DNA from: Verrucomicrobiaceae bacterium
Lineage (GTDB): Bacteria; Verrucomicrobiota; Verrucomicrobiia; Verrucomicrobiales; Akkermansiaceae
Assembly: GCA_027484055.1 (NCBI GenBank)
Contig: JAIXQH010000020.1
Coordinates: 1 to 64,000 of the forward strand
DNA length: 64,000 nt
Direction of reading: 5' to 3'
The notes beneath the pieces were generated by a model that was not told the origin of the DNA, did not search any database, and worked only from the letters and a program-made list of their open reading frames with translations. A program made the translations under genes and the position numbers. Shown in pieces: positions 1 to 64,000 of this stretch; the first letter of the stretch is position 1, and each line of letters starts with the position of its first letter.

Positions 1-7
1 GGGCGGG

Positions 8-80
8 CCAGCTCGGGAAATTGCGCCAATCGGCAGGCTGGCGCGGCGGGGGCTGTTAGTTTTTAGATTTCCCGAGCTGG
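8..80. repeat. Nested inverted repeat downstream of gatA
   Basis: Bases 8-21 are the exact reverse complement of bases 67-80 (14 bp, core CTCGGGAAAT). The 45-base loop holds a second perfect 6-bp pair, GCGCCA with TGGCGC. It lies beyond the 3' end of gatA and could be a terminator for gatA, for a gene outside the window, or for both. The T-rich run after the inner hairpin fits a terminator only loosely. No gene is seen in 1-190. Confidence 0.5.
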
Positions 81-190
81 CGGTAGATTGGGAGTTCATT
101 TGCGCGCAAATTCGTCGCTGACCGATGCCGTAAGCTCGCCACCTATCGCCGGCCCGAAGAAACTCGACGCCCCGGCCCGCCTGCATCGCC

Positions 191-1612
191 TCATTCTCCG
201 CCATCGAACCCTTCCGCGACCTTGGCGATTTGCAGCAGCTTGGCCTCGCCGAGGTGGGGAGCGAGGATTTGGAGACCTACGGGGAGCTGGGAACCGCCGT
301 CGTAGTCGGTGTGGCCGCAGGGAATGGAGATGCCGGGGATGCCGGCGAGGTTGGCGGCGAGGGTGAAGATGTCGGAAAGGTATTCTTGGAGAGGATCACC
401 GGAAATACTGCCGATTTTCCGCGCGGGCGTGGGGGCGACGGGGGAAAGGATGGCATCGACCTGCTGGAAGGCGGTCTCGAAGTCGCGGCGAATGAGAGTG
501 CGGACTTTCTGGGCACGGCTGTAGTAGGCGTCGTAGTAACCCGAGGAGAGCACATAGGTGCCGAGGATGATGCGGCGCTTGACCTCTGGGCCGAAGCCTT
601 CTTCACGAGACTTTTTGTAGAGATCTAGGATGTCGCTCGGCTGGGCGGCGCGATGGCCGTAGCGGATGCCGTCGAAGCGGGAGAGATTTGACGAGGCTTC
701 AGCCGGGGCGATGACGTAGTAGGTGGCGACGGCGTGCTCGGTGTGAGGGAGGGAAATTTCGACAATTTCCGCGCCTTGGGCGGCGAGGTGCTGGATGGCG
801 GCTTCGACGTTTTTGCGGACGCCGGGGTGGATGCCCTCGCCGAAGTATTCTTTGGGGATGCCAAGCTTGAGGCCTTTGACGCCGTCGTGGAGACCGGAGA
901 GGAAATCGGGGACCGGGGCGTCGAGGCAGGTCGAGTCGAGTGGGTCATTTCCTGAAATCGCTTGGAGGAGCAGGGCGGCATCTTCCACGGTCTGGGTGAG
1001 TGGGCCGATCTGGTCGAGCGAGGAGGCGAAGGCAACGAGGCCGTAGCGAGAAACTCGGCCGTAGGACGGCTTGAGGCCGACGACGCCGCAGTGCGAGGCG
1101 GGTTGGCGGATGGAGCCACCGGTGTCAGAACCGAGCGCGGCGATGGCAGTGAGATCGGCGACGGCAGCAGCGGAACCACCGGAGGAGCCGCCGGGAATGC
1201 GGGCGGGGTCGCGAGGATTCCGCGTGATCTGGAGGGCGGAATTTTCGGTGGCAGAGCCCATGGCGAACTCGTCCATGTTCATGCGGCCAAAGGGAATGGC
1301 CCCGGCGGCGCGGAGCTTGCGGATGACGGTGGCGTCGTAGGGGGAGATGAAATTTTCGAGAAATTTCGAGCCGCAGGTGCAGGGCTGGCCGAGCACGTTG
1401 ATATTGTCCTTGATGGCGATGGGAATGCCGCCGAGCGGTAGGCTGAGGTCCGCAGTGGCGGCCTCGGCGAGGGCGGACTGGAGATCGTAGGAAAGGTAGG
1501 CACCGGTCTGGCCGTGGTCGCGGGTGGTGATGTCTGCCGCGAGTTTCTCAAGGATAGCGGCGGGCGTGGTGTCTCCGGCAAGGAGTTGCTGGCGGAGTGA
1601 GGTGAGGGTCAT
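191..1612 (-). CDS. gatA: Aspartyl/glutamyl-tRNA amidotransferase subunit A
   Basis: GatA is the amidase subunit of GatCAB, which converts misacylated Glu-tRNA(Gln) or Asp-tRNA(Asn) into the correct amide form in the cytoplasm. The amidase-signature catalytic set is complete: the lysine in IAIKDN near residue 68, the cis-serine in GGSSGGSA near 143, and the nucleophilic serine in GSDTGGSIR near 167. Length of about 473 residues is normal. It follows gatC directly on the same strand. The ATG before TLTSLRQ is preferred by family length; a GTG at 1651 that overlaps the gatC stop would add 13 residues and couple translation. gatB is not in the window. Confidence 0.95.
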
Positions 1613-1647
1613 GGACACGGATGGGAGAGTTAAAATTTCAGATTTTT

Positions 1648-1941
1648 TCACGCGTCGGTGACGACTTTGGGGACGCGGACTTGGCCTTGGGCTTGATCGG
1701 GCGCGTTTTGGAGCATGGCCTGCTGGGTGAGGCTTTCGTGCGGGATGTCGGCGCGTAATTTACCGAAGACGCCTTGTGAATCGGCCGCAGAGTGGATGCC
1801 GCCAAGGTCGAGCTTGGAGAGCGCCTCGACGTGGCCGAGGATGCTTTCGAGCTGAGGCTGGAAGGTGGCGACTTCCGCATCGGTGAGTTCGAGGCGGGCG
1901 AGATTGGCGACGTAGCGGACGTCGATGTGGCTGTGCGACAT
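1648..1941 (-). CDS. gatC: Aspartyl/glutamyl-tRNA amidotransferase subunit C
   Basis: Small GatC subunit, 97 residues, which wraps around GatA and stabilises the GatCAB complex. The N-terminal [14 protein letters not shown] motif and the mid-protein segment [14 protein letters not shown] are characteristic. The C-terminus VPKVVTDA is the usual GatC ending. The start at MSHSHID was chosen because the 12 residues upstream do not look like the family. It is first in a gatC-gatA operon; its stop overlaps a possible GTG start of gatA. Confidence 0.93.
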
Positions 1942-2086
1942 GGGCGGGAGCGTCAGGAATGCACGGGAGTTTTCCAAGTGCCAAGTGTGGCGAGTGGGAA
2001 AAGACGTCTTGCTGCTGCGCCCTCCCGTATTGTCGGGATGGGAGATCGCTGGTCATTCCTAAAGTTGCCGCCAGAATCCGGCCCCC

Positions 2087-2959
2087 ATGAGCCGCCATTT
2101 CCGATCTCTTATCTCTTGTTTCGTGCTTGCTTGCACGGGTCCGCTGAATGCTGAAACGCCCGCAAGCGAGTCATGGCCGTTTTTCCCATTCGACAACGGA
2201 GTCGGTCGTGGAGTCTGGCCCGCGAGCCAACAGGCGGAAGCGGTGAAAAAGTTGGGCTACGATGGCATCCACTACAATTACACCAATCCCAAGGACTTTA
2301 CCGGGAAGATCGCTGCCTGCAAAAGCGCCGGGGTGCCGATCAAAGCGATGTACATTTACACCTTCGTGGACAAGCCAGGCGCCAGTTATGACCCCGGCAT
2401 CCCAGAGGTGATTAAAATGCTCGCTGGGTCCGAGACGATGATCTGGATGACCTTGCGCGAGGGAAAACGCGGTCAGCAAGACGCCCAAGCTGCAGCCGTG
2501 GTGAAGGAAATCGCTGGGATGGCCGCTGCTTCTGGGCTGAAAGTTTCCCTCTACCCGCACGCCGGATTTTACGTCGCAACGGCGGAAGATGCGGTGAGGA
2601 TCGCGAAGGTCGATGGCCTGCCAAATGTGGGCGTCACAATCAATCTTTGCCACGAGCTGTTCGCAGGAAATAGTGAACGTCTCGCGGAAGTCGTAAAAAC
2701 GGCGGCACCGCTGTTGACGCTCGTCTCCATCAACGGAGCCTCGCCGATTCCTAATAAGGGACCGAAGGCTTGGGACACGCTACCGCTGGGATCCGGCAGC
2801 TTCGACACCAAGGCCTTTCTGAAGCTCGTCTATGACAGCGGCTACCGTGGCCCGATCGGGCATCAATTTTACGCCGTGAAGGGCGAGGATATGGACAAGC
2901 TGAGCAGCGCGATTCATGCGTGGCAGGAGATCAAACCGGCCATCTTGGGGCGGAAGTAG
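2087..2959 (+). CDS. Secreted sugar phosphate isomerase/epimerase-like TIM barrel
   Basis: 290-residue protein with a signal peptide (about residues 1-22, ending LNAETPAS). The mature part has the xylose-isomerase-like TIM-barrel pattern of the sugar phosphate isomerase/epimerase superfamily: KLGYDGIHYNY early, SLYPHAGFYVATAEDAV in the middle, and VGVTINLCHELFAGN, where metal-binding His and Glu residues usually sit. The substrate is unknown. Exported members are common in Verrucomicrobia and Planctomycetes and are thought to act on sugars or oxidised sugars in the periplasm (inference). It is transcribed away from gatC and convergent with the next TPR gene. Confidence 0.8.
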   Translation: MSRHFRSLISCFVLACTGPLNAETPASESWPFFPFDNGVGRGVWPASQQAEAVKKLGYDGIHYNYTNPKDFTGKIAACKSAGVPIKAMYIYTFVDKPGASYDPGIPEVIKMLAGSETMIWMTLREGKRGQQDAQAAAVVKEIAGMAAASGLKVSLYPHAGFYVATAEDAVRIAKVDGLPNVGVTINLCHELFAGNSERLAEVVKTAAPLLTLVSINGASPIPNKGPKAWDTLPLGSGSFDTKAFLKLVYDSGYRGPIGHQFYAVKGEDMDKLSSAIHAWQEIKPAILGRK

Positions 2960-2971
2960 GCAGAAGCGGGC

Positions 2972-4720
2972 CTAGGAAGCGCGAAGTGCCTCGATCTGCT
3001 TGGCGACCTTTTCCGCTTCAACGGGTAGCTTGGCTTTTTCGTAGGCATCCTTCAGTCCCACCAGAGTCTGCATGTCGTTGGGAAATGCACTCAACGCGCG
3101 CTGGTAAGATTCCACGGCCTCTGCGGGATTATCGACGCTGAGGTAAAACTCCGCGACATGGCGGTAGATGGGGGTGAGGATGACGGGTGGAAACATCATG
3201 CCGTCCGGGATTTGACGCTCTGCTGCGGAGGCAAACCAGTTGTAGGCGGTGCCTCTCCGCTCCTTCGGTCCAGCGAGTGCGAGCCGGGCACGGAGATCAC
3301 TGGCAAGGATGCTGAGGGCACGGAAGGATCGATTCCACGGAGAAAATTCGCCCGTGAGAGAGGCGGCTTTACGCGTTTTCGCCATTTCATCCCCATGGTG
3401 ACTGAGGGCGGCTAGGACCGCTTGAGCTTGTTCGAGATCACCGCCTTCGATGAGGCGTAGGGTGTCGAGAGCGAAGATGACCCCACCAGTCCACCAATCA
3501 GCGAGGGAGGCGGCATTCGCATTCTTTCCGACGGCCGTTGCGGGGAGTGTTTTCAAGGCCTTCTCCGCATCGCCAGGTCCACCTTGATTGAGCAAAAGTC
3601 GCGCAGGGAGTGTTTTCACATCCCACTGGAGCGCTTGGTTACCAGGTGAATTGAGCCGCTCCGGAGGCACCGAAATGGGTAGCAGTGCCAATGCCGCCGT
3701 GTAGGCGGCGGTGGCGTCCCCTTTACTGGCAAGCGCGACGATGCGGTAGGTCTCGGACCTGACCCAGCCGGGGCAGTCGGCAACAGTGGCTTTATTTTCC
3801 GCCATCCAACTTTGATAGGCGAAAGCGGCTTGGCTAAATGACTCGACGGCTAAGGCGTGGTGGCCACAGCGCCACTCATAGTGACCGAGTAAGTGGAGAT
3901 AGGGTGGGTAAGCCGGAGACATGTTGCACAACTTGCGGGCGAGTTCGAGGGAGGGGGAGAGATCCGGAGCCTCCGCCCGGATCGAGAGCAGCGCGTGCAA
4001 CGGGAGCGAGCTGGTGGGATACTTCTCGATGAGGTCGAGCAGGATTTTTTCCGAATCGATCTGCTCGGGCGTGGCACTTCCAAATTCGTCGTAACCACTC
4101 CGACTGAAAAGCGCGGTGAAAATCCGTGATTGGGCATCATTGGGGAATTCTGCGCTGACTTTACGGAACGCGTCAGCCCCGGCCGTGGGGCCTTTTTGGA
4201 TATATTTGACGAGGGCATAGCCGTAACCGCGTTCCAGAGGAGTGCCATTCCCCTTGTCGAGTAAATCGAGCAAACGCGACGCCGCAGCCGTGGAGGCACT
4301 GCCATTCTCGACTGAAGGCGTGAGTAGGCTCATGACCATGCCCCACTGGGCAAGCAGGCATTCCGGATCTTCCCTCATGGCAGCTGCGAAGTGACGACTG
4401 GCCTCAAAATCCCACCCGCCATGGAGGTGATTGAGTCCTTGATTGACATGCGCTTGGACTCGCTCTGAGGAACTGGTGACCGCGATTAAGACCCCATTCG
4501 GAAAATTGAACATGCGCGGTTCACCAAGCGCTTTGACCGAGGGAGGGATGGACATCTCTACAGCGGGGTCAAGTGGTAGATGGCTCCTGGTTTGATCCTC
4601 CACCGGGGTGACTTCGACCTTCGTCGAGCCTTGGACGATTTTTGTTTTCACCTCAGGTGCCTGTTGCCCGGAGATGAAGGCGCAGGTGCAAATCCATGCG
4701 GTGATCAACCTTTTATTCAT
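2972..4720 (-). CDS. Secreted TPR-repeat protein
   Basis: About 582 residues from the start MNKRLITAW, which gives a clean signal peptide (LITAWICTCAFISG). The ORF extends 13 codons further upstream without a signal-like start. Helical repeat pairs of TPR type run through the protein, clearest near the N-terminus (VNQGLNHLHGGWDFEASRHF) and near the C-terminus (AEFYLSVDNPAEAVESYQRA). Proteins of this layout are frequent in PVC bacteria and probably scaffold other envelope proteins. No catalytic domain is visible. Its 3' end almost meets the preceding plus-strand gene. Confidence 0.7.
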   Translation of the reverse strand: MNKRLITAWICTCAFISGQQAPEVKTKIVQGSTKVEVTPVEDQTRSHLPLDPAVEMSIPPSVKALGEPRMFNFPNGVLIAVTSSSERVQAHVNQGLNHLHGGWDFEASRHFAAAMREDPECLLAQWGMVMSLLTPSVENGSASTAAASRLLDLLDKGNGTPLERGYGYALVKYIQKGPTAGADAFRKVSAEFPNDAQSRIFTALFSRSGYDEFGSATPEQIDSEKILLDLIEKYPTSSLPLHALLSIRAEAPDLSPSLELARKLCNMSPAYPPYLHLLGHYEWRCGHHALAVESFSQAAFAYQSWMAENKATVADCPGWVRSETYRIVALASKGDATAAYTAALALLPISVPPERLNSPGNQALQWDVKTLPARLLLNQGGPGDAEKALKTLPATAVGKNANAASLADWWTGGVIFALDTLRLIEGGDLEQAQAVLAALSHHGDEMAKTRKAASLTGEFSPWNRSFRALSILASDLRARLALAGPKERRGTAYNWFASAAERQIPDGMMFPPVILTPIYRHVAEFYLSVDNPAEAVESYQRALSAFPNDMQTLVGLKDAYEKAKLPVEAEKVAKQIEALRAS

Positions 4721-4803
4721 GTCGGAGGATGGCCATGTGCGGAGGTCATCTCCAAGCAAAATGACGCTGGTATGCGTGGGAGAAGCCCGCTTAGTCTCTG
4801 GCC

Positions 4804-5607
4804 ATGAAGCTCGGAGTCATCGGATGTGGAAAAATGGGCACGGCACTCATCCAGGGCGCATTGCGTGCTGGAGTCGTAAACGCGGCAGAGGTGTTCGGGT
4901 GCGATCCCTACGAGAAGTCACGCGCCGATTTTGCCAGCGCCACCGGAGCACGCGTGTCCACGGAAATTTCCGATTTGGCGTCTCAGTGCGAGGTGATCCT
5001 TCTTTGCACAAAACCGCTAGATGCACCCGCCGCCCTGAAACAGGCAGCCCTCGCCGCAGCGGGCGCACCACGACTGGTCATCTCCATCGCCGCCGGACTC
5101 ACGCTCGAGGCTCTGGAAGCGGCGGCCAGTGAGAATTTCCGCCTCATCCGGGCCATGCCAAACACTCCTGCACTCGTCGGACATGGCGCTGCGGGCTTTT
5201 GCCTTGGCAGTCGAGCGACCTCGGAGGACGGCCAAATCGCCAAGTCCCTCCTCGGTGCCGTGGGCCTAGCGCTCGAGTTTCCAGAACGCTTAATGGATGC
5301 CGTCACGGGTCTTTCAGGCAGTGGTCCGGCTTATATCTACCTCATCATCGAAGCCCTCGCCGACGGTGGCGTGCAGGCAGGGATCCCACGAGCAGACGCG
5401 CTCCGCCTAGCCGCACAGACGGTGTTCGGCTCAGCGGCGATGGTCCTCGAAACGGGAGATCACCCCGCCGTCCTGAAAGACATGGTCACCTCCCCTGGCG
5501 GCACCACCATCGCTGGACTTGCCACGCTCGAACGCCACGGCCTCCGTTCCGCACTCATCGATGCTGTAAGCGCGGCCACCCAGCGTGCAGCCGAACTTGG
5601 AAAGTGA
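4804..5607 (+). CDS. proC: Pyrroline-5-carboxylate reductase
   Basis: Catalyses the last step of proline synthesis, reducing 1-pyrroline-5-carboxylate with NAD(P)H in the cytoplasm. The 267 residues fit the family. The N-terminal Rossmann motif GVIGCGKMGTALI binds the nucleotide. RAMPNTPALVGHGAAGF is the usual loop at the domain border. The C-terminal helical dimerisation domain carries the ProC signature VTGLSGSGPAYIY and VTSPGGTTIAGL. The next gene, a BamD-like lipoprotein, begins 35 bases downstream on the same strand, so the two may be co-transcribed. Confidence 0.96.
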   Translation: MKLGVIGCGKMGTALIQGALRAGVVNAAEVFGCDPYEKSRADFASATGARVSTEISDLASQCEVILLCTKPLDAPAALKQAALAAAGAPRLVISIAAGLTLEALEAAASENFRLIRAMPNTPALVGHGAAGFCLGSRATSEDGQIAKSLLGAVGLALEFPERLMDAVTGLSGSGPAYIYLIIEALADGGVQAGIPRADALRLAAQTVFGSAAMVLETGDHPAVLKDMVTSPGGTTIAGLATLERHGLRSALIDAVSAATQRAAELGK

Positions 5608-5642
5608 ACGATTTTGGACTTCCCCCGCACTTCACGCAACTT

Positions 5643-6590
5643 ATGATTCGCTACATGATCCCTCGGTTTACCGCTTTCGTGATACTCGCCGTATCTGCCT
5701 TTTGCCTCACTTCCTGCGGAACTGATACAGACCTCCCGATCATGGCGGGGAATACCACAGAGGCCTCGATCAAGGGCGAGGAGCTTTTCAAAAAAGCGAA
5801 AAAAGCTGATGAAGCCGGGAAAACCAGTTCCGCCATCAAACTCTACGATCAAACCGCCACGCGCTACCCCTTCGCTCCCTCTGCGGGTCAAGCGCGTTAC
5901 CGCCAAGCTCAGTTGCTTGAGCAAGACGGAAAAATCTTAGACGCTTTCGAGGCCTATGACCAATTCCTCGCAAGGTTCCCAGGCAGCAACCTCTACACCA
6001 CCGCCCTCAGCCGCCAAGTGGCCATGGCCCAATCCGCCGCAGACGGGGACCTGAAATCCAGCTTACTCGGATTCAAAACCAAGCTCTCCCTCGACAAAAC
6101 CGTGGAAATGCTCGGTAAAGTTCGCGACCAAGCCCCAAAATCCGCAGCCGCTGCCAATGCCCAATATACCATCGGCCAGCTCAACGAAGCCAAGAAAAAG
6201 CCCAAAGAAGCCATCGCGGCCTATCGCCAACTGGTCAAAGATCTACCCGGCAGCCCACAAGCGCCTGAAGCTCTGTTCCGGATCGGGAAAATCCTTATCC
6301 AAGAGGCAGACACCGGAAATCAAAACCAAGCGAACATCGACCTCGCCCTCGAAGCCTTCAACGACTACCTCATCCAATACCCCGGCCACTCGCGAAATGC
6401 GGAAGCCAGAGCCCTTACCGCAAGCCTCAGTGTCCGCGACGATCAACGCTCATTCGACATCGCCGAGTTCTACGCGAAAACAGGGAAAACGGAATCCGCC
6501 AAGGTTTACTACCGTGAAGTCATCAAACACACGAAGTCTGGCCCCCTGCACGACAAGGCCTTCGCGAGGCTCAAAAAACTCGGTGAGTGA
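5643..6590 (+). CDS. BamD-like outer-membrane lipoprotein with TPR repeats
   Basis: 315 residues. The N-terminus is a lipoprotein signal with lipobox LTSC followed by GTD, so the mature protein is lipid-anchored. The remainder is made of TPR-like helical pairs (KTSSAIKLYDQTATRYPFAP, KILDAFEAYDQFLARFPGS, KEAIAAYRQLVKDLPGS), the pattern of BamD/YfiO and YbgF/CpoB proteins of outer-membrane assembly. The ATG at 5643 was chosen because it gives the signal sequence; open frame upstream overlaps proC. An LptE-like lipoprotein follows 21 bases later, so the pair forms a small envelope-biogenesis operon. Confidence 0.78.
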   Translation: MIRYMIPRFTAFVILAVSAFCLTSCGTDTDLPIMAGNTTEASIKGEELFKKAKKADEAGKTSSAIKLYDQTATRYPFAPSAGQARYRQAQLLEQDGKILDAFEAYDQFLARFPGSNLYTTALSRQVAMAQSAADGDLKSSLLGFKTKLSLDKTVEMLGKVRDQAPKSAAAANAQYTIGQLNEAKKKPKEAIAAYRQLVKDLPGSPQAPEALFRIGKILIQEADTGNQNQANIDLALEAFNDYLIQYPGHSRNAEARALTASLSVRDDQRSFDIAEFYAKTGKTESAKVYYREVIKHTKSGPLHDKAFARLKKLGE

Positions 6591-6611
6591 TCCCAACCCA
6601 CCTCCCGACCT

Positions 6612-7118
6612 ATGAAATTTTTCCTCTTCCTCCTCCCAGCCGCTTTTTCCATTTCGTGTGTCGGCTACCATCTAGGCAGCGCGAAACCGACCGCCATGCG
6701 TGGGATCCGCACCATCGCAGTGCCCATGTTTTCAAACGCGACCTTACACCCGCGTGCCGAAGCCATCGCGACCTCCGCCGTGACGAGCGCCTTCCTGCAA
6801 GACGGAACCTATCGCATTATGGACGCCGACCACGCTGACGCTCGCCTCGAAGGCACCGTGCAAAGCATCGCCTACACCCCCATCCGCGGTGCCCGGTTCG
6901 ACACCCTCTTGCCAGAAGAACTCTCCAACACTGTCACGCTCAGATGGACACTGCGGGATGCTCGGGACCCCACCAAGCTTCTGGCTTCTGGCACCTCCAC
7001 CGGCTCCAGCCAGCTTTTCGCCTCCTCCAACCTTCAAACCGCTCGTAATAGCGCTCTCCCAGAAGCACTCGAACGCGCCGGCGAAGCACTCGTTTCCCGC
7101 CTCTCAAACGGCTTCTAA
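6612..7118 (+). CDS. lptE: LptE-like LPS-assembly lipoprotein
   Basis: 168 residues with a lipoprotein signal ending SISC at about residue 16. The mature protein starts VGYHLG and continues with RGIRTIAVPMFSNATLHPRAE, then YRIMDADHADARLEGTV, the conserved layout of the LptE family, which plugs LptD in the outer membrane and helps place lipopolysaccharide on the cell surface. It sits directly after the BamD-like lipoprotein. Gene symbol assigned by family resemblance; sequence conservation in LptE is weak, so a related DUF is possible. Confidence 0.75.
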   Translation: MKFFLFLLPAAFSISCVGYHLGSAKPTAMRGIRTIAVPMFSNATLHPRAEAIATSAVTSAFLQDGTYRIMDADHADARLEGTVQSIAYTPIRGARFDTLLPEELSNTVTLRWTLRDARDPTKLLASGTSTGSSQLFASSNLQTARNSALPEALERAGEALVSRLSNGF

Positions 7119-7150
7119 ATCGAGCCCACCGAGCCGATTCTACTCTTTAC

Positions 7151-7185
7151 TTGAAAAGATACCACTAGGTCGGTATGAGACCTAC
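7151..7185 (+). promoter_or_regulatory. Promoter with embedded TetR-type operator, probably leaderless
   Basis: TTGAAA (7151-7156) and TATGAG (7174-7179) are 17 bases apart, the optimal sigma-70 spacing. Between and across them lies an 18-bp inverted repeat with arms ATACC (7159-7163) and GGTAT (7172-7176). The ATG of the TetR gene at 7186 falls about seven bases after the -10 box, so transcription may begin at or next to the start codon. This suggests self-repression and a leaderless message (inference). Confidence 0.5.
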
Positions 7186-7788
7186 ATGACGCCACGCAAG
7201 AAACAGCCGCAGCAGACTCGCCAAGCCATTTTGGATGCAGCGGGTATCGGATTTTCACTCAAAGGCTACTCCGCCACCGGCCTAGGCGGTATCGTCACCG
7301 CAGCAAACCTTACCAAAGGCGCACTATTTCACCATTTCCCTGATAAATGCGCCCTAGCTACTGCATGGATCACCGAACACCTCGGCGCAGGCATCCACAC
7401 CCAGTGGGTCAGCCCACTTAGCGCCGTTTCATCGCTCAATGCCTTTCGCACCCTCTGCCAAAATTGCGCCAAGGATCTCAGCGTGAGTGACTCGACCTCC
7501 TCCCTCGTCGCCCTTACCGCCGAAGTCGCCGCCCATGACCCGCGGCTCTGCGCCGCTCTCGACGGAGTCTATCAATCTTGGAAATCCGCAGTCAGCGAGC
7601 GACTTGAGCATGGGAAATCCGCCGGCTGGATTCACCGATCAATCAAGCCAGATGTGGAAGCCGCATTCATCGTCTCCTCATTTTCTGGCTTCACCGTTGC
7701 CTTGAAGTTATCCCCCACCCCACAGACCCGGACGACATTTCTCACAGCGCTCGAAGGCTACTTAGAAACACTCCGCGCCGACAGCTAA
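7186..7788 (+). CDS. TetR-family transcriptional regulator
   Basis: 200 residues. The N-terminal TetR helix-turn-helix is clear: RQAILDAAGIGFSLKGYSAT, then GIVTAANLTKGALFHHFPDK with the family's G-x-FHHF-x-K ending. The C-terminal ligand domain shows the TetR_C pattern of AcuR/NemR-type regulators, including LTAEVAAHDP and an RLEHGKSAGWI segment. The effector is unknown. The start at 7186 was preferred over upstream in-frame codons because the preceding bases hold a promoter-like pair and operator-like palindrome. It is convergent with the nuclease gene, whose stop lies in the very next bases; no obvious target gene is next to it, so it may mainly regulate itself or distant genes. Confidence 0.88.
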   Translation: MTPRKKQPQQTRQAILDAAGIGFSLKGYSATGLGGIVTAANLTKGALFHHFPDKCALATAWITEHLGAGIHTQWVSPLSAVSSLNAFRTLCQNCAKDLSVSDSTSSLVALTAEVAAHDPRLCAALDGVYQSWKSAVSERLEHGKSAGWIHRSIKPDVEAAFIVSSFSGFTVALKLSPTPQTRTTFLTALEGYLETLRADS

Positions 7789-10542
7789 TCACGGCAGCAT
7801 CACAAGAATCCGGTAAAAGCGCCGCGGATCTAGCGGAGAAGTGGCGTAATCCACCACGATCACCGCCCCGGTCCCAGCGTAAGTCTGAAGCGCTGTCCAA
7901 GTCCTTAAATCCACCGAACTTTCTACCCGGTAAGAGCGCCCAATCACGCTGGAAAATGAAACCCTCGCCACTCCGGGAGTGAGTCCTGGATTCACCAAAG
8001 TCGGCATAAATCGAGGCCCTGCGACGAGTGGATCGCTCCCAAAAACAAGCTCATCCCCGTCCGGCGTGCCGTCGTTATCATCATCGACATCATCCACGTC
8101 GAGGATACCATCGCCATCAGAATCCAGCAGGAAAGTGACAGATATCTGATCCACAGCCACACCCTGCGACGGCAAGGTCGGCACGTTAAAGCTCTGCCCA
8201 GCATTCAGCTGCCCCTTGCTATATGCCCCACTGATTTTCATCCACGTGAAATCAGTCCGCACCGCCCCCGTCCCAACCAAGCCCAAGGCAGACTGCCCCA
8301 CCGCCTCAGAGCCGCTTTGAGAGACCCCGATGTTCGTCGATAGAGTTCCCACCGGGATCGCCGGAACGCCTGTCGCGGTGGAGGCAAAGCTGCCCTTGTA
8401 GGAAAGAAATTGATAAAGCTGAGCCGTTGCCTTGTTGATCACAGCGATCCCATCCGGCCCATTTTGAATAGGAGATGTATCAACTGAGAAAATTCTGAAA
8501 AATCGATCCGACCCCGCCACTGGCACACTCGCCCCCAAGGTGAAGGCGGTCGCTAAATTCAGGGTCCGATACACCGATCCATTATTGCCGTCATAGAGCA
8601 AGACATCGACGTCCGCCAGATTCCCAGAAAATCCAGGCCCCACCACCACTTCGATAAACTCCCCGGTGTCCGTCCCGTTATTGTCGTAATGGAACTCATT
8701 GACGAAGACATCCGCCGGTAAGACTCCGCCTCCCGCACCGGGCGTCATGGTGAAGCGCAGATTGAATGAAGCCCCAGGCGCAATATTTAGCCCCGTCACC
8801 CGCGTGGTCCGGGCACTTGGAACTCCTCCCGCGACCGCTCCTGTGGCCAACTGAGTCGATGGACTGTACGTCAACTGAGGCAGCGCACGCGGCACTCCGT
8901 TCACCAGTAAATCCGCCGTCAAGATATCCACTGTTCCGCCCTGCGCCGCTCGCCATTGCTCGGCTGTGTAGAAAATTTGCACAGCCGTTAGCGGCTGCGA
9001 GGTAGAATTCACGTAAGTTGCCATAGCGCTCCCAGCGCCCCCAGCGCCCCCACTCGGCAGAAAACCAAGGGCCGGATCGCTCGCCGAGCCATAGGCGCGG
9101 AAGCCGCCAGCCGTCCCAGTCCCACTGTCCACCCCTTGCCACGCCCCGCCCGAACTGATCCATGGCGCTGGGCTATACATACCTAAGAAGCCACTGAAGT
9201 CCTCCGTGATCGTTTGCCCCGCCGCTGTCCACTCATAAGGACCGTCCGCGTCATTCACGGCGAGCACCTGACTCGCCGGATCATAGCCAGTCGCCGCCGC
9301 CGTCAAAGTGACACTGCGCTGAGGATCTTGGATGAAATTTCGAGAAATCCTCAAATTCATCGTCCCCGTCAAGCCCCCCGCAGGGATCGTCAAGGTCGGC
9401 GAAATAGGCCCCAACCCCGCCCCATCCGAGCTGAGCCCGACCGTGAGCGCTGTCCCTCGCGCCGCAGGCAGAGTCACCGTCGCGGTCACCGCTCCATCCG
9501 CCACTCCCTCTGTCGCCGTAGCGGCAGACAAGGACAGCGCTAAATTCGGATAATCCGCATCCAACTCCACGTCAGCGAACAACGCTAAATGATCCGAAGC
9601 CTCCACACTCGTCGCAGCCGGTAGCGGCGAACCCGCCTTCGCCAGCCCAATGCCATTTGAGACATCGAGCGCAGAATTATATATTTCCGATGCCAGCGGA
9701 CGCCCTGCAATCGCCGCAGAGACTAGAAAAAGATCGATCGTCGAGCTGCTCCCAAAGGTGACCGGCGAGTTATTGACCTGCCTCGGGTCCAGCTTCACCA
9801 CACTTGGATTGCTGAAATACGTGAGCGGATTCGTCGAATACGCAAGCGGTAGCGTGATATCACTCCCAAGTGCAAAGGTGCTCGGCAAGCTCGGCGGTAG
9901 CGTGGTGAAGGTGGTATTGATCGAAGACAGGTTAAAATCCCCCATCACGATGAAGTTATCGTCCGCTGTCAGCCCAGTCGCAGAAAGATATTCTCGGAGT
10001 CTGCGCAACTCGACCGCACGCCGAAAGCGATCTGCCGTGGCCGTCCCGGATTTCAAATGCACACTCATCAACAACGGATCACGCGTGGTCCCAGGCACAT
10101 CCACCCTCACCGCAGGGATTAGCCGTGTCATTTCCTTCGCTCCCACCGGCGATCCCACCGCCGTCGCATTTAAGAGGGGGTAACGTGAAAGAAAAACCAC
10201 CTTCAAACTCGTATCGAACGTGTTCGTCGAGGGCGACACATACGAATAGGGATACCCCAATGTAGCCGCAAGTGCATCCAAATCATCAGGTGCACCTGCC
10301 ACATCCGCCGCGTGGATTTCCTGCATAGCCACCACATCTGCATCTATCCGATCCAAAATCGCCGCCACCCGATCATGATCCACTTGTCCAGGACTGCCTA
10401 TCCCATAGTCGAAGTAAGCCGGTCCTCCGTCCGTCGGCACCACCAGATGCGCACCCACATTGAACGTCGCAACCCGCAGCCCCACCGCACCCGCTAGCGG
10501 CGCTAAAAAAAATAGAAGAAATGCTGCAACCTTCTCGATCAT
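7789..10542 (-). CDS. Secreted endonuclease/exonuclease/phosphatase with lamin-tail-like domain
   Basis: 917 residues with a signal peptide (FLLFFLAPLAGAVG). Residues about 22-330 form an endonuclease/exonuclease/phosphatase domain: RVATFNVG at the start, VVAMQEIH with the metal-binding Glu, and VMGDFNLSS with the catalytic Asp/Asn pair. A Calx-beta-like region follows (TATEGVADGAVTATVTLPAA). FVNEFHYDNNGTDTGEFIEV resembles a lamin-tail domain, which often accompanies extracellular nucleases. Near the C-terminus is a Ca-binding DSDGDGILDVDDVDDDNDG stretch and then the SYRVESSVDLRTW tail common in verrucomicrobial secreted proteins. Probably degrades extracellular DNA for phosphate or carbon (inference). 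Confidence 0.85.
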   Translation of the reverse strand: MIEKVAAFLLFFLAPLAGAVGLRVATFNVGAHLVVPTDGGPAYFDYGIGSPGQVDHDRVAAILDRIDADVVAMQEIHAADVAGAPDDLDALAATLGYPYSYVSPSTNTFDTSLKVVFLSRYPLLNATAVGSPVGAKEMTRLIPAVRVDVPGTTRDPLLMSVHLKSGTATADRFRRAVELRRLREYLSATGLTADDNFIVMGDFNLSSINTTFTTLPPSLPSTFALGSDITLPLAYSTNPLTYFSNPSVVKLDPRQVNNSPVTFGSSSTIDLFLVSAAIAGRPLASEIYNSALDVSNGIGLAKAGSPLPAATSVEASDHLALFADVELDADYPNLALSLSAATATEGVADGAVTATVTLPAARGTALTVGLSSDGAGLGPISPTLTIPAGGLTGTMNLRISRNFIQDPQRSVTLTAAATGYDPASQVLAVNDADGPYEWTAAGQTITEDFSGFLGMYSPAPWISSGGAWQGVDSGTGTAGGFRAYGSASDPALGFLPSGGAGGAGSAMATYVNSTSQPLTAVQIFYTAEQWRAAQGGTVDILTADLLVNGVPRALPQLTYSPSTQLATGAVAGGVPSARTTRVTGLNIAPGASFNLRFTMTPGAGGGVLPADVFVNEFHYDNNGTDTGEFIEVVVGPGFSGNLADVDVLLYDGNNGSVYRTLNLATAFTLGASVPVAGSDRFFRIFSVDTSPIQNGPDGIAVINKATAQLYQFLSYKGSFASTATGVPAIPVGTLSTNIGVSQSGSEAVGQSALGLVGTGAVRTDFTWMKISGAYSKGQLNAGQSFNVPTLPSQGVAVDQISVTFLLDSDGDGILDVDDVDDDNDGTPDGDELVFGSDPLVAGPRFMPTLVNPGLTPGVARVSFSSVIGRSYRVESSVDLRTWTALQTYAGTGAVIVVDYATSPLDPRRFYRILVMLP

Positions 10543-10644
10543 AAAGAGTTCAATTCAGCTTGGGCACGTCATCACATCGCACATTCTGCAATTCCATAAA
10601 GCAGAAAACATACCTCACACCCATTTATCATCGCGGCCCTTACA

Positions 10645-11604
10645 ATGCAAAAATCACCCACCCTTATGAACCACCAAACCCAGCACTCGCGCCCAGCCAT
10701 ACTGCCCATCGCCTGCATTCTAGGCCTGATTTTCACGGTCATCGCACTCTCGGATCAGCAGGCTAGCGAACCGGAGCAAACTTCTCAAAAGAAAGTTGTC
10801 CTCGTCGCCGGAAAAGCCAGCCACGGCAAAGGACAGCATGAGCACCAAGCAGGCTGCATGCTCCTTGCAGACCAATTGAACAAAAGCGGCCTCCCCATCA
10901 AAGCCGTCGTCACCACCGGCGGGTGGCCACAAGACGAGTCCATCTTTGCAGGAGCCTCCGCCATCGTCATTTATGCCGACGGCGGCCCCAAGCACCCCGC
11001 CATGGAGCACCTAGACACCCTCCGCAAAATGGCCCAAAATGGCGTTGGCATCGGCTGCATCCACTACGCCGTGGAAGTGCCGAAAGATCCAGCAGGAGCC
11101 GCATTTCTCGATCTCCTCGGAGGCTATTTTGAAACAAACTGGTCCGTCAACCCTCACTGGGAAGCTTCCTTCAAACTCCCCAAACACCCCATCACCCAAG
11201 GCGTCTCCGACTACAAAATCACCGATGAGTGGTATTACCACATGCGCTTCCGGGAAAATATGGCCGGCCTCACCCCTATCCTCACTGATCTTCCGCCCCC
11301 CAGCTCACTCGCTCGGCCAGATGGTGTCCACTCCGGGAATCCAGAAGTCCGCGCCGCTGTTTTAGAGCGCAAAGAACCCCAGCACGTCATGTGGGCCTAC
11401 GAGCGTCCAGACAGCATCGGCAAAGGCCGCTCCTTTGGCTTCACTGGCGGCCATTTTCATAAAAATTGGCAAGTGGACTCCCAGCGCATCCTCGTTCTCA
11501 ACGCCATCACCTGGATTTCAGGGCTCAGCGTGCCCGCCACTGGCACCCCATCCAAAACGCCCTCAGATTCAGAGATGCTAGCAAATCTTGACCTCAAGCC
11601 CTAG
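10645..11604 (+). CDS. ThuA-domain protein, membrane-anchored or secreted
   Basis: 319 residues. One hydrophobic N-terminal segment (ILPIACILGLIFTVIAL) precedes a ThuA-like domain: VVLVAGKASHGKGQHEHQAG opens it, then VIYADGGPKHPAM, GVGIGCIHYAVEVPKD and DEWYYHMRF. ThuA-like proteins have a glutamine-amidotransferase-like fold and are associated with trehalose or other sugar use, but the reaction is not established. The start could instead be the Met 7 codons downstream (10666). Divergent from the nuclease gene. Confidence 0.82.
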   Translation: MQKSPTLMNHQTQHSRPAILPIACILGLIFTVIALSDQQASEPEQTSQKKVVLVAGKASHGKGQHEHQAGCMLLADQLNKSGLPIKAVVTTGGWPQDESIFAGASAIVIYADGGPKHPAMEHLDTLRKMAQNGVGIGCIHYAVEVPKDPAGAAFLDLLGGYFETNWSVNPHWEASFKLPKHPITQGVSDYKITDEWYYHMRFRENMAGLTPILTDLPPPSSLARPDGVHSGNPEVRAAVLERKEPQHVMWAYERPDSIGKGRSFGFTGGHFHKNWQVDSQRILVLNAITWISGLSVPATGTPSKTPSDSEMLANLDLKP

Positions 11605-11936
11605 GGAATCGCGACTCTCGGACCATCAACGGACATCAAGTGAACCCACTGCGAAGAGTGTAACATAATACCGACTGTCCGCATACTACATTCCCGCGAA
11701 TCCCTGAGTACAACCCTACAGACTAGCTCTATGTGATATCAAATTTATCATAGGTTGCAGGAGTGAATATCCAAGCGCCGCAAGGTGAAACAAGTTAAGT
11801 ATAGTGTAGTAAAATATAGGTCCCGTGAACGATTCAACTTACCCATGTAAGTATTTTAACCACAAGGGTATCGTTATAAATCTCAAGACGCATTTTCTGG
11901 TGGACCTGTATCAAATGTTTATGGCACACGACCGTC
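11605..11936. other. AT-rich intergenic region upstream of the PEP-CTERM gene
   Basis: No open frame with coding character was found. It is visibly richer in A and T than its surroundings. A perfect 6-bp hairpin, ACTTAC-CCAT-GTAAGT (11837-11852), lies about 85 bases before the next start codon and may be a regulator site. No confident promoter was assigned. Confidence 0.4.
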
Positions 11937-13103
11937 ATGTCCCCCAAGTGCATTACTACCCCAATAGTTTGGATCGGCTTATCGATCTCCGCGCTGGTCG
12001 TTAGCCAGAACTCCTATTCCGCCCCTTTAAGTCAAACTGCCCTTTCGGAAAGCGAAAAGGCGGCAGCGGAGAAGGCGGCTGAAGCCGCTAAAGATGCTGC
12101 AGAAACACAAAAAACTGCGGATTCAAAAGCTGCGGAAGTCGCCAAAGCCTCTGCCGAAAAAGCTGCGGAGGCCGCGAAAGTTGCCGCAGAAGCAAAAAAA
12201 GTCGCGGATGCTAAAGCAGCAGAAATGGCCAAAGCTGCAGAAGACGAGAAAGTTGCCGCACAAGCCAAAGAAGTCGCCAAAGCCGCTGCTGAAAAGGGCG
12301 CAGAACAGAAAGCCGAGGCCGAAAAAGCAGAGTCTGCCGAAAAAGAAAAGAAGGACGGCTCAAAACCCGAGTCTGCCGCCCGTCCTTACGATCTCGATAT
12401 TGTCTCGCCAGTGCAACTCGCCGGCTCCGATGAAGCCTCCAAGGTCTTCCAAAAAGAAGTCTTACCCGGCATCCTGAAATCCTTCAGCTCCAATGACGAC
12501 GAGTCGTCCAAAGAAAACGAAGCCAAAGATCGTGGAACCACCTATCTCGATCCTTCAGAACTGATCCTTGGCTCGGACCGCGAAATCCGCGCTTACTTCG
12601 TATCCTCCAAGAGCTCGAAGTTTAGCAATGCCCTCGGATTTTCGACCACCGGCGGCTCCCCTCTCAGTGAAGACGCTGCGTTGATCTTCCCGGATGCCAG
12701 CCGCTCAAATAGCGACGAGCGCAGTGAGCGCGATGACAAATCCTCATTGCGCCCAGGTGATTTCGTGAACCTCGGCAAATTTGCTGATTTGACCAAACTG
12801 GACTTCTTCCTAATCGCCAATGGCGCCGAGGAGGGCGAAGATTTCTACTCGACGGAAAAAGGTAGCAACTACGACGGCATCATGCACGCCATGGTCAAAT
12901 CAGTCGATGGCTCACCCTACTTGCTGATCGGATTCAGCGATGGTGAAAAAGGCAACAAGCGCTACAACCAACTCATCTTCGCTCTGGACATCGGCATGGA
13001 CCAACTGAAAACCTTCAAAGGTTTAGGCGCTCCAGAACCCTCCTTGGCGACAGGTTCCATCATCGCAGCGATCGCACTTATCAACCGCCGCCGCCGTCGT
13101 TAA
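11937..13103 (+). CDS. PEP-CTERM surface protein with Ala/Lys-rich coiled coil and DUF4114-like domain
   Basis: 388 residues: signal peptide (about 1-29), then residues about 40-150 made of Ala/Lys/Glu repeats with variants of AEKAAEAAK and AKVAAEAKK, predicted as a long coiled coil. The next section carries a DUF4114-like fold (REIRAYFVSSKSS, FFLIANGAEEGEDFYSTE, YLLIGFSDGEKGNKRYNQ). The end GAPEPSLATGSIIAAIALINR plus an arginine run is a textbook PEP-CTERM signal: PEP motif, hydrophobic helix, basic tail. Such proteins are cut and anchored or released by exosortase, which is not in this window. Probably part of the extracellular matrix or cell surface. Confidence 0.8.
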   Translation: MSPKCITTPIVWIGLSISALVVSQNSYSAPLSQTALSESEKAAAEKAAEAAKDAAETQKTADSKAAEVAKASAEKAAEAAKVAAEAKKVADAKAAEMAKAAEDEKVAAQAKEVAKAAAEKGAEQKAEAEKAESAEKEKKDGSKPESAARPYDLDIVSPVQLAGSDEASKVFQKEVLPGILKSFSSNDDESSKENEAKDRGTTYLDPSELILGSDREIRAYFVSSKSSKFSNALGFSTTGGSPLSEDAALIFPDASRSNSDERSERDDKSSLRPGDFVNLGKFADLTKLDFFLIANGAEEGEDFYSTEKGSNYDGIMHAMVKSVDGSPYLLIGFSDGEKGNKRYNQLIFALDIGMDQLKTFKGLGAPEPSLATGSIIAAIALINRRRRR

Positions 13104-13282
13104 AAGATCACGTTGCTTGGGGGCAGCGAGTATTATACCCGTTGCCTCCGGTCTTGTTGGCTTGTGATACCATTTAACAAAATCTCCTATTTGCATAAGT
13201 GGATACAACTTGAACGGAGCGAGCGGGTTCAAAACGAGGCTCCCGAGATTGACAAAAGTAACTTACTGCGAAGATAAGATGG

Positions 13283-13438
13283 ATGAAAGAGCGGCTTCTC
13301 GCCATCAATCACTTGCTTGCAGGTGAGCTTGATCTCGTTACTGTGGCAAATCTGGTGGGACGCCATAGAAACAGTATCAATGATCGAATCAGGCTCTATC
13401 GAAAGGGTGTGATTGAAGCACTTCAGACGCCTGGATAA
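13283..13438 (+). pseudogene. Helix-turn-helix fragment, probable transposase remnant
   Basis: Short frame of 51 codons beginning MKERLLAINHLLAGELDLVT and containing VANLVGRHRNSINDRIRLYR, a helix-turn-helix resembling the N-terminal DNA-binding domain of IS630-type transposases. Nothing resembling the catalytic DDE part follows. A convergent 47-codon frame on the minus strand (13423-13566, ALRAVMKGRDLEVAGRLPKF) overlaps its end; I do not recognise it. The rest of 13104-13658 shows no gene. Confidence 0.4.
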
Positions 13439-13658
13439 GGTTCGGAATCAAGTCCAGCTACTTTGAGCTGGAAAAACTTGGGGAGGCGGCCAGCGACTTC
13501 AAGATCACGCCCTTTCATCACTGCCCGTAAAGCCCCAAGAGAACAGCGGTGGGCAGGATATTTCATCCGTTGTTTTCCACACCATTTCGTAGTTCCTCTA
13601 TCGTGACAATCTACCGAAATAGGCTTTCAGTTTTTTGACACGGTGCCGGCCGCTCTGG

Positions 13659-15635
13659 CTACTTTTTTGGAGTCTCGGGTGGAGCAATACCATAAGCAGA
13701 CCGAACCGCTTCAATGAGTGTCGCCGGGGTGTCCGAACGGAAGGGACTGGCCGGCAGGTTTAGGTCATTGAACAGGGTGGCTGTGGGGGAGTTAGCCCAA
13801 GCATAACGCACGGCAGTTGGTGCTGGAACCGTCGCGCATGAAACAGAGACCCGCTCCTTGCCGGAAATCTGAGCCTTGGCAGGCATCCATGGCCCGTCGT
13901 CGCCACGGATTTCAAAACCGATCAGCTCGCCGCGGTTCTTCAGTCCGCTGCCTACATGATTGAACGTGAGTAGCAGCTCATTACCTTGGCGAGCCGATGA
14001 TTTGAAGACAGGGCCCGAGCACTCAAGGTTCTCCCCATACGTCTTGGCCCGAGCGATCAGGCCCAACCGCGTGCCGACAAAATACTTGTTGGCAGGGTGT
14101 AGATTCTTTGCGTCGCCCTCATCGAAAGTGACCGCCGTGTAGACGTTAGGCAAAACAGCCGAACAGAGCTGCTGGACTTCGCGGATGTGCGCCCAGGACT
14201 CGGGGGGATATTTCCCATCGAAAGCCGGCAACTGTGCGAGGAGCACCGGCAGGTTCTGCCCCCACATGGAACGCCACATGCGAATCATCGCCGGAAGACT
14301 CTTGTAGTAACCCATGTACTTGGCCTCGTTGTCTGCGTTGGATTCTCCCTGATACCAAAAGGCCCCGCAGATCGGGAACGGATGAACCGGGGCGACCATG
14401 CCGTTGTATAATCCGCTGGCAAGGCGCGTGCCGGAGCAACTCGCGTTCAACTCTCCTTCGGTGAAAATGGAGTTGAGCACATCGTGAGACATCCACTGCT
14501 CAACCTGACTGCCGGCTTTGATGATATAGACCAACCCGACGGGTATGTTCTGGCTGACATGAACGGCCTGGCCGAAGTAGTAGCCGACTGCCGAGACACC
14601 ACGGTTGGTCCCCGCAATGGACTTCCAAGACAGCGAGGCATCGGAGGCGTCGTTGGCCATTGGAGTTTCACGGTGCAGGGTGGGCATGGAGACGGTGCGA
14701 CACAGGGGATAATCACTCTCGAGAAGTTCCTTGCGACGATCTTCTGGAGGGACATTGTCAACAGCCTTCCCGCCCATGTTGGATTGGCCGCCACAGAGCC
14801 AGACATCGCCGACGAGAATGTCACTGAGCTCGATGTGGTGGTCGGGGATGCTGGATGAAACCTTCATGCTCCGGGGTTCGGCCGAGACTTGTAGAGGATT
14901 CAGAACCACTTCCCACTTGCCGTTGGCATCCGTGGTCGCGCTCTTTTTCTGACCGGAAAACTCGACGGAGACGACCTCTTGGGGCTTTCCGTGACCCCAG
15001 ATAGGGACTGGTTTGTTCCGCTGCAACACCATGGAGTTGTTGAAAAGGCTTCCCATGCGGAATTCCCTGACCACCGGTTTTTCACCAGGCTGGAAATTCG
15101 TGTAGATCATCGGTTTGGAGATTTTCTCCCCGTCGAACACCTTGATAAATTCTACGCCCAGTTCCTCGCCAGGTTTGGCCCCAAGGAATATAAATTTTAT
15201 AGAGCCGATCTGGTCCTGCCATGTCGCCATGTTTTTCAAATCCAGGGTGTAATCCTGCATGCCCGTGCCAGGGTTGAGATCGAACTCGACCAGTTTCTGT
15301 TTATCCGGTGTGGGGGAGATTCCGGTGGTGAACCAGAGTTGGCACTTGAGGGCGGAGGCCGGATCCATGCGGATCTGCAGCACGTTCGCCTTTTCCGCAG
15401 GAAGAATCAGCTCCCCTTGCTCAATAAAGGGGGCCGCGTTCCCACTAACAGGCAAACGTAGCATCGTGTCGCGAACCGGCCATGCAGAGTTTGGCAGTGG
15501 GCCGTTCCCCCGCCAAGTGAGGCTCTGGGCATTAAATCCCCATACTTGCCGTTCGGCCTCGTCGGCGGCCTGGGTGACGGAAGGCATGACCATAAGCATG
15601 AGCATGGCCGCTAGGAGTCGGATCGTCTGTTTCAT
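13659..15635 (-). CDS. Secreted sialate O-acetylesterase (SGNH/DUF303 family)
   Basis: 658 residues with signal peptide (LLAAMLMLMVMPSVTQAADE). The N-terminal third (about 30-175) is a beta-rich module with no confident name. From about residue 190 it matches the sialate O-acetylesterase family: LFNNSMVLQRNKPVPIWG, a small Ig-like insert, then block I VWLCGGQSNMGGKA with the nucleophilic serine near 286, PFPICGAFWYQGESNAD and, near the end, the Asp/His region DEGDAKNLHPANKYFVGTRL. It removes acetyl esters from sialic acid or plant glycans. It is first of three minus-strand secreted glycan proteins with GH43-like and CBM_X2 proteins upstream. Confidence 0.88.
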   Translation of the reverse strand: MKQTIRLLAAMLMLMVMPSVTQAADEAERQVWGFNAQSLTWRGNGPLPNSAWPVRDTMLRLPVSGNAAPFIEQGELILPAEKANVLQIRMDPASALKCQLWFTTGISPTPDKQKLVEFDLNPGTGMQDYTLDLKNMATWQDQIGSIKFIFLGAKPGEELGVEFIKVFDGEKISKPMIYTNFQPGEKPVVREFRMGSLFNNSMVLQRNKPVPIWGHGKPQEVVSVEFSGQKKSATTDANGKWEVVLNPLQVSAEPRSMKVSSSIPDHHIELSDILVGDVWLCGGQSNMGGKAVDNVPPEDRRKELLESDYPLCRTVSMPTLHRETPMANDASDASLSWKSIAGTNRGVSAVGYYFGQAVHVSQNIPVGLVYIIKAGSQVEQWMSHDVLNSIFTEGELNASCSGTRLASGLYNGMVAPVHPFPICGAFWYQGESNADNEAKYMGYYKSLPAMIRMWRSMWGQNLPVLLAQLPAFDGKYPPESWAHIREVQQLCSAVLPNVYTAVTFDEGDAKNLHPANKYFVGTRLGLIARAKTYGENLECSGPVFKSSARQGNELLLTFNHVGSGLKNRGELIGFEIRGDDGPWMPAKAQISGKERVSVSCATVPAPTAVRYAWANSPTATLFNDLNLPASPFRSDTPATLIEAVRSAYGIAPPETPKK

Positions 15636-15781
15636 CAGAAGGTGATGTTGATGGGGTTGGCTTTATGGGTGGTATGGAGGTATGAACCGGAAGCTTAAAA
15701 AGAGTCCATCCTATGTGACAAAATTTAAGAAATCATCACAAAAGCTGATCCAGTTATAAATCGTTGCGTGTGAAATACTTG

Positions 15782-15907
15782 ATGCATGACTCTCAAGCCA
15801 TCGAAGCTAGCATGAGGACTCTCATCGACCCTTTCAATGCGTATCTCAGTCTGCCGAAAGCTCGCCAGACCTATTTCCTGATGCTTGCTCTATCAGTCAT
15901 CTCGTAG
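15782..15907 (+). pseudogene. Possible N-terminal scrap of a transposase
   Basis: In the otherwise empty gap 15636-15996, a 41-codon frame reads MRTLIDPFNAYLSLPKARQT followed by YFLMLALSVIS and a stop. The string L-I-x-P-F-x-x-Y-L-x-x-P-K-x-x-x-x-x-F resembles the opening of several DDE transposases. No downstream catalytic part is present. It would fit the mobile-element debris elsewhere in this locus, but the match is short. Confidence 0.3.
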
Positions 15908-15996
15908 AGGACTTGTTTGCTCGTTTGGCTCTCACATCATAAGAGATGGACATGGCTTTTAGTCATATTGGGCTGAGGAGTTAGGTGTGTTCCCGC

Positions 15997-18582
15997 TCAG
16001 TATCTGACGTCGGAGGGCACGACGGTGTAGTTCGATGCGGGGCGCCATTTTTTGTCAGGTCCCATTTCCACTTCTACGACGCTGGTGATTTTTCCGGGCT
16101 GCCAGACCGTGGCATACCACTTGCCGTCGGAGTCCTTGAAGAAGGAGTTGTTACCTGCGTTCTTGACGGCGATGTAACGGTCGCCATAGGGGCCGTAAAC
16201 ATGGTCCGCTTCGGCGAGCACGCAGTCGTAGGTTTGGCTGATCCACTTGCCATTCTGGTCGTAGTATTGATGGGAGAATGCGCCGCCGAAATAGTATTTT
16301 CCGTTCGCCTTGAACAGTGTGGAACCCTCGTTGCACGCTTGGGGTGCGTTGCTGGGATAAATCATACGAGGAAGGTCCGCCAGTCCGTCCATCGTCGGCT
16401 TGAGTTTGACGATGTGGCCGTTTCCGTAAGTCAAATAAGTCGTGCCGTCGTCATCCCGGAAGAGATGCGGGTCGGGAGCGCTGACGAGTGGTTTGTCGCT
16501 GGTCTCGGTATAGGGCCCGAGTGGATTGTCGGACACAGCGATGCCGATTTGGAAAATGCTATAGCCTTCGAGTCCGTTCTTCGGAAACTTGGTGGCGAAG
16601 AAAGCCAGGTACCACTTGCCGTCGAACTCATGGATTTGCGGTGCCCAAATGTTGCGTTCCTGATCCACGGTGAAATAGCGCGTATTGAGCCAACTGGCGG
16701 TGTCGAACTTCCACACATAACCCATGCTTTCAAAGGGGCCAGAGCGAGTCTTGGAACGGAAGAGTTCGATGCCGTCGTTGATGCCGCGAGCGTAGGGAAT
16801 TGATCCGTGCAGGAAAGGAGTGCCGACCATGTAGTAATAACCGTCCGAGCCTTTGATGCACTGCGAGTCGCGGATGTGCGCGATGTCCAGCGCGACTTTG
16901 AAATTGTCCGATAGGACTTTTCCTTTGCCTTGCCCTTGGAAGGTTCCTGGATCGCGCAACTCGACGGGCTTCGATGGTTTTCCGCGCACCAACTCCACGT
17001 CCAACTCTGTTATCTTGCCAGCCTTGTAGTGAAGGCCATATTGGGCCGGTTTGTTGATTTCATCTTTGCGTGTGACGTAATTCGAGAAACGCACCCAGAT
17101 GCTGCCATTGCCTCTGACATTGGGCCGAAACGACTCGCCGTTGATGAAAGAATTGATTAGGCCATCATGCTTGGCGGTGAAGTAAGTGGTGTTAAAATTC
17201 TCGGGCGTCGTTGTGGACAGGAAGCGAATCCAAACTTCCGTGCGGTTTTCTTTCCGCATGAGTTCCTGCAAAGCCGTGTAGGAGGCAGCGGGTTTCCAGT
17301 CGCCACCTTCCTTGAAGTCTAGAGTGGCCCAAGCCGCGCCGTTTTTGCCGGCGGGGTTGGTGAACGTGTATTTCAATGGCACTTGAGTTCGTAGTCCGGA
17401 AGGAGGGCCTCCGCCGACGACGATTTCCTTTCCATCAGAAGGGCCTTCATTGGCCGTTTTCGTGCTGAGTTTCCTGCGGATCTGGCCACTTTCGATGGTG
17501 GCGCGCTTGTCCTCTGCCGACCACACGGCCTTCAGATCCGGGATCTGATTGAAAAGATCGAGCGGCACCAACAGCGCGCCATCGGCGAAGACGGCTGCTT
17601 GTGACAGGTTCTTCTTCTGCCCACCCACCATGGCGGTGTCGGACCCCGTTTTGAGCTGGATTTCAAGATCGTCCTTCCGGGCGGTTAGGAGGCCGTTAGT
17701 CTCATCCCATGTCACCATTGAACCTAGGGCACGAAAGGTTTCGGCGGCCGGAACTCGAAGCGTGTCCTTGTCTAACGACGGGCTGGCTGTGAGCTTGACT
17801 GTCTCGAAAAGAGTGCCAGCGCGCACGGTGAGATCCGGGCGATCAGACGCGAAAGTCAGCGTGGTGACAATAGGCTGGGGTTCGTAGCTATCGCCCTTCG
17901 GGAAATGCACTTGCTTGGGCATCTTGTCCAAGGCGAATCCGGTGATCCTGCGGATGTTATCGATGGAGACCTTGCCTGCCGTGGCAGTGGCGCTCATGGC
18001 GAGTGTGAAGTCATAGGAAACCTCCTTGAAGCGGCGCAGGAACTCGACGCGTTCTCCATGAGCGCCGGTGAAGGAGATGTAGTAACCTTTGAAACTCGGG
18101 TCGAAATTCAGATAGACTTGATACCATTCGCCGGACTTCAAGGTGCCGCGCTGGACGGCGGGTGTGTCCTGAACATCCGCTCCATCGAAGACAGCTCCGT
18201 TCTTGCCGATTCGGGTGAAAGTGATCGGTGCTTCTCCGCCTTGGTTGGCGATGCGGAGTTCTTCAGCGGCATCGAGCTTGAGGTTGAAGGTGATAAGCGT
18301 CGGGTTCTGGTTTCCCAACTGACATTCGGTGAGCTTGGCCGTGGGCAGGGTGATGCCGGCCTTTGGGCCACCGAGTTGCAGGACCTTGCTGCCGCGGTCA
18401 GTGGCGATCAGGCCCTTGCCTTCGAGTTTTACTCCCGATGGCGGGCCGTCGGGAGCGTCTTTTTCAAAGCTGATATCGTATAGCAGCTTTTCCGTGGGCG
18501 AAACGGGCTTCCATTCGGATGCCGAGGCGAGGGAGCCGGAAGCGACGGTGAGAAAAATGAACGGACGGACGAGACGGGTCAT
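15997..18582 (-). CDS. Secreted GH43-family glycoside hydrolase with extra N-terminal modules
   Basis: About 861 residues from MTRLVRPFIF, which gives a signal peptide; 51 further upstream codons look noncoding. An N-terminal concanavalin-like region (about 30-210) is followed by a copper-amine-oxidase-N-like module (about 285-380; RVPAAETFRALGSMVTWDE). The C-terminal 300 residues form a five-bladed GH43-like propeller: IRDSQCIKGSDGYYYMVG with the probable catalytic Asp, APDPHLFRDDDGTTYLTYGN with the modulating Asp, and NEGSTLFKANGKYYF with the probable acid Glu. Likely cleaves arabinose-, xylose- or galactose-containing side chains outside the cytoplasm. Same strand as the esterase gene and the CBM_X2 gene. 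Confidence 0.82.
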   Translation of the reverse strand: MTRLVRPFIFLTVASGSLASASEWKPVSPTEKLLYDISFEKDAPDGPPSGVKLEGKGLIATDRGSKVLQLGGPKAGITLPTAKLTECQLGNQNPTLITFNLKLDAAEELRIANQGGEAPITFTRIGKNGAVFDGADVQDTPAVQRGTLKSGEWYQVYLNFDPSFKGYYISFTGAHGERVEFLRRFKEVSYDFTLAMSATATAGKVSIDNIRRITGFALDKMPKQVHFPKGDSYEPQPIVTTLTFASDRPDLTVRAGTLFETVKLTASPSLDKDTLRVPAAETFRALGSMVTWDETNGLLTARKDDLEIQLKTGSDTAMVGGQKKNLSQAAVFADGALLVPLDLFNQIPDLKAVWSAEDKRATIESGQIRRKLSTKTANEGPSDGKEIVVGGGPPSGLRTQVPLKYTFTNPAGKNGAAWATLDFKEGGDWKPAASYTALQELMRKENRTEVWIRFLSTTTPENFNTTYFTAKHDGLINSFINGESFRPNVRGNGSIWVRFSNYVTRKDEINKPAQYGLHYKAGKITELDVELVRGKPSKPVELRDPGTFQGQGKGKVLSDNFKVALDIAHIRDSQCIKGSDGYYYMVGTPFLHGSIPYARGINDGIELFRSKTRSGPFESMGYVWKFDTASWLNTRYFTVDQERNIWAPQIHEFDGKWYLAFFATKFPKNGLEGYSIFQIGIAVSDNPLGPYTETSDKPLVSAPDPHLFRDDDGTTYLTYGNGHIVKLKPTMDGLADLPRMIYPSNAPQACNEGSTLFKANGKYYFGGAFSHQYYDQNGKWISQTYDCVLAEADHVYGPYGDRYIAVKNAGNNSFFKDSDGKWYATVWQPGKITSVVEVEMGPDKKWRPASNYTVVPSDVRY

Positions 18583-18637
18583 GGTGTTGAATGAAGTCGG
18601 CTTCAGTAAGGCTAGGAAAAACGGTGCCGAGCCGGGT

Positions 18638-20536
18638 TCATGGATTGATCGTGAGGTGGTCTCGGATGAATCGTGAACCGGGATGAGGGAGGAGTTCGAG
18701 TGTGAGACCGCCTGTGGCTGCAGGAGGCAGGGCAAGGGTGACCTTGCGGCTTTGTCCCGGTAGAAGACGGTCGGCGTTCAGGAAGGTGTATCCTTCGCCA
18801 AGAACCGCGGCGGAGATGTCCTTGCCGTTGAGCTGAAATCTCGCCGGGGTGCCAGTAGAGGTTGACCGCGCGCGCAGCACCGGGATGAAATCTACCCAGT
18901 TGCTGCGGTTGGTGATGACGAGATCGATGGTGCCGGAGGGCGATTTAATCGCGGCGGCGGAAATGGCGGGTGAGGGCGGGGCGGGCGTTCCGAGTGGCGG
19001 ATTTTTGAGGAGGGTTTTGCTGCTGCCGACGTCGATCCAGAGGTCCAGCTCGCCGCTGTCCGCACGGGCGTGTTTGAGGAGGTAGTAGCTGACACCGGAA
19101 AGGGTGGAGATGCCGATGCGTCCGCCGGATTTGTCGAGGGCAGCTTCCGGGACCATGTGGAGGGGACGTTTGCCGTAGAGGGTGACCCCATAGAAATCGG
19201 GGCTGGCCCCGTTGTCTTCGAGGAGTTTCACGGTCGTGATTGTATCTTGCAAGAAGGTGTCCGCGCCTTCGTTGGGGGAGACGATGAAGAAGAACTTGCG
19301 CTTGTTCTGGTGAGTCCAGCGGATCAGATCGTAAACGCCCTGGCGGTAATTTTCGGTGCGGCGGGTGAAGAGGTAGGTGGGAGCGTCCGAGGAGGTGCCA
19401 TCTGACATGAGGGTGAAGCGGCGGGTGCGGTCGAAACGCGGGTCCGCCCATCCGCCTTCGTCGGCGATCCGGTGGGGGGCCTGCATGGTATAGGTCTCGA
19501 TGCCAGCTTTGCGGTTGAGTTCAATGCGTTCTTTCCAAGGTTCTGTCATGTCTTGGGGTTGCTGTTGCGGGGTAGTGTTGAGGCCGTTGACAAAGCTGGC
19601 GACGGGGCGCAGGCCCATTTCCTTAATTTGATCGATCCATTCGAGGTCCTGACGGATATGTTGCGGGCCGCGGAGGCCGCCTTCGAGGATGGCCTTACCG
19701 CCTTTGAAGTAGGAGCCGAGTTGCTTTTTTCCTGCGATGCCGAGGGGGTCTACGCCGAGGAAGCGGTGGTAGAGGCCGTCCGCTGTGTCGGCGACGTAGG
19801 ACCACTGACTGCGGTCGAGCATTTCATCCATGTAGAATGCGGAGCCCACATAAACCTCATAAGAGCCCGCGCCAGGAGAAGGATCGAGAATGCGTTCCTG
19901 TGGGAATGGATTGGATTTGCCATTGCCGGTGATGCGGTAAGCCGCGCTGAAGACCGGGCCGGGTTCTTTGCCTTTGGTGAACGCCCGGGCCTTGATCGTC
20001 AGATTCCGCTCCACCCGGACGGTGGTGTAGCCGATGCTCGGGCTCTTGGCGGTGGGATCGCTGCCGTCGGTGGTGAAACGGATTTTCGCATCCACCGCCG
20101 GGCTGGTGACGATCAAATTGCGGGGTGAGTCGTAGGAACCCGCAGGCGGACTGAAGTCGATACCCGGGGCGGCTTTCGAGGTATCGCGGGCAAGGAGAAC
20201 GATATCACGGGAGGTTCCATCCTTGAAACGGAGGGTGAGAAGCGTGCGGCCCTTGAGGTCCAAGGCGTAGGGTTTCGAGAAAATGATTTTATCCCCGGAG
20301 ACTCGGTAATCGCGACCGCTATCCAATGGGATAAGGCCTTGTGCCACTCCCACGAGCGTGGCTTCCCCGAGCGGGAATTCCGGTTCGGTGAGGTGCTCGG
20401 GGTTTTTGTCGTAACGGATCACCTGCGGACCTGCTGCGGCGGATTTCACAGCGGGTTCGGCGGCATGCGCAGAGAAAAATGGCGAAAGCTGCAAGACGGC
20501 AGCCAAACAGTAGATGGAAATGAGAGATATCTTCAT
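18638..20536 (-). CDS. Secreted protein with CBM_X2 and chitobiase C-terminal-like modules, unknown catalytic part
   Basis: About 632 residues from MKISLISIYC, with signal peptide ending SAHAAEP. Residues about 38-115 match the CBM_X2 carbohydrate-binding module (IRYDKNPEHLT to LRFKDGTS). Residues about 125-200 match the chitobiase/hexosaminidase C-terminal repeat (SPPAGSYDSPRNLIVTSP, KIRFTTDGSDPT). The central 350 residues contain EWIDQIKEMGLRPVASFVNG, IVSPNEGADTFLQ and SPDFYGVTLYGKRP, suggesting a TIM-barrel-like enzyme fold that I cannot assign to a family. A beta-sandwich C-terminus follows. Its neighbours suggest a role in glycan binding or breakdown. Confidence 0.65.
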   Translation of the reverse strand: MKISLISIYCLAAVLQLSPFFSAHAAEPAVKSAAAGPQVIRYDKNPEHLTEPEFPLGEATLVGVAQGLIPLDSGRDYRVSGDKIIFSKPYALDLKGRTLLTLRFKDGTSRDIVLLARDTSKAAPGIDFSPPAGSYDSPRNLIVTSPAVDAKIRFTTDGSDPTAKSPSIGYTTVRVERNLTIKARAFTKGKEPGPVFSAAYRITGNGKSNPFPQERILDPSPGAGSYEVYVGSAFYMDEMLDRSQWSYVADTADGLYHRFLGVDPLGIAGKKQLGSYFKGGKAILEGGLRGPQHIRQDLEWIDQIKEMGLRPVASFVNGLNTTPQQQPQDMTEPWKERIELNRKAGIETYTMQAPHRIADEGGWADPRFDRTRRFTLMSDGTSSDAPTYLFTRRTENYRQGVYDLIRWTHQNKRKFFFIVSPNEGADTFLQDTITTVKLLEDNGASPDFYGVTLYGKRPLHMVPEAALDKSGGRIGISTLSGVSYYLLKHARADSGELDLWIDVGSSKTLLKNPPLGTPAPPSPAISAAAIKSPSGTIDLVITNRSNWVDFIPVLRARSTSTGTPARFQLNGKDISAAVLGEGYTFLNADRLLPGQSRKVTLALPPAATGGLTLELLPHPGSRFIRDHLTINP

Positions 20537-20744
20537 AAATTGAGACGTAAAGGCAGAGATCGACCGTGTGTGATGGGTTATACCAGGCAAGACGCTCCGC
20601 CTTCGGGGTTTTACATAGAAACAGCCGTTCAAAGGCAAATCTTACGCGGACCCCGGGTTTTCTACCAAAATTGTCCTATTGAGCCCACGATGACAGAGTG
20701 ATGGGCTTGCAGGTCTCTAGTCATAAGATGGGGCTTGAAATCCT

Positions 20745-20895
20745 TTTCGACCATCTGAAGCGGGGGCTTGATCAATAGCCTTCCCACTCATATTGGATTG
20801 ACCGCCGCAGAGCCAGACATCGCCGTCGAATAGGACATTGAGCTCGATGCGGTGCTGAATGACATTTGATGAGACGTTCATTCTGCGGGGGGGCG
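20745..20895 (-). pseudogene. Relic of a second sialate O-acetylesterase
   Basis: The minus strand keeps about 48 open codons that read IELNVLFDGDVWLCGGQSNM and then SGKAIDQ, aligned without gaps to the block-I region of the intact esterase (IELSDILVGDVWLCGGQSNM, GGKAVDN). Nucleotide resemblance to 14753-14880 is plain. Both flanks of the relic lack esterase sequence, so only this island survives. It implies that another esterase gene once stood upstream of the CBM_X2 gene. The rest of 20537-21218 holds no other feature. Confidence 0.75.
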
Positions 20896-21218
20896 GATCA
20901 TTTTTTTCTTCAGAGCATTACCTAGATGCGGTTCGCTATTACTAGGAATTTGCTTTTGGAGGGAAGGCTCTTCGAAACAGCCGATGGTCGGACCGGAGGA
21001 AGGGGGAAAGGGGGGGGGGCTAGTTTTGCGTCATCCGCACATCGACGAAGAGTTGGTCGTTCATTTTCCCAGACAAACGAAAATGCAGTCTGGTCCATTT
21101 CTCATCGCTTTGATATTCTTCTAACCTGCGAAAGAGAGCATACACCCTGACCAATCGCCAGCACGATGAACTCTGCCCGGCGATGCGGGAGCGGCAACCA
21201 AAGTCGTGATCCTCACGG

Positions 21219-21959
21219 CTACCCCTGATGCCGCATTCGAAACTGCTTCGGTGTTAGACCGATGCGTTTGCGGAAATGTTGGGTGAAGGCGCTTTGGTCG
21301 CAGAAGGCGTGGGCTTTAGCGATGTCGGTGACTTTGTCGGTGGTTTGGATGAGGGCTTCGGCGGCGGACTCGATGCGGATGCGGAGCATGAGTTCGTAGG
21401 GCGTGACACCGAGAGATTGGTGGATCTTGCGATACAGCGTGCGCTCGGAGAGGCCGCATTCGCGGGCAAGTTCGGCGGTGCTCAGGATGCGGTTGGTATT
21501 CTTCTGGATGTGGCTAACGATGAGGATGACTTCGCTGCTAGGCTGATGTCGACTGCGACCTTCATCGCGCCGGGTGAGGCCCATAAGGCCGATGATCTTG
21601 CCGTTTTTGCCTCGCAACGGAACCTTGGTGGTGAGGAACCAAGTCAGCGTGCGCTGTTCGTCATACCAGACTTCGAGGCGATTGATCAACGGTTTGCCAG
21701 TGCGGAAGACGAGCGCGTCATCGGCTCGGTAAGTCTTCGCGGCTTGCTCGGGGTAGAAATCTTCGTCGAGTCGGCCAATGACATCGGCTTCACGTTCAAG
21801 ACCTAGGCGGATCCACATCGGCTCGCTGGCAGCCATGAGACGGCTCTCACGATCCTTCACAAAGAAGAAGACGTTGGGCTGCTGATCAAACATGAGCCGG
21901 AATGCCGGCGGATCGGTCATGCTGGCGAAAAAGGCGCTCTGGAGTGACTTGGGTGACAT
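21219..21959 (-). CDS. PAS-sensor AraC-family transcriptional regulator
   Basis: 246 residues. Residues about 15-130 are a PAS domain (VFFFVKDRESRLMAASEPMW, then PLRGKNGKIIGLMGLTRR). Residues 145-243 are an AraC double helix-turn-helix: LSTAELARECGLSERTLYRK and then VTDIAKAHAFCDQSAFTQHF ending RKRIGLTPKQFR. It is divergent from the large dehydrogenase gene with only about 70 bases between start codons, so it probably controls that gene and perhaps the glycan genes. The signal sensed by the PAS domain is unknown. Confidence 0.87.
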   Translation of the reverse strand: MSPKSLQSAFFASMTDPPAFRLMFDQQPNVFFFVKDRESRLMAASEPMWIRLGLEREADVIGRLDEDFYPEQAAKTYRADDALVFRTGKPLINRLEVWYDEQRTLTWFLTTKVPLRGKNGKIIGLMGLTRRDEGRSRHQPSSEVILIVSHIQKNTNRILSTAELARECGLSERTLYRKIHQSLGVTPYELMLRIRIESAAEALIQTTDKVTDIAKAHAFCDQSAFTQHFRKRIGLTPKQFRMRHQG

Positions 21960-22030
21960 GGCAGGATTTCAACAACTTTTGGCAGATCTAGACGATATAT
22001 TTCCGAGTGGAAAGGCGTTTAGAGATGCAC

Positions 22031-25000
22031 ATGAAACCCAATTCTACTTTCTCCTGCCTCATGCTTGCCCTGTTCGCAAGCGCAGGTGCCTCGGCCCATG
22101 CCTCGACACTCACGCTGCGTCAGGATGATGCTGCGAATACGATCTCGGTGTATCGCGAGAATGTGGCGGAGCCGATCCTCACGCAGAATGCGCGGCCGGA
22201 TTTTCGGCCTTACATTCATCCGATTGTGGCACCGGATGGCAAGGGCGTGCTGACGGAGTATAGCCCAGGACATCACAAGCATCAGACGGGTCTCTACTGG
22301 GGTCTCAAACAGGTGAATGGGCGCGACTATTTTCACAATCCGGGCGAAGGTTTTTGGCGTAAGGTCTCCAGCACGGTGCTCGTGCCGAAAGGCGAGTCGG
22401 TGAAATGGACGACGGTCTATCAACTGCTCGATGCCGAGGGCAAGCCGGTGATGAACGAGACGCAGGTGTGGACGATGCGCGATGGCGATGGCCGTTACTT
22501 GATGGATCTTGAATGGAAGGGCGAAGGACTCGTGGACTTGACCATGGCGAAGCAGCCTTACGGTGGCCTTTTCCTGCGCATGCCGTGGAAACCTTGCATG
22601 GAGGGCGGCGTCATGAACAGCGTGCGCCAGGGCAACGGGCGCGCAGAAGCACAGCGCTCGATCTGGATGGATGTGGGCATGAAACTGGATGGCCGCGACG
22701 ACCAAGCGCACATCGCGATTTTTGATCATCCGAACAATGCAGGCTATCCGCAGCATTGGCGTGTGGATGGGCAGATGGGCGTGGGGCCTTGTCGGGCAAT
22801 TACGGGCGATTGGACGATTGCCAAGGGCAAGACTGAGACGGTGCAGCACCAGTTTGTGGTCTATACCGGCAAGCTCGACGATGTCGCGGTCTTGGATGCA
22901 TGGAAAAAATACACAGGCAAAGCTTATGACGACGTCATGTGGGGCCTCGCAAAAGCGGAAAGCAAAACGGCCACCTTTCTTACTGGCGAGCAAGCCGTCG
23001 CGAAGATGACCGTGCCTGAGGGTTTCGAGGCGAAGCTCGCCGCAGCGGAGCCGATGATCACGCAGCCGATGGCGTTCTGCTGGGATGATCGCGGCCGTCT
23101 CTGGGTCGCGGAGAATCGTGATTATGAAACACGCAGCGCAGGTTTCTCCGCCGATGGCAACAGCCGCATCCTCATTCTCGAAGACACGAATGGCGATGGG
23201 AAATTCGACACGCGCCAAGTCTTCCTCGATGGTATTCCTTTTCCTTCGGCCATCGCCGTGGGCTTTGATGGGCTGTGGCTCGGCGCACCGCCGAATCTGC
23301 TCTTCGTGCCTGACAAAAATCACGACGACAAAGCCGATGGCCCGCTTGAGGTGCGACTTACCGGCTGGGGCATTCAGGATCGCCATGAAGTGTTTAACAG
23401 CTTCAGTTGGGGACCGGATGGTTGGCTCTACGGCTGCCAGGGTTTCGCCACACGCTCGACCGTTGGCAAGCCTGCCGATGGCGGCAAAATCTTGCGTAAG
23501 GGCGATCCATTCCCCGTAGAGATTCCAGTAAAAGATGGCCAATATATCGACGGCGGTGTATGGCGATATCATCCCACCAAGGATCGCTTCGAAGTCGTCG
23601 CGCACGGCTTCAGCAATCCATGGGGACTCGATTTCGATGACCACGGCCAGATCTTCATCACGGCCTGCGTGATCCCGCATCTCTGGCATGTGATCCCCGG
23701 CGGCATCTATCACCGCCAGGGTGGCAGCCACATCAATCCTTACGTTTTCGACGACATCAAGACCATCGCCGATCATCGCCATCGCTCCGCGCATGGAGGC
23801 GCTCGTGTTTATCTAGCGGATGAGTTTCCGAAGGAATACCGCAACCGCATCATCATGGCGAACCTCCACGAGCATGACGTGATCACGGACATCCTCAAGC
23901 CCAGTGGCTCGGGCTTCATCGGTCATCATGGCAATGAACCGCTCTTCGCCAATGACAATGCCTGGGTGGGCTTCAGCATGGAGATCGGACCCGATGGAGC
24001 GGCCTATGTGCTCGACTGGCATGACACCGAAATCTGTGGCTCTGCCGTCCACGACAAAGAAACCGGCCGCATCTACCGCCTCGCGCCCAAGGGCCTTCCA
24101 GGAAAAACTGGGATCAATCTCGCCGCGCAGACCGATCTCGAACTCGTCGGCCTGCTGACACATCGCAACGATTGGTATAGCCGCCGCGCCCGCGTGCAGC
24201 TTCAGCAACGTGCTGCTGCTGGCCAACTGGATGCCGCCGTGCCCGCAAAGCTGTGGGAACTCTTCGCGCAATCCAAGACCTCCGCGCATCAACTCCGCGC
24301 GCTCTGGGCCTTGCACATCACGCAGAATCTCCCTGCGGATCGCTTGCTGCCGCTACTCGATCATGCCGAGCCGTATGTCCGTGGCTGGGCCATCCAGTTG
24401 CTGGGCGAAGATCGCACTTACAGCCCGGCGGCTTTGACAAAGTTCACCGTGATGGCGGAAAAGGACAGCTCGCCCATCGTTCGGCTATACCTCGCTGCGG
24501 CGTTACAGCGCATGCCGCTGCCGGAGCGCTGGCCTATTGCTAACAACCTCGTCGCTCATGCCGAGGACGCTGCGGATCATAATTTGCCGAAGATGCTTTG
24601 GTTTGGCATTGAGCCGATGGTGGAAACCGATGCCACGCGTGCGATGGCACTTGCCACGCAAAGCAAGATTCCGCTGCTCGCGCCATACATCGCTCGCCGC
24701 GCCATCGCTGCCAAACAGCTCGAGCCCGTGGCCGCCACACTGCTGAGCAACACCGATCTCGCCCTGCGTCTCCAGCTTCTCGAAGGCGTGCGTGATGAAC
24801 TCAAATCGCTGGGCCGCAATGGGGTCACGAAGCCGAAAAACTGGGACGAAGCCTTTGCCGCGCTTGACGCAACCAAGGATGCCAATCTCACTGACTTCAC
24901 CGCGCAGATTGGTCAACTCTTCGGCGATGCCAAAGCCGCAGACGCGCAGCTCGCCGTGCTCAAGGAAACCGCCACCCCCATCGAGCGTCGCCGACAAATC

Positions 25001-25830
25001 CTGACCGCCTTTGCCCGCGATGCGTATGCCGCCGCGCTGCCGGTGGTGCTCTCGCTGCTCGATGAGCCCACCATCCGCCGCGATGCGATCCGCGCATTGG
25101 CTTCGTTCGATGCTCCGCAGATCGCTCCGACATTGATTAAGCGCTACGCCACGCTTCCCGCTGTCGAAAAAGCCGAAGTCGTGCTCACGCTCTCCACACG
25201 CCGCAGCACCGCGAGCGCCTTGGTCGTTGAGTTGAAAAACAACACCATTCCAAAGACCGATGTCACCGCCTCTGATGCCCGCCAACTCTACCGAGTGCTC
25301 GGGCCATCGTTCGTCGAGTTTTGGGGGCCCATCACCCAGCTCGCCAGCGATAAACTGGCCGAGATGGCGAAGTATAAAGCCATCCTAACCGATGCCGAGC
25401 TTGCCAAAGCCAACACCAGTCAGGGCCGCGCCATCTTCGAGCGCACCTGCATGGCCTGTCACAAACTCTACGGCGCCGGCGGCATCATCGGCCTGAGCTC
25501 ACCGGCTCCAATCGCACCGATCTCGACTATATCCTCTCGCAGATTCTCAACCCCAGCGAGGTCATGCAAGAGAGCTATCAACTCGTCATCGTCACCACTC
25601 GCGATGGCCGCACCCTCTCCGGCACGGTCGTCGCTGAAGACAACCAACAGCTCACGCTCCGCCTCGTGGGGCAGGACAGCATCGTCACCAAATCCGAGAT
25701 CCTCTCCCGCGAGAAATCCCCCGTTTCCATGATGCCTGAGGGCTTGCTGAAAACCCTCAAGGATGACGAAGTCCGCGACCTCATCGGCTACCTCCGCACC
25801 CCCACGCAGGTGCCGCTACCCAAGAAGTGA
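22031..25830 (+). pseudogene. DUF6807 - PVC sugar dehydrogenase - HEAT - cytochrome c fusion, frameshifted in the cytochrome domain
   Basis: About 1266 residues when repaired. A signal peptide is followed by a DUF6807 (PmoA-like) domain to about residue 300 (YSPGHHKHQTGLYWG, GLFLRMPW). A PVC-type membrane-bound dehydrogenase beta-propeller follows (PMAFCWDDRGRLWVAENRDY, FSWGPDGWLYGCQG, VLDWHDTEICG), then HEAT-like repeats, then a cytochrome c domain with the haem motif CMACH. After GAGGIIG the frame is lost: one base is missing at about 25493 (GGCCTGAG where GGCCCTGAG would give GPELTGSNRTDL). Downstream the correct frame resumes (LDYILSQILNPSEVMQESYQ) and runs to 25830. Without repair the protein gains about 80 foreign residues ending at 25732. 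Start 22031 was chosen for its signal peptide; GTG 22007 is possible. Sequencing error or true mutation cannot be told apart here. Confidence 0.85.
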
Positions 25831-26027
25831 TTGAAAAACTTCGTGATTGTCCGCTCCTGACGGTTGAAGCAGCAGTGGACGGTGGAAATGGATTGGATCG
25901 AAGGTGCAGAGCGGCGGAGATGTCGTGAGACCCACTCTGAGCAAGCCAACCAAACGGGTCCGTTGAAAATGGCAGCCTGCCGCCGACAGCTTGACGGCAA
26001 GGCTTTTGTTTCGGTATAGAACAGATC

Positions 26028-26207
26028 ATGAGAAGAACCCGAATGCAGCTCTCCGACCCGCTCTATCAGCGGCTCAAAATGATCGCCGAGCAGCAGGACT
26101 GGTCGCTCTCGGAGGTCATGCGCAAGGCGGCAGAGCACTTCATCACCCGCTTTCCCGAGGTCCCAAATCCCGAAGCCGATACCATCCTCCTGCGCTCCGG
26201 CTCATGA
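26028..26207 (+). CDS. Ribbon-helix-helix antitoxin of a PIN toxin pair
   Basis: 59-residue protein beginning MRRTRMQLSDPLYQRLKMIA. The N-terminal beta strand followed by two helices (QQDWSLSEVMRKAAEHFIT) is a ribbon-helix-helix/CopG-type DNA-binding fold. Such antitoxins bind a PIN ribonuclease toxin and repress their own operon. The stop overlaps the start of the toxin relic by the ATGA arrangement typical of these operons. The antitoxin is intact although the toxin is not, so it is now an orphan that may still bind its operator or neutralise related toxins. Confidence 0.7.
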   Translation: MRRTRMQLSDPLYQRLKMIAEQQDWSLSEVMRKAAEHFITRFPEVPNPEADTILLRSGS

Positions 26208-26418
26208 TCCTCTCCGCCAACACGAACTTCTTCCGCTACACGGCGAACCCTGATTCACCCTATCACGAGGCATGCCCAGTGTTTCTTTGAGGAAGAGTCT
26301 ACCGGCAAGCAACGCTTCCTAACCCTGCGCCACCCTCTTTGTCGCCACAAACGCAAAACACTTCGATGACTTTGGATTTGAGAAGATGGTGATTCCACTT
26401 CTATCCTTGCTGCTGAGC
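26204..26418 (+). pseudogene. Decayed PIN-domain toxin (VapC-like)
   Basis: Starts inside the antitoxin stop: MILSANTNFFRYTANPDSPY then HEACPVFL and a stop. A working PIN toxin usually has an Asp in this first strand (M-I-L-x-D-x-N); here it is Ala. A one-base shift restores QCFFEEESTGKQRF. Later bases (about 26350-26405) read VATNAKHFDDFGFEKM, the usual PIN C-terminal segment. The central catalytic region between them is missing. So the gene has a lost Asp, a frameshift and an internal deletion. Confidence 0.6.
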
Positions 26419-26428
26419 CTAGAACACC

Positions 26429-26863
26429 ATGAGCAAAATCAGCCGAACCACTATCGAGGTCCATGGTCAATCTATCGCAATCCAAAACCGGGATAAGCAG
26501 GACTACTTGTCGCTGACCGACATTGCCCGGTATAGGAATTCACAAGAGCCCTTTGCGATCATCAACAACTGGATGCGCAGTCGTAGCACCATCGAGTTCC
26601 TCGGGCTTTGGGAGAAGCTGTGCAATCCAGATTTTAAACCTCTCGAATTCGAGAGGTTTAGAAATGAGGCTGGCAGCAACTATTTTGTTCTGTCGCCACA
26701 GCGTTGGATTGAGGACACTCAAGCCATTGGGATCACCTCAAGGATCTCGGGTGCGATGCTGAAAACGGGAGGCAACATGGCTGTTTTGGCTGATTGTTTA
26801 GCCGATGATAGCCGTTTATGGCTGATCTGCCAGACATACTTTTCCCGCTCACAGGCATCATGA
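26429..26863 (+). CDS. Truncated KilA-N domain protein
   Basis: 144 residues. Residues 25-105 match the KilA-N domain found in phage and accessory-island proteins: DYLSLTDIARYRNSQEPFAI, NWMRSRSTIEFLGLWEKLCN, FRNEAGSNYFVLSPQRWIED, TQAIGITSRISG. In intact relatives the domain goes on with a segment of the type YGGTYAHKDIAFEFASW; here the sequence changes abruptly to unrelated residues after ISG. The final 35 residues are probably read from a disrupted region. DNA binding is the usual role of the domain. It lies among other decayed mobile-type genes. Confidence 0.7.
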   Translation: MSKISRTTIEVHGQSIAIQNRDKQDYLSLTDIARYRNSQEPFAIINNWMRSRSTIEFLGLWEKLCNPDFKPLEFERFRNEAGSNYFVLSPQRWIEDTQAIGITSRISGAMLKTGGNMAVLADCLADDSRLWLICQTYFSRSQAS

Positions 26864-26929
26864 ATTGATCAGACCGCCCGAGATGAAGAGACAGCTAGGT
26901 CACCGCTCAGCCTTGCCAGTCGATCAAGG

Positions 26930-27631
26930 CTATTTCGGCGTGCTGTCGGGTTTTGGCTCTGTGCGGGTGCCGGTGCGGATGATTTTACGGGCAGCTTCGT
27001 AGGCGGAGACGAAGGCGGGGTGCCCGGCTTCAAATTGCAGTATCAGGCGGTCGAGCACGTTGGTGAGGTTGTCCTTGGCGCGGTCGATCTCGGCGGCGAT
27101 GGCTTCGGTGATGGCTTTACGGCTGGCGATGGCAGCACGCGGGGTGCCGAGGGTGGAGCCGTAGGCGGTGATGGCGCTTTGTAAGTCGGTAAGCAGGGTG
27201 GCCGTGAGATTATACTCGGCGGTTTTTACCGGGTCTGCGGTGATCATGGCCTCCGCTTCGTCGTGGATGCCTTGGGCGACTTTATCGAGCAGGGAGTCTT
27301 TGGTGTTTTTCAACTCACCTTCTTTGACATCGAACTTGGCGGCGAGGGTGAGGTTTGCCTTTTCAAAGGCATAGGCTCCGGCCGCTCCGGCGACGATAAG
27401 GGTGCGAGTGACGAGTGAAAGTTGGAGGCGGTCCTTGTCGTGGGCGATGCCGGTGAGCGGGTTGCCTTGCGCTTGGGCGAGGGCGGAAAGGAGATTGAGG
27501 CTGCCCTCCAGCCCAGTCATGGCGCGGACGAAGGCGGGGAGACCGGCGGTGATCGGCTTGTTGGCGGGGGCGGTGAGGATCAGAGCAGTGGTCTGAAACA
27601 TGTTGATTTCGGCGACTTGGTCTTTGTTCAT
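26930..27631 (-). CDS. Conserved-looking unknown protein downstream of phased A-tract repeats
   Basis: 233 residues, no signal peptide, Ala/Leu/Lys-rich and apparently all alpha-helical. It starts MNKDQVAEINMFQTTALILT. Two hydrophobic stretches (TRTLIVAGAAGAYAF and NLTATLLTDLQSAITAYG) look like buried helices rather than firm membrane segments. A C-terminal tail rich in Arg/Thr/Pro/Lys follows. I do not recognise a family with certainty, though small helical proteins of this form occur in Verrucomicrobia and Bacteroidetes. Its start codon lies 20 bases from a 300-bp array of 20/21-bp repeats that must hold its promoter or leader. Confidence 0.6.
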   Translation of the reverse strand: MNKDQVAEINMFQTTALILTAPANKPITAGLPAFVRAMTGLEGSLNLLSALAQAQGNPLTGIAHDKDRLQLSLVTRTLIVAGAAGAYAFEKANLTLAAKFDVKEGELKNTKDSLLDKVAQGIHDEAEAMITADPVKTAEYNLTATLLTDLQSAITAYGSTLGTPRAAIASRKAITEAIAAEIDRAKDNLTNVLDRLILQFEAGHPAFVSAYEAARKIIRTGTRTEPKPDSTPK

Positions 27632-27647
27632 AATAGGTGGGGATTAG

Positions 27648-27947
27648 GGGAAAACGGATGGGGAGAGGGAGAAAACAGGTCAGGAGACGCGGAAAACGGT
27701 TTCGGAGACGCGAAAAACGGTTTCGGACATGCGGAAAACGAGATGGGACTGGCGCAAAACGACTTCGGAGGCGTGAAAAACGAAAGGGGAGAGAGCCAAA
27801 ACGACTCGGGAGAGGCAAAAAATAACTTTGAGAGGAAGAAAACGACTCGGTAGAGGCAAAAAACAACTTTGAGCAGGCGAAAACGACTCGGGAGACGCAA
27901 AAAACAACTTTGAGAATACGGGGGCGTATTCGGGACAGCAAAAACCG
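27648..27947. repeat. Helically phased A-tract tandem repeat
   Basis: Runs of three to six A, mostly followed by C, recur with that C at 27655, 27676, 27697, 27718, 27739, 27760, 27781, 27802, (T at 27823), 27843, 27864, 27884, 27905 and 27945; one unit near 27925 has a G-run instead. Intervals are 21 bases, changing to 20 or 21 in the second half. The sequence between A-tracts is G-rich and varies. About two helical turns separate the tracts, which predicts intrinsic bending. The spacing is not always a multiple of three, so coding is not what is conserved. Confidence 0.85.
27914..27931. repeat. Perfect hairpin within the A-tract array
   Basis: GAATACG (27914-27920) pairs with CGTATTC (27925-27931) around a GGGG loop. 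It replaces one A-tract unit. It may be a transcription terminator or protein site at the outer end of the array. Confidence 0.45.
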
Positions 27948-27970
27948 CGCCAACTGAGGAATAACGTTTT

Positions 27971-28037
27971 TAAGGCACCGAACTGACCCAATCATCAGGG
28001 GTGAATCGCTGGCGGTTTGGCCCAGCGGAGCCAGAAG
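27971..28037 (-). pseudogene. Remnant of the 3' end of a pseudopilin-like gene
   Basis: Minus-strand codons read GSAGPNRQRFTPDDWVSSVP and stop, matching the end of the intact gene at 32600-33142 (RSAGPDGLPFTADDLVSSVP). Upstream of this segment the resemblance stops. The two copies bracket the first cassette array and have the same bases (TTAAGGCACCGA) next to the array edge on the right and near it on the left. Confidence 0.65.
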
Positions 28038-28216
28038 AGCCCACCCCAGCCGAGCCCGCCACGCCCCCGTCCTGATCCACCGGGATGCCCTCCGGTCCAG
28101 GGGGGCATCCAGCGGCCCGGCCACCTCCCTCCCACTCCTCCGCCCACTTTCACGTCGTGATATCTGCTAGGACATGTCACCCGAAAACGCCTGATATACG
28201 CACCCGTAATCCAGAA

Positions 28217-28238
28217 AACCCTTGTCAAATCAAGGGTT
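28217..28238. promoter_or_regulatory. Perfect palindrome ahead of the first cassette
   Basis: AACCCTTG and CAAGGGTT form a perfect 8-bp stem around TCAAAT, 67 bases before the predicted array edge at 28305 (GTTCGCC). It could be an operator, terminator or part of an attI-like recombination platform. No integrase gene is adjacent. Confidence 0.4.
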
Positions 28239-28326
28239 GATGCCACGCTCCGTCACATTGTTCCTTGTTGGATATCACGTCCCGAGAGCATACGAATAAA
28301 AACTGTTCGCCAGAAAATCCCATCCT

Positions 28327-29007
28327 ATGCCTTCACGAGAATCAATTGATCGCAAGCACCACGAAGCCCATTCTGGATTCTACCTCACTCTTGTGAGTAT
28401 CATGCAGGGTTTGGCGCTCGGATTCCTCCTTCAAACGATGGCAACAGAATTGACGACCACTGGAGGACTGTCGATTTTGTCTCTAGTTCAGTTTGTAGCT
28501 TGCCTAGCAGTGTTGATTATCGTTTGGCACGAGTATGCAATTGGAGTTGTTCTGTTCCGATGGCGGCTAGATATGGCCGATTCGACGATTCCTTTTCTGT
28601 TTGGTATTTCTGAGTATGCCATGATTGAGGCTATAGCTATTCCTGCGTCTGGTCATGATTTATCAAGTTTTCGATTTTCGATCTTCCTTTGGTCCCTTCC
28701 AGTATTTTGCGCCATCTCTTGTCTTGCGTATTGGAATCAATCTTCAAAGGCCGTTATCGATGAAGAGTGTCGCGACATGATTACAGTTTCTAAAAGTAAT
28801 AAAATTCAAGCGTTATGGACGGCAGTGGCATTTGGCGTTATTGCAGGTATTCAACAGTTTTTTCAGTTTGGACAAGTCGGACAGGTGGTAATTGGTTGTG
28901 TCATTGCATTGTCTCTCATCGGTCATTGCATCAGAATCAACCACGCTTATGACAAGGGCTGCCTACAAACAGACGGCGAACAAGACGCTAGTGTCAACCG
29001 GCGATAA
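28327..29007 (+). CDS. Cassette 1: multi-pass membrane protein of unknown function
   Basis: 226 residues with about six hydrophobic segments, near 21-39 (FYLTLVSIMQGLALGFLL), 48-68, 90-108, 118-137, 158-176 and 180-200. A cytoplasmic-looking loop (NQSSKAVIDEECRDMITVSK) lies between the fourth and fifth. No family recognised. It starts 21 bases after the predicted crossover GTT at 28305 and its stop lies inside attC A, as usual for integron cassettes. Codon choice is visibly more A/T-rich than in the housekeeping genes, a sign of foreign origin. Confidence 0.75.
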   Translation: MPSRESIDRKHHEAHSGFYLTLVSIMQGLALGFLLQTMATELTTTGGLSILSLVQFVACLAVLIIVWHEYAIGVVLFRWRLDMADSTIPFLFGISEYAMIEAIAIPASGHDLSSFRFSIFLWSLPVFCAISCLAYWNQSSKAVIDEECRDMITVSKSNKIQALWTAVAFGVIAGIQQFFQFGQVGQVVIGCVIALSLIGHCIRINHAYDKGCLQTDGEQDASVNRR

Positions 29008-29063
29008 CGTCCTTCTTTGAATTCGAGCTTCCATTTCGCCGGTGCCACAGCTAGACGTTCGCT
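28975..29063 (+). other. attC-like site A
   Basis: Outer box GGCGAAC (28975-28981) followed by AAG, matched by GTTCGCT (29057-29063) at the crossover end; GCGAAC pairs with GTTCGC. The inner stem CAACCGGCGA pairs with TCGCCGGTG leaving one unpaired A, the extrahelical base expected of attC. Its centre shares GTCCTTCTTTGAATTCG with site B. Confidence 0.75.
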
Positions 29064-29127
29064 GTGAAATCTATTCAACTTAAGCACTCTTATAACAAAT
29101 AATAACAAACTAACAGGAGACTACCCT

Positions 29128-29352
29128 ATGGACCCAATAACTGCAATTGCTCTCGGTGCCGCCGCTAAAGGTGTTGTGGACCACGTTCGAAATTCCCAGA
29201 CATGTCAGATTTGCGGATCATTCGATTTCGGCGGGAATGCTCGCCGCTACTCCTGCTGTGGGAAAGTCCAGTGCTACAAATGCTGGGGCAAGAATGTTGG
29301 AGAACTGCGTCCATGTGCAGCTTGCGGCAGATCAAAAGGCGATATCCTCTGA
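29128..29352 (+). CDS. Cassette 2: small zinc-finger-like protein
   Basis: 74 residues. A short helical N-terminus (ITAIALGAAAKGVVDHVRNS) precedes a Cys-rich part: CQICGSFDFGG, then SCCGKVQCYKCWGKN and CAACGRSKGDIL. Three CxxC pairs plus neighbouring Cys could bind two zinc ions in a RING- or ribbon-like knuckle. The function is unknown; such folds bind protein or nucleic acid. It is alone between attC A and attC B, 70 bases after the crossover point. Confidence 0.65.
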   Translation: MDPITAIALGAAAKGVVDHVRNSQTCQICGSFDFGGNARRYSCCGKVQCYKCWGKNVGELRPCAACGRSKGDIL

Positions 29353-29415
29353 TGCATTAAGATTCTTTGGACATTCATATGGCCACATGACGAGCCTCCC
29401 CAGCAAGAATCCCAA

Positions 29416-29504
29416 AGCGAACAAGACGGCACATCCAACGGCGGGCAACGTCCTTCTTTGAATTCGGGCTTCCATTTCCGCCGTGGATGGCCTATACGTT
29501 GCAA
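29416..29504 (+). other. attC-like site B
   Basis: Outer box AGCGAAC (29416-29422) plus AAGACG as in site A. GCAACGT (29445-29451) and ACGTTGC (29496-29502) are perfectly complementary. The stem CATCCAACGGCGG pairs with CCGCCGTGGATG leaving one A bulged. Crossover at GTTGCAA, 29498. Shares about 30 bases almost unchanged with site A. Confidence 0.8.
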
Positions 29505-29513
29505 AGAAATCCA

Positions 29514-30638
29514 ATGTCAAAGCCTGTCACCGCGAAGATCAACATCGAACGCTCGGAGTTAGCGAAGATACCCTTCATTGATGGAGCGAACATCGGGGAA
29601 AGAGTCCTAACCACATTGACCTTTTTCGATGAAGACAAGTGGCACTTTTGGATCCCTACTCCCGATGGTCTGCACTTTTTGCTTGGGCAGCCCGTTGAAG
29701 GCGATTACTTCGCGAAGTCGAGAGAGGCAGAATCGGACGTTTACTTGGAGTTTCTGAACTTTATGGCTCAACGAGCCTGCTGGCTCGATGCATTAAAGCC
29801 TATCAGCGGCATTCAGTGCGACATTCACAATCTTGGCGCTTCTCTCGCGAAGATCGAATTATTCTACGAAGAGTCATCGAAGCGAAAGACCGAGGTGACT
29901 CGTTTCGTGAGCACTGAGATCGAATACATTTTTGGGGTTTGCCGAAGTCTGTTCGACCTCCTGCAGGAGACGATTGGCAGCATTTGGGGGCGCATTAGAT
30001 TGGTGGACACCACGATTATGAAGAAGAATCTGCCTTCATCATTTCGTAAGATGGTCATGAGTGATCGTGACAGAATGTCGTCCGAGCAGATCGAAGAGAA
30101 GTGGTCTATTCCCCGCGCACTTGCTGACTACTACTATCGGCAAGGCGAGTTTTTTGAGATTCTTCGTTCCTACCGAGATCGGATATCTCATCACGGCCAC
30201 GACTTGAAGTTTCTGTTTGTTACTGAGAAGGGATTCGCGGTAAGCGCTGATGCGGAGCCATTCTCTCGTTTCGATGTCTGGAATGAAGAGCACATGCAAA
30301 CCAATCGATTGGCGTCTTTACGTCCAGTCTTGGCGCATATCATCACAGAGACGCTACGGGCATGCGAAGAGTTCACGTGGGTAATTCAGAGTATAGTGGA
30401 GTTTCCTCCTGAGATTGCTCCTGGATATAAGCTCTTCCTTCGAGGGCATCACACTGCACAGCTATTGACAATGAACAAGGTGCTGGAGGATTGCCTGTGG
30501 TGGGAGAACCAGGCAGAACAGCAACCGAAGATGCAGAACAAGACGTCACTCCTAACGCCTGACCCGCCGCCAGTTCCAGCCGTAATGACCGCTACAACCT
30601 CAACCCCGAGTCGAAGTCTCGCCCCCGGTAAGGCGTAG
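29514..30638 (+). CDS. Cassette 3: unknown protein with HEPN-like motif
   Basis: 374 residues from MSKPVTAKIN, 15 bases after the predicted crossover; an ATG nine codons upstream would lie inside attC B. Mostly helical. RSYRDRISHHGHDLKFLF has the R-x4-6-H spacing of HEPN ribonuclease or ribonuclease-like proteins, next to a helix full of aromatic residues (RALADYYYRQGEFFEIL). Similar layouts are seen in Cthe_2314-like HEPN proteins, but I cannot confirm the family. The C-terminus (PDPPPVPAVMTATTSTPSRS) is a low-complexity tail translated from attC C. No signal peptide or membrane segment. Confidence 0.65.
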   Translation: MSKPVTAKINIERSELAKIPFIDGANIGERVLTTLTFFDEDKWHFWIPTPDGLHFLLGQPVEGDYFAKSREAESDVYLEFLNFMAQRACWLDALKPISGIQCDIHNLGASLAKIELFYEESSKRKTEVTRFVSTEIEYIFGVCRSLFDLLQETIGSIWGRIRLVDTTIMKKNLPSSFRKMVMSDRDRMSSEQIEEKWSIPRALADYYYRQGEFFEILRSYRDRISHHGHDLKFLFVTEKGFAVSADAEPFSRFDVWNEEHMQTNRLASLRPVLAHIITETLRACEEFTWVIQSIVEFPPEIAPGYKLFLRGHHTAQLLTMNKVLEDCLWWENQAEQQPKMQNKTSLLTPDPPPVPAVMTATTSTPSRSLAPGKA

Positions 30639-30656
30639 GAGGACTCGACGTTAGGC
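30533..30656 (+). other. attC-like site C
   Basis: Box GCAGAAC (30533-30539) followed by AAGACG, as in sites A and B. Crossover box GTTAGGC (30650-30656) matches the integron consensus GTTRRRY exactly. The inner stem CTCCTAACGCCTGACC pairs with GGTAAGGCGTAGGAG leaving a single A unpaired. The long loop accounts for its 124-base length. Confidence 0.78.
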
Positions 30657-30675
30657 GACCTAGAACACTTACTCT

Positions 30676-31116
30676 ATGGCAAGACAACTACCACCCGAAC
30701 TTCAATACCTTGAGACACACCTCGAAACATGGGCGGGCATCGGCGCGCACCTACAAAAATGGTATATCATCCTCGGCATTCTTGCATCTGCTACGTCTCT
30801 AGGTGTCGCAGCGTTCGCCAGCTTTTTGCCTACTATTGCGATTTCCAGCATTTCTTTTGTGTCTGCCCTTAGCGTTGGCCTCATTTCTCACTTCAACGTC
30901 GGACGAAAGGTTTCCGACGCTTGGACGGCGTGGCGCCATTTGAACGCCGCTCTGATGAAGTATCGCATGATTCCAACGTTCACCGAGGAGAACCTCATCG
31001 AGGCCTACTCTGAAGCGGAACGCATCCTTGGCAACGCCTCATATTCGCCACCTACCACTAGTCCGACGTCTACTCCCAACCAGCCCCATTCAACCAATAC
31101 TGACGGAAAGGCCTAA
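30676..31116 (+). CDS. Cassette 4: two-helix membrane protein, SLATT-like
   Basis: 146 residues. A short N-terminus (LQYLETHLETWAGIGAHLQK) is followed by two membrane helices at about 30-48 (YIILGILASATSLGVAA) and 52-70 (PTIAISSISFVSALSVGL), then a helix WTAWRHLNAALMKYRMIPTF and IEAYSEAERILGN. Two membrane helices with a conserved cytosolic helix is the arrangement of SLATT-type effectors associated with SMODS/CBASS defence, although this is only a layout match. The Thr/Pro-rich end is read from attC D. Starts 25 bases after the crossover in attC C. Confidence 0.65.
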   Translation: MARQLPPELQYLETHLETWAGIGAHLQKWYIILGILASATSLGVAAFASFLPTIAISSISFVSALSVGLISHFNVGRKVSDAWTAWRHLNAALMKYRMIPTFTEENLIEAYSEAERILGNASYSPPTTSPTSTPNQPHSTNTDGKA

Positions 31117-31166
31117 TCGGGTCCCCGTGCGAACGGGTTTGACTCCTTCCATGCGGTCCGTTTGAG
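31088..31166 (+). other. attC-like site D (weaker)
   Basis: CATTCAAC (31087-31094) faces GTTTGAG (31160-31166). The inner part has GGAAAGG with CCTTCC, again with one unpaired A, and a tight CCCGT-GCGA-ACGGG hairpin. The boxes depart from consensus, so this is less sure than A-C. It lies where the array needs a site, covering the stop of cassette 4. Confidence 0.5.
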
Positions 31167-31505
31167 TGAGGTGTGGCTACAGCCACAGCGAAGTGTGCCA
31201 GCTCGTCGTGCCGTATCGGCCTTCTATGCGGTTCTTGTCCATTGGCTCGCAAGTTTCTCCTAGCCTTCCTTCCCACGGTCGGTCGCCCTTCCGCAGTTGG
31301 CTTCAGATGGTAGTCTCTTTCATTTTCATGTTCTGGTTTTCCTACAGGGGACTTGCACCCCATTTACATCACGCCCATGCTGGGCACACACAAGCCGTGA
31401 GTGGCAACCACCACCAGCCGTTCAGTTTCGATGATTCCACCTGACTACAACCCCAACCCCGTGATCGACGCGCGCTCCCGCTGGTAGTGGTGCACGTGCT
31501 CGACG
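31161..31505 (+). other. Cassette 5: apparently gene-less cassette with structured sequence
   Basis: 345 bases between attC D and attC E. The only plus frame (31166-31444, 92 codons) begins at the crossover box and has odd composition; the minus frame 31070-31363 crosses attC D. Two tight hairpins stand out: GGGG-ACTTGCA-CCCC (31347-31361) and GCCCA-TGC-TGGGC (31373-31385). It may carry a structured RNA, a promoter cassette, or a very short gene. Confidence 0.5.
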
Positions 31506-31511
31506 TTCGGC
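31402..31511 (+). other. attC-like site E
   Basis: TGGCAAC (31402-31408) at the left box and GTTCGGC (31505-31511) at the crossover. The inner stem ACCACCACCAGC (31407-31418) pairs with GCTGGTAGTGGT (31480-31491) at 11 of 12 positions. Next gene starts 16 bases after the crossover. Confidence 0.65.
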
Positions 31512-31521
31512 AGAAATACAG

Positions 31522-31944
31522 ATGAAGACCCATACGAGACGCATTTTGATTATCGGGCTATGGATTGCCTCAGTCGTTGTCTCATTCTGCGCTGGCATGT
31601 TTCTCATCTACGAGTTTTACATATTCGGAGATCCGGTTCGTGAACTTACGAACCTTATTGATGTGTTTCCACCAGTCGATGAACCTTTCTACAGCGTAGA
31701 AGACTTTGTTCGCGCCAATAGTGAGGTGAAGTCCTATTTATCTGAACAGCAGAAGAAGCCAGAATATCATAAGCTACGTCCGAGATTCGTCGTTGTCCCC
31801 GAATTATCTGGATACACGATTTACTCATCGTCTGGGCTGCGGGGCACGGTTTTTCCTGAAGATTTATACAAATCGACTCAGAAAGTGATGCAAAAGAGCT
31901 TAGGCAAGATCAACGTAAAGCCACCACTTCCTGATGCAAAATAG
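31522..31944 (+). CDS. Cassette 6: single-pass membrane protein of unknown function
   Basis: 140 residues: a basic N-terminus, one strong membrane helix (IIGLWIASVVVSFCAGMFLI, about 10-30) and a soluble part of about 110 residues, probably outside the cytoplasmic membrane. SVEDFVRANSEVKSYLSEQQ forms a helix and PRFVVVPELSGYTIYSSSGL a beta segment. No family recognised. Start 16 bases after the attC E crossover; stop just before attC F. Confidence 0.68.
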   Translation: MKTHTRRILIIGLWIASVVVSFCAGMFLIYEFYIFGDPVRELTNLIDVFPPVDEPFYSVEDFVRANSEVKSYLSEQQKKPEYHKLRPRFVVVPELSGYTIYSSSGLRGTVFPEDLYKSTQKVMQKSLGKINVKPPLPDAK

Positions 31945-31953
31945 TTCAGAAGA

Positions 31954-32048
31954 GCCGAACAAGTCATGGCGCGCCAATCGGCAAATGCGCCTCAATTTCT
32001 TTTCAACATCCCTTCAACCGCGCCGGTGGGCGCACTCAAACGTTCTAC
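31954..32048 (+). other. attC-like site F
   Basis: GCCGAAC (31954-31960) followed by AAGTC is a near-classical attC left box. Crossover box GTTCTAC (32042-32048). Inside, TGCGCC can pair with GGCGCA and GGCGCG with CGCGCC. The next gene begins 10 bases after the crossover. Confidence 0.72.
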
Positions 32049-32052
32049 ATTA

Positions 32053-32505
32053 ATGAATCGAATCAGCAAGTACATCGCGATATCGTGCGCCTCAGCTGGC
32101 TTATACGCGCTAGCGTTTTGGCATGGTTCTCATCACTACAATGAGGATTGGGAGCAGGCTAAAGTGTCTGTTGGATACTGGAGTGAACGCACAAACCTCT
32201 TTCATTCCCAAGAGGCACTAAAGGTTTTGCGTCCTACCGATAACCGTGAAGCTTTCGATTTGGTCGCACGAAGCTACTGTAGATCCGTTGTTGCGATGAC
32301 CAAATATCGCAAAGGGATGGACCCAGAGTATTGGGACATTGACCGCGAGGACGACAGAATCGATGGATACAAGGATTTCATTGCCAAGAATCCATCAGTC
32401 ACACACTTCGCAAAGAATTTGGACAATGGACCCGAAGTGGCACCAATGTTCAGGAAGAGCACCTACACCGATCTCTTTGATCAAATCAGAATACCTGAAG
32501 AGTAG
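32053..32505 (+). CDS. Cassette 7: single-pass membrane protein of unknown function
   Basis: 150 residues from the ATG at 32053. The upstream open frame (from 31966) is attC F sequence. One N-terminal membrane helix (YIAISCASAGLYALAFWHG) precedes a soluble domain with many charged residues, including FDLVARSYCRSVVAMTKYRK and PEYWDIDREDDRIDGYKDF. No family recognised. The stop lies within attC G, the last site of the array. Confidence 0.68.
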   Translation: MNRISKYIAISCASAGLYALAFWHGSHHYNEDWEQAKVSVGYWSERTNLFHSQEALKVLRPTDNREAFDLVARSYCRSVVAMTKYRKGMDPEYWDIDREDDRIDGYKDFIAKNPSVTHFAKNLDNGPEVAPMFRKSTYTDLFDQIRIPEE

Positions 32506-32605
32506 AACAAGCCGCATCGTTGCAGGCGACACCAGCCGACTTGGAACTCCCGAGATTTAGAAATCACCAATGGTCGTGACGGCGAGTCTAGAAGGCTTGT
32601 TAAGG
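32502..32605 (+). other. attC-like site G at the array end
   Basis: AACAAGCC (32506-32513) is perfectly complementary to GGCTTGTT (32594-32601). The crossover GTTAAGG (32599-32605) lies exactly at the stop codon of the convergent pseudopilin-like gene. The same TTAAGGCACCGA follows at both this edge and near the left edge of the array. Confidence 0.65.
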
Positions 32606-33142
32606 CACCGAGCTGACCAAATCGTCAGCGGTGAATGGAAGGCCGTCTGGCCCAGCGGAGCGGATTTCCCACTGGTTTTTCCCGAGGGCGTGGAAATGGA
32701 GTGGGTGTTGCCAGCGGTCGATGAGGCGGTGCTGGGAATCGAGGGCGGGTGAGGAGTCGGAGAGCCAGACTTCGCTGCCGGGGCGTTTGCCACGGAGGGC
32801 GGCGCTCCATTCTTCGTTGGCGGAGAGCGGGTAGGTGGCGGCGGTTTTGGTGAGGGTGAGGAAACTGTTGATGGCGCGGGCAAGCTGGGTGAGATCTTGC
32901 TGGGGAGTGGATTGCGGGGTGGCGTAGCCGAGGAGCATGGCGTCGCCGAGGGCGGTGGGATGAGCGGGCGGAGGCACGCTGGGCTGGCTCTCGGTGAGTA
33001 GGATGCCGGGTGGAATGAGGTCGGCTTTTAACGGGGGCGTGTTGGAAACTGGCGGAGTGGCCGGATGGAAAAAACGCCAGAGGATGAGCGTGCTGACGAT
33101 GACCGCCAGGAGGGTCAGCGGGCGAATGAAGGGGATTTTCAC
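32600..33142 (-). CDS. Pseudopilin-like (type II secretion G-type) protein
   Basis: 180 residues with one N-terminal membrane helix (LTLLAVIVSTLILWRFF), a Pro-rich linker and a C-terminal part LIDRWQHPLHFHALGKNQWE then IRSAGPDGLPFTADDL. The phrase W-x-x-P-x-x, and RSAGPDG-x-x-x-T-x-DD at the end, is the calcium-binding C-terminal segment of GspG-like proteins, which are abundant in Verrucomicrobia. There is no canonical prepilin peptidase site, so it is pseudopilin-related rather than a proven pseudopilin. The start overlaps the stop of the DUF1501 gene (ATGA), giving a coupled operon. Confidence 0.7.
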   Translation of the reverse strand: MKIPFIRPLTLLAVIVSTLILWRFFHPATPPVSNTPPLKADLIPPGILLTESQPSVPPPAHPTALGDAMLLGYATPQSTPQQDLTQLARAINSFLTLTKTAATYPLSANEEWSAALRGKRPGSEVWLSDSSPALDSQHRLIDRWQHPLHFHALGKNQWEIRSAGPDGLPFTADDLVSSVP

Positions 33143-34590
33143 GCTTTGATGAATCCGAGGGGTGGCGTGGGCGAGAGAGGGTTCCAGAAGTTGCCGATGT
33201 TTGGCAGGACGGAGGCCATGTCGAGCGCGGGCACGCCGAACCAGCGGAGCATTTCTGCGAAGTAAACATCAGCCGAGGTGCTGGGCAGGAGGCGGCCGCC
33301 GTAGCCGACGTCGTCATTGCTATCGAGCGCGAGGTCGGGGGCGGTGCCGAAGATTTTCCCACCATCGACCGGACCACCCATGACGAAGGCATTTCCGCCC
33401 CAGGCGTGGTCGGTGCCCGCGCCATTGGAGCGGAGGGTGCGGCCGAAGTCGGAGGCAGTGAAGGTGACGACGTCGTCGGACAGGCCGAGAAGATCGAGTG
33501 AGGCTTGGAAGGCACCGAGCGCGGAATCGACGTTGGACAGGAGGGCGGCTTGGGGGCCGAGCAGGTCGCCGTGCATGTCCCAGCCGCCGTAGTCGATGAA
33601 GAATGTCTGGCGACGGAGGCCGAGGGCGGAGCGGATTTTAATGGCGCGGAGCACGGCGCGGAGGGTGGTGGCGAGGCCGTTGTCTGAGGGGAAAAAGGCG
33701 TTGGCCGCACCGAGATCGGCAGCGGAGGAGTCGAATTGTTGTTGGAAATTCAGTTGGGCGGCGTCGCTGTCGCGGGTGAGGTTGGCGAAGGATTGGTTGA
33801 GGAGGTTGGAGTAGTTTTGCTCAAGGGTGGAGCGGAGGGCTTGGTTCTTGAGTTGGTGAGGCGTGGAGTAGTTGTCGAAGCTGAGTGAGCCGTTCGGCGT
33901 GATGACGAATTGCGAGCTGTCCCTGCCGACTTGGAAGAGGTTATTTCCGCTGAGTGAAATGCTCATGGAGGTGGCGCTGGTGTTGTAGGCGGAGTTGATG
34001 ATGTCCGCAGCGCGGCCTGCCCAGCCGGTGAGTTCGGGGAGCCCTTGGGGGACGGCTGTCTGCCATTGTTCGGTCTGGTCGCTGTGGGAAAAGAGGGCGC
34101 GGGGAATCGGCAAGGCGGCGTTGTTGCCATTTTCCCATGCCTGATATTGGGCCTTGGTGATGGGGGCGACGAGGGTGCCGACGTTGGTGATGGCGGCGAG
34201 GCGTTTTTTCCCGGTGAAATCGCTACCGGTGCCGGTGGCCATTTCATGCATCCGCACCATGGACGGGTGGAAGCCGAAGTCGGCGGCGCTGCCGGTGAGG
34301 GGCAAGAGGGTGTCGCGACCCAGGGCGAGTCCGCCCTCGCTACCCGTCGCGCCACGGCTGGCGGCGTAGGTGGCGTAGCGGGAGGTCTCGCGCGGGACGA
34401 GCATCTGAAACGAGTCGCAGCCGCCGCCGAGGAACAGGCAGACGAGCGCCTTGGCATCGGTGCCGGGGGCGAGTGGGCTCGCAGCGGCGTTGTTCGCAAG
34501 CTTGAGGTTGAGCAGCGTGTTGAGAATGGAAGATGAGGAAAGGGCAGCGCAGTTGAACTGGCGGAGGAAAGTGCGGCGGCTGAGTGACAT
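33139..34590 (-). CDS. DUF1501 secreted protein
   Basis: About 483 residues from MSLSRRTFLRQF, which is a twin-arginine-type signal (SRRTFL). The body matches DUF1501, related to the sulfatase/alkaline-phosphatase fold: ALVCLFLGGGCDSFQMLVPR, FFIDYGGWDMHGDLLGPQ, VVTFTASDFGRTLRSNGAGT and DHAWGGNAFVMGG, with Asp and His residues in the expected metal positions. DUF1501 proteins occur almost always beside DUF1800 genes in PVC bacteria; the substrate is unknown. The 48 codons upstream of the chosen start look noncoding. Confidence 0.88.
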   Translation of the reverse strand: MSLSRRTFLRQFNCAALSSSSILNTLLNLKLANNAAASPLAPGTDAKALVCLFLGGGCDSFQMLVPRETSRYATYAASRGATGSEGGLALGRDTLLPLTGSAADFGFHPSMVRMHEMATGTGSDFTGKKRLAAITNVGTLVAPITKAQYQAWENGNNAALPIPRALFSHSDQTEQWQTAVPQGLPELTGWAGRAADIINSAYNTSATSMSISLSGNNLFQVGRDSSQFVITPNGSLSFDNYSTPHQLKNQALRSTLEQNYSNLLNQSFANLTRDSDAAQLNFQQQFDSSAADLGAANAFFPSDNGLATTLRAVLRAIKIRSALGLRRQTFFIDYGGWDMHGDLLGPQAALLSNVDSALGAFQASLDLLGLSDDVVTFTASDFGRTLRSNGAGTDHAWGGNAFVMGGPVDGGKIFGTAPDLALDSNDDVGYGGRLLPSTSADVYFAEMLRWFGVPALDMASVLPNIGNFWNPLSPTPPLGFIKA

Positions 34591-34609
34591 GGCGGTGCGG
34601 TGGGTTTGG

Positions 34610-37600
34610 TTAGCGTTGGATGGCACCTTCTGGCGCGGCGCTGGCGATGAAAACGGCAAGTTGGACGCGCAGCAGTGGGTCTGCGGCGGTGGTCTGGGAC
34701 AGCGCAGCGAGGATGGTGTCGCGAGTGGCGGCACTCATCATGCCACCGCAGAAGAGGAGGTTGGTGCGGTCGAGCAGACGCGCCGGATCGGCGGCGACTT
34801 GCAGTAGATCGCGGTAGTCGGGAGGGAACTGATAGCGATCGTAATAACTCAGGCCAGAGGTGGTGATTTCCCAGAGGCGGTTGACGTATGAGATGCTGGA
34901 GTAGCTGTTGGTGATTTGGAAACTCGGGCCAGTGAGCTCGTTCTGCGTGAGCAGGCCGGGTGGGCGGTAGTCGGGCCGATAGAAATTGAAAACGCTGGGC
35001 GCATTTCCCGGTGACTGGAGGGCGCTGTTGTAGAAATCACCGTAATCCCACCAGTTCACCCCGCCGGGGAAGCGGGCGAGCTGGCCGACGCGAGCGATGG
35101 CCATGCTGCGTTGGACCGGATCTTTAAGCCGACCAAACGACGCGGAGCCGAGTGACCAGCGGATGTCACGCGCTTCGACATCGAGTAAAATGGCGCGGAC
35201 CGTGGCGGCGAGATCCCCACGTTTTCCGTGTCCGTTGTCGGTGAAAACAGCGGAAACGCGGCCAATGTAGGCGGGGCTGGGATTGCTGGTGACGAGGAAT
35301 TGAATGAGCTGGCGGCTGACGAATGGCGCGGTGTTCGGGTGCTTGAACAGGAAATCCACGGCGTCCTGAATGTCGCGCAGGCCATTTTCCGCGCTGGGTG
35401 GACGGGCGGGGATGGCGAGTGTGCCGAGCAGTTGTTTCGCGTCGAAATCATGTTTCTCCGGCCACATCGTCATGGGGACTGAGAGCTGGAGGTCATCGTA
35501 GCCGCCACTGCCCCAGTTCTGCCCGCCGAACCAGAGGCCGGTGAAAACGCGGGCAAGCTGGGTGATGTCCGCATTGTCATAGGTGGGGATGGCTTGGCCG
35601 TTTGGGGCGAGCTTGCGGCTGCCATCGGGATTGAGCTGCCAGAGGCCGATGGTGAAAAGCTGCATGATTTCCCGCGCGTAGTTTTCGTCGGGGAACTGGT
35701 TGATCTCGGGACGCGCTTTTTGATTTCCGACATGGCTCAGGTAGCGGCCCATGGCGGGGTGGAGGCTGACTTGGGTGAGGATATCGCGGTAGTTCCCAAG
35801 GCCGTTGCGGAGGAAAATGTCGTAAAAATCCGTCATCGCCAGCGGGCGGCCCGAAAGATTCGGGTCCCGCTGCGAAGTGACGAGGATTTGACTGAGGGCG
35901 AAGGCGACGCGCTGGCGGAGTTGGTCAGACCCGGCGATGGCACCCCGGGCGAAGGCGGTGGTGGTGTTCGACCCGCCGACGTTTTGGTTGTCGTCGTAGT
36001 TGTAGCTGAGATCGAGCCGTGGGCCACGAACGTCGCGGATGATCGACTCGATGTAGGGGCGTTGCAGCGTGGTGGGCTGATTGGAAATCTGGTCGTCGAT
36101 CCATGCCGCGAAGCCGAGAGTCCGGACTCGGTCGATTTCCGAAAGGGTCGGACCGAAGCTCGCCTGCTGGAGGAAGCGCGCGGCTTGCTCCGGGGAGATC
36201 ATGCCGCCGGGGCCACCGGGCAGGGTGTTTTTAAAGCGATTGGAAAACGAGGCATAGTCGCCGGAAATGCTGCCAGAGACGCTGCCCTCGGCATCGAGCG
36301 TGAGCGCACTGGAGCGAGAGCTGTCCCGGCGGTAGGGGTCGCTGCTGGCGAAAATTTCATCCCAGTCGGCTACGCCATCGCCATCGGAATCGCGGTCCTT
36401 GGTCTCGATCGTGAAAAAGGCCGAAGGTATGGTGGTGAAGGACGAGGCGAGCCGGGCGGTATCATTTTCGCCACTCGGCGCGGTGGCGATGTTGAGCGCC
36501 TGCCACGAGGTGAGGTTGGTGGACCGTTGGAGGCGCTGGCGTTTCCAGGGGCTGCGCGTCCATGCGAGCAGGGCGTCTGGTCCTTGGCGGCTGAGGGCGA
36601 GGGAAATTTTCGAAGCTGGGTCGAAGGGGTCGGTGCCGGAAGCGGCTTCGTCGGCATTGCTCACGCCGTCCGAGTCCGCATCCGCGCTGGGGGCGAGATT
36701 TTGCACGTGGAATTTAGCCTCCCAGGCATCGGGGAAGCCGTTAAGATTGAAATCGGTGCCTGTGCTGGACGCTGCTGCGTCGAAGCTAGGGCGGAGCTGT
36801 GCGACCAGTGGGTTGGAGCCTTCGGCGATCTCGACGCGATCGTCGACGCCGTCGCCATCGCTGTCGGTGAGGCGGGGATTCGTGCCAGCGAGAAATTCAT
36901 CGCGATTGCTGACGCCGTCGCCATCGGCGTCGAGCGTGGCGTCGGTGTTCGAGTTTTTGTTGAGTTGATAGATGATCTCCCAGGCGTCGGGCATAGCGTC
37001 GTCGTCCGCATCGGCGGAGGCGGAAAAGGCTGGCAATGTCTCGACCGGGATGGGGCTGATGAATAGCTTCAACCCACGGTGAATCTCGATGGTCGGGCGG
37101 CCAAGCGTCTGGTCGCTATCCTGCCAAGTGGCGGTGCCATCGTCCAAACTGGGCACAGCAGTGGATTGGCTCACAAGGCGAGAGACGACGCTGCGGTTTT
37201 TCGTGAGGTTGAAAATTTCAAACGTGATGGCCCATTTCGTGGGTGAAGTGCGCGTGGCAAGCAAGCTGAAGGTGAGGCGGTCGGAGCAGTCCACCGTGCC
37301 GTAGCCGCTGAAGCCGAGGGCGGCTTTCAAGTCAGGTGGGGTTGAATTTCCATCGGTCAGATAGATATTTGAGTTAGGCTGGTCAGAGGCGCTGAAGGCG
37401 TCTTCGCGGAAAGACTCGAATTGATAGGTGAGCTGCCCATTTGCCGATTTAAGACGCAGGTCGAGGCTGCGGCGTGCGGCGACGGCGGCGTTGCCGACTT
37501 GGAAGGAAATGAGGGTGTCGTCGTAACCATTGTTTCCGCCGGTTCTGCCTGATTGGTGGTTCCAGACGAGCTGGACGGGTGAAATTTTCCACTCCCAAGT

Positions 37601-39745
37601 GGCCGGAGAGGCCTTGTAAACGGGCACATAAGTGGCGGTGCTGGCAGGATCGAGGCCGAGGCTGGAGGCGTCTTTGTCGGAGATGCCGTCACCATTCGTA
37701 TCTGCAAGATTCGGGTTGCTAGGAAGTGGGTTGTTGACCTCGGCGTAGTCTGAGAGACCGTCGCCGTCGCTGTCGATGGTGAGGGCATTGGCGGCGGACT
37801 CGGCAGAGTCAGAGAGACCGTCGCCATCGGTATCGGCTTTTCTGGGGTTGGAGTCGCGCTGGAATTCTTGGAGATTCGAGAGGCCATCGCCATCAGGGTC
37901 GGCGCTGGCGGTGGCCGAGTTTGCGGGCTGGAGGGAGTAGGCGATTTCATACCAGTCAGGGATGCCGGAGCTGTCCGCGTCGAGCGTGGCATCGACGATT
38001 TGCAGCGCGTGAAGACCGACGGAGTAGCCGTCGAGATTTGCCACATGGATGGTGAGGGATGAACCACTACGACTTGCGTAGTGGACGAAATTTCCACGCG
38101 GGACGCCTATGGCTGGAGTCGGCGGCAGAATTTCCACCCACTCGCGGTGTGGCGGGGTGGTGATGGTGCTAAAGAGGCGGGTGGTGGTGGGGTCGTCGTT
38201 GAGTTTAACTGAAGCGGTTTGCCCGTCGTAGTTTCCGCCGACATAGGCGAAGACGTGATAGTTGGCGAAGGGGATGCCTTGAAGGGTGAGGGCGGCTTCC
38301 CGGTCTTGGTAAGCTCGCAGGTAGCCGTTGACGAGTGCCTGATCGGCACTGCCCCTGTTCGCGCTGCTATAGGTATCTGCGGAAGTCCACTGCGCCGTCA
38401 TACCGGGAATGACTTGTCCATCTGACCGGGAAATGAGGCCAAGGTTCGGTGTGGCGATGTCTGCTGAGCTGCCTGAAGGGCGGCCATAACTGCGGAGTGG
38501 CAGTGTGTTATTCCAATACAGTTGGGGAACGACTCCCGCAGGCGTGAGCCAGGGAACGCTGCCGGATGGATCATCGGTGTTGACGAAATTGAGGCCAATG
38601 GCTCCGCGAAAGGTCGTGGGAGTGCTGGTGCTGGAACGCGGGTCTGAGCCGACGCGTTTCTCCCAAGCATCCGGCGCTCCGTCCGAATCCGTATCCACCA
38701 GCAAGGGGGACGAGGTGGGAGACCTTAGGATTTCATCGCTGTCGCTGAGGCCATCTCCGTCGGTATCTGCGATGTTAGGATTGCTGCCAGCATTACGTTC
38801 CGCCGCATCAGAAGCGCCATCCTCGTCAGTGTCCGTGCGGCTGGGATCGCTGGAAAATTGACCGAAATGGTATTCTTGGAGCGCGGTGAGGCCATCTTCA
38901 TCTTCGTCAGAAAGGGCGTCACTTGCATCGCTGTCGCTCAGGTGATGATCCTCTTCCCACCAACGTGGGAGGCCATCTGAATCACCGTCCATCATTCCGT
39001 CGGGATCGACCTCCAATTTCACGAAATCGAACTGAAGCCAGGTGTAGTGATTCGGAGGCAGACTCGGCCCGAGTCGGCGGATTTCCACGGTGTTCGCCCC
39101 GGCGACGGCGTGGACACTGCTGGCAGGGATGTCGATGGTGAAGCGGGTATCACGATCCACTCCGGGTCGATTCAGGATGAGTGTGTTATGACTGGCCGTG
39201 CGAAATCTAGCGGCGATGTCGTGACTGCCGAAGTTTTCCCCATTTCCGCTTGCCTCAGACCACGAGCCACCTTCCACGAGCTCGAAGCTCAGGCGTAGAC
39301 GAGACTGCGGACCTGCTTGTGCGGCGGTGAGGATGAAATGGATCAAGTTTGCTGGATCCGTATTGGTGAGTGCGCGTTCGAACGCCGTGCTTGGCTCGGG
39401 ATTTGGGACGACAAGCGCGCTGCTCAGGCCATTGAAACCGGCAGGAAAGGTACCCGCTTGGTAGAAATGGTCGTCGCGCCCTGGATTAGAAGAGGCATTA
39501 AAAAGTGGATCGCCTGGCAAACGAGTCACCAAGCCAGGAGCGGAATTTGAATCACCAGATTCCTGCGAAAATTCATTCGTCGGCGAGTAAGCTGCGCCAA
39601 AAGGATCTTCATCTTGCCCGATTTGCCACAGAGTCGTGGGAGCGGCATGGGTCGAAATTAGCGAAAACAAGATGCTGCAGCACCCTGCAAGGCAGGCGCG
39701 GCGGTGAGCATGAGAACTCGGAATGTGGCACGCAGGTAGTTTCAT
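34610..39745 (-). CDS. Giant secreted DUF1800 protein with calcium-binding repeats
   Basis: 1711 residues with a signal peptide (SILFSLISTHAAPT). The first 1100 residues alternate beta-rich, possibly carbohydrate-binding, parts with many thrombospondin-3-like calcium repeats of the form D-x-D-G-D-G-L-S-D (ADTDGDGLSDSAESA, DADGDGVSNRDEFLAGTNPR). The C-terminal 500 residues are DUF1800: PEQAARFLQQASFGPTLSEI, HPAMGRYLSHVGNQKARPEI, NYAREIMQLFTIGLWQLNPD and FDAKQLLGT. The 19-base gap to DUF1501 indicates one operon: DUF1800, DUF1501, pseudopilin-like. Possibly a cell-surface enzyme system. Confidence 0.9.
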   Translation of the reverse strand: MKLPACHIPSSHAHRRACLAGCCSILFSLISTHAAPTTLWQIGQDEDPFGAAYSPTNEFSQESGDSNSAPGLVTRLPGDPLFNASSNPGRDDHFYQAGTFPAGFNGLSSALVVPNPEPSTAFERALTNTDPANLIHFILTAAQAGPQSRLRLSFELVEGGSWSEASGNGENFGSHDIAARFRTASHNTLILNRPGVDRDTRFTIDIPASSVHAVAGANTVEIRRLGPSLPPNHYTWLQFDFVKLEVDPDGMMDGDSDGLPRWWEEDHHLSDSDASDALSDEDEDGLTALQEYHFGQFSSDPSRTDTDEDGASDAAERNAGSNPNIADTDGDGLSDSDEILRSPTSSPLLVDTDSDGAPDAWEKRVGSDPRSSTSTPTTFRGAIGLNFVNTDDPSGSVPWLTPAGVVPQLYWNNTLPLRSYGRPSGSSADIATPNLGLISRSDGQVIPGMTAQWTSADTYSSANRGSADQALVNGYLRAYQDREAALTLQGIPFANYHVFAYVGGNYDGQTASVKLNDDPTTTRLFSTITTPPHREWVEILPPTPAIGVPRGNFVHYASRSGSSLTIHVANLDGYSVGLHALQIVDATLDADSSGIPDWYEIAYSLQPANSATASADPDGDGLSNLQEFQRDSNPRKADTDGDGLSDSAESAANALTIDSDGDGLSDYAEVNNPLPSNPNLADTNGDGISDKDASSLGLDPASTATYVPVYKASPATWEWKISPVQLVWNHQSGRTGGNNGYDDTLISFQVGNAAVAARRSLDLRLKSANGQLTYQFESFREDAFSASDQPNSNIYLTDGNSTPPDLKAALGFSGYGTVDCSDRLTFSLLATRTSPTKWAITFEIFNLTKNRSVVSRLVSQSTAVPSLDDGTATWQDSDQTLGRPTIEIHRGLKLFISPIPVETLPAFSASADADDDAMPDAWEIIYQLNKNSNTDATLDADGDGVSNRDEFLAGTNPRLTDSDGDGVDDRVEIAEGSNPLVAQLRPSFDAAASSTGTDFNLNGFPDAWEAKFHVQNLAPSADADSDGVSNADEAASGTDPFDPASKISLALSRQGPDALLAWTRSPWKRQRLQRSTNLTSWQALNIATAPSGENDTARLASSFTTIPSAFFTIETKDRDSDGDGVADWDEIFASSDPYRRDSSRSSALTLDAEGSVSGSISGDYASFSNRFKNTLPGGPGGMISPEQAARFLQQASFGPTLSEIDRVRTLGFAAWIDDQISNQPTTLQRPYIESIIRDVRGPRLDLSYNYDDNQNVGGSNTTTAFARGAIAGSDQLRQRVAFALSQILVTSQRDPNLSGRPLAMTDFYDIFLRNGLGNYRDILTQVSLHPAMGRYLSHVGNQKARPEINQFPDENYAREIMQLFTIGLWQLNPDGSRKLAPNGQAIPTYDNADITQLARVFTGLWFGGQNWGSGGYDDLQLSVPMTMWPEKHDFDAKQLLGTLAIPARPPSAENGLRDIQDAVDFLFKHPNTAPFVSRQLIQFLVTSNPSPAYIGRVSAVFTDNGHGKRGDLAATVRAILLDVEARDIRWSLGSASFGRLKDPVQRSMAIARVGQLARFPGGVNWWDYGDFYNSALQSPGNAPSVFNFYRPDYRPPGLLTQNELTGPSFQITNSYSSISYVNRLWEITTSGLSYYDRYQFPPDYRDLLQVAADPARLLDRTNLLFCGGMMSAATRDTILAALSQTTAADPLLRVQLAVFIASAAPEGAIQR

Positions 39746-39856
39746 GAAGCGATGGGTTTGGGTATGACACTCGACACAGGCAGCAGCCTGTTCAACGGCC
39801 GCTTATTTAGCAATTCAGGAGTAAGCGACAAACCGATTTGAGCAGGAACAAAATGC

Positions 39857-40468
39857 TCAAGCCGACCGCCGGACATCGTCTTTATCCGAGCGGAGGAAAT
39901 GGCTCCAGCTTTCATCCGCGAGGCCATTTTCATGCATCCCGTAGAGCGGACGCCAGCGCGGAGCGTGAGGCTTGTTTTGGGGATGCATGTTCGCTTGGTG
40001 AGGTAACTTGTTACCTTTACGGGTGTTACAGCGGAAACATGAGGTAACGATATTATCCCAAGTGGTCCGCCCGCCTTTGTCACGGGGAGTGACGTGGTCG
40101 AGATTCAACTGCGTTTCAGGCAAGACTTTGGTGCAATACTGACAGGTGAATTTATCCCTCAAAAAGACATTCCGCCGGGTGAATTTCACCTCCAAGCGTG
40201 GCAGCCGATCATAGACTGAGAGCACCACGATTTTAGGCACGCGCAGTGCCAACCTTGCGCCGTGGATCATTTCTTCATCCACCGCTTGGCTGGAATAGGA
40301 AATCCAAGACATCAAATCGTGGGAGTTGAATCGCTCATCACCTTCCACTTGCACCACTTGCGCGTGTCCAAGGCATAACAAATGGAGTGACCTGCGGACG
40401 GAGCAGGTGTGGATCGGTTGCCAGAACCGATTCAATACAAGCACAGGATGTTCGAGTACGGCATTCAT
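39857..40468 (-). CDS. HNH endonuclease
   Basis: 203 residues from MNAVLEHPVLVLNRFWQPIH, the usual beginning of this HNH subfamily; an ATG 8 codons upstream is less likely. The HNH site is complete: FTCQYCTKVLPETQLNLDHV, then TPRDKGGRTTWDNIVTSCFR and CNTRKGNK. The two CxxC pairs bind a structural zinc; the DH of LNLDHV and the final Asn/His bind the catalytic metal. These chromosomal HNH proteins are common and their role (repair or restriction) is not defined. Lies just after phoU on the same strand. Confidence 0.88.
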   Translation of the reverse strand: MNAVLEHPVLVLNRFWQPIHTCSVRRSLHLLCLGHAQVVQVEGDERFNSHDLMSWISYSSQAVDEEMIHGARLALRVPKIVVLSVYDRLPRLEVKFTRRNVFLRDKFTCQYCTKVLPETQLNLDHVTPRDKGGRTTWDNIVTSCFRCNTRKGNKLPHQANMHPQNKPHAPRWRPLYGMHENGLADESWSHFLRSDKDDVRRSA

Positions 40469-40555
40469 AGCACCTTTCCCAATCAATCGCACTCAAGCTA
40501 GCAAAGCCCCTCCGGCGGGCAACCCAAAAGCTCTGAAAAATCAGATTTCTTAGCC

Positions 40556-41233
40556 TCAAGGCCGATTCGACTCGTAGCGCAGCTCTTGCGAAGCATCTAA
40601 AAACGCCGTGTCCTTGCCGATATTCACGGCCAAGTCCCCCACCCTTTCCAGTGAGCGGATCACTAGAATCAGGTGCAGTAAATCTTGAATCCGCGCATTC
40701 GACTGCTCGATCCGTGAGCCAAAAATGGCCGTGGCCGAGTCATGCATGCGGTCTAGCTCCTCGTCACGCGCCTGCAACGAGGCCCCCAAAACCGCATTTC
40801 GGTCACTGTATGCGGAAATCGCATCGCGCAGCAAATGATCCGCCAAGGTATAGAGCGGCTCGATCAAAATTGAATCCGGCAAGTCCTGGCTGCATGAGAT
40901 TTTTTTCGCCCGCTTGGCAATACTCGTCGCATGGTCCGCCATCCGTTCCAAGTTCATGGAAATTTTCATGGAAGAAATCACCAACCGTAGGTCTGAAGCC
41001 ACTGGATGAAATTTCACCAAAATCCCCATCCCCAATTGATCGATTCTACGCCCGTATTCGTCCACGTCGTCCTCATCCGCGATGACCGCATTCGCCAACT
41101 CGATGCTCCGCTCCAACAAGGCTTGGACCGCACGCTCTAGATTATGGCGAGTCTTCGCAGCCATCGACAAGACCTCGCCACGCATCGCAGAAATCGACTG
41201 CTCAAAATCTCGTGATATGTGAATGCTCTGCAT
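40556..41233 (-). CDS. phoU: PhoU phosphate-signalling protein (copy 1)
   Basis: 225 residues of two repeated three-helix PhoU domains. The first carries the signature DEYGRRIDQLGMGILVKFHP and SDLRLVISSMKISMNLERMA followed by DHATSIAK; the second ends LLHLILVIRSLERVGDLAVN. PhoU couples the Pst transporter to the PhoR kinase so that Pho genes stay off when phosphate is plentiful. Last gene of the pst operon, 17 bases after the second pstB. A clear paralogue lies at 49657. Confidence 0.95.
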   Translation of the reverse strand: MQSIHISRDFEQSISAMRGEVLSMAAKTRHNLERAVQALLERSIELANAVIADEDDVDEYGRRIDQLGMGILVKFHPVASDLRLVISSMKISMNLERMADHATSIAKRAKKISCSQDLPDSILIEPLYTLADHLLRDAISAYSDRNAVLGASLQARDEELDRMHDSATAIFGSRIEQSNARIQDLLHLILVIRSLERVGDLAVNIGKDTAFLDASQELRYESNRP

Positions 41234-41250
41234 GGGTCGAAACTTCGAGA

Positions 41251-42033
41251 CTAACCAAAGCGGCCCGAGATATAATCTTCGGTTTGCCTCTTCGTCGGAT
41301 TCGTGAAAATTTTGGTGGTGAAATCCGTCTCGACCAGTTCTCCCACATAGAAGAATGCCGTGCGGTCAGACACCCGCGCGGCTTGCTGCATGTTGTGAGT
41401 CACAATCACGATGGTGTAGTTTTGCTTCAGCTCTAGGATCAGCTCTTCGACCCGGGCTGTTGCGATCGGATCCAGTGCTGAGCAGGGCTCGTCCATTAGA
41501 ATGATCGACGGCTCCACCGCCGTGGCCCGGGCGATGCAGAGCCGTTGCTGCTGGCCGCCGGATAGGCCGTAAGCGGTCTCATGCAGACGATCTTTCACCT
41601 CATCCCAGAGCGCGGCGCCACGCAGGGATTTTTCGACAATTTCCTCGAGCACCTTTTTGCGTTTTTCACCCAAGATGCGCGGTCCGTAGGAGACATTTTC
41701 AAAAATGCTCCGTGGAAATGGATTCGATTTCTGGAAAACCATCCCCACTCGTCGGCGCAGCTCCACGCCGTCCACCTCGGGCTGGTGAATTTCCACCCCC
41801 TCGATCCAGATGCCACCACGCACGACCTTTGCCCCGGGTATGAAATCATTCATCCGGTTTAGGCAGCGCAGCAGCGTGGACTTGCCACAGCCAGAAGGCC
41901 CGATGAATGCGGTCACCTCGTTGCGGTGAATCTCAAGGCGGATGTCCTTCAACGCGACGGATTTCCCATACTGAAAATCCAGATCTTTCACCTCGATGGC
42001 GAGCTGCGTGGAGTGGGTAGCGGACGAGTTCAT
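41251..42033 (-). CDS. pstB: Phosphate ABC transporter ATP-binding protein (second PstB)
   Basis: About 260 residues from [10 protein letters not shown]. All ABC motifs are present: Walker [20 protein letters not shown], signature [14 protein letters not shown], Walker [14 protein letters not shown] and H-loop [12 protein letters not shown]. The sequence [13 protein letters not shown] is the PstB-specific segment. It differs from the other PstB by many substitutions. The tandem arrangement, one base apart, suggests that the two may form a heterodimer or alternate in use (inference). An open frame of 26 codons upstream overlaps the other gene. Confidence 0.93.
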
Positions 42034-42034
42034 A

Positions 42035-42811
42035 TCAACTAAAGAGCCCCGAGATATAGGCTTCGGTTTCTGCAACTGCGGGCCGTTCAAAGATTTGCAA
42101 AGTCTCACCATACTCCACCAGCTTCCCCATGTAGAGGAACGCCGTGCGGTCAGAACAACGGGTCGCTTGCTCCATGTTATGGGTGACGATGACGATGGTG
42201 AACTGCTGCTTCAGCGTGATGATGAGCTCCTCAATTTTCAGCGTAGCGAGGGGATCCAACGCCGCGCACGGCTCGTCCATGAGTAGGATCTCTGGCTGAT
42301 TCGCGATGGCGCGGGCGATGCATAACCGCTGCTGCTGCCCACCGGATAGACCGAAGGCGGAGTCATGCAGGCGGTCCTTCACCTCGTCCCACAGCGCAGC
42401 GGATTTCAGGGCCCATTCCACGGTCGCGTCGAGCTCGGATTTTTTCGAGCGCCCGGCTACGCGGAGGCTGAAAATGACATTTTCATAAATCGATTTGGCG
42501 AAGGGATTGTACTTTTGAAACACCATGCCCACCCGCTTGCGCAGCGAGATCACCTCCACGGATGGGTCGTAGAGACTCGTCCCGCCGATGCGGATATCGC
42601 CTTCATGGCGGACTCCGTCGATGAGGTCATTCATCCGATTGAGATTCCGCAGCAGGGTTGACTTTCCACAGCCTGAGGGGCCGATGAGGGCGGTTACCTG
42701 ATGCTCAGGGATGGCCATGTCGATGTCGAAAATCGCTTGTTTCTGACCGTAGTGGAAACTGAAGTGATCCACTTCGATGAAGTCGGGGCGCGTGGTGGTG
42801 GGAGCGATCAT
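42035..42811 (-). CDS. pstB: Phosphate ABC transporter ATP-binding protein (first PstB)
   Basis: 258 residues. Walker [21 protein letters not shown], signature [14 protein letters not shown], Walker [14 protein letters not shown] and [12 protein letters not shown]. Powers phosphate import by PstCA at the cytoplasmic face of the membrane. Lies two bases after pstA and one base before the next pstB, so translation is closely coupled. Confidence 0.95.
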
Positions 42812-42813
42812 CG

Positions 42814-44439
42814 TTAGAAGCTGCTCACGGCGAAGCGTTTTTTGATACGATTACGGATGAGAATGGCGGTGAGATTCAAGGCCACTACGACTACGATGAG
42901 GAGGAGCGCCGTGGCATAGACGATGGGCTTGGCCGCTTCTGCATCGGGTGATTGGAACCCGAGATCATAGATATGAAATCCAAGATGCATGAACTTGCGT
43001 TCCGGGTGGATGAACGGCGCGATGTCATCAATCGGCAAGGTGGGCGCCAATTTCACGACGCCGACCAACATGAGTGGTGCCACTTCACCGGCACCACGGG
43101 CCATGGCGAGGATGATGCCCGTTAGGATGCCAGGAACTGAGGCCGGAAGCACGACCCGCTGAATCGTTTGCCACTTGGAAGCGCCGCAGGCAAGTGCCGC
43201 TTCTCGCACCCCGCGCGGGACGGCGGAGATTGCTTCTTCTGTGGCGACAATGACGACGGGCAAGGTCAGCAAGGACAGAGTGAGGGCCGCCCAGAGAATG
43301 CCAGGCGTGCCATACGTCGGCGTGGGGAGCTGGTCCGCGAAGAACCAACGATCCACCCCACCGCCTACGAAATAGACGAAAAAGGCGAGGCCGAAGACGC
43401 CGAAGACGATGGATGGCACGCCCGCTAGATTGTTGACACAGATTCTAACCATGCGGACGAAAAATCCCTGCTTGGCATACTCGCGCAGGTAGATGGCCGC
43501 GATCACTCCGAAGGGGGTGACAAACAAGCTCATGAAGAGGGTCATGGTGACCGTCCCGAAAATGGCCGGAAACACGCCGCCCTCGGTGTTCGCCTCACGC
43601 GGGTCTTCGCTTAGGAAATTCGCCATTCGATGAATCATTTCCCCGATCCGCTCGAAGAATCCTGCGCGATTTGAAGGAAAAACATCCAACAGCGTCGCGG
43701 CCGGATAGGTGACAGCTTTACCGTCTGCGGTGACGCCACTGAGGCTGGATTCTGAGAGACGTTTGCGAATTTCCATGACCTCAACTTGGAGTTTGTCATA
43801 GGAAGCCTGCAATGCGGTGCGGCGCGCCGTGAGCGCTTCTGAACTCTGGGTGCCAGCCTTCTCAGCGCGGGTGAGAGCGGTGAGTTCACGGCTGATCACC
43901 CCGATTTGCCCGCGCTCGATGGCGAGAAGTTTTTTACGCGCAGCTTGGGCTTGTTCGAGTATGGTTGTTAGCGACGCTTCGAAATTCGCCGCCCCCACTT
44001 GGACCTCGCCAGCGGATGTTTTGAGGGATACTGGATTGATGATGGCGGGGCCATATTCGAGGCGCTGCACCAGCAGTAGAGACTCGGGCCGGGTGGTGGA
44101 TTTGATGCTGGCCCGATCCATGAATTTGAACGCCTCCCCGTTCAGATCCTTGTTGCCACGGAAAAGCTGAATCTCCTCATGAAGGACACCTGACGCATCG
44201 CGACGCTGATTCTTTTGAGTGACGTAACCCGCGATTTTCTCAGTGGTGGAACCTTGGGAGATTTCGAGCAACTCGATGCGCTGTGGCCAGAATGAAGCGC
44301 AGCCCTTCACCAGGATCAGTAAGAATAACCCGAGCGCCATCGCCACGCCGAAGGTGAGCCCAGCGGCGGTCAGCCACACCCATGGCTCCCCCTTGCGGGA
44401 ACGGCCAGTGGTGACAAAACTGGTGGTGGGCGGCTTCAT
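42814..44439 (-). CDS. pstA: Phosphate ABC transporter permease PstA with long periplasmic insert
   Basis: 541 residues, far longer than the 280-300 of typical PstA. The N-terminal membrane helix (about 25-48) is followed by about 220 extra residues with a coiled coil ([39 protein letters not shown]). The C-terminal 260 residues carry the permease: [37 protein letters not shown] and the coupling segment [20 protein letters not shown]. Such extended PstA/PstC pairs are known in some other bacteria. Three bases after pstC. Confidence 0.93.
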
Positions 44440-44442
44440 GCG

Positions 44443-46710
44443 TTAGACGATTTTATTCCGTTCCCGGAGGCGGTTGCGGAGGATTTCCGCAAGGGTATTC
44501 ATGATGAAAGTCATCGCGAAAAGCACAACCGCGCCGAGGAACAAGGTCCGATAGTGGGTGGAACCGACGGGAGCTTCTGGCAGCTCGACGGCGATGTTCG
44601 CGGAGAGTGTTCTCATGCCATTAAAGATATTCCACTCGGTCACCGGCGTATTTCCGGTGGCCATGACCATGATCATGGTTTCGCCCACGGCACGTCCAAA
44701 CCCGATCATGAGTGCGGAGAAGATGCCAGAGGACGCGACGGGAAGCATTACAGTCCAGACCACTTGCCAGCGGTTGGCGCCTAGGGCTGCAGCGGCGGAG
44801 GTGAGGGATTTCGGCACGTTAGAAAGCGCATCCTCGGCGATGGTGAAGATCACAGGAATGACGGCGAAGCCCATCATGAAGCCTAGCACTAAGGAATTCC
44901 GCTGCTCGAAGGATGTCCCCATGACTTGTGGCCACCAGAGTCGAAAATCGGCGATTTCACGCCCCGTGGCCGGATCTTTATAAACAAAGAACCCGCTCTC
45001 AAGCCACGGACCTAACTGCCACCCGAGCCATCCTGCAATTACCAGAAATGGCAGCACGACGAGCCATTCCTTGCCTGAATCGAAGAGGTTCCGCAGCGCG
45101 AAGGGCAAGCGGCACCAGCTGTAGCCGACTATCAAAGCAGACAGGGGGATGAATAGGATCATCAAAATAACAGAAGGCACGCGCGTCTCCAGGATCGGCG
45201 CTAGCCACAAGCCGGCGAGGAATCCCAGGACGACTGAGGGCAGGGAGGACATGATTTCCATGACCGGCTTGACGACTCGTTTCACTTCTAATGGCAAGAA
45301 AGCGGCAGAGAAAAGCGCTGCGAGAAGGGCGATGGGGACTGAAAATAACAGGGCGTAGGCCGTGCCCTTCAACGAGCCAAAGATCAGCGGCATCAAGGAC
45401 AGCTTAGGCTCGAAGTCGTCCGTGCCACCGGTGGATTGCCATTGGTAGATCGGTTTGGCTCCGCCTTCATACCAGACTTTACCGAAGAAGGCGCGCCAGC
45501 TAGCGTCAGGATGTGGATCGTGAATTTTATAACTTCTCGCTTCACCCGCTGCGGATGCAGCGATGAAATTTTCACCTTTGGCATCCAGCACGGCGATGGT
45601 CGGCACGATGTCGAGAGTGCCTTCCCAGCGAACCGTGCCCGAGGTGCTATGGCGGATGGAGAGGTCTTGGCCAGTGCCCGTTAGGAAGGCGCGGTTGCGC
45701 TGACTTGCCGCAAAGATGACGGGGCCTTCGCCGAGTTTGGGAAACACTTTCGTTTCTCCGAACAAGCGCTCTCCTACCTCATCTTTGCGGAATAAGCTCC
45801 ATTGCGCTTGTTGGCCATCTGCCCCGGTGAGGATGAGGGAGACCCCGCCGAAGAGGAAATCCATTTGCCGAGGGGCGACTCCATCGAAGGGCATGAAGGT
45901 CTGGCGCTTTGAGACTCCTGCGGAGTCTGCCAAGAAGTAGTCCACCTCGCCATTCGCACAGCCTACGAGCACCATCGCGCCGTTAGGAGACGCTCTGACG
46001 AGCATGGCTTCGGCGGCAAGCTGAGGACTCACATCCATTTCTTCGAGTAGAGTGAGCTTCCCCTTACCGATGAGACCGCGCTTCATGCCAAGGCGCAGAA
46101 CCGAAACTGATGCTGTGCTACCGCCCCCCCTTTTCGCGACGATCACACGGCCAGCCCCTGAGTCGCCGTAGCTCACGGCCGTCACTGCGCCCGCACCGTG
46201 GACGAGGCTGAACCAGGGCTCTTCGGTGAGTGTCGGCACTAACTGGGATTTCCCATCCGCCGCGAAGTCTCGCCGATAGCTCACTAGGAACGAGCCGACT
46301 CGGCCATCTGCTAGCCCGAGTGCGACCCGACCATGCACGGCATCATAATCCAAGGCCGTCACGTCGAGGCCAGTCAGCCCTGGCAGGGCGAGTGTCTTGC
46401 GTCCACCCGTTTCTAACTCGGCAAAAACCACTTGGTCGCCGCCTGCGTAAAAGAAGGGCATTTCCCCCCATTCATCCACGCCGAGGACCGTGGGCTTGGT
46501 CGCGGTGCTGGCACTGGCGGCCTTTTCAACCGACGCAGCTTTGAACAGCGGGAGCACTTCCTTGCCGATGAAATAGAAAATCCCGAATACCGCGATGATC
46601 ACGCTGATCCCACCTAGGCGGATCGCGCCACCCATGAAGCGGTCGAACCACAGGGTGGCCCGTGAGACTTCGAAGCGCTTGGGATCAGGAGATTTCAGAG
46701 GATCCGACAT
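44443..46710 (-). CDS. pstC: Phosphate ABC transporter permease PstC with beta-propeller-like insert
   Basis: 755 residues, more than twice the common size. The first membrane helix (about 31-53) is followed by 370 residues on the periplasmic side with repeated strands typical of a beta-propeller (VFAELETGGRKTLALPGL, VHGRVALGLADGRVGSFLVS, ASPNGAMVLVGCANGEVDYF). The C-terminal permease contains ALLFSVPIALLAALFSAAFL, LPSVVLGFLAGLWLAP and AAALGANRWQVVWTVMLPV. The insert could sense or dock to PstS or the porin (inference). Between pstS and pstA in the operon. Confidence 0.93.
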   Translation of the reverse strand: MSDPLKSPDPKRFEVSRATLWFDRFMGGAIRLGGISVIIAVFGIFYFIGKEVLPLFKAASVEKAASASTATKPTVLGVDEWGEMPFFYAGGDQVVFAELETGGRKTLALPGLTGLDVTALDYDAVHGRVALGLADGRVGSFLVSYRRDFAADGKSQLVPTLTEEPWFSLVHGAGAVTAVSYGDSGAGRVIVAKRGGGSTASVSVLRLGMKRGLIGKGKLTLLEEMDVSPQLAAEAMLVRASPNGAMVLVGCANGEVDYFLADSAGVSKRQTFMPFDGVAPRQMDFLFGGVSLILTGADGQQAQWSLFRKDEVGERLFGETKVFPKLGEGPVIFAASQRNRAFLTGTGQDLSIRHSTSGTVRWEGTLDIVPTIAVLDAKGENFIAASAAGEARSYKIHDPHPDASWRAFFGKVWYEGGAKPIYQWQSTGGTDDFEPKLSLMPLIFGSLKGTAYALLFSVPIALLAALFSAAFLPLEVKRVVKPVMEIMSSLPSVVLGFLAGLWLAPILETRVPSVILMILFIPLSALIVGYSWCRLPFALRNLFDSGKEWLVVLPFLVIAGWLGWQLGPWLESGFFVYKDPATGREIADFRLWWPQVMGTSFEQRNSLVLGFMMGFAVIPVIFTIAEDALSNVPKSLTSAAAALGANRWQVVWTVMLPVASSGIFSALMIGFGRAVGETMIMVMATGNTPVTEWNIFNGMRTLSANIAVELPEAPVGSTHYRTLFLGAVVLFAMTFIMNTLAEILRNRLRERNKIV

Positions 46711-46741
46711 CAGCGAGAAACAGAATCTAGCAATCGCACGC

Positions 46742-47701
46742 TCACTTGGTCAGCGCCTCAATGGTCTCGGTGGCCACTTCGAGTGGCACCGGGTAGTAGC
46801 CGTCTTTTTCGACGATCGCTTGGCCGTCCCTGGAGAGCACGAATTTCAAGAACTCCAAGGTGAGTGGTTCGAGGGCTTGACCGGGCTTTTTGTTCACATA
46901 GACCAAAAGGAACCGGGCTAGCGGGTAGTCGCCATCGAGCGCGTTGGTGTAGGTGGCCTCGTAAAATTGGCCATCGTCCCCGGCGATTGGGAGGGCGCGC
47001 ACCCCCGAAGTTTTGTAGCCGATGCCGGAATACCCAATCGCGTAGGGGTCCGCGCCGATTCCTTGAACGACGGCAGATGAGCCAGGCTGCTCTTTCACGG
47101 TGGGTTTGAAGTCGCCCTTGGCGAGCGCGTGCTCTTGGAAAAACCCGTAGGTCCCAGAGGCAGAATTACGCCCGAAAAGTGATAGGGCACGGCCTTTCCA
47201 CGCATCGAGTCCCAGTTGGCCCCACTCGGTGGTCTCATCCCCGCCTTTTTTACGGGTTTGGGAGAAAATCGAATCGACCTGCTTCATGGTCACCCCTTTG
47301 AGTGGATTGTCCTTGTGGACGAAAACGGCGAGCGCATCGACCGCCACTCTGACTTCGGTCGGCTTGTAACCGTGCTTTTTCTCAAATGCGTCGATTTCCT
47401 CAGCCTTCATCGGTCGACTCATCGGCCCGAGCTGGGCGGTGGCTTCGATGAGCGCTGGTGGAGCCGTGGAGGAGCCTTTGCCTTCGATTTGCACGTTCAC
47501 GTTGGGGTAGCTTTTTTTGAAGCCTTCCGCCCATAGGGTCATGAGGTTATTGAGAGTGTCGGACCCCATTGAACTGAGGTTCCCGGACACGCCGCTGACG
47601 TTTTTGTAGGAAGACAGCGCGGGGTCGATGTGCGACTCTTCGGCGAATAGGGGCAATACCCCGATGAGGGCACTGATCGAGTAGATGGCGATTGATTTCA
47701 T
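46742..47701 (-). CDS. pstS: Phosphate-binding periplasmic protein
   Basis: About 319 residues from [20 protein letters not shown], a signal peptide. The mature protein has the PstS pattern: [65 protein letters not shown] and [16 protein letters not shown]. Captures phosphate in the periplasm and delivers it to PstCA. It is first in the pst operon; two GTGAC-N6-GTCAC sites lie in the divergent region upstream. A hairpin (CACTGG/CCAGTG, 47714-47732) sits in its leader. Confidence 0.94.
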
Positions 47702-47782
47702 GGCTAACTGCTGCACTGGTCTAGTGCCAGTGTTCGTAAACGCGATATTTCACGCAATCTTTAATCAGGCATCAAACGAGGC

Positions 47783-47801
47783 ATTGTGACGGAATTGTCA
47801 C
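47783..47801. promoter_or_regulatory. Pho-box-like site 1
   Basis: ATTGTGAC, three bases, ATTGTCAC: two near-identical 8-mers 11 bp apart, the period of PhoB direct repeats. The same bases also form the palindrome GTGAC-N6-GTCAC. Located about 82-100 bases upstream of pstS, in the pstS/porin divergent region. Confidence 0.6.
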
Positions 47802-47981
47802 GCTAGCAGCTCCCAAGGTGATACCTTTGCAGCCCCTGGAAGATTTTGAAAAACCGTCCCTGCAAATGGAGCTGCCGATTCCATAAGGCTTGAGCGGATG
47901 AACAGAATCTTGCGAGTTTGGAACGATGGGATGTCGTCAAAGCCACCGTTTTTTATAAGCCACGAATTTTCCCCTTGTCCG

Positions 47982-48000
47982 ATTGTGACTAAATTGTCAC
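47982..48000. promoter_or_regulatory. Pho-box-like site 2
   Basis: Same structure as the pstS-side copy: ATTGTGAC, TAA, ATTGTCAC. Located about 57 bases upstream of the porin start, where PhoB would overlap the -35 region of the porin promoter. Confidence 0.6.
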
Positions 48001-48056
48001 CCAAACCACAACCTTGAGCGCTTCCAACTGGTCATGCTCTACTGTCCATAGACTCC

Positions 48057-49241
48057 ATGCCCGACCACTTACAAACCGCAGCACTGGTGGTTGGCCTCGC
48101 GACTGGCTCGCTTCTAGCGGCGGATAAACCCACGGATCATTCTCTAACTCAGGAGACCAGCACCGACAAAACACTCGCCGAGCAACTCGAAAACCTAGGT
48201 CTTCTTTACAAAAACAAAGACAATGCAGTGATCCAAGAGTTTTGGCTATTGGGTCGCTACCATGGCCATTACCACGACACAAGTGGCAGTAACGGTGAAG
48301 ACACAGGGTGGGAAGATCGGCGTGCGCGCATCGGATTCCAAACCAACATGCTTCATCACCTCAGCCTGCACGCTCAAGCGATCAGCGGCTCAGATTTTGA
48401 GCCTGCCTACAATGGGTTCACTGAGCTATGGGCTAGGTGGCAATTCGATGAAGCACTCAATTTGACAATTGGGCAGCAGAAGCACCGATTCACCCATGAC
48501 CGGAACGTTTCAAGCCGCTACATGAACTACATGGAACGCTCCATGTTTACCAACATGATGGCCTTGGACTATACCCCCGCCGTGACCTTATCGGGTAAAG
48601 TCGGAAAATGGGACTACTACACGGGAATCTTCACCAACGCCACAGAACGGAATATGTGGGACGCCTTCACCGAGCTGGACTCTGGCTGGTCTTTCCTCGC
48701 AGCTGGCACGTATGATCTTGGGCATTTTCTGGGCGCGGACACATCCCAGTTTTACGGCAGCTTCATGCACAGCGACACCAACGCGAACGCTACCAACTTC
48801 ACCCGCTTCGAAAATGGCGTGTCCGGAGCCTTGATCCTGACTGAGGGCTCGGGATCTCTGGTTTCAGAAGTCACGGCTGGACAGGGCGGCGCAAAAGGGA
48901 GTGCTGCGGGACTACACATCGAACCCGGTTATTTCCTCACCGACACCCTCCAAGTCGTCGGCCGCTACCAACTCGCCACATCAAGCGACGAAAAAGGCCT
49001 GAATGGCCAACGTCGCTATGAGCGCCCCGCTGGCCTTCCTGCAGGTGACCTCTACCAAGCAGGATACCTCGGATTGAACTACTACATTGCAGCCCATCGC
49101 ATCAAGCTGATGACGGGCCTTGAGTATGCCACCATGAGTCATGAAGACACACTCACCGCATTTATAGGTTTCAGGATGTTTTTCGGCCCGCAATCTAACG
49201 CGCCATTTCCGGGTAACAAAATGCTGAAAGGTCTGTGGTGA
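48057..49241 (+). CDS. Phosphate-selective porin (OprO/OprP-like)
   Basis: 394 residues: signal peptide (AALVVGLATGSLLAAD), a short coiled-coil segment (DKTLAEQLENLGLLYKNKDN) and then alternating strands of an outer-membrane beta-barrel. WEDRRARIGFQTNMLHHLSL, FTELWARWQFDEALNLTIGQ and QKHRFTHDRNVSSRYMNYME match the OprO/OprP family, which passes phosphate or polyphosphate through the outer membrane. The barrel closes with TAFIGFRMFF. Divergent from pstS with a Pho-box-like site on each side of the shared region. Confidence 0.87.
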   Translation: MPDHLQTAALVVGLATGSLLAADKPTDHSLTQETSTDKTLAEQLENLGLLYKNKDNAVIQEFWLLGRYHGHYHDTSGSNGEDTGWEDRRARIGFQTNMLHHLSLHAQAISGSDFEPAYNGFTELWARWQFDEALNLTIGQQKHRFTHDRNVSSRYMNYMERSMFTNMMALDYTPAVTLSGKVGKWDYYTGIFTNATERNMWDAFTELDSGWSFLAAGTYDLGHFLGADTSQFYGSFMHSDTNANATNFTRFENGVSGALILTEGSGSLVSEVTAGQGGAKGSAAGLHIEPGYFLTDTLQVVGRYQLATSSDEKGLNGQRRYERPAGLPAGDLYQAGYLGLNYYIAAHRIKLMTGLEYATMSHEDTLTAFIGFRMFFGPQSNAPFPGNKMLKGLW

Positions 49242-49388
49242 AGTTTCTCGAAGCCTGAAAACGGAAGGACGTAATCCCCCCCTCAAAAAAGCTGCGTAAT
49301 CGCTGTAGCAGACAGGGAATCACAATCGGCCTTTTCGCGGGGCTCCTTCTAAAAGCTGCTACTTTTGCGCTTCTCCATCTCAGGAAAT

Positions 49389-49408
49389 GGTGTGAGCGAT
49401 TTTGTCAC
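49389..49408. promoter_or_regulatory. Weak Pho-box-like site upstream of second phoU
   Basis: GGTGTGAG then TTTGTCAC with spacing one base longer than in the two sites near pstS; also GTGAG-N7-GTCAC. It lies about 250 bases before the phoU start. The rest of 49242-49656 shows no gene. Confidence 0.3.
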
Positions 49409-49656
49409 GATCCATGCCCCATGACCGCGTAGACAAAGGATTCCTCTCGCCGCTTGATCTCCCGACCCATACTTTTGCCATCGTGGCCTAGAACGTGCAA
49501 CATCGTGCTGGATTCTTGGTAAATCCCTCCGACACCTTAAGCCCCATATTCATTGATTTTCTAGGGATCTCGCGCTTACATTTCCATCTCAGCCTTCATA
49601 ATCTCAAAATCCAGCACTCATCGCGTCAGTCGATAAGGCACCTCCCACCATCACTC

Positions 49657-50397
49657 ATGATCAATCAGCACATTTCCCGCGACTTTGACAAAGCCATTGA
49701 AGCACTCCGCGCCGAGGTGCTACTCATGGCCAGCCTAGCCCGCCAAAACTTAGAACGGGCCATGCGCTCACTGCTCGAGCGCGACATCGACCTAGCCCGC
49801 ACCGTCATCGCAGATGACTCCGACGTGGACGACCTTGAGCGGAAAATCGACCAATCCGGCATGGAAATCCTCGTCCGTTTCCACCCCATGGCCTCCGATC
49901 TTCGCCTAGTCATCACCTCTATGAAAATGGCCCACAATCTCGAACGCATCTCCGACCACGCCGTCAACATTGCCAAGCGTTCCAAGAAAATCTGTAAATC
50001 CGGAGCCCTCGAAGAAGTCGCCCTCGCCGAACCACTCTACACCCTCGCCGATAGCCTGCTCCGCGACGCGATCATGGCCTACACCGACGCGAACTCCGCT
50101 CTCGGAGAAAGCCTCAAAGCCCGCGACAAAGATCTCGACCGCCTTCACAAACAAATGATCGCCTCGCTCAGCGGTCGACTCGAAGACTCCAACGGTCGCT
50201 CCGAGAATCTCCTCCACCTCATCTTCGTCGCCCGCTCCATCGAGCGCATCGGCGACCTCTCCGTGAACGTGGGCGAGGACGCCGTCTTCCTCGGCGAGGC
50301 CCGCGACATCCGCCACGGATACAAAAGGAATCAAGCCGCCAAAGCGGCGAGTGAAAGCACTACCCCGCCTAGCGAAGACTCACCCGCAGCGCCCTAG
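49657..50397 (+). CDS. phoU: PhoU phosphate-signalling protein (copy 2)
   Basis: 246 residues from MINQHISRDFDKAIEALRAE; the open frame upstream has no PhoU match. Two PhoU domains as in copy 1: DLERKIDQSGMEILVRFHPM, SDLRLVITSMKMAHNLERIS, DHAVNIAKRS and LLHLIFVARSIERIGDLSVN. An extra C-terminal tail rich in Ser, Pro and Ala (about 25 residues) is absent from copy 1. Orientation away from the pst operon, after the porin gene. Having two PhoU proteins may separate transporter control from kinase control (inference). Confidence 0.94.
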   Translation: MINQHISRDFDKAIEALRAEVLLMASLARQNLERAMRSLLERDIDLARTVIADDSDVDDLERKIDQSGMEILVRFHPMASDLRLVITSMKMAHNLERISDHAVNIAKRSKKICKSGALEEVALAEPLYTLADSLLRDAIMAYTDANSALGESLKARDKDLDRLHKQMIASLSGRLEDSNGRSENLLHLIFVARSIERIGDLSVNVGEDAVFLGEARDIRHGYKRNQAAKAASESTTPPSEDSPAAP

Positions 50398-50411
50398 TTC
50401 GATTTTCTCGG

Positions 50412-50741
50412 TTATGATGGCTGCGACTCTGCCAGAAGACCAACTACGACGAGCAACGCAAATAACCAAAGAATCGCCATCGCAATCCATGAACCCGCCG
50501 ACTTGTATCGGTTCAATTCTCCACAGTCCCGACAGAAATCCGTACGTTTTGCAAAAGCGCCGGAAAGCAGAAGATAAACCCAGCCCAATAGCACCAGATA
50601 AATCAGATTAAGTCTCTTCCTAGCGAATCGATCTCGGGTCGTGTTGGAGCTTCCACAAGCAGGGCTAGGCTTACCCGCTGCGCTCGCCGGTGCAACGAGC
50701 AATGGTTCAGACTCATGAACGGGTGTATCGCAGGAATTCAT
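50412..50741 (-). CDS. Small membrane protein with zinc-ribbon-like motif
   Basis: 109 residues: a disordered N-terminus with one CxxS, a membrane helix (LIYLVLLGWVYLLLSGAFA), a short loop TDFCRDCGELNRYKSAGS with a CxxC, and a second membrane helix (WIAMAILWLFALLVVVGLLA). No family recognised. It is the last plus-proximal gene of the minus-strand cassette-like run, 46 bases after a weak crossover-like GTCGGCC. Confidence 0.5.
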   Translation of the reverse strand: MNSCDTPVHESEPLLVAPASAAGKPSPACGSSNTTRDRFARKRLNLIYLVLLGWVYLLLSGAFAKRTDFCRDCGELNRYKSAGSWIAMAILWLFALLVVVGLLAESQPS

Positions 50742-50783
50742 TGAGGATTATTGATAGGCAAGCGCTGGAAAACCCACAAAGGG

Positions 50784-50840
50784 CCGACGTCGAGATGGGG
50801 TTGCGGGTGAGGTGGAGAAGAGAACAGCTAGTGAGGGGAC
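50784..50840 (-). other. Possible degraded attC (weak)
   Basis: On the minus strand CTCGACGTCGGCC resembles the crossover ends CTCGACGTTAGGC and CTCGACGTTCGGC of sites C and E with T changed to C. The complementary arm is not clear. It lies between two genes of the second array. Confidence 0.25.
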
Positions 50841-51571
50841 TCCAGACTCATCTTGTTTTGGTTTTGGGCGAGTAGTGTCCATCGATGGGTGGTCACGGGC
50901 GTTAGAAACCAGTCATTGTCACCTGTGCGACCATTCAAGGTAGCAACCGATCCGATTCCAGGATCGGCCTGAATCCAGAGACCTTCGCCCACGTATGCAA
51001 GGATGTGAACACCACTTGTCGTCACGGCTAGGTCCCCTGGGACCAACCCCGAATAATCCATGTCCCGAATGGTTCCCGTAATTCCAAGCGGAGTGGTGTA
51101 AGCTCGGTAGCCCTCGCCCAGCGCCTTCGCGCTGGCATCAAACCACCACTGCTCCACATAGCCGCGGAAGGCATCACCGTTGATGTGCTCAAAACCATAC
51201 TCCAGCAGAGCGTCTCGAAGAGATCGTCGAGGCAATCCTGAGCAATCAATCCCTCGTGAGCTCTCTCCTCCCCAAAAGTAATTCGTTCCTTGAAATTCGC
51301 CCATACGCCGGACGTAGTTCTGCCGAAGTTCATCCTCATCAATCTTCCCCCCAGGAAGAATAAACGGGATCGCAGCCAATGACGGAAGAACAAGGGCGAC
51401 TACGCGTAAAGGCTTCCGGTTCCATGTCAGAATCGTGAATCCAACCCACACTCCGACGAAGCACCCAAGAAACGCGAACTTAAGAATCATGCTATTCACA
51501 GGATGTAGCGTAGTCACAACGATCCCTACTAAGGCCCCAAGCGTGCAAATTCGTATAAGGCGTCTCCACAT
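50828..51571 (-). CDS. Cassette: membrane-anchored NlpC/P60-like peptidase
   Basis: 247 residues with two or three N-terminal membrane helices (about 8-25, 30-50, 57-75), then an NlpC/P60-like domain: NYFWGGESSRGIDCSGLPRR carries the catalytic Cys, GLVPGDLAVTTSGVHILAYV the catalytic His. These enzymes cut peptide or amide bonds, often in cell-wall peptides. The domain faces the periplasm (inference). Starts 16 bases after a crossover-like point at 51587 and belongs to the second array. Confidence 0.75.
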   Translation of the reverse strand: MWRRLIRICTLGALVGIVVTTLHPVNSMILKFAFLGCFVGVWVGFTILTWNRKPLRVVALVLPSLAAIPFILPGGKIDEDELRQNYVRRMGEFQGTNYFWGGESSRGIDCSGLPRRSLRDALLEYGFEHINGDAFRGYVEQWWFDASAKALGEGYRAYTTPLGITGTIRDMDYSGLVPGDLAVTTSGVHILAYVGEGLWIQADPGIGSVATLNGRTGDNDWFLTPVTTHRWTLLAQNQNKMSLESPH

Positions 51572-51580
51572 ATATTTCTT

Positions 51581-51660
51581 CAGTTACGTTAGAGGCCATT
51601 CACTGCGGAATGGAATCCTGAATTCAATTTGGGCGCTTGTCGCCGTTGGATGTGTCAGTT
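51581..51660 (-). other. attC-like site (minus strand) after the DUF4288-like gene
   Basis: Read on the minus strand, ACATCCAACGGCG, TTGAATTC, TTCCATT, ATGGCCT and TAACGTAAC follow each other as in plus-strand site B. The crossover is GTA instead of GTT, so it may be damaged. The stop of the upstream gene lies inside it. Confidence 0.6.
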
Positions 51661-51995
51661 TTGGTGGATTCAGATTGTTTTGATTTCCGTTCTAGCCCCG
51701 TATCGTGAAAATTATCTAGGTAAGCAGATGGCTTAAGATCACTCTCTCGCAATAATGAGAAAAGCTCGACTCCATCCCCTTCAAGATGACTGAACATCCA
51801 AAATGCTTGGGATAGCTCAATGAAAGTGAATCCATGCTGCTCAGCATACATCAATGCCTCTCGCTCTGCCGCTTCGATAGCATCGTCAATGTTATCCGCC
51901 TGCCACAGAGTAATGCGTTCTTCATAGAGATGCGCGAGGGTCTTGGTCTTTTCTGGAGACCATTCAAAGTGACATTTGACGGAGTAGCTGGGCAT
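51624..51995 (-). CDS. Cassette: DUF4288-like protein
   Basis: About 123 residues from MPSYSVKCHFEW; the frame is open for 22 further codons, but that part is attC sequence. YEERITLWQADNIDDAIEAA then EREALMYAEQHGF resembles the DUF4288 pattern (a strand, then E-E-R-I-x-L-x-x-A and a helix with E-A). Cytoplasmic, function unknown. Start lies 16 bases after the crossover-like point at 52011; stop inside the next attC-like site. Confidence 0.6.
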   Translation of the reverse strand: MPSYSVKCHFEWSPEKTKTLAHLYEERITLWQADNIDDAIEAAEREALMYAEQHGFTFIELSQAFWMFSHLEGDGVELFSLLRESDLKPSAYLDNFHDTGLERKSKQSESTKTDTSNGDKRPN

Positions 51996-52004
51996 CTTCT
52001 TTTC

Positions 52005-52105
52005 TAGCAACATTAAAAGTATTGTTCGGTGGAGGTTGCGCGTCCAGACCGAAGTGAACAAGGATCACCCTTATCCGCCATCAACTCCACGGCCTTCTGC
52101 CTGCT
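52005..52105 (-). other. attC-like site (minus strand) after the EF-hand membrane gene
   Basis: GTGGAGTTG (minus strand of 52082-52090) pairs with CAACCTCCAC (52029-52038) with one unpaired base. The crossover would be GTTGCTAG at 52011, giving the next gene a 16-base leader. Confidence 0.55.
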
Positions 52106-52499
52106 TGTCGATCCGGTGGGCTCTCAAGTCCTCGATTCCTTGTGAACACAATTTACAGACCCCAAACATCAGCACAGCCCAAACGGAACTAGCAAATGGA
52201 GCAACGATAGGAGCCGTTATCCTCCCTGTGTCATTTGAGAATCGCTTCATCGCCGCTCTTGCCTCTAGAGTGTATTCAGCATCAGAAAACTCTCCATCTT
52301 TGTCCAAATCATAACGCTTTAGGTCATCGCTGTATTCCTTACTAATCAAATGAATGCCAGCGATGTAAAGCACAGATCCAAGTAAGACTGCCGTTGTCAT
52401 CACGCCAATCAATCCTCTCCTCGTCCTAAACATTCGACGATAGATAAACCACGCCACAATGGGCAGTAATCCATGGAGTAAAAAAACAAAGTTCGACAT
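52071..52499 (-). CDS. Cassette: membrane protein with EF-hand
   Basis: 142 residues. Membrane helices at about 3-18 and 33-53 (LIGVMTTAVLLGSVLYIAGI) and again 92-114 (APIVAPFASSVWAVLMFG). Between them, YDLDKDGEFSDAEYTLEARA is a complete EF-hand loop (D-x-D-x-D-G-x-x-x-x-x-E), so it probably binds calcium. No family recognised. Start 15 bases after the GTT at 52514. Confidence 0.62.
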   Translation of the reverse strand: MSNFVFLLHGLLPIVAWFIYRRMFRTRRGLIGVMTTAVLLGSVLYIAGIHLISKEYSDDLKRYDLDKDGEFSDAEYTLEARAAMKRFSNDTGRITAPIVAPFASSVWAVLMFGVCKLCSQGIEDLRAHRIDKQAEGRGVDGG

Positions 52500-52507
52500 T
52501 ATTTTTT

Positions 52508-52607
52508 AGAGAACAAACCCAGTGATGCTACCCCCGCGAAGGAGATGCCTTTGAAACGAGATTGAGGTAATATGGCCGACTGTTGCACCAAGAATTGTCC
52601 GCTACCT
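52508..52607 (-). other. Possible attC (minus strand, weak) after the 153-residue gene
   Basis: The minus strand has GTTTGTTCTC ending this gap with crossover GTT at 52514, exactly 15 bases before the next ATG, and GTGCAACAGTC at the other end. A convincing paired stem was not found by eye. Confidence 0.35.
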
Positions 52608-53069
52608 TCATTTTGGGTCAGCTTGATCTTTCAAGGTGATATCGAAATAAGAAGTGCTTCCAATCAGATCTATTCTGAGATCTTGGAACGGACAATCAAT
52701 CACTAGGTGTGCGGCCTCTTGCTCAAGATGTTGGCGTTCGCCGATAAATAGTGAGCGAATCGACAACTCCGCATCTCCTGGATCCTTACTCCATCTAAAC
52801 TCATCGATCCCCGATATCTCGAGGACACTTGGAGTGAATAACAACGCGTCGCTAGTCCGATGAATTCGAGTGTAGAACTCCCAGCAATCTCTTTCCAAAA
52901 GTATCCTCATGGTGCGATTCGTCTGTTCGACTTCGGATCGCCTGAACCTCGCATCATGGAGATATGACGAAAGAAATATGATCTCGTGCTCATAATTCAC
53001 GTCCCGTCTCGTGGCAAAATCGAGGCGCTCAACGGTCTTCTTCGCGAAGAGTGTGGTGAAGTCGATCAT
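52608..53069 (-). CDS. Cassette: unknown cytoplasmic protein
   Basis: 153 residues, soluble, mixed alpha/beta with many charged residues. Recognisable only as a sequence: FATRRDVNYEHEIIFLSSYL, FRRSEVEQTNRTMRILLERD and ELSIRSLFIGERQHLEQEAA. It resembles in composition small proteins that accompany polymorphic-toxin immunity sets, but no family can be named. Starts 21 bases after the crossover of the preceding attC-like site. Confidence 0.58.
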   Translation of the reverse strand: MIDFTTLFAKKTVERLDFATRRDVNYEHEIIFLSSYLHDARFRRSEVEQTNRTMRILLERDCWEFYTRIHRTSDALLFTPSVLEISGIDEFRWSKDPGDAELSIRSLFIGERQHLEQEAAHLVIDCPFQDLRIDLIGSTSYFDITLKDQADPK

Positions 53070-53083
53070 ACTTATATTTTCTT

Positions 53084-53170
53084 CTGCAACGTTAGAGTGG
53101 ACACACCGGCGGATGCGAGTTCGAATTTAAAGAAGGACATCGTCGCTCACTGCATCCAACTGCTTGCTGT
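53084..53170 (-). other. attC-like site (minus strand) sharing the site A/B core
   Basis: The minus strand reads GTCCTTCTTTAAATTCG, one base from the core of sites A and B in the other array, then GCATCCGCCGGTG and TAACGTTGCAG. GGATGC and GCATCC pair. Crossover GTTGC at 53090. The upstream gene stops inside it. Confidence 0.75.
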
Positions 53171-53603
53171 CTTCTTTTCTTGCCGTAGTATGCCAGAAGA
53201 CCCATGACGCCAATCCTAGGTAGGATCCAGCAGCAAGGGCGGAGTATATCCCTCCCGAAAGCACCCCTAGGAATGCGCCAAGTATCGTAGGAACATACAC
53301 TGCGACCGCGCATCCATTTGAAAGCGTCATTCCATTCCGATTTGCGATCCATCGCGTTATTTGCGCCCACGGATAAACAATGATCCAGAAAACGCAGGCA
53401 CTAACGAGGGCCGCAATCAGCAGCGTGAGGAAAATCGACATCGGATACGAATCGTCGTTCATCATCCCCTTCGTCCCGCCGATCTCATAGAGCCACAAGC
53501 TGAGGTAGATCGGAATCATTACGAATGAGCAGGCAATCACACCGAGAAAAGTTCGGCTAAATTTAATCATTTGCACAGCTACCAGTATGATTTGTTCCGC
53601 CAC
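53127..53603 (-). CDS. Cassette: four-helix membrane protein
   Basis: 158 residues with four membrane segments, at about 18-38 (FLGVIACSFVMIPIYLSLWL), 56-76 (SIFLTLLIAALVSACVFWII), 96-118 and 124-140. No family recognised. The N-terminal GTG at 53603 or the Met eleven codons later (53570) may start it. Its stop is inside the attC-like site at 53084-53170. Confidence 0.6.
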   Translation of the reverse strand: MAEQIILVAVQMIKFSRTFLGVIACSFVMIPIYLSLWLYEIGGTKGMMNDDSYPMSIFLTLLIAALVSACVFWIIVYPWAQITRWIANRNGMTLSNGCAVAVYVPTILGAFLGVLSGGIYSALAAGSYLGLASWVFWHTTARKEDSKQLDAVSDDVLL

Positions 53604-53974
53604 TTAATGGCGGGAAAAAGAGAGTCGGTCGAGAAGTTTAAGAACGGAGTTGGCTTCTTATGCTAAAGGACAGGGAATCACCCATGTCATTTCAAATATT
53701 CTATGATGGCTTTTGCCGCGCCCCTCGGGAGCCACGTCTTGAATTTTAAAGCTTCAGCTCTCCATTCTTCGCCTAAGCGACAGGAGTGTCGCTTCTCCTT
53801 ATTTCGCCCTCATCATCATCACAAGCAATCCAAATTCCGCGTTTTTCTCCGCGATCTCTGTGCCTCTGCGTTTCGCTTCAATCCGCAGCCCCCCCAGACT
53901 TTCCAACGATCCCGTTACCAGCCCGTTCTCGTTTCCACTTGCACGCTGGAAATGCCGGGACTACTGCCACCCGC
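53604..53974. other. Intergenic edge of second cassette array
   Basis: Contains a crossover-like GTTCTTAAAC on the minus strand (G opposite 53645), possibly the outer edge of the second array. A perfect 8-bp hairpin AAGCGACA-GGAG-TGTCGCTT (53775-53794) follows. Around 53849 the bases CGCGATCTCTGTGCCTCTGC resemble a dispersed motif common in several phyla. No gene is seen before the lipoprotein start. Confidence 0.45.
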
Positions 53975-54562
53975 ATGAAAAACCGCATGATCTGCGTCTT
54001 GGCTGGTGTTGTCACCCTGTCGTCTTGTGATGAGAAAAAGGAAGTCACCATCACGGAAACTCGCCCGCCATCCACCCGGGATGCATCGCCTAAGTTATTT
54101 GCCACCAGTGACGAACGCTTCCGCGACGCCAAACCAAGCCCGGTGAAAGCGGTCACTCCTGAAGGCTGGCTCGCCCTTCCCTCCTCACAATTCCGCCTGC
54201 TCAACTACCGCTTCGGAGAGAGCGGCATGGGCGAGGTCTGGGTCTCCACCGCCTCCGGCACCGTGCTTGACAACGTGAACCGCTGGTTCCGCCAATTTGC
54301 CGCACCTGCTGTGGATTCAGCAGCACTCGCTAAAATGCCCAGCGTGAGCATCGTCGGCAGCACCGGCACCTTCGTCACCGCCGTTGGCTCTTACGAACCG
54401 GGAATGGGCGGTGCCGTGAAACCGGGATTCGCGCTGGCAGGCATTGTGGCCTCGGTCAAAGGCCAGATCCTCACGGTGAAAATGGTCGGCCCACAAGCTG
54501 AGGTGGAAGCCGCCAAGCCGATCCTCACCACCTTCGCCGCCAGCCTCCAACTGGCTGAATAA
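53975..54562 (+). CDS. Small lipoprotein upstream of cytochrome c maturation genes
   Basis: 195 residues. Lipoprotein signal MKNRMICVLAGVVTLSSC gives a lipid-anchored protein beginning CDEKKEVTITE. The mature domain has VTPEGWLALPSSQFRLLNYR, FGESGMGEVWVSTASGTVLD and an FAASLQLAE ending, a form seen in other PVC genomes in front of ResB/CcsA genes. Function unknown; perhaps assists cytochrome c assembly in the periplasm. The open frame upstream to 53786 has no coding character. Confidence 0.75.
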   Translation: MKNRMICVLAGVVTLSSCDEKKEVTITETRPPSTRDASPKLFATSDERFRDAKPSPVKAVTPEGWLALPSSQFRLLNYRFGESGMGEVWVSTASGTVLDNVNRWFRQFAAPAVDSAALAKMPSVSIVGSTGTFVTAVGSYEPGMGGAVKPGFALAGIVASVKGQILTVKMVGPQAEVEAAKPILTTFAASLQLAE

Positions 54563-54606
54563 GATCGCTGTTTACCCGCGTATTTTTGCCTCGCTCCCAC
54601 CCCATC

Positions 54607-55842
54607 ATGGAATTTCCAGAAACCTCACCGCCGTCGCCTAAGGCTCCCCGCAGCCTGCCAGGGAGACTATTCGACCTATTTTCCGGCTTCGGGCTCGCCA
54701 CCATCACCATGCTCCTGCTGGGCCTGCTCACCTGGTTCGCCACGCTGGAGCAAATCGACAACGGCCTCTACCCCACTCTCACCAAGTATTTCGACTGGAA
54801 ATCCTTATTCCTCCTCCCCGAGCTGAACGGTAAAATCGTCCCCCTCCCCCTCCCCGGCGGCTACTGGGTCTGCGCGGTTCTCCTCGTGAATCTCATCCTC
54901 GGCGGCGTCATCCGCATTCGCAAAGGCTGGAGCCATGCGGGAAATCTGATTTCGCACTTCGGCATCATTTTCATGCTCATCGGCGGTGGCGTCTCCCACC
55001 ACTTCTCGGAACGCGGGAACATGGCCGTGGCCGAAGGTGAGTCGAACAACGCAGCGGAAGACTACTTTGAATACGTCGTCGAAATCGCGGAAATCAAAGA
55101 CGGCCAACCCGGCCCACTCCGCGTCATCCGCGGCGCGCAACTCACGGATTTGGAAGGTGCCAAGCTCCGCACCTTCCGCCTGCCGGACATGCCCTTCGAT
55201 CTGGAAATCACCAGCTACCTGCCAAACACCGTGCCCGTTTCCGCCACCGAGCGCGCGCCAGACCGTGGCCAACTCATTACCGATGGCTACTTCCTCATGG
55301 AAAAACCCAAGCTCGCCAAGCCCGAACCCGCCGAGCAATACACCGCCGGTTGCTACGCCCGAGTCCTCCTCAAAGACGGCACCAAGTCCGCGCCCTTTAT
55401 CCTCGCTGGGGCGAATTTCCACCCCTTCACCTACCGCCTCGGTGACCGTACCTTCATCCTCGACATGCGGAAACGCCTCTGGCCCATGCCCTTCACCCTC
55501 AAGCTCGACCAATTCACCGCCGCCTTCCACCCCGGCACCATGCGGCCTTCCAAGTTTGTCAGTAAAGTCACCCGCAGTGAAAATGGCAGCGACGCCAAGG
55601 TCACCATCCAGATGAACGAACCGATGCGCTACGAAGGACTCACCTTCTTCCAAGCCAGCTACGGCCCGCCCGGCGCAGGCCCTGGCCAGAAAATGTATTC
55701 CGTCTTCGAGGTGGTGAAAAACCCCGCCGACAAATGGCCCGAATACAGTCTCTGGATCGTCGCCTTCGGCATGGCCGTCACCTTCCTCACCAAGCTCATT
55801 TCCTTCATCGCCGCCGGCTCACGCAAGAAACGCCATGTCTAA
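54607..55842 (+). CDS. ResB-like cytochrome c biogenesis protein
   Basis: 411 residues from MEFPETSPPSP (an ATG 7 codons upstream is possible). Membrane helices near 27-49 (LFSGFGLATITMLLLGLLTW), 79-100 and 110-130 (HAGNLISHFGIIFMLIGGGV with the conserved His), then a large periplasmic domain and one final helix. ResB/Ccs1 delivers haem and apocytochrome in system II cytochrome c maturation, together with CcsA. The 3' end overlaps the ccsA start by 8 bases. Confidence 0.85.
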   Translation: MEFPETSPPSPKAPRSLPGRLFDLFSGFGLATITMLLLGLLTWFATLEQIDNGLYPTLTKYFDWKSLFLLPELNGKIVPLPLPGGYWVCAVLLVNLILGGVIRIRKGWSHAGNLISHFGIIFMLIGGGVSHHFSERGNMAVAEGESNNAAEDYFEYVVEIAEIKDGQPGPLRVIRGAQLTDLEGAKLRTFRLPDMPFDLEITSYLPNTVPVSATERAPDRGQLITDGYFLMEKPKLAKPEPAEQYTAGCYARVLLKDGTKSAPFILAGANFHPFTYRLGDRTFILDMRKRLWPMPFTLKLDQFTAAFHPGTMRPSKFVSKVTRSENGSDAKVTIQMNEPMRYEGLTFFQASYGPPGAGPGQKMYSVFEVVKNPADKWPEYSLWIVAFGMAVTFLTKLISFIAAGSRKKRHV

Positions 55843-57835
55843 TTCCTTCTCCAAACCCGGTCGCTGGATCGCAGCGGGCCTCGCCCTCATCGCCTTCACC
55901 GCCGTATTTTACAATCTCGTCAAAGACAACATGCCCGCTGGGGATGTCCGGAAAATCGAGGGCTACACCCCGCTTCCCAAAGCAACCCTACAAATCGCCG
56001 AGACCATCCCCGTCCAAGAAGGCGGCCGGATCAAGCCGCTCTCCACCTTCGCCGGATTCACCATGCTCAGCTTCCACGGCGCACGCTCCATGGAAGTCCA
56101 AGGCGACTCGGCTAAACTCAAGATCACCCCCACCGCCTGGCTCATGGACACCCTGTTCCGGCCTCAGCTCGCGGTGAAAATGCCCACCTTCCGCATCGAC
56201 AACTCAGTCGTGCTCGAAGCCATCGGCGTGACCGCCCGCTCCAAGCGCGACCGCTACTCCTACGAAGAAATCGAACCCGCCCGCGCCAAACTCATCGAGC
56301 TCGCCCAATCCTACGAAACCCTTAAAAAAACCAAAAAAGAAGCCGGCCAAAACGACACCCTCGACCCCTCCCAAGCCCAGACCATCGACCTCGCCTACAA
56401 CCTCCGCTCCTACGAAAGTCTGCTCGGCTACTTCGGCTTCGCCCGCTACGGAGTCAAGCTCACCGGATCAGGGAAACACGGCGCTCCCGACCAGCGCGCA
56501 GACATCAGCGCCCTCCTGATCACCGCCCCGGAAATCCGCAAGCAAGTCTCCTCCTCCAAAGCCCAGGGGACTGGCCTCGACCCACGCATCGAGGACCTGC
56601 TCCAGCAAGTCTTCGACGCCGCAAACTTCTCAAAATTCGGACTCATCCTCCTCCCACCTGCCAATCCCAAGCAGCCCATCTGGCTCAGCGCGGGAAATGC
56701 CATTTACAACACCCTCACCGACACAGAGGGCGACGCCCCACTCGCCATCGCCGACATCAAACTCCTCGAAAGCCTCGCCCGCTCCGTCACCGAGGACGAA
56801 GCCACCTTCCGCACCGAGTTGACGAAAGTCCGCGACGCGCTCGCCGCCCGCGCCACCCAGCGTGGCGAATACCGCCACATCGCGCTAGAAGCCTCCTACT
56901 ACCGCAACGCCTATTTCCTCAACGCCCTCGTTTATTTCATCATCGGCACCCTCACCGCGCTCGCCATGTGGACGGTCGGAAAAGGCAAGGCCGGGCGCAT
57001 CCTCACTTGGGCCACCTTCGCCGCCACGGTCACCGGTCTGGTTTACTGCATCATCGCCATCGTCACCCGCTGCATCATCATGCAGCGCCCGCCGGTCGGA
57101 AATCTCTACGACACCACCGTCTTCATCGCCACCGTCGTCGTTTTCATTTCCCTCCTCATCGAATGGATGACCCGCCGCCGCTTCGCCCTCGGAGTCGCGC
57201 CGATCCTTGGCACCTTCTTCATCATTCTATCCCGCCGCTTCGAACTCGGAGATGCCAAGGACAACATGGACCCACTGGTGGCCGTCTTAAATTCCAATTA
57301 CTGGCTCACCATCCACGTGCTCACCATCACCATGGGCTACGCCGCCGGCCTGCTTAGCGCCTTCCTTTCCTTCATCTATCTCCTCATGCGGGGACTCGGC
57401 TTGGACGACGGCGACAAGGATCTCCGCCGCTCACTCACTCGCGCCGTCTATGGCATGATCTGCCTCACCCTCTTCCTCTCCCTTGTCGGCACCGTGCTCG
57501 GTGGCGTCTGGGCGAATGATTCATGGGGCCGCTTCTGGGGTTGGGACCCCAAGGAAAACGGAGCACTTCTCATCGTGCTCTGGACCCTCTCCATCCTCCA
57601 CGCCCGCCTCGGCGGCTACATCCGTGAGTGGGGTCTTCACTTCGCCTCCGTCTTCACCGCCGCCGTCGTCACCTTCTCCTGGTGGCATGTGAATTTCCTC
57701 GGCGTAGGGCTCCACAACTACGGCTTCACCGCTGGAAAAAACTCCGTTTATGTATTCTACGCGTTCGTCGCCGCCGTCCTCATCTTCGGCGTCGTCGTCA
57801 TGGCCGCCGAGATGAGTCGGAAAAAAGCCGCTTAG
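55835..57835 (+). CDS. ccsA: Cytochrome c biogenesis protein CcsA with N-terminal extension
   Basis: 666 residues, versus about 320 for simple CcsA. The N-terminal half is a periplasmic domain after one membrane helix and contains EGGRIKPLSTFAGFTMLSFH, a segment also found in other fused CcsA proteins. From about 370 it is a multi-pass membrane protein of the CcsA/CcmC family with the haem-handling WWD motif WGRFWGWDPKENGALLIVLW and conserved histidines (TIHVLTITMGYAAG; WWHVNFLGVGLHNYG). With ResB it attaches haem to CxxCH proteins such as the two dehydrogenase-cytochromes in this window. Confidence 0.92.
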   Translation: MSNSFSKPGRWIAAGLALIAFTAVFYNLVKDNMPAGDVRKIEGYTPLPKATLQIAETIPVQEGGRIKPLSTFAGFTMLSFHGARSMEVQGDSAKLKITPTAWLMDTLFRPQLAVKMPTFRIDNSVVLEAIGVTARSKRDRYSYEEIEPARAKLIELAQSYETLKKTKKEAGQNDTLDPSQAQTIDLAYNLRSYESLLGYFGFARYGVKLTGSGKHGAPDQRADISALLITAPEIRKQVSSSKAQGTGLDPRIEDLLQQVFDAANFSKFGLILLPPANPKQPIWLSAGNAIYNTLTDTEGDAPLAIADIKLLESLARSVTEDEATFRTELTKVRDALAARATQRGEYRHIALEASYYRNAYFLNALVYFIIGTLTALAMWTVGKGKAGRILTWATFAATVTGLVYCIIAIVTRCIIMQRPPVGNLYDTTVFIATVVVFISLLIEWMTRRRFALGVAPILGTFFIILSRRFELGDAKDNMDPLVAVLNSNYWLTIHVLTITMGYAAGLLSAFLSFIYLLMRGLGLDDGDKDLRRSLTRAVYGMICLTLFLSLVGTVLGGVWANDSWGRFWGWDPKENGALLIVLWTLSILHARLGGYIREWGLHFASVFTAAVVTFSWWHVNFLGVGLHNYGFTAGKNSVYVFYAFVAAVLIFGVVVMAAEMSRKKAA

Positions 57836-57971
57836 TTTCGCCGAGGGTGGTGCATGGGAATTCTACATTCCTTGATCCTCCAGAGTGCAATCCGTTGAGG
57901 TCGAGATCCTAGGTGTAGTTGATCTTGAACTGATCCAAGGGGCTCAGGACGAGAAAAGGGTAACTCGGTTT

Positions 57972-58275
57972 TTATGATGGGTGTCTGGCATGAATGGTAT
58001 GGCGAGGGTGCCACGCGCTTTGCTTCAAACGATACTGCCGCGCGTCATTTTTAGTGGAATCGTGGCTGGAGCGATTCGTGAGAAATGCCCCCTTCGCCTT
58101 ACACGGGACAGCGTGATTCTTGGACTGCGGCATCAAAGCTGGGATAGCACCGTGCCTGCGGGCTGGTACGGAAAACGATGAGGCTGACAAGGCCGCCGAA
58201 GGGGGTGATGGGCTTCGTCGTGGATGTGACCCGGACTTGCCGTCCAAGGAAGACAGGCATAGAAGAATCTTGCAT
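57972..58275 (-). pseudogene. Possible IS1380-type transposase relic
   Basis: Minus-strand codons from about 58275 read VTSTTKPITPFGGLVSLIVF, resembling the N-terminal TxKPITPxGGL motif of IS1380 transposases. The frame then breaks, and no DDE catalytic region can be read down to 57840. Probably a decayed insertion sequence scrap between ccsA and the MazG-like gene. The remainder of the 580-base gap shows no other gene. Confidence 0.35.
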
Positions 58276-58326
58276 CGTTTGGTGGGGGGCGTTGTGAGCG
58301 GCTATTCGACACAACCCTGCTATCCC

Positions 58327-58356
58327 TTGACTTGTAGCCAAGTGATGCCCTATCTA
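58327..58356 (+). promoter_or_regulatory. Candidate sigma-70 promoter
   Basis: TTGACT (58327-58332) and TATCTA (58351-58356) lie 18 bases apart, about 60 bases before the start of the MazG-like gene. It could drive the MazG-like and rsmH genes. Confidence 0.45.
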
Positions 58357-58414
58357 ACTTCGGATTTCGGGTTAAATCCTCGCAGTCCCCGAGTTCCCCG
58401 ACTAAAACCCGCCT

Positions 58415-58765
58415 ATGAGCGATTCCATTGCCGAGCTGACGGCCCAGATCCAAGCCTTCGTCGATGCCCGTGAATGGCGAAAATACCACAACGCCAAAGA
58501 TCTCGCCGTGGCCATTTCCGCAGAAGCGGGTGAGCTGATGCAGCACTTCGTTTGGCAGCAAGACGATCAGATCGAAGCCCGGGTCCGGAGCCGCCGAGAC
58601 GAAATCGCCTCAGAAATCGCGGATGTCGGGATTTTGCTTTTTGAAATGGCCGACAATCTCGGCTTCAAGCTCGGCGAGGTCATCGAGGCAAAAATCGCCA
58701 ACAACGAGATCCGCTACCCGGTCGAGAAATCCCGTGGCAACAACCTAAAATACTCTGAATTGTGA
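58415..58765 (+). CDS. MazG-like nucleotide pyrophosphohydrolase
   Basis: 116 residues. The all-alpha MazG/dCTPase fold is shown by KDLAVAISAEAGELMQHFVW with the metal-binding E-x-x-E and the later E-x-x-D of RDEIASEIADVGILLFEMAD. N- and C-terminal parts (FVDAREWRKYHNA and NNEIRYPVEKSRG) match the short human DCTPP1/RS21-C6-type family, which hydrolyses dCTP and altered nucleotides to monophosphates in the cytoplasm. Its stop overlaps the start of rsmH. Confidence 0.88.
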   Translation: MSDSIAELTAQIQAFVDAREWRKYHNAKDLAVAISAEAGELMQHFVWQQDDQIEARVRSRRDEIASEIADVGILLFEMADNLGFKLGEVIEAKIANNEIRYPVEKSRGNNLKYSEL

Positions 58766-59781
58766 GTGAAGAAGCCCCACGTCCACCACGGCGCGTTCGT
58801 TATGGCGGGAAAAATCCGCGCCGTTTCGAGGATAAATACAAGGAGCACGACCCAGCTCGCTACGGGGACACCGTGGCAAAAGTCCTCGCCTCCGGCAAAA
58901 CCCCCGCTGGCTCGCACATCCCCATCCTCGTCACCGAATCACTTGCCGCGCTCCAGCTCGCACCCGGCATGTTCGGGGTGGATGCCACCCTCGGCTACGG
59001 CGGGCATGCCCTCCAGATTTTAGAAAAAATCACCCCGGGTGGGAAACTCATCGGCCTCGATGTCGATCCGCTGGTGCTCCCGAAAACCGAGACTCGCCTC
59101 CGCGATTTAGGCTACGCCGAGGACTCATTTCAAGCCACCCGCTCGAATTACGCCGGCCTCTCTAAGGTTCTCGCTGGCTCTCTGGCAGACTTCGTTTTCG
59201 CCGATCTCGGCTGCTCGTCCATGCAGTTTGATGATCCGACCCGTGGCTTCAGCTTCAAGGCAGGTGGCCCGCTGGACATGCGGATGAACCCCAGCCGCGG
59301 CCTGTCTGCCGCAGAATGGTTGTTGAAAATCAGCGCGGAAAAACTCGAACACGCCTTTATCGAGAATGCAGATGAACCCCGCGCCGAGACGCTGGCTCTG
59401 GCCCTTGCTGGCAAGCATTTCTCTAGCACACTTGCCCTCGCCCAAGCGGTCCGCGAGTCCGTACGCGTGAGTGACGAGGACGAGCGCGAGCTCACGGTCC
59501 GCCGCGTGTTCCAAGCCATAAGAATCGCCGTAAACGAAGAATTTACCGCGCTAGATTCCTTCCTGCGCGCACTTCCCTCCTGTCTGAAGCCTGGCGCACG
59601 TGCCGCGATTCTCACCTTCCACTCCGGCGAAGATCGGCGGGTGAAGCAGGTCATGAAAGTGGGCCTGCGCGATGGTGTGTTTTCAGAAATCAGTGAAGGA
59701 CCCATCACTGCGACGCCAGAAGAGCGGCGGATGAATCCGCGCAGCAGCTCAGCAAAACTCCGGTGGTTAACGAAGGCTTGA
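58762..59781 (+). CDS. rsmH: 16S rRNA (cytosine-1402-N4)-methyltransferase
   Basis: 339 residues. GTG start overlapping the previous stop (GTGA). HIPILVTESLAALQLAPGM, then GVDATLGYGGHALQIL for SAM binding, ADLGCSSMQFDDPTRGFSFK and GPLDMRMNPSRGLSAAEWL are signature RsmH blocks, and AILTFHSGEDRRVKQ is the C-terminal one. A basic N-terminal extension of about 45 residues (RPPRRVRYGGKNPRRFEDKY) is added. RsmH methylates C1402 in the ribosomal P site. The usual mra/ftsL/division genes do not follow here. Confidence 0.95.
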   Translation: MSEEAPRPPRRVRYGGKNPRRFEDKYKEHDPARYGDTVAKVLASGKTPAGSHIPILVTESLAALQLAPGMFGVDATLGYGGHALQILEKITPGGKLIGLDVDPLVLPKTETRLRDLGYAEDSFQATRSNYAGLSKVLAGSLADFVFADLGCSSMQFDDPTRGFSFKAGGPLDMRMNPSRGLSAAEWLLKISAEKLEHAFIENADEPRAETLALALAGKHFSSTLALAQAVRESVRVSDEDERELTVRRVFQAIRIAVNEEFTALDSFLRALPSCLKPGARAAILTFHSGEDRRVKQVMKVGLRDGVFSEISEGPITATPEERRMNPRSSSAKLRWLTKA

Positions 59782-59838
59782 AAAGGCGAGATCCTTGATA
59801 AATTAGGGTGCGCTTCATCGTTAAACTGCACTCGTCTC

Positions 59839-62139
59839 ATGATTTCCCGGTCGCTGATCCTTTTCGCCCTTGCTGCCTGTAGCCTTTTTGCCCAAGGGGG
59901 AGATGGCGGTGATAAGCGCATGGATCCGGTGGTGCCCGAGTCGAAGATTCCGCCGAGTCCCTTTCTACCCGTCGCCGATGCGTTGAAGGCCTTCAAGCTC
60001 GCCCCAGGATTTGTGATCGAGTCCGTCGTCGCAGAACCCATGGTCGAAAAGCCGGTCTGCCTCGACTTCGATCCCGCAGGACGGATGTGGGTTTGTGAAA
60101 TGCTCGGTTACATGGCAGACGTCAATGGCAAGGACGAGGAGACGCCATCAGGCCGCATTGTGATTCTCGAAGATACGAACCACGACGGCGCGGTGGACAA
60201 GCGCACGGTGTTTTTAGACAAGATTCTCCTACCTCGCGCCATTTCCGTTTACGAAGATGGTGTCCTTTTCATCGACCAAAAGCGCCTCTGCTGGGTCAAG
60301 CGCAAGGGAGACGTGGCAGAGGGCGAACCCCAAGTCCTCGACAGCAAGCTCGCCAAGGCCGGCAACGTCGAGCACAAGGCGAATGGCCTACTCTCGAACT
60401 TGGACAACTGCCTCTACCTCGCGAAATCTGGCATCCGGCTCCGCCGCACCGGTGATACGTGGCAGCAAGAACCCACCGCCACCCGTGGGCAGTGGGGAAT
60501 CGCTCGCGACGACTACGGTCATCTCTTCCACAGTAACAACTCCACGCTCCTTTTCGGCGATCTGCTCGCACCTAACCTCCTCCTAGGAAATCCGGGCGTT
60601 CGCATGAAATTTACGGATTACATCGAGCTGGGCAGCAACCAAGTCTGGCCGATTCGGGTCACTCCGGGAGTGAACCGAGCCTACATGGCTGCGTCGAATG
60701 GCTACAAAGAGAACACCCTCGACCCCCAGACCTATAAGCTCATCAACGCCACCGCCGCAGCGGGCATGACGATCTACCGTGGCAGCAATTTCCCGAAAGA
60801 CTGGTATGGCATGGCCTTTGCCACCGAGCCTTCAGCCAATGTGGTCAAAGCCATTCGCGTCACGGAGACCGACGGCAAGCTGAAGGGCGAGCATCCACTC
60901 GGAGAAAAGGAATTTCTCGCCTCCACGGACGAGCGATTTCGCCCGGTGAGTCTCTACAATGCACCGGACGGCTCGCTCTACATCTTGGACATGTATCACG
61001 GCATCATCCAGCATAAGACCTACATGACCAGCTACTTGAGAAATCAAATCCTCAGTCGTGGCCTCGAGTCACCGAGCACAAGTGGCGGGCGCATTTACCG
61101 AGTGCGGAGCCAAGCTGGGACTCTTGCCGCCGTGAGCGATTTGCGTCTCCTGACGGGCCTCGACTTGGTCAAATGCCTTATGAGTCAGAACGCCTGGCAG
61201 CGAGAAACGGCACAACGCTTACTCGTCTCGCGCAAGGATGAGGCGACCATTTCTCCACTCACCCAACTCGTCGCGGGAGGCTCGGTCATCGCCAAAATCC
61301 ATGCCTTTTGGACCCTGGAAGGCATGGGTGCACTCAAGGCGGAGCACCTCGTTTCTGCCCTATCCAGTCAGGATGCGAAGCTCCAGTCATCGGCGCTCTG
61401 GGCTAGCACACGTCTCAGTCCAGAAGAGCTTGGGAAACTCAAGCCCGCGCTCATGGCCGTGGTGCCGCGCGCCCCCGATGTCGGCCCCTACCTTGCTAGA
61501 GCGCTCGGGCCACTCGGCACCGCCGAAGCTTTTCAACGTCTTGCCTCACTGATTCAAAGCCAGCCGAAAATTCCCTTCATCCGTCAAGCCGCCGTCTCTG
61601 GGCTGGATCACCAAGAGCTCGCTTTCATCGATTCACAACTCAAGGATTCTAAGGATAAAGAACTGCTCACTTGGCTCCAACTAGGCGCAAAAGACATCAA
61701 TCCCAGCGTCACGATTGAAACAAAATTGACGGGCGCCACCCTCGACTCCTTCACTCGTGGCAAGTCCCTCTATCACGGCGAGGCCACCTGCTTCGGCTGC
61801 CATGGTGCAGATGGCATGGGAGTCGCCAATCTCGGCCCGCCGCTTGATGGCTCCGCGTGGGTCACCGGCAAGCCCGAGATTCTCATCAACATCCTCCTCC
61901 ACGGACTAACCGGCCCTGTCGAGGTGGATGGCCAGACCTACAATCCCAGCGCTGACATGCCGGGACTCGATATGAACCCCGCCATCACCGACAAATCACT
62001 CGCCGACATCGCCACCTACATCCGCAACGAGTGGGGAAACTCAGCCGCCCCCATCAACGAGCAGAAAGTCAAAAAACAACGTGCCGCCACCAAGGCCCGC
62101 GTTGGGCGTGCTTGGACTGCTGGCGAGCTGAAGCACTAA
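59839..62139 (+). CDS. PVC-type membrane-bound dehydrogenase with cytochrome c domain
   Basis: 766 residues with signal peptide (SLILFALAACSLFAQ). Residues 45-430 form a beta-propeller of the PVC dehydrogenase type: CLDFDPAGRMWVCEMLGYMA, VILEDTNHDGAVDKRTVFLD and SLYILDMYHGIIQHKTYM. HEAT-like helices follow (AFWTLEGMGALKAEHLVSAL), then a cytochrome c domain with CFGCHGADGMG and a probable axial Met in NPSADMPGL. Oxidises an unknown sugar or alcohol in the periplasm and passes electrons to the haem. Unlike the gene at 22031 it is intact and lacks DUF6807. Confidence 0.9.
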   Translation: MISRSLILFALAACSLFAQGGDGGDKRMDPVVPESKIPPSPFLPVADALKAFKLAPGFVIESVVAEPMVEKPVCLDFDPAGRMWVCEMLGYMADVNGKDEETPSGRIVILEDTNHDGAVDKRTVFLDKILLPRAISVYEDGVLFIDQKRLCWVKRKGDVAEGEPQVLDSKLAKAGNVEHKANGLLSNLDNCLYLAKSGIRLRRTGDTWQQEPTATRGQWGIARDDYGHLFHSNNSTLLFGDLLAPNLLLGNPGVRMKFTDYIELGSNQVWPIRVTPGVNRAYMAASNGYKENTLDPQTYKLINATAAAGMTIYRGSNFPKDWYGMAFATEPSANVVKAIRVTETDGKLKGEHPLGEKEFLASTDERFRPVSLYNAPDGSLYILDMYHGIIQHKTYMTSYLRNQILSRGLESPSTSGGRIYRVRSQAGTLAAVSDLRLLTGLDLVKCLMSQNAWQRETAQRLLVSRKDEATISPLTQLVAGGSVIAKIHAFWTLEGMGALKAEHLVSALSSQDAKLQSSALWASTRLSPEELGKLKPALMAVVPRAPDVGPYLARALGPLGTAEAFQRLASLIQSQPKIPFIRQAAVSGLDHQELAFIDSQLKDSKDKELLTWLQLGAKDINPSVTIETKLTGATLDSFTRGKSLYHGEATCFGCHGADGMGVANLGPPLDGSAWVTGKPEILINILLHGLTGPVEVDGQTYNPSADMPGLDMNPAITDKSLADIATYIRNEWGNSAAPINEQKVKKQRAATKARVGRAWTAGELKH

Positions 62140-63026
62140 CCTTGCCGCATCCGGTAATCTCGTGGCGAGAACCCCGTGATTTTTCGAAATTGCCGGGTGA
62201 AATAGTTGCTGTCGTTGAACCCCACATCGAAAGCGATTTCCGTCACCCGCCGGTCCGTATGCCGCAGTAGCCCGCAGGCGCGGTTGATCCGCTGCTCGAT
62301 CACCCAAGCCAGTGGCGAGGTGCCAGTGGCAGATTGAAAGACACGTAAAAAACTCCGCTGTGACATGTGGGCGATGCTGGCCAATTCATCCAGATTTACC
62401 TCGCGGTGGATATTCCGTTCCAAGTGCGACAGGGCCTCGCCAATCCGTAACAAGGCACGCCCATCCGGCGATGGACTGCGGCCGTAGCATCTCGAAAGCA
62501 GGCCGATGATCTGCATGAACGCTGCCGTGGCCATGAAGCCGAATCCCGGCTCTCGCGTTTTCAACTCCACCTCCAAGCGCTCGACCAGTTCCGTGATTTG
62601 AGCCAACTCCTTGGGATTGAGATGCAGCCGTCCCTTCGTCGCTTGGCGGCTTCGCTGAGTGGGCTCCAAGGTGAAAAGCGCGTGGTAGCCCGCCACGGAA
62701 GGGAGGTCAAATAGCCCCATTTTCAATTGGTTGGGTTGATAGAGGATGTTCACCAAGCGTAAATCCACCAAGTCGCGGTACTCATGCTCGCTGGGGCCAG
62801 CGATGACAAAAACATCGCCCGCCGTCATTTCCCACGAGTCTTGCCCCGTCACATGCAAGCACTTCCCACCGGTCACGATCACCAGCTCGGCGAACTCATG
62901 CGCGTGCGGCTCGAATGACTCCTGCGGCTCCCGTCGCTCGATGCTGATGGGGAACCCGTCAGGGTGGAACCACTCATTAATTTTCAAGATGCGCTTCACT
63001 GGCTGGATCGTGCTTGTTTTTGGCAA
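62136..63026 (-). CDS. AraC-family regulator, RhaS/RhaR-like
   Basis: 296 residues. An N-terminal cupin sensor ([40 protein letters not shown]) and C-terminal double helix-turn-helix: [20 protein letters not shown] and [20 protein letters not shown] ending [17 protein letters not shown] is the typical cupin ligand segment. Being divergent from L-rhamnose isomerase, it probably activates rhamnose use in response to L-rhamnose, as RhaS/RhaR do. Its 3' end overlaps the dehydrogenase stop by a few bases. Confidence 0.87.
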
Positions 63027-63032
63027 AACAGT

Positions 63033-63057
63033 GGAGGTTTTTTAAAAGAAATCCTCC
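63033..63057. promoter_or_regulatory. Inverted repeat in the regulator/rhaA divergent region
   Basis: GGAGG (63033-63037) and CCTCC (63053-63057) flank an A/T-only core apart from one G. The core itself is partly symmetric (TTTTTTAAAAGAAA). It starts 7 bases from the regulator start codon and 39 from that of rhaA. Candidate operator for the AraC-type regulator, or a shared promoter element. Confidence 0.4.
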
Positions 63058-63095
63058 CAATCTCTTCGACCACATTTAAACCTCAAACAACCCAC

Positions 63096-64000
63096 ATGGC
63101 CAAACCAACCAAATCCGTCGAATCGTCCTACAAGCTGGCTCAAGCACAATTTGCCGACCTCGGTGTCGATACCGATGCCGCCATGGCCAAGCTCGCCACC
63201 ATCCCGATCTCTCTGCATTGCTGGCAAGGCGACGACGTCGGTGGCTTTGAAAATACCGGAGAAGGCCTCAGTGGCGGCATCGCCGTGACTGGAAATTATC
63301 CCGGTAAGGCCCGCACGCCGGATGAACTCCGTGCCGACCTCGACAAGGCGCTTTCACTCATCCCTGGCAAGCATCGCCTCAATCTCCACGCCTTCTACGG
63401 CGAATTCGGCGGGAAAAAGGTCGATCGCAACCAGATCGAACCCAAGCATTTCAAAAGCTGGATCGACTGGGCAAAATCGAACGGCATGGGCATGGACTTT
63501 AACCCCACCTGCTTCGCTCACCCGAAAGCGGCGGATGGGTTCACCCTCTCTCACCCGAAAAAGGCGATCCGTGATTTCTGGATCGATCACTGCATCGCTT
63601 CCCGTGAAATCGGTGCGGCCATGGGCAAGGCGCTCGGCTCACCTACCGTCACCAACGTGTGGATTCCAGACGGTTACAAAGACACCCCATACGATCGCCT
63701 CGCGCCACGTCAGCGTCTGGCCGATTCGCTCGACCAAGTGTTCGCCAAAAAACTCAGCCCCAAGCACCACCTCGACGCCGTGGAGTGCAAGCTCTTCGGC
63801 ATCGGCAGCGAAAGCTACGTCGTCGGCTCCCATGAATTCTACATGGGCTACGCGATCAAAAATCAGAAGTTGCTCTGCCTCGACGCTGGCCATTTCCACC
63901 CGACCGAAGGCATCGCTGACAAGCTTTCCTCCGCCCTCATGTATGTCCCAGAAATCCTCCTCCACGTCAGCCGTGGCGTGCGCTGGGACAGTGACCACGT
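63096..64000 (+). CDS. rhaA: L-rhamnose isomerase (partial, runs off window)
   Basis: The first 301 residues of about 420. Converts L-rhamnose to L-rhamnulose in the cytoplasm, the first step of rhamnose breakdown. [15 protein letters not shown] is the family signature. GLDFNPTCF-like [60 protein letters not shown] and [20 protein letters not shown] carry the conserved metal-binding Glu, Asp and His residues. The start [15 protein letters not shown] has no strong ribosome site. The frame is still open at the window end. Confidence 0.95.

Follow-up and report, generated by a model that had tools for sequence, protein, structure and literature searches.

A phased repeat array precedes the gene of a helical protein

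The window, by which we mean the whole stretch of 64,000 nucleotides analysed here, comes from contig JAIXQH010000020.1 of a Verrucomicrobiaceae bacterium. It holds an array of short repeats directly upstream of the start of a gene, laid out as follows.

26930-27631, minus strand: gene for a 233-aa protein predicted to be all-helical, one of seven family members in the genome
27632-27641, minus strand: gap of 10 bp between the last fitted unit and the start codon
about 27642-27912, minus strand (the gene's strand): phased array of 13 well-formed units of 20-21 bp, found by TRF, lag scan, unit fit and A-tract positions
27913-27972, minus strand: three doubtful outer units, holding an inverted repeat (27914-27931) and a fourteenth A-tract

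A separate promoter would not fit into the gap; presumably, then, the array either is part of the transcript or serves as promoter region. On the gene's strand, the best-conserved parts of the unit are GTTTT and CTC, and the six well-formed units most distant from the gene alternate between two sub-types. TRF recovers the array with periods of 20, 21, 41 and 42 bp, and it is the sole region of the 64 kb flagged on lags 20-21 (3038 windows of 210 bp).

A-tracts of at least four bases end at 27654, 27675, 27696, 27717, 27738, 27759, 27780, 27801, 27822, 27842, 27863, 27883, 27904 and 27944, that is, at intervals of 21 bp (eight times), 20, 21, 20, 21 and 40 bp, with a best period of 20.75. Ten or more equally coherent tracts were found in 0/2000 mononucleotide shuffles. 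A sequence-only reading of this DNA had given the same intervals, exact to the base. Of the approximately 14 A-tracts that it counted, 13 stand at 20-21 bp steps; the fourteenth, which lies 40 bp after the thirteenth and beyond the 18-nt inverted repeat, is doubtful. Its view that the phase being kept is that of the DNA helix and not that of codons holds, the 20-bp steps breaking the ORFs that overlie the array. A coding origin of the repeats was rejected on this ground, and a unit of the array at another family locus (L003) carries an in-frame stop (frame set by eye).

The 233-aa protein belongs to a patchily distributed family

The genome (4.4 Mb, 70 contigs) encodes seven members of this first family, and the six paralogues are 25-33% identical to the window protein over the matched part. 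A search with the single protein gave matches in 9/39 genomes (its own and relatives). With a 20-row profile, 14/286 genomes of the class matched, and among genomes drawn over the phylum 4/387, all four within the class (own genome included in both counts). The 14 family loci of a named collection are all from MAGs labelled Akkermansia, Akkermansiaceae, Verrucomicrobiaceae or Verrucomicrobia. The distribution of the family is thus patchy, and the gene is often present in several copies.

Pfam gave no convincing match for the window protein, and NCBIfam, PHROGs and PADLOC gave none for it or for two paralogues. Two AlphaFold2 models (pLDDT 81 and 84, pTM 0.54 and 0.53) had no Foldseek match below E 0.001. 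With VIA-align, the first model reached a best Z of 9.8 against assorted helical bundles, a value that means little because the models are helical. A sequence search of the PDB returned no convincing relative; thus, neither a DNA-binding domain nor a known fold was recognised by sequence profiles, by AlphaFold2 with Foldseek or in the PDB. Family proteins are for the most part acidic (median pI 5.5 and charge -5 over 35 rows); the window protein has a pI of 6.3 and a charge of -1.

Arrays recur beside relatives of the protein

To score other members, a repeated 21-bp unit was fitted to the 480 bp upstream of each start, with steps of 19-23, 41 and 42 bp allowed and 21 favoured. Gene fragments and re-fetched copies were not scored (L018, L020, L022, L023, L025, L026, L030, L037-L040, L042, L047-L049, L051 and L053-L061), nor were L070, L078 and L080. 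Among the 47 loci scored, 37 stood above 170 and the other ten at 86-121, with shuffle means of 59-117. Once near-copies were removed (L068, L071, L072, L074, L075, L077 and L081), an array of the 21-bp type was fitted upstream in 30/40 loci; three near-identical pairs stayed among the 40, namely L011/L021 and L012/L016, none of whose members has an array, and L002/L003. The sequence-only reading had suggested that array and helical protein may form a conserved two-part element and had proposed to look upstream of homologues, where we indeed find it; since homologues in relatives have arrays, the window array is not a duplication restricted to one strain.

The fitted steps, counted like column unevenness and the harmonic described below after the fit, are of 21 bp in 372/405 cases, 20 bp in 19 and 22 bp in 9 (20-22 in 400), and a family array holds 9-23 units. 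A lag scan of whole loci (11,667 windows) flagged one region in each of 17/20 loci, always at the gene's start; over lags 8-60, the best lag was 21 or 42 in 18/18 regions flagged on lags 20-21, that of the window included. The three loci with no flagged region are partial gene matches, and one of them, L080, still has 110 bp that are 80% identical to the L013 array. The array-less loci (10/40) are scattered over the tree: the label changes six times, at least three of these changes being forced by starred branches, and does not mark one clade.

Two further observations were made at these loci. In six of them (L002, L007, L009, L024, L027 and L032), a pyrimidine run, CCCCTCTCCC, was seen by eye between the array and the start codon. 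L021 carries an array of the 21-bp type about 1 kb upstream of its family gene (270-500 in reverse-complement coordinates), ahead of a short ORF whose start, we presume, resembles a restriction-helicase N-terminus before it stops.

Each lineage keeps its own motif over a common spacing

The A-tracts are the window copy's own motif and not a feature common to the family arrays. Other lineages have units of their own, such as TCCAAAt..ccc.GGTCG (L003), CTGGAA.....CTCAC (L029) and CCGCAATCGCCCCTGACACTC (L013), and CTGGAA is common to L006, L029 and L046, loci of organisms in three separate taxonomic families. Within the unit, some columns are better conserved than others, with p<=0.01 for this unevenness in 24/30 arrays and under 0.05 in 27/30. 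The 10.5-bp harmonic is the largest in 18/30, which suggests that each unit may present two blocks on one face of the helix. The units are not palindromic in this family (3/30 arrays at p<0.05).

That the units of the window array differ in sequence had been noted in the sequence-only reading, correctly, and taken to speak against recent duplication. This second part stands for the 8/30 arrays in which neighbouring units resemble each other no more than distant units do. In the other 22, the window included (0.60 vs 0.56), adjacent units are more alike, so that some local duplication is likely. Distant units share just 0.39-0.79 of their bases, and the spacing is nonetheless steady.

Since the units are fitted beforehand, substitutions between copies of an array provide a cleaner test of constraint. 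We compared the ten best-conserved columns with the others, defining the columns on one copy of each pair, which introduces a slight bias. Between the array of L005 and a gene-less copy of it (described below), substitutions were found at 3/117 conserved against 25/122 other positions. The corresponding counts were 5/140 and 33/152 for L003/L002, 1/90 and 47/93 for L003/L009, 9/86 and 24/88 for L024/L076, and 8/94 and 42/98 for L015/L076; L009/L081 gave a weaker difference (1/70 and 7/78, p=0.07). In the genes of L002 and L003, 13/137 four-fold degenerate sites differ.

Similarity of motifs follows identity of the proteins (Mantel r 0.67, 0/2000 permutations, 25 arrays): its mean is 0.30 at 20-30% protein identity, 0.45 at 40-60% and 0.60 at 60-90%. 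As both follow one phylogeny, this correlation is no proof of contact. Within the genome, the exact L005 pattern occurs in two arrays and nowhere else. The exact window pattern occurs at six sites, three in the array and three elsewhere, against two for a reversed-pattern control; it catches 3/13 units, which makes for a weak regulon test.

Arrays accompany two further protein families

Forty stretches of the window genome (757,021 bases) were scanned for other arrays. Of the 29 regions flagged, nine were inspected singly, giving seven non-coding arrays and two coding ones (L099 and L119); among the other 20, two are the known L002 and L006 arrays, and the rest, 18 regions flagged at other lags, are presumed to be coding sequence or repeats of other kinds. 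One of the seven further non-coding arrays precedes a DUF6261 gene (PF19775, 3e-19), whose protein scores 0.3 bits against the profile of the first family. Another precedes the gene of a 206-aa protein whose end is FN3-like (fn3 at 0.00016, under the cut-off). The remaining five have no recognised partner gene in the 757 kb, and three of them (L088, L109 and L112) lie between convergent ORFs. In the array at L112:2339-2640, the 42-bp unit repeatedly carries, as seen by eye, the inverted pair GCACT...AGTGC. The five also include a copy of the L005 array without its gene, which is 245 bp long, 88.6% identical and ungapped, and whose homology stops at the array.

DUF6261 matched in 8/236 genomes of the class (own included), six over the cut-off, with up to nine copies in a single genome. 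In all 14 class loci over the cut-off, the best lag on one flank is 40-44 bp, upstream of the gene in six and downstream in eight, against 1/13 of the opposite flanks with sequence. Two loci under the family cut-off (L141 and L142) and partial matches (L155-L158 and L160) were left out of the flank scoring of this and the FN3 family. Flanks were scored by the z of the best lag, without shuffle control, and opposite flanks reach z 5.3 at other lags; L144 and L149 (z 4.5) are therefore marginal, and z alone does not separate L137 (5.2; array inspected) and L150 (5.4) from background. The units are private to each DUF6261 array and palindromic in 11/16 arrays tested. In another class of the phylum, 5/8 DUF6261 loci have arrays, two being apparently identical copies. 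A search of mobile-element collections confirmed none in viral contigs and gave two faecal contigs that are filed as phage and carry no annotation and one Prevotella nigrescens record, all three with 41-bp arrays. The Prevotella stretch holds mob and tra genes and, about 9 kb from the DUF6261 gene, a MipZ-type ATPase; the annotated start of the gene lies inside the array.

Eight FN3-type loci were examined. Four have clear arrays directly upstream (L152, L154 and L151, the last of which is also L092, these three inspected, and L162), one has a weak array, two have one farther upstream and one has none.

Gene neighbourhood

Five of ten hand-picked neighbours look defence- or toxin-like (type I R twice, a C5 methylase, an AAA/AbiL-like and a HipA-like protein). 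When neighbours were chosen by a fixed rule (the nearest ORF of >=150 aa, PADLOC at 1e-10), 3/20 matched against 1/9 control ORFs, the matches being OLD-like, SIR2/pAgo-like and one apparently spurious; a defence-island context is thus not supported.

Several other repeats were seen at these loci. Just upstream of the window array, 65 bp (27967-28031) repeat the 3' end of ORF 32600-33142 (32597-32661) at 85%, as would result if about 4.5 kb had been inserted between the two. Two imperfect 84-nt copies (74%) at window positions 28976-29059 and 29417-29500 start with GCGAACAAG, end with ACGTT and lie near the ends of plus-strand ORFs, with a third, partial copy at 30536-30557; we take them to resemble the attC sites of an integron cassette array. 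At L063:3819-3932, a decayed remnant of the 3' end of a family gene with its terminator lies about 3.5 kb from an intact copy. A dispersed, apparently non-coding repeat of 208 bp (88% identical) occurs at L062:641-847 and L063:12527-12733.

What the arrays may do

These results point to an undescribed two-part genetic module, made of a phased array and a helical protein, whose motif differs between lineages. We propose that the array is the DNA half of this module and that a dedicated factor, for which the adjoining helical protein is the simplest candidate, loads onto it cooperatively; this is our leading explanation, held tentatively and with somewhat less than even confidence. Steps of 20-21 bp would set one short motif on the same face of the helix 13 times, and the factor, perhaps the helical protein as an oligomer, would load these sites cooperatively into a nucleoprotein stack. 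Each lineage's module would have its own motif, changing along with the protein, and with a private motif several modules can share one genome. Judged by its architecture, the array would work like an iteron or centromere system: something would bind it as DNA, the binder would be the neighbouring protein, and the complex may serve self-maintenance, self-regulation or chromosome organisation. A cis-array with a dedicated factor fits the spacing kept under base drift, the lineage-specific motifs, the constraint on conserved columns and the recurrence beside one gene family, and arrays recur beside the two further families as well. Against it stand the acidic character of the family, the failure to recognise a DNA-binding domain, the ten array-less loci and the five partnerless arrays. 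That the helical protein recognises its own array is the guess that assumes least, and also the weakest link of the proposal.

The arrays could instead be multi-site operators of the genes behind them, bound by the gene's own product or by another transcription factor in ordinary autoregulation. The position at the gene's start in all 17 first-family loci with a match in the whole-locus scan agrees with this, as do the palindromic DUF6261 units, which are of the kind expected for dimeric repressors. Nevertheless, nine to 23 sites would be a large number for an operator, three arrays without a partner gene are flanked by convergent ORFs, and more than half of the DUF6261 arrays of the class are downstream of their gene. 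As these arrays stand on either side, we find a role as cis-site more probable than that of a plain operator, and we consider autoregulation unlikely, while ranking it first among the alternatives.

A somewhat less probable alternative is that of a mobile or formerly mobile element, in which the array would be the moving part, as in a MITE, and the helical protein cargo or helper. Such an origin would account for the gene-less L005 copy, with its homology ending at the array, for L002 and L003, which are two copies of a 1.3-kb unit with a remnant nearby, and for the patchy distribution with seven (first family) or nine (DUF6261) copies in single genomes. On the other hand, the protein is no recognised recombinase, neither inverted-repeat ends nor target duplications were noticed by eye around the array copies, and the constraint on the motif persists between copies. 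The first family was not confirmed in viral contigs, plasmids (L009 as query) or phages (L015 as query).

Lower still we place a function at the RNA level, in which the array would be transcribed and its repeats would do their work as RNA, in the manner of type III toxin-antitoxin loci. The units are directional and near the start codon, and the missing promoter space behind the window array would fit transcription through it; the helical spacing, however, has no meaning for RNA. In eight DUF6261 arrays (arms set by eye), 36 single changes break pairing, 13 give wobble pairs, four double changes keep it and two break it; with so few compensating changes, a paired RNA seems less likely. Rfam gave no match in the window, and, unlike in type III toxin-antitoxin loci, no ToxN-type toxin was matched behind the repeats in Pfam, NCBIfam or PADLOC.

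The sequence-only reading had favoured selection on bending by phased A-tracts. In a wedge model (angle table from general background), the window array has a predicted bend of 136 degrees, against 88 +/- 21 in shuffles, and 30 arrays have a mean z of 1.27. This excess vanishes against column-permuted arrays of the same period (114 +/- 33 degrees for the window; mean z -0.02, 3/30 above 1.64), and a run of four A or T is found in 2/30 unit consensus sequences (window and L034). Since the predicted bend is no larger than in the permuted arrays, bending is not what is kept: in this model, a helix-repeat periodicity gives the bend for free and further selection is not visible. Curvature as a conserved feature was therefore rejected, and an intrinsic curvature element is very improbable. 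Least probable of all is a neutral minisatellite grown by slippage, which would suit the near-identical units of L027 (adjacent similarity 0.87) and the greater likeness of adjacent units in 22/30 arrays, and which is contradicted by the constraint on conserved columns between copies and opposed by the uneven columns, the steady spacing of divergent units and the link to specific gene families.

Comparison with known systems

In architecture, the nearest systems appear to be iterons and centromeres. The iteron arrays of plasmid replicons are direct repeats about two helical turns apart beside a Rep gene, and their private sites permit several systems per cell. The family arrays likewise consist of direct repeats at a spacing of about two helical turns and adjoin a protein gene; they differ in their 9-23 units and in the protein, for which sequence profiles gave no Rep domain (no Pfam or NCBIfam family over cut-off). 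Two family members, L009 and L015, matched nothing in the collections of plasmids and phages. Plasmid centromeres (parC/ParR, parS/ParB) are arrays of sites for a cognate protein, with helical spacing and a cis-site on either side of the gene. Our arrays resemble them in the helically spaced sites and, for DUF6261, in lying on either side; unlike in centromeres, no RHH or HTH domain was recognised, and one genome holds up to seven family copies. A Pfam scan of ten neighbour ORFs gave no ParA/ParM-type partner; the MipZ-type ATPase of the Prevotella stretch lies about 9 kb from its DUF6261 gene. A curved-DNA element differs in that the arrays have no predicted curvature beyond that of same-period sequence. 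DUF6261 has in common with the window locus the phased array beside the gene, and the window protein is no member of it (no match at E<=1, with a 27-bit threshold).

No description of these arrays was found in the open-access literature, and one may exist elsewhere; the excerpts of PMC4596501, PMC4679880 and PMC4060949 hold nothing on them. DUF6261 is mentioned in an open-access paper on Streptococcus oralis. The nearest published elements seem to be BrickBuilt and the TAACTGA repeats. According to the excerpt, the BrickBuilt MITE of Porphyromonas gingivalis has 23-nt tandem units of one repeat sequence at 19 places, with inverted-repeat ends (PMC4596501); it is likewise an intergenic element of short tandem units, whereas the family arrays differ in motif by lineage and usually adjoin a protein gene. 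The intergenic TAACTGA direct repeats, as summarised in the abstract (PMC4679880), also form sets upstream of start codons with a patchy distribution, across distant phyla, but consist of one fixed heptamer, and the abstract mentions no tied protein family.

Significance

A broader proposal, which we rate as rather unlikely and below the two-part module itself, is that of a new class of self-contained modules in at least two phyla, each a phased array with a private motif that is read by an adjacent helical protein without a known DNA-binding fold. At least three unrelated families would then have adopted the array architecture, and the class would be defined by the array and not by the protein. 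Should the neighbouring proteins indeed read the arrays, the two would make up a large set of protein-DNA pairs, so far undescribed, whose specificity diversified many times while the geometry stayed fixed. Such pairs would offer a natural code linking helical proteins to sites of 21 or 42 bp, and DUF6261 would gain its first testable function.
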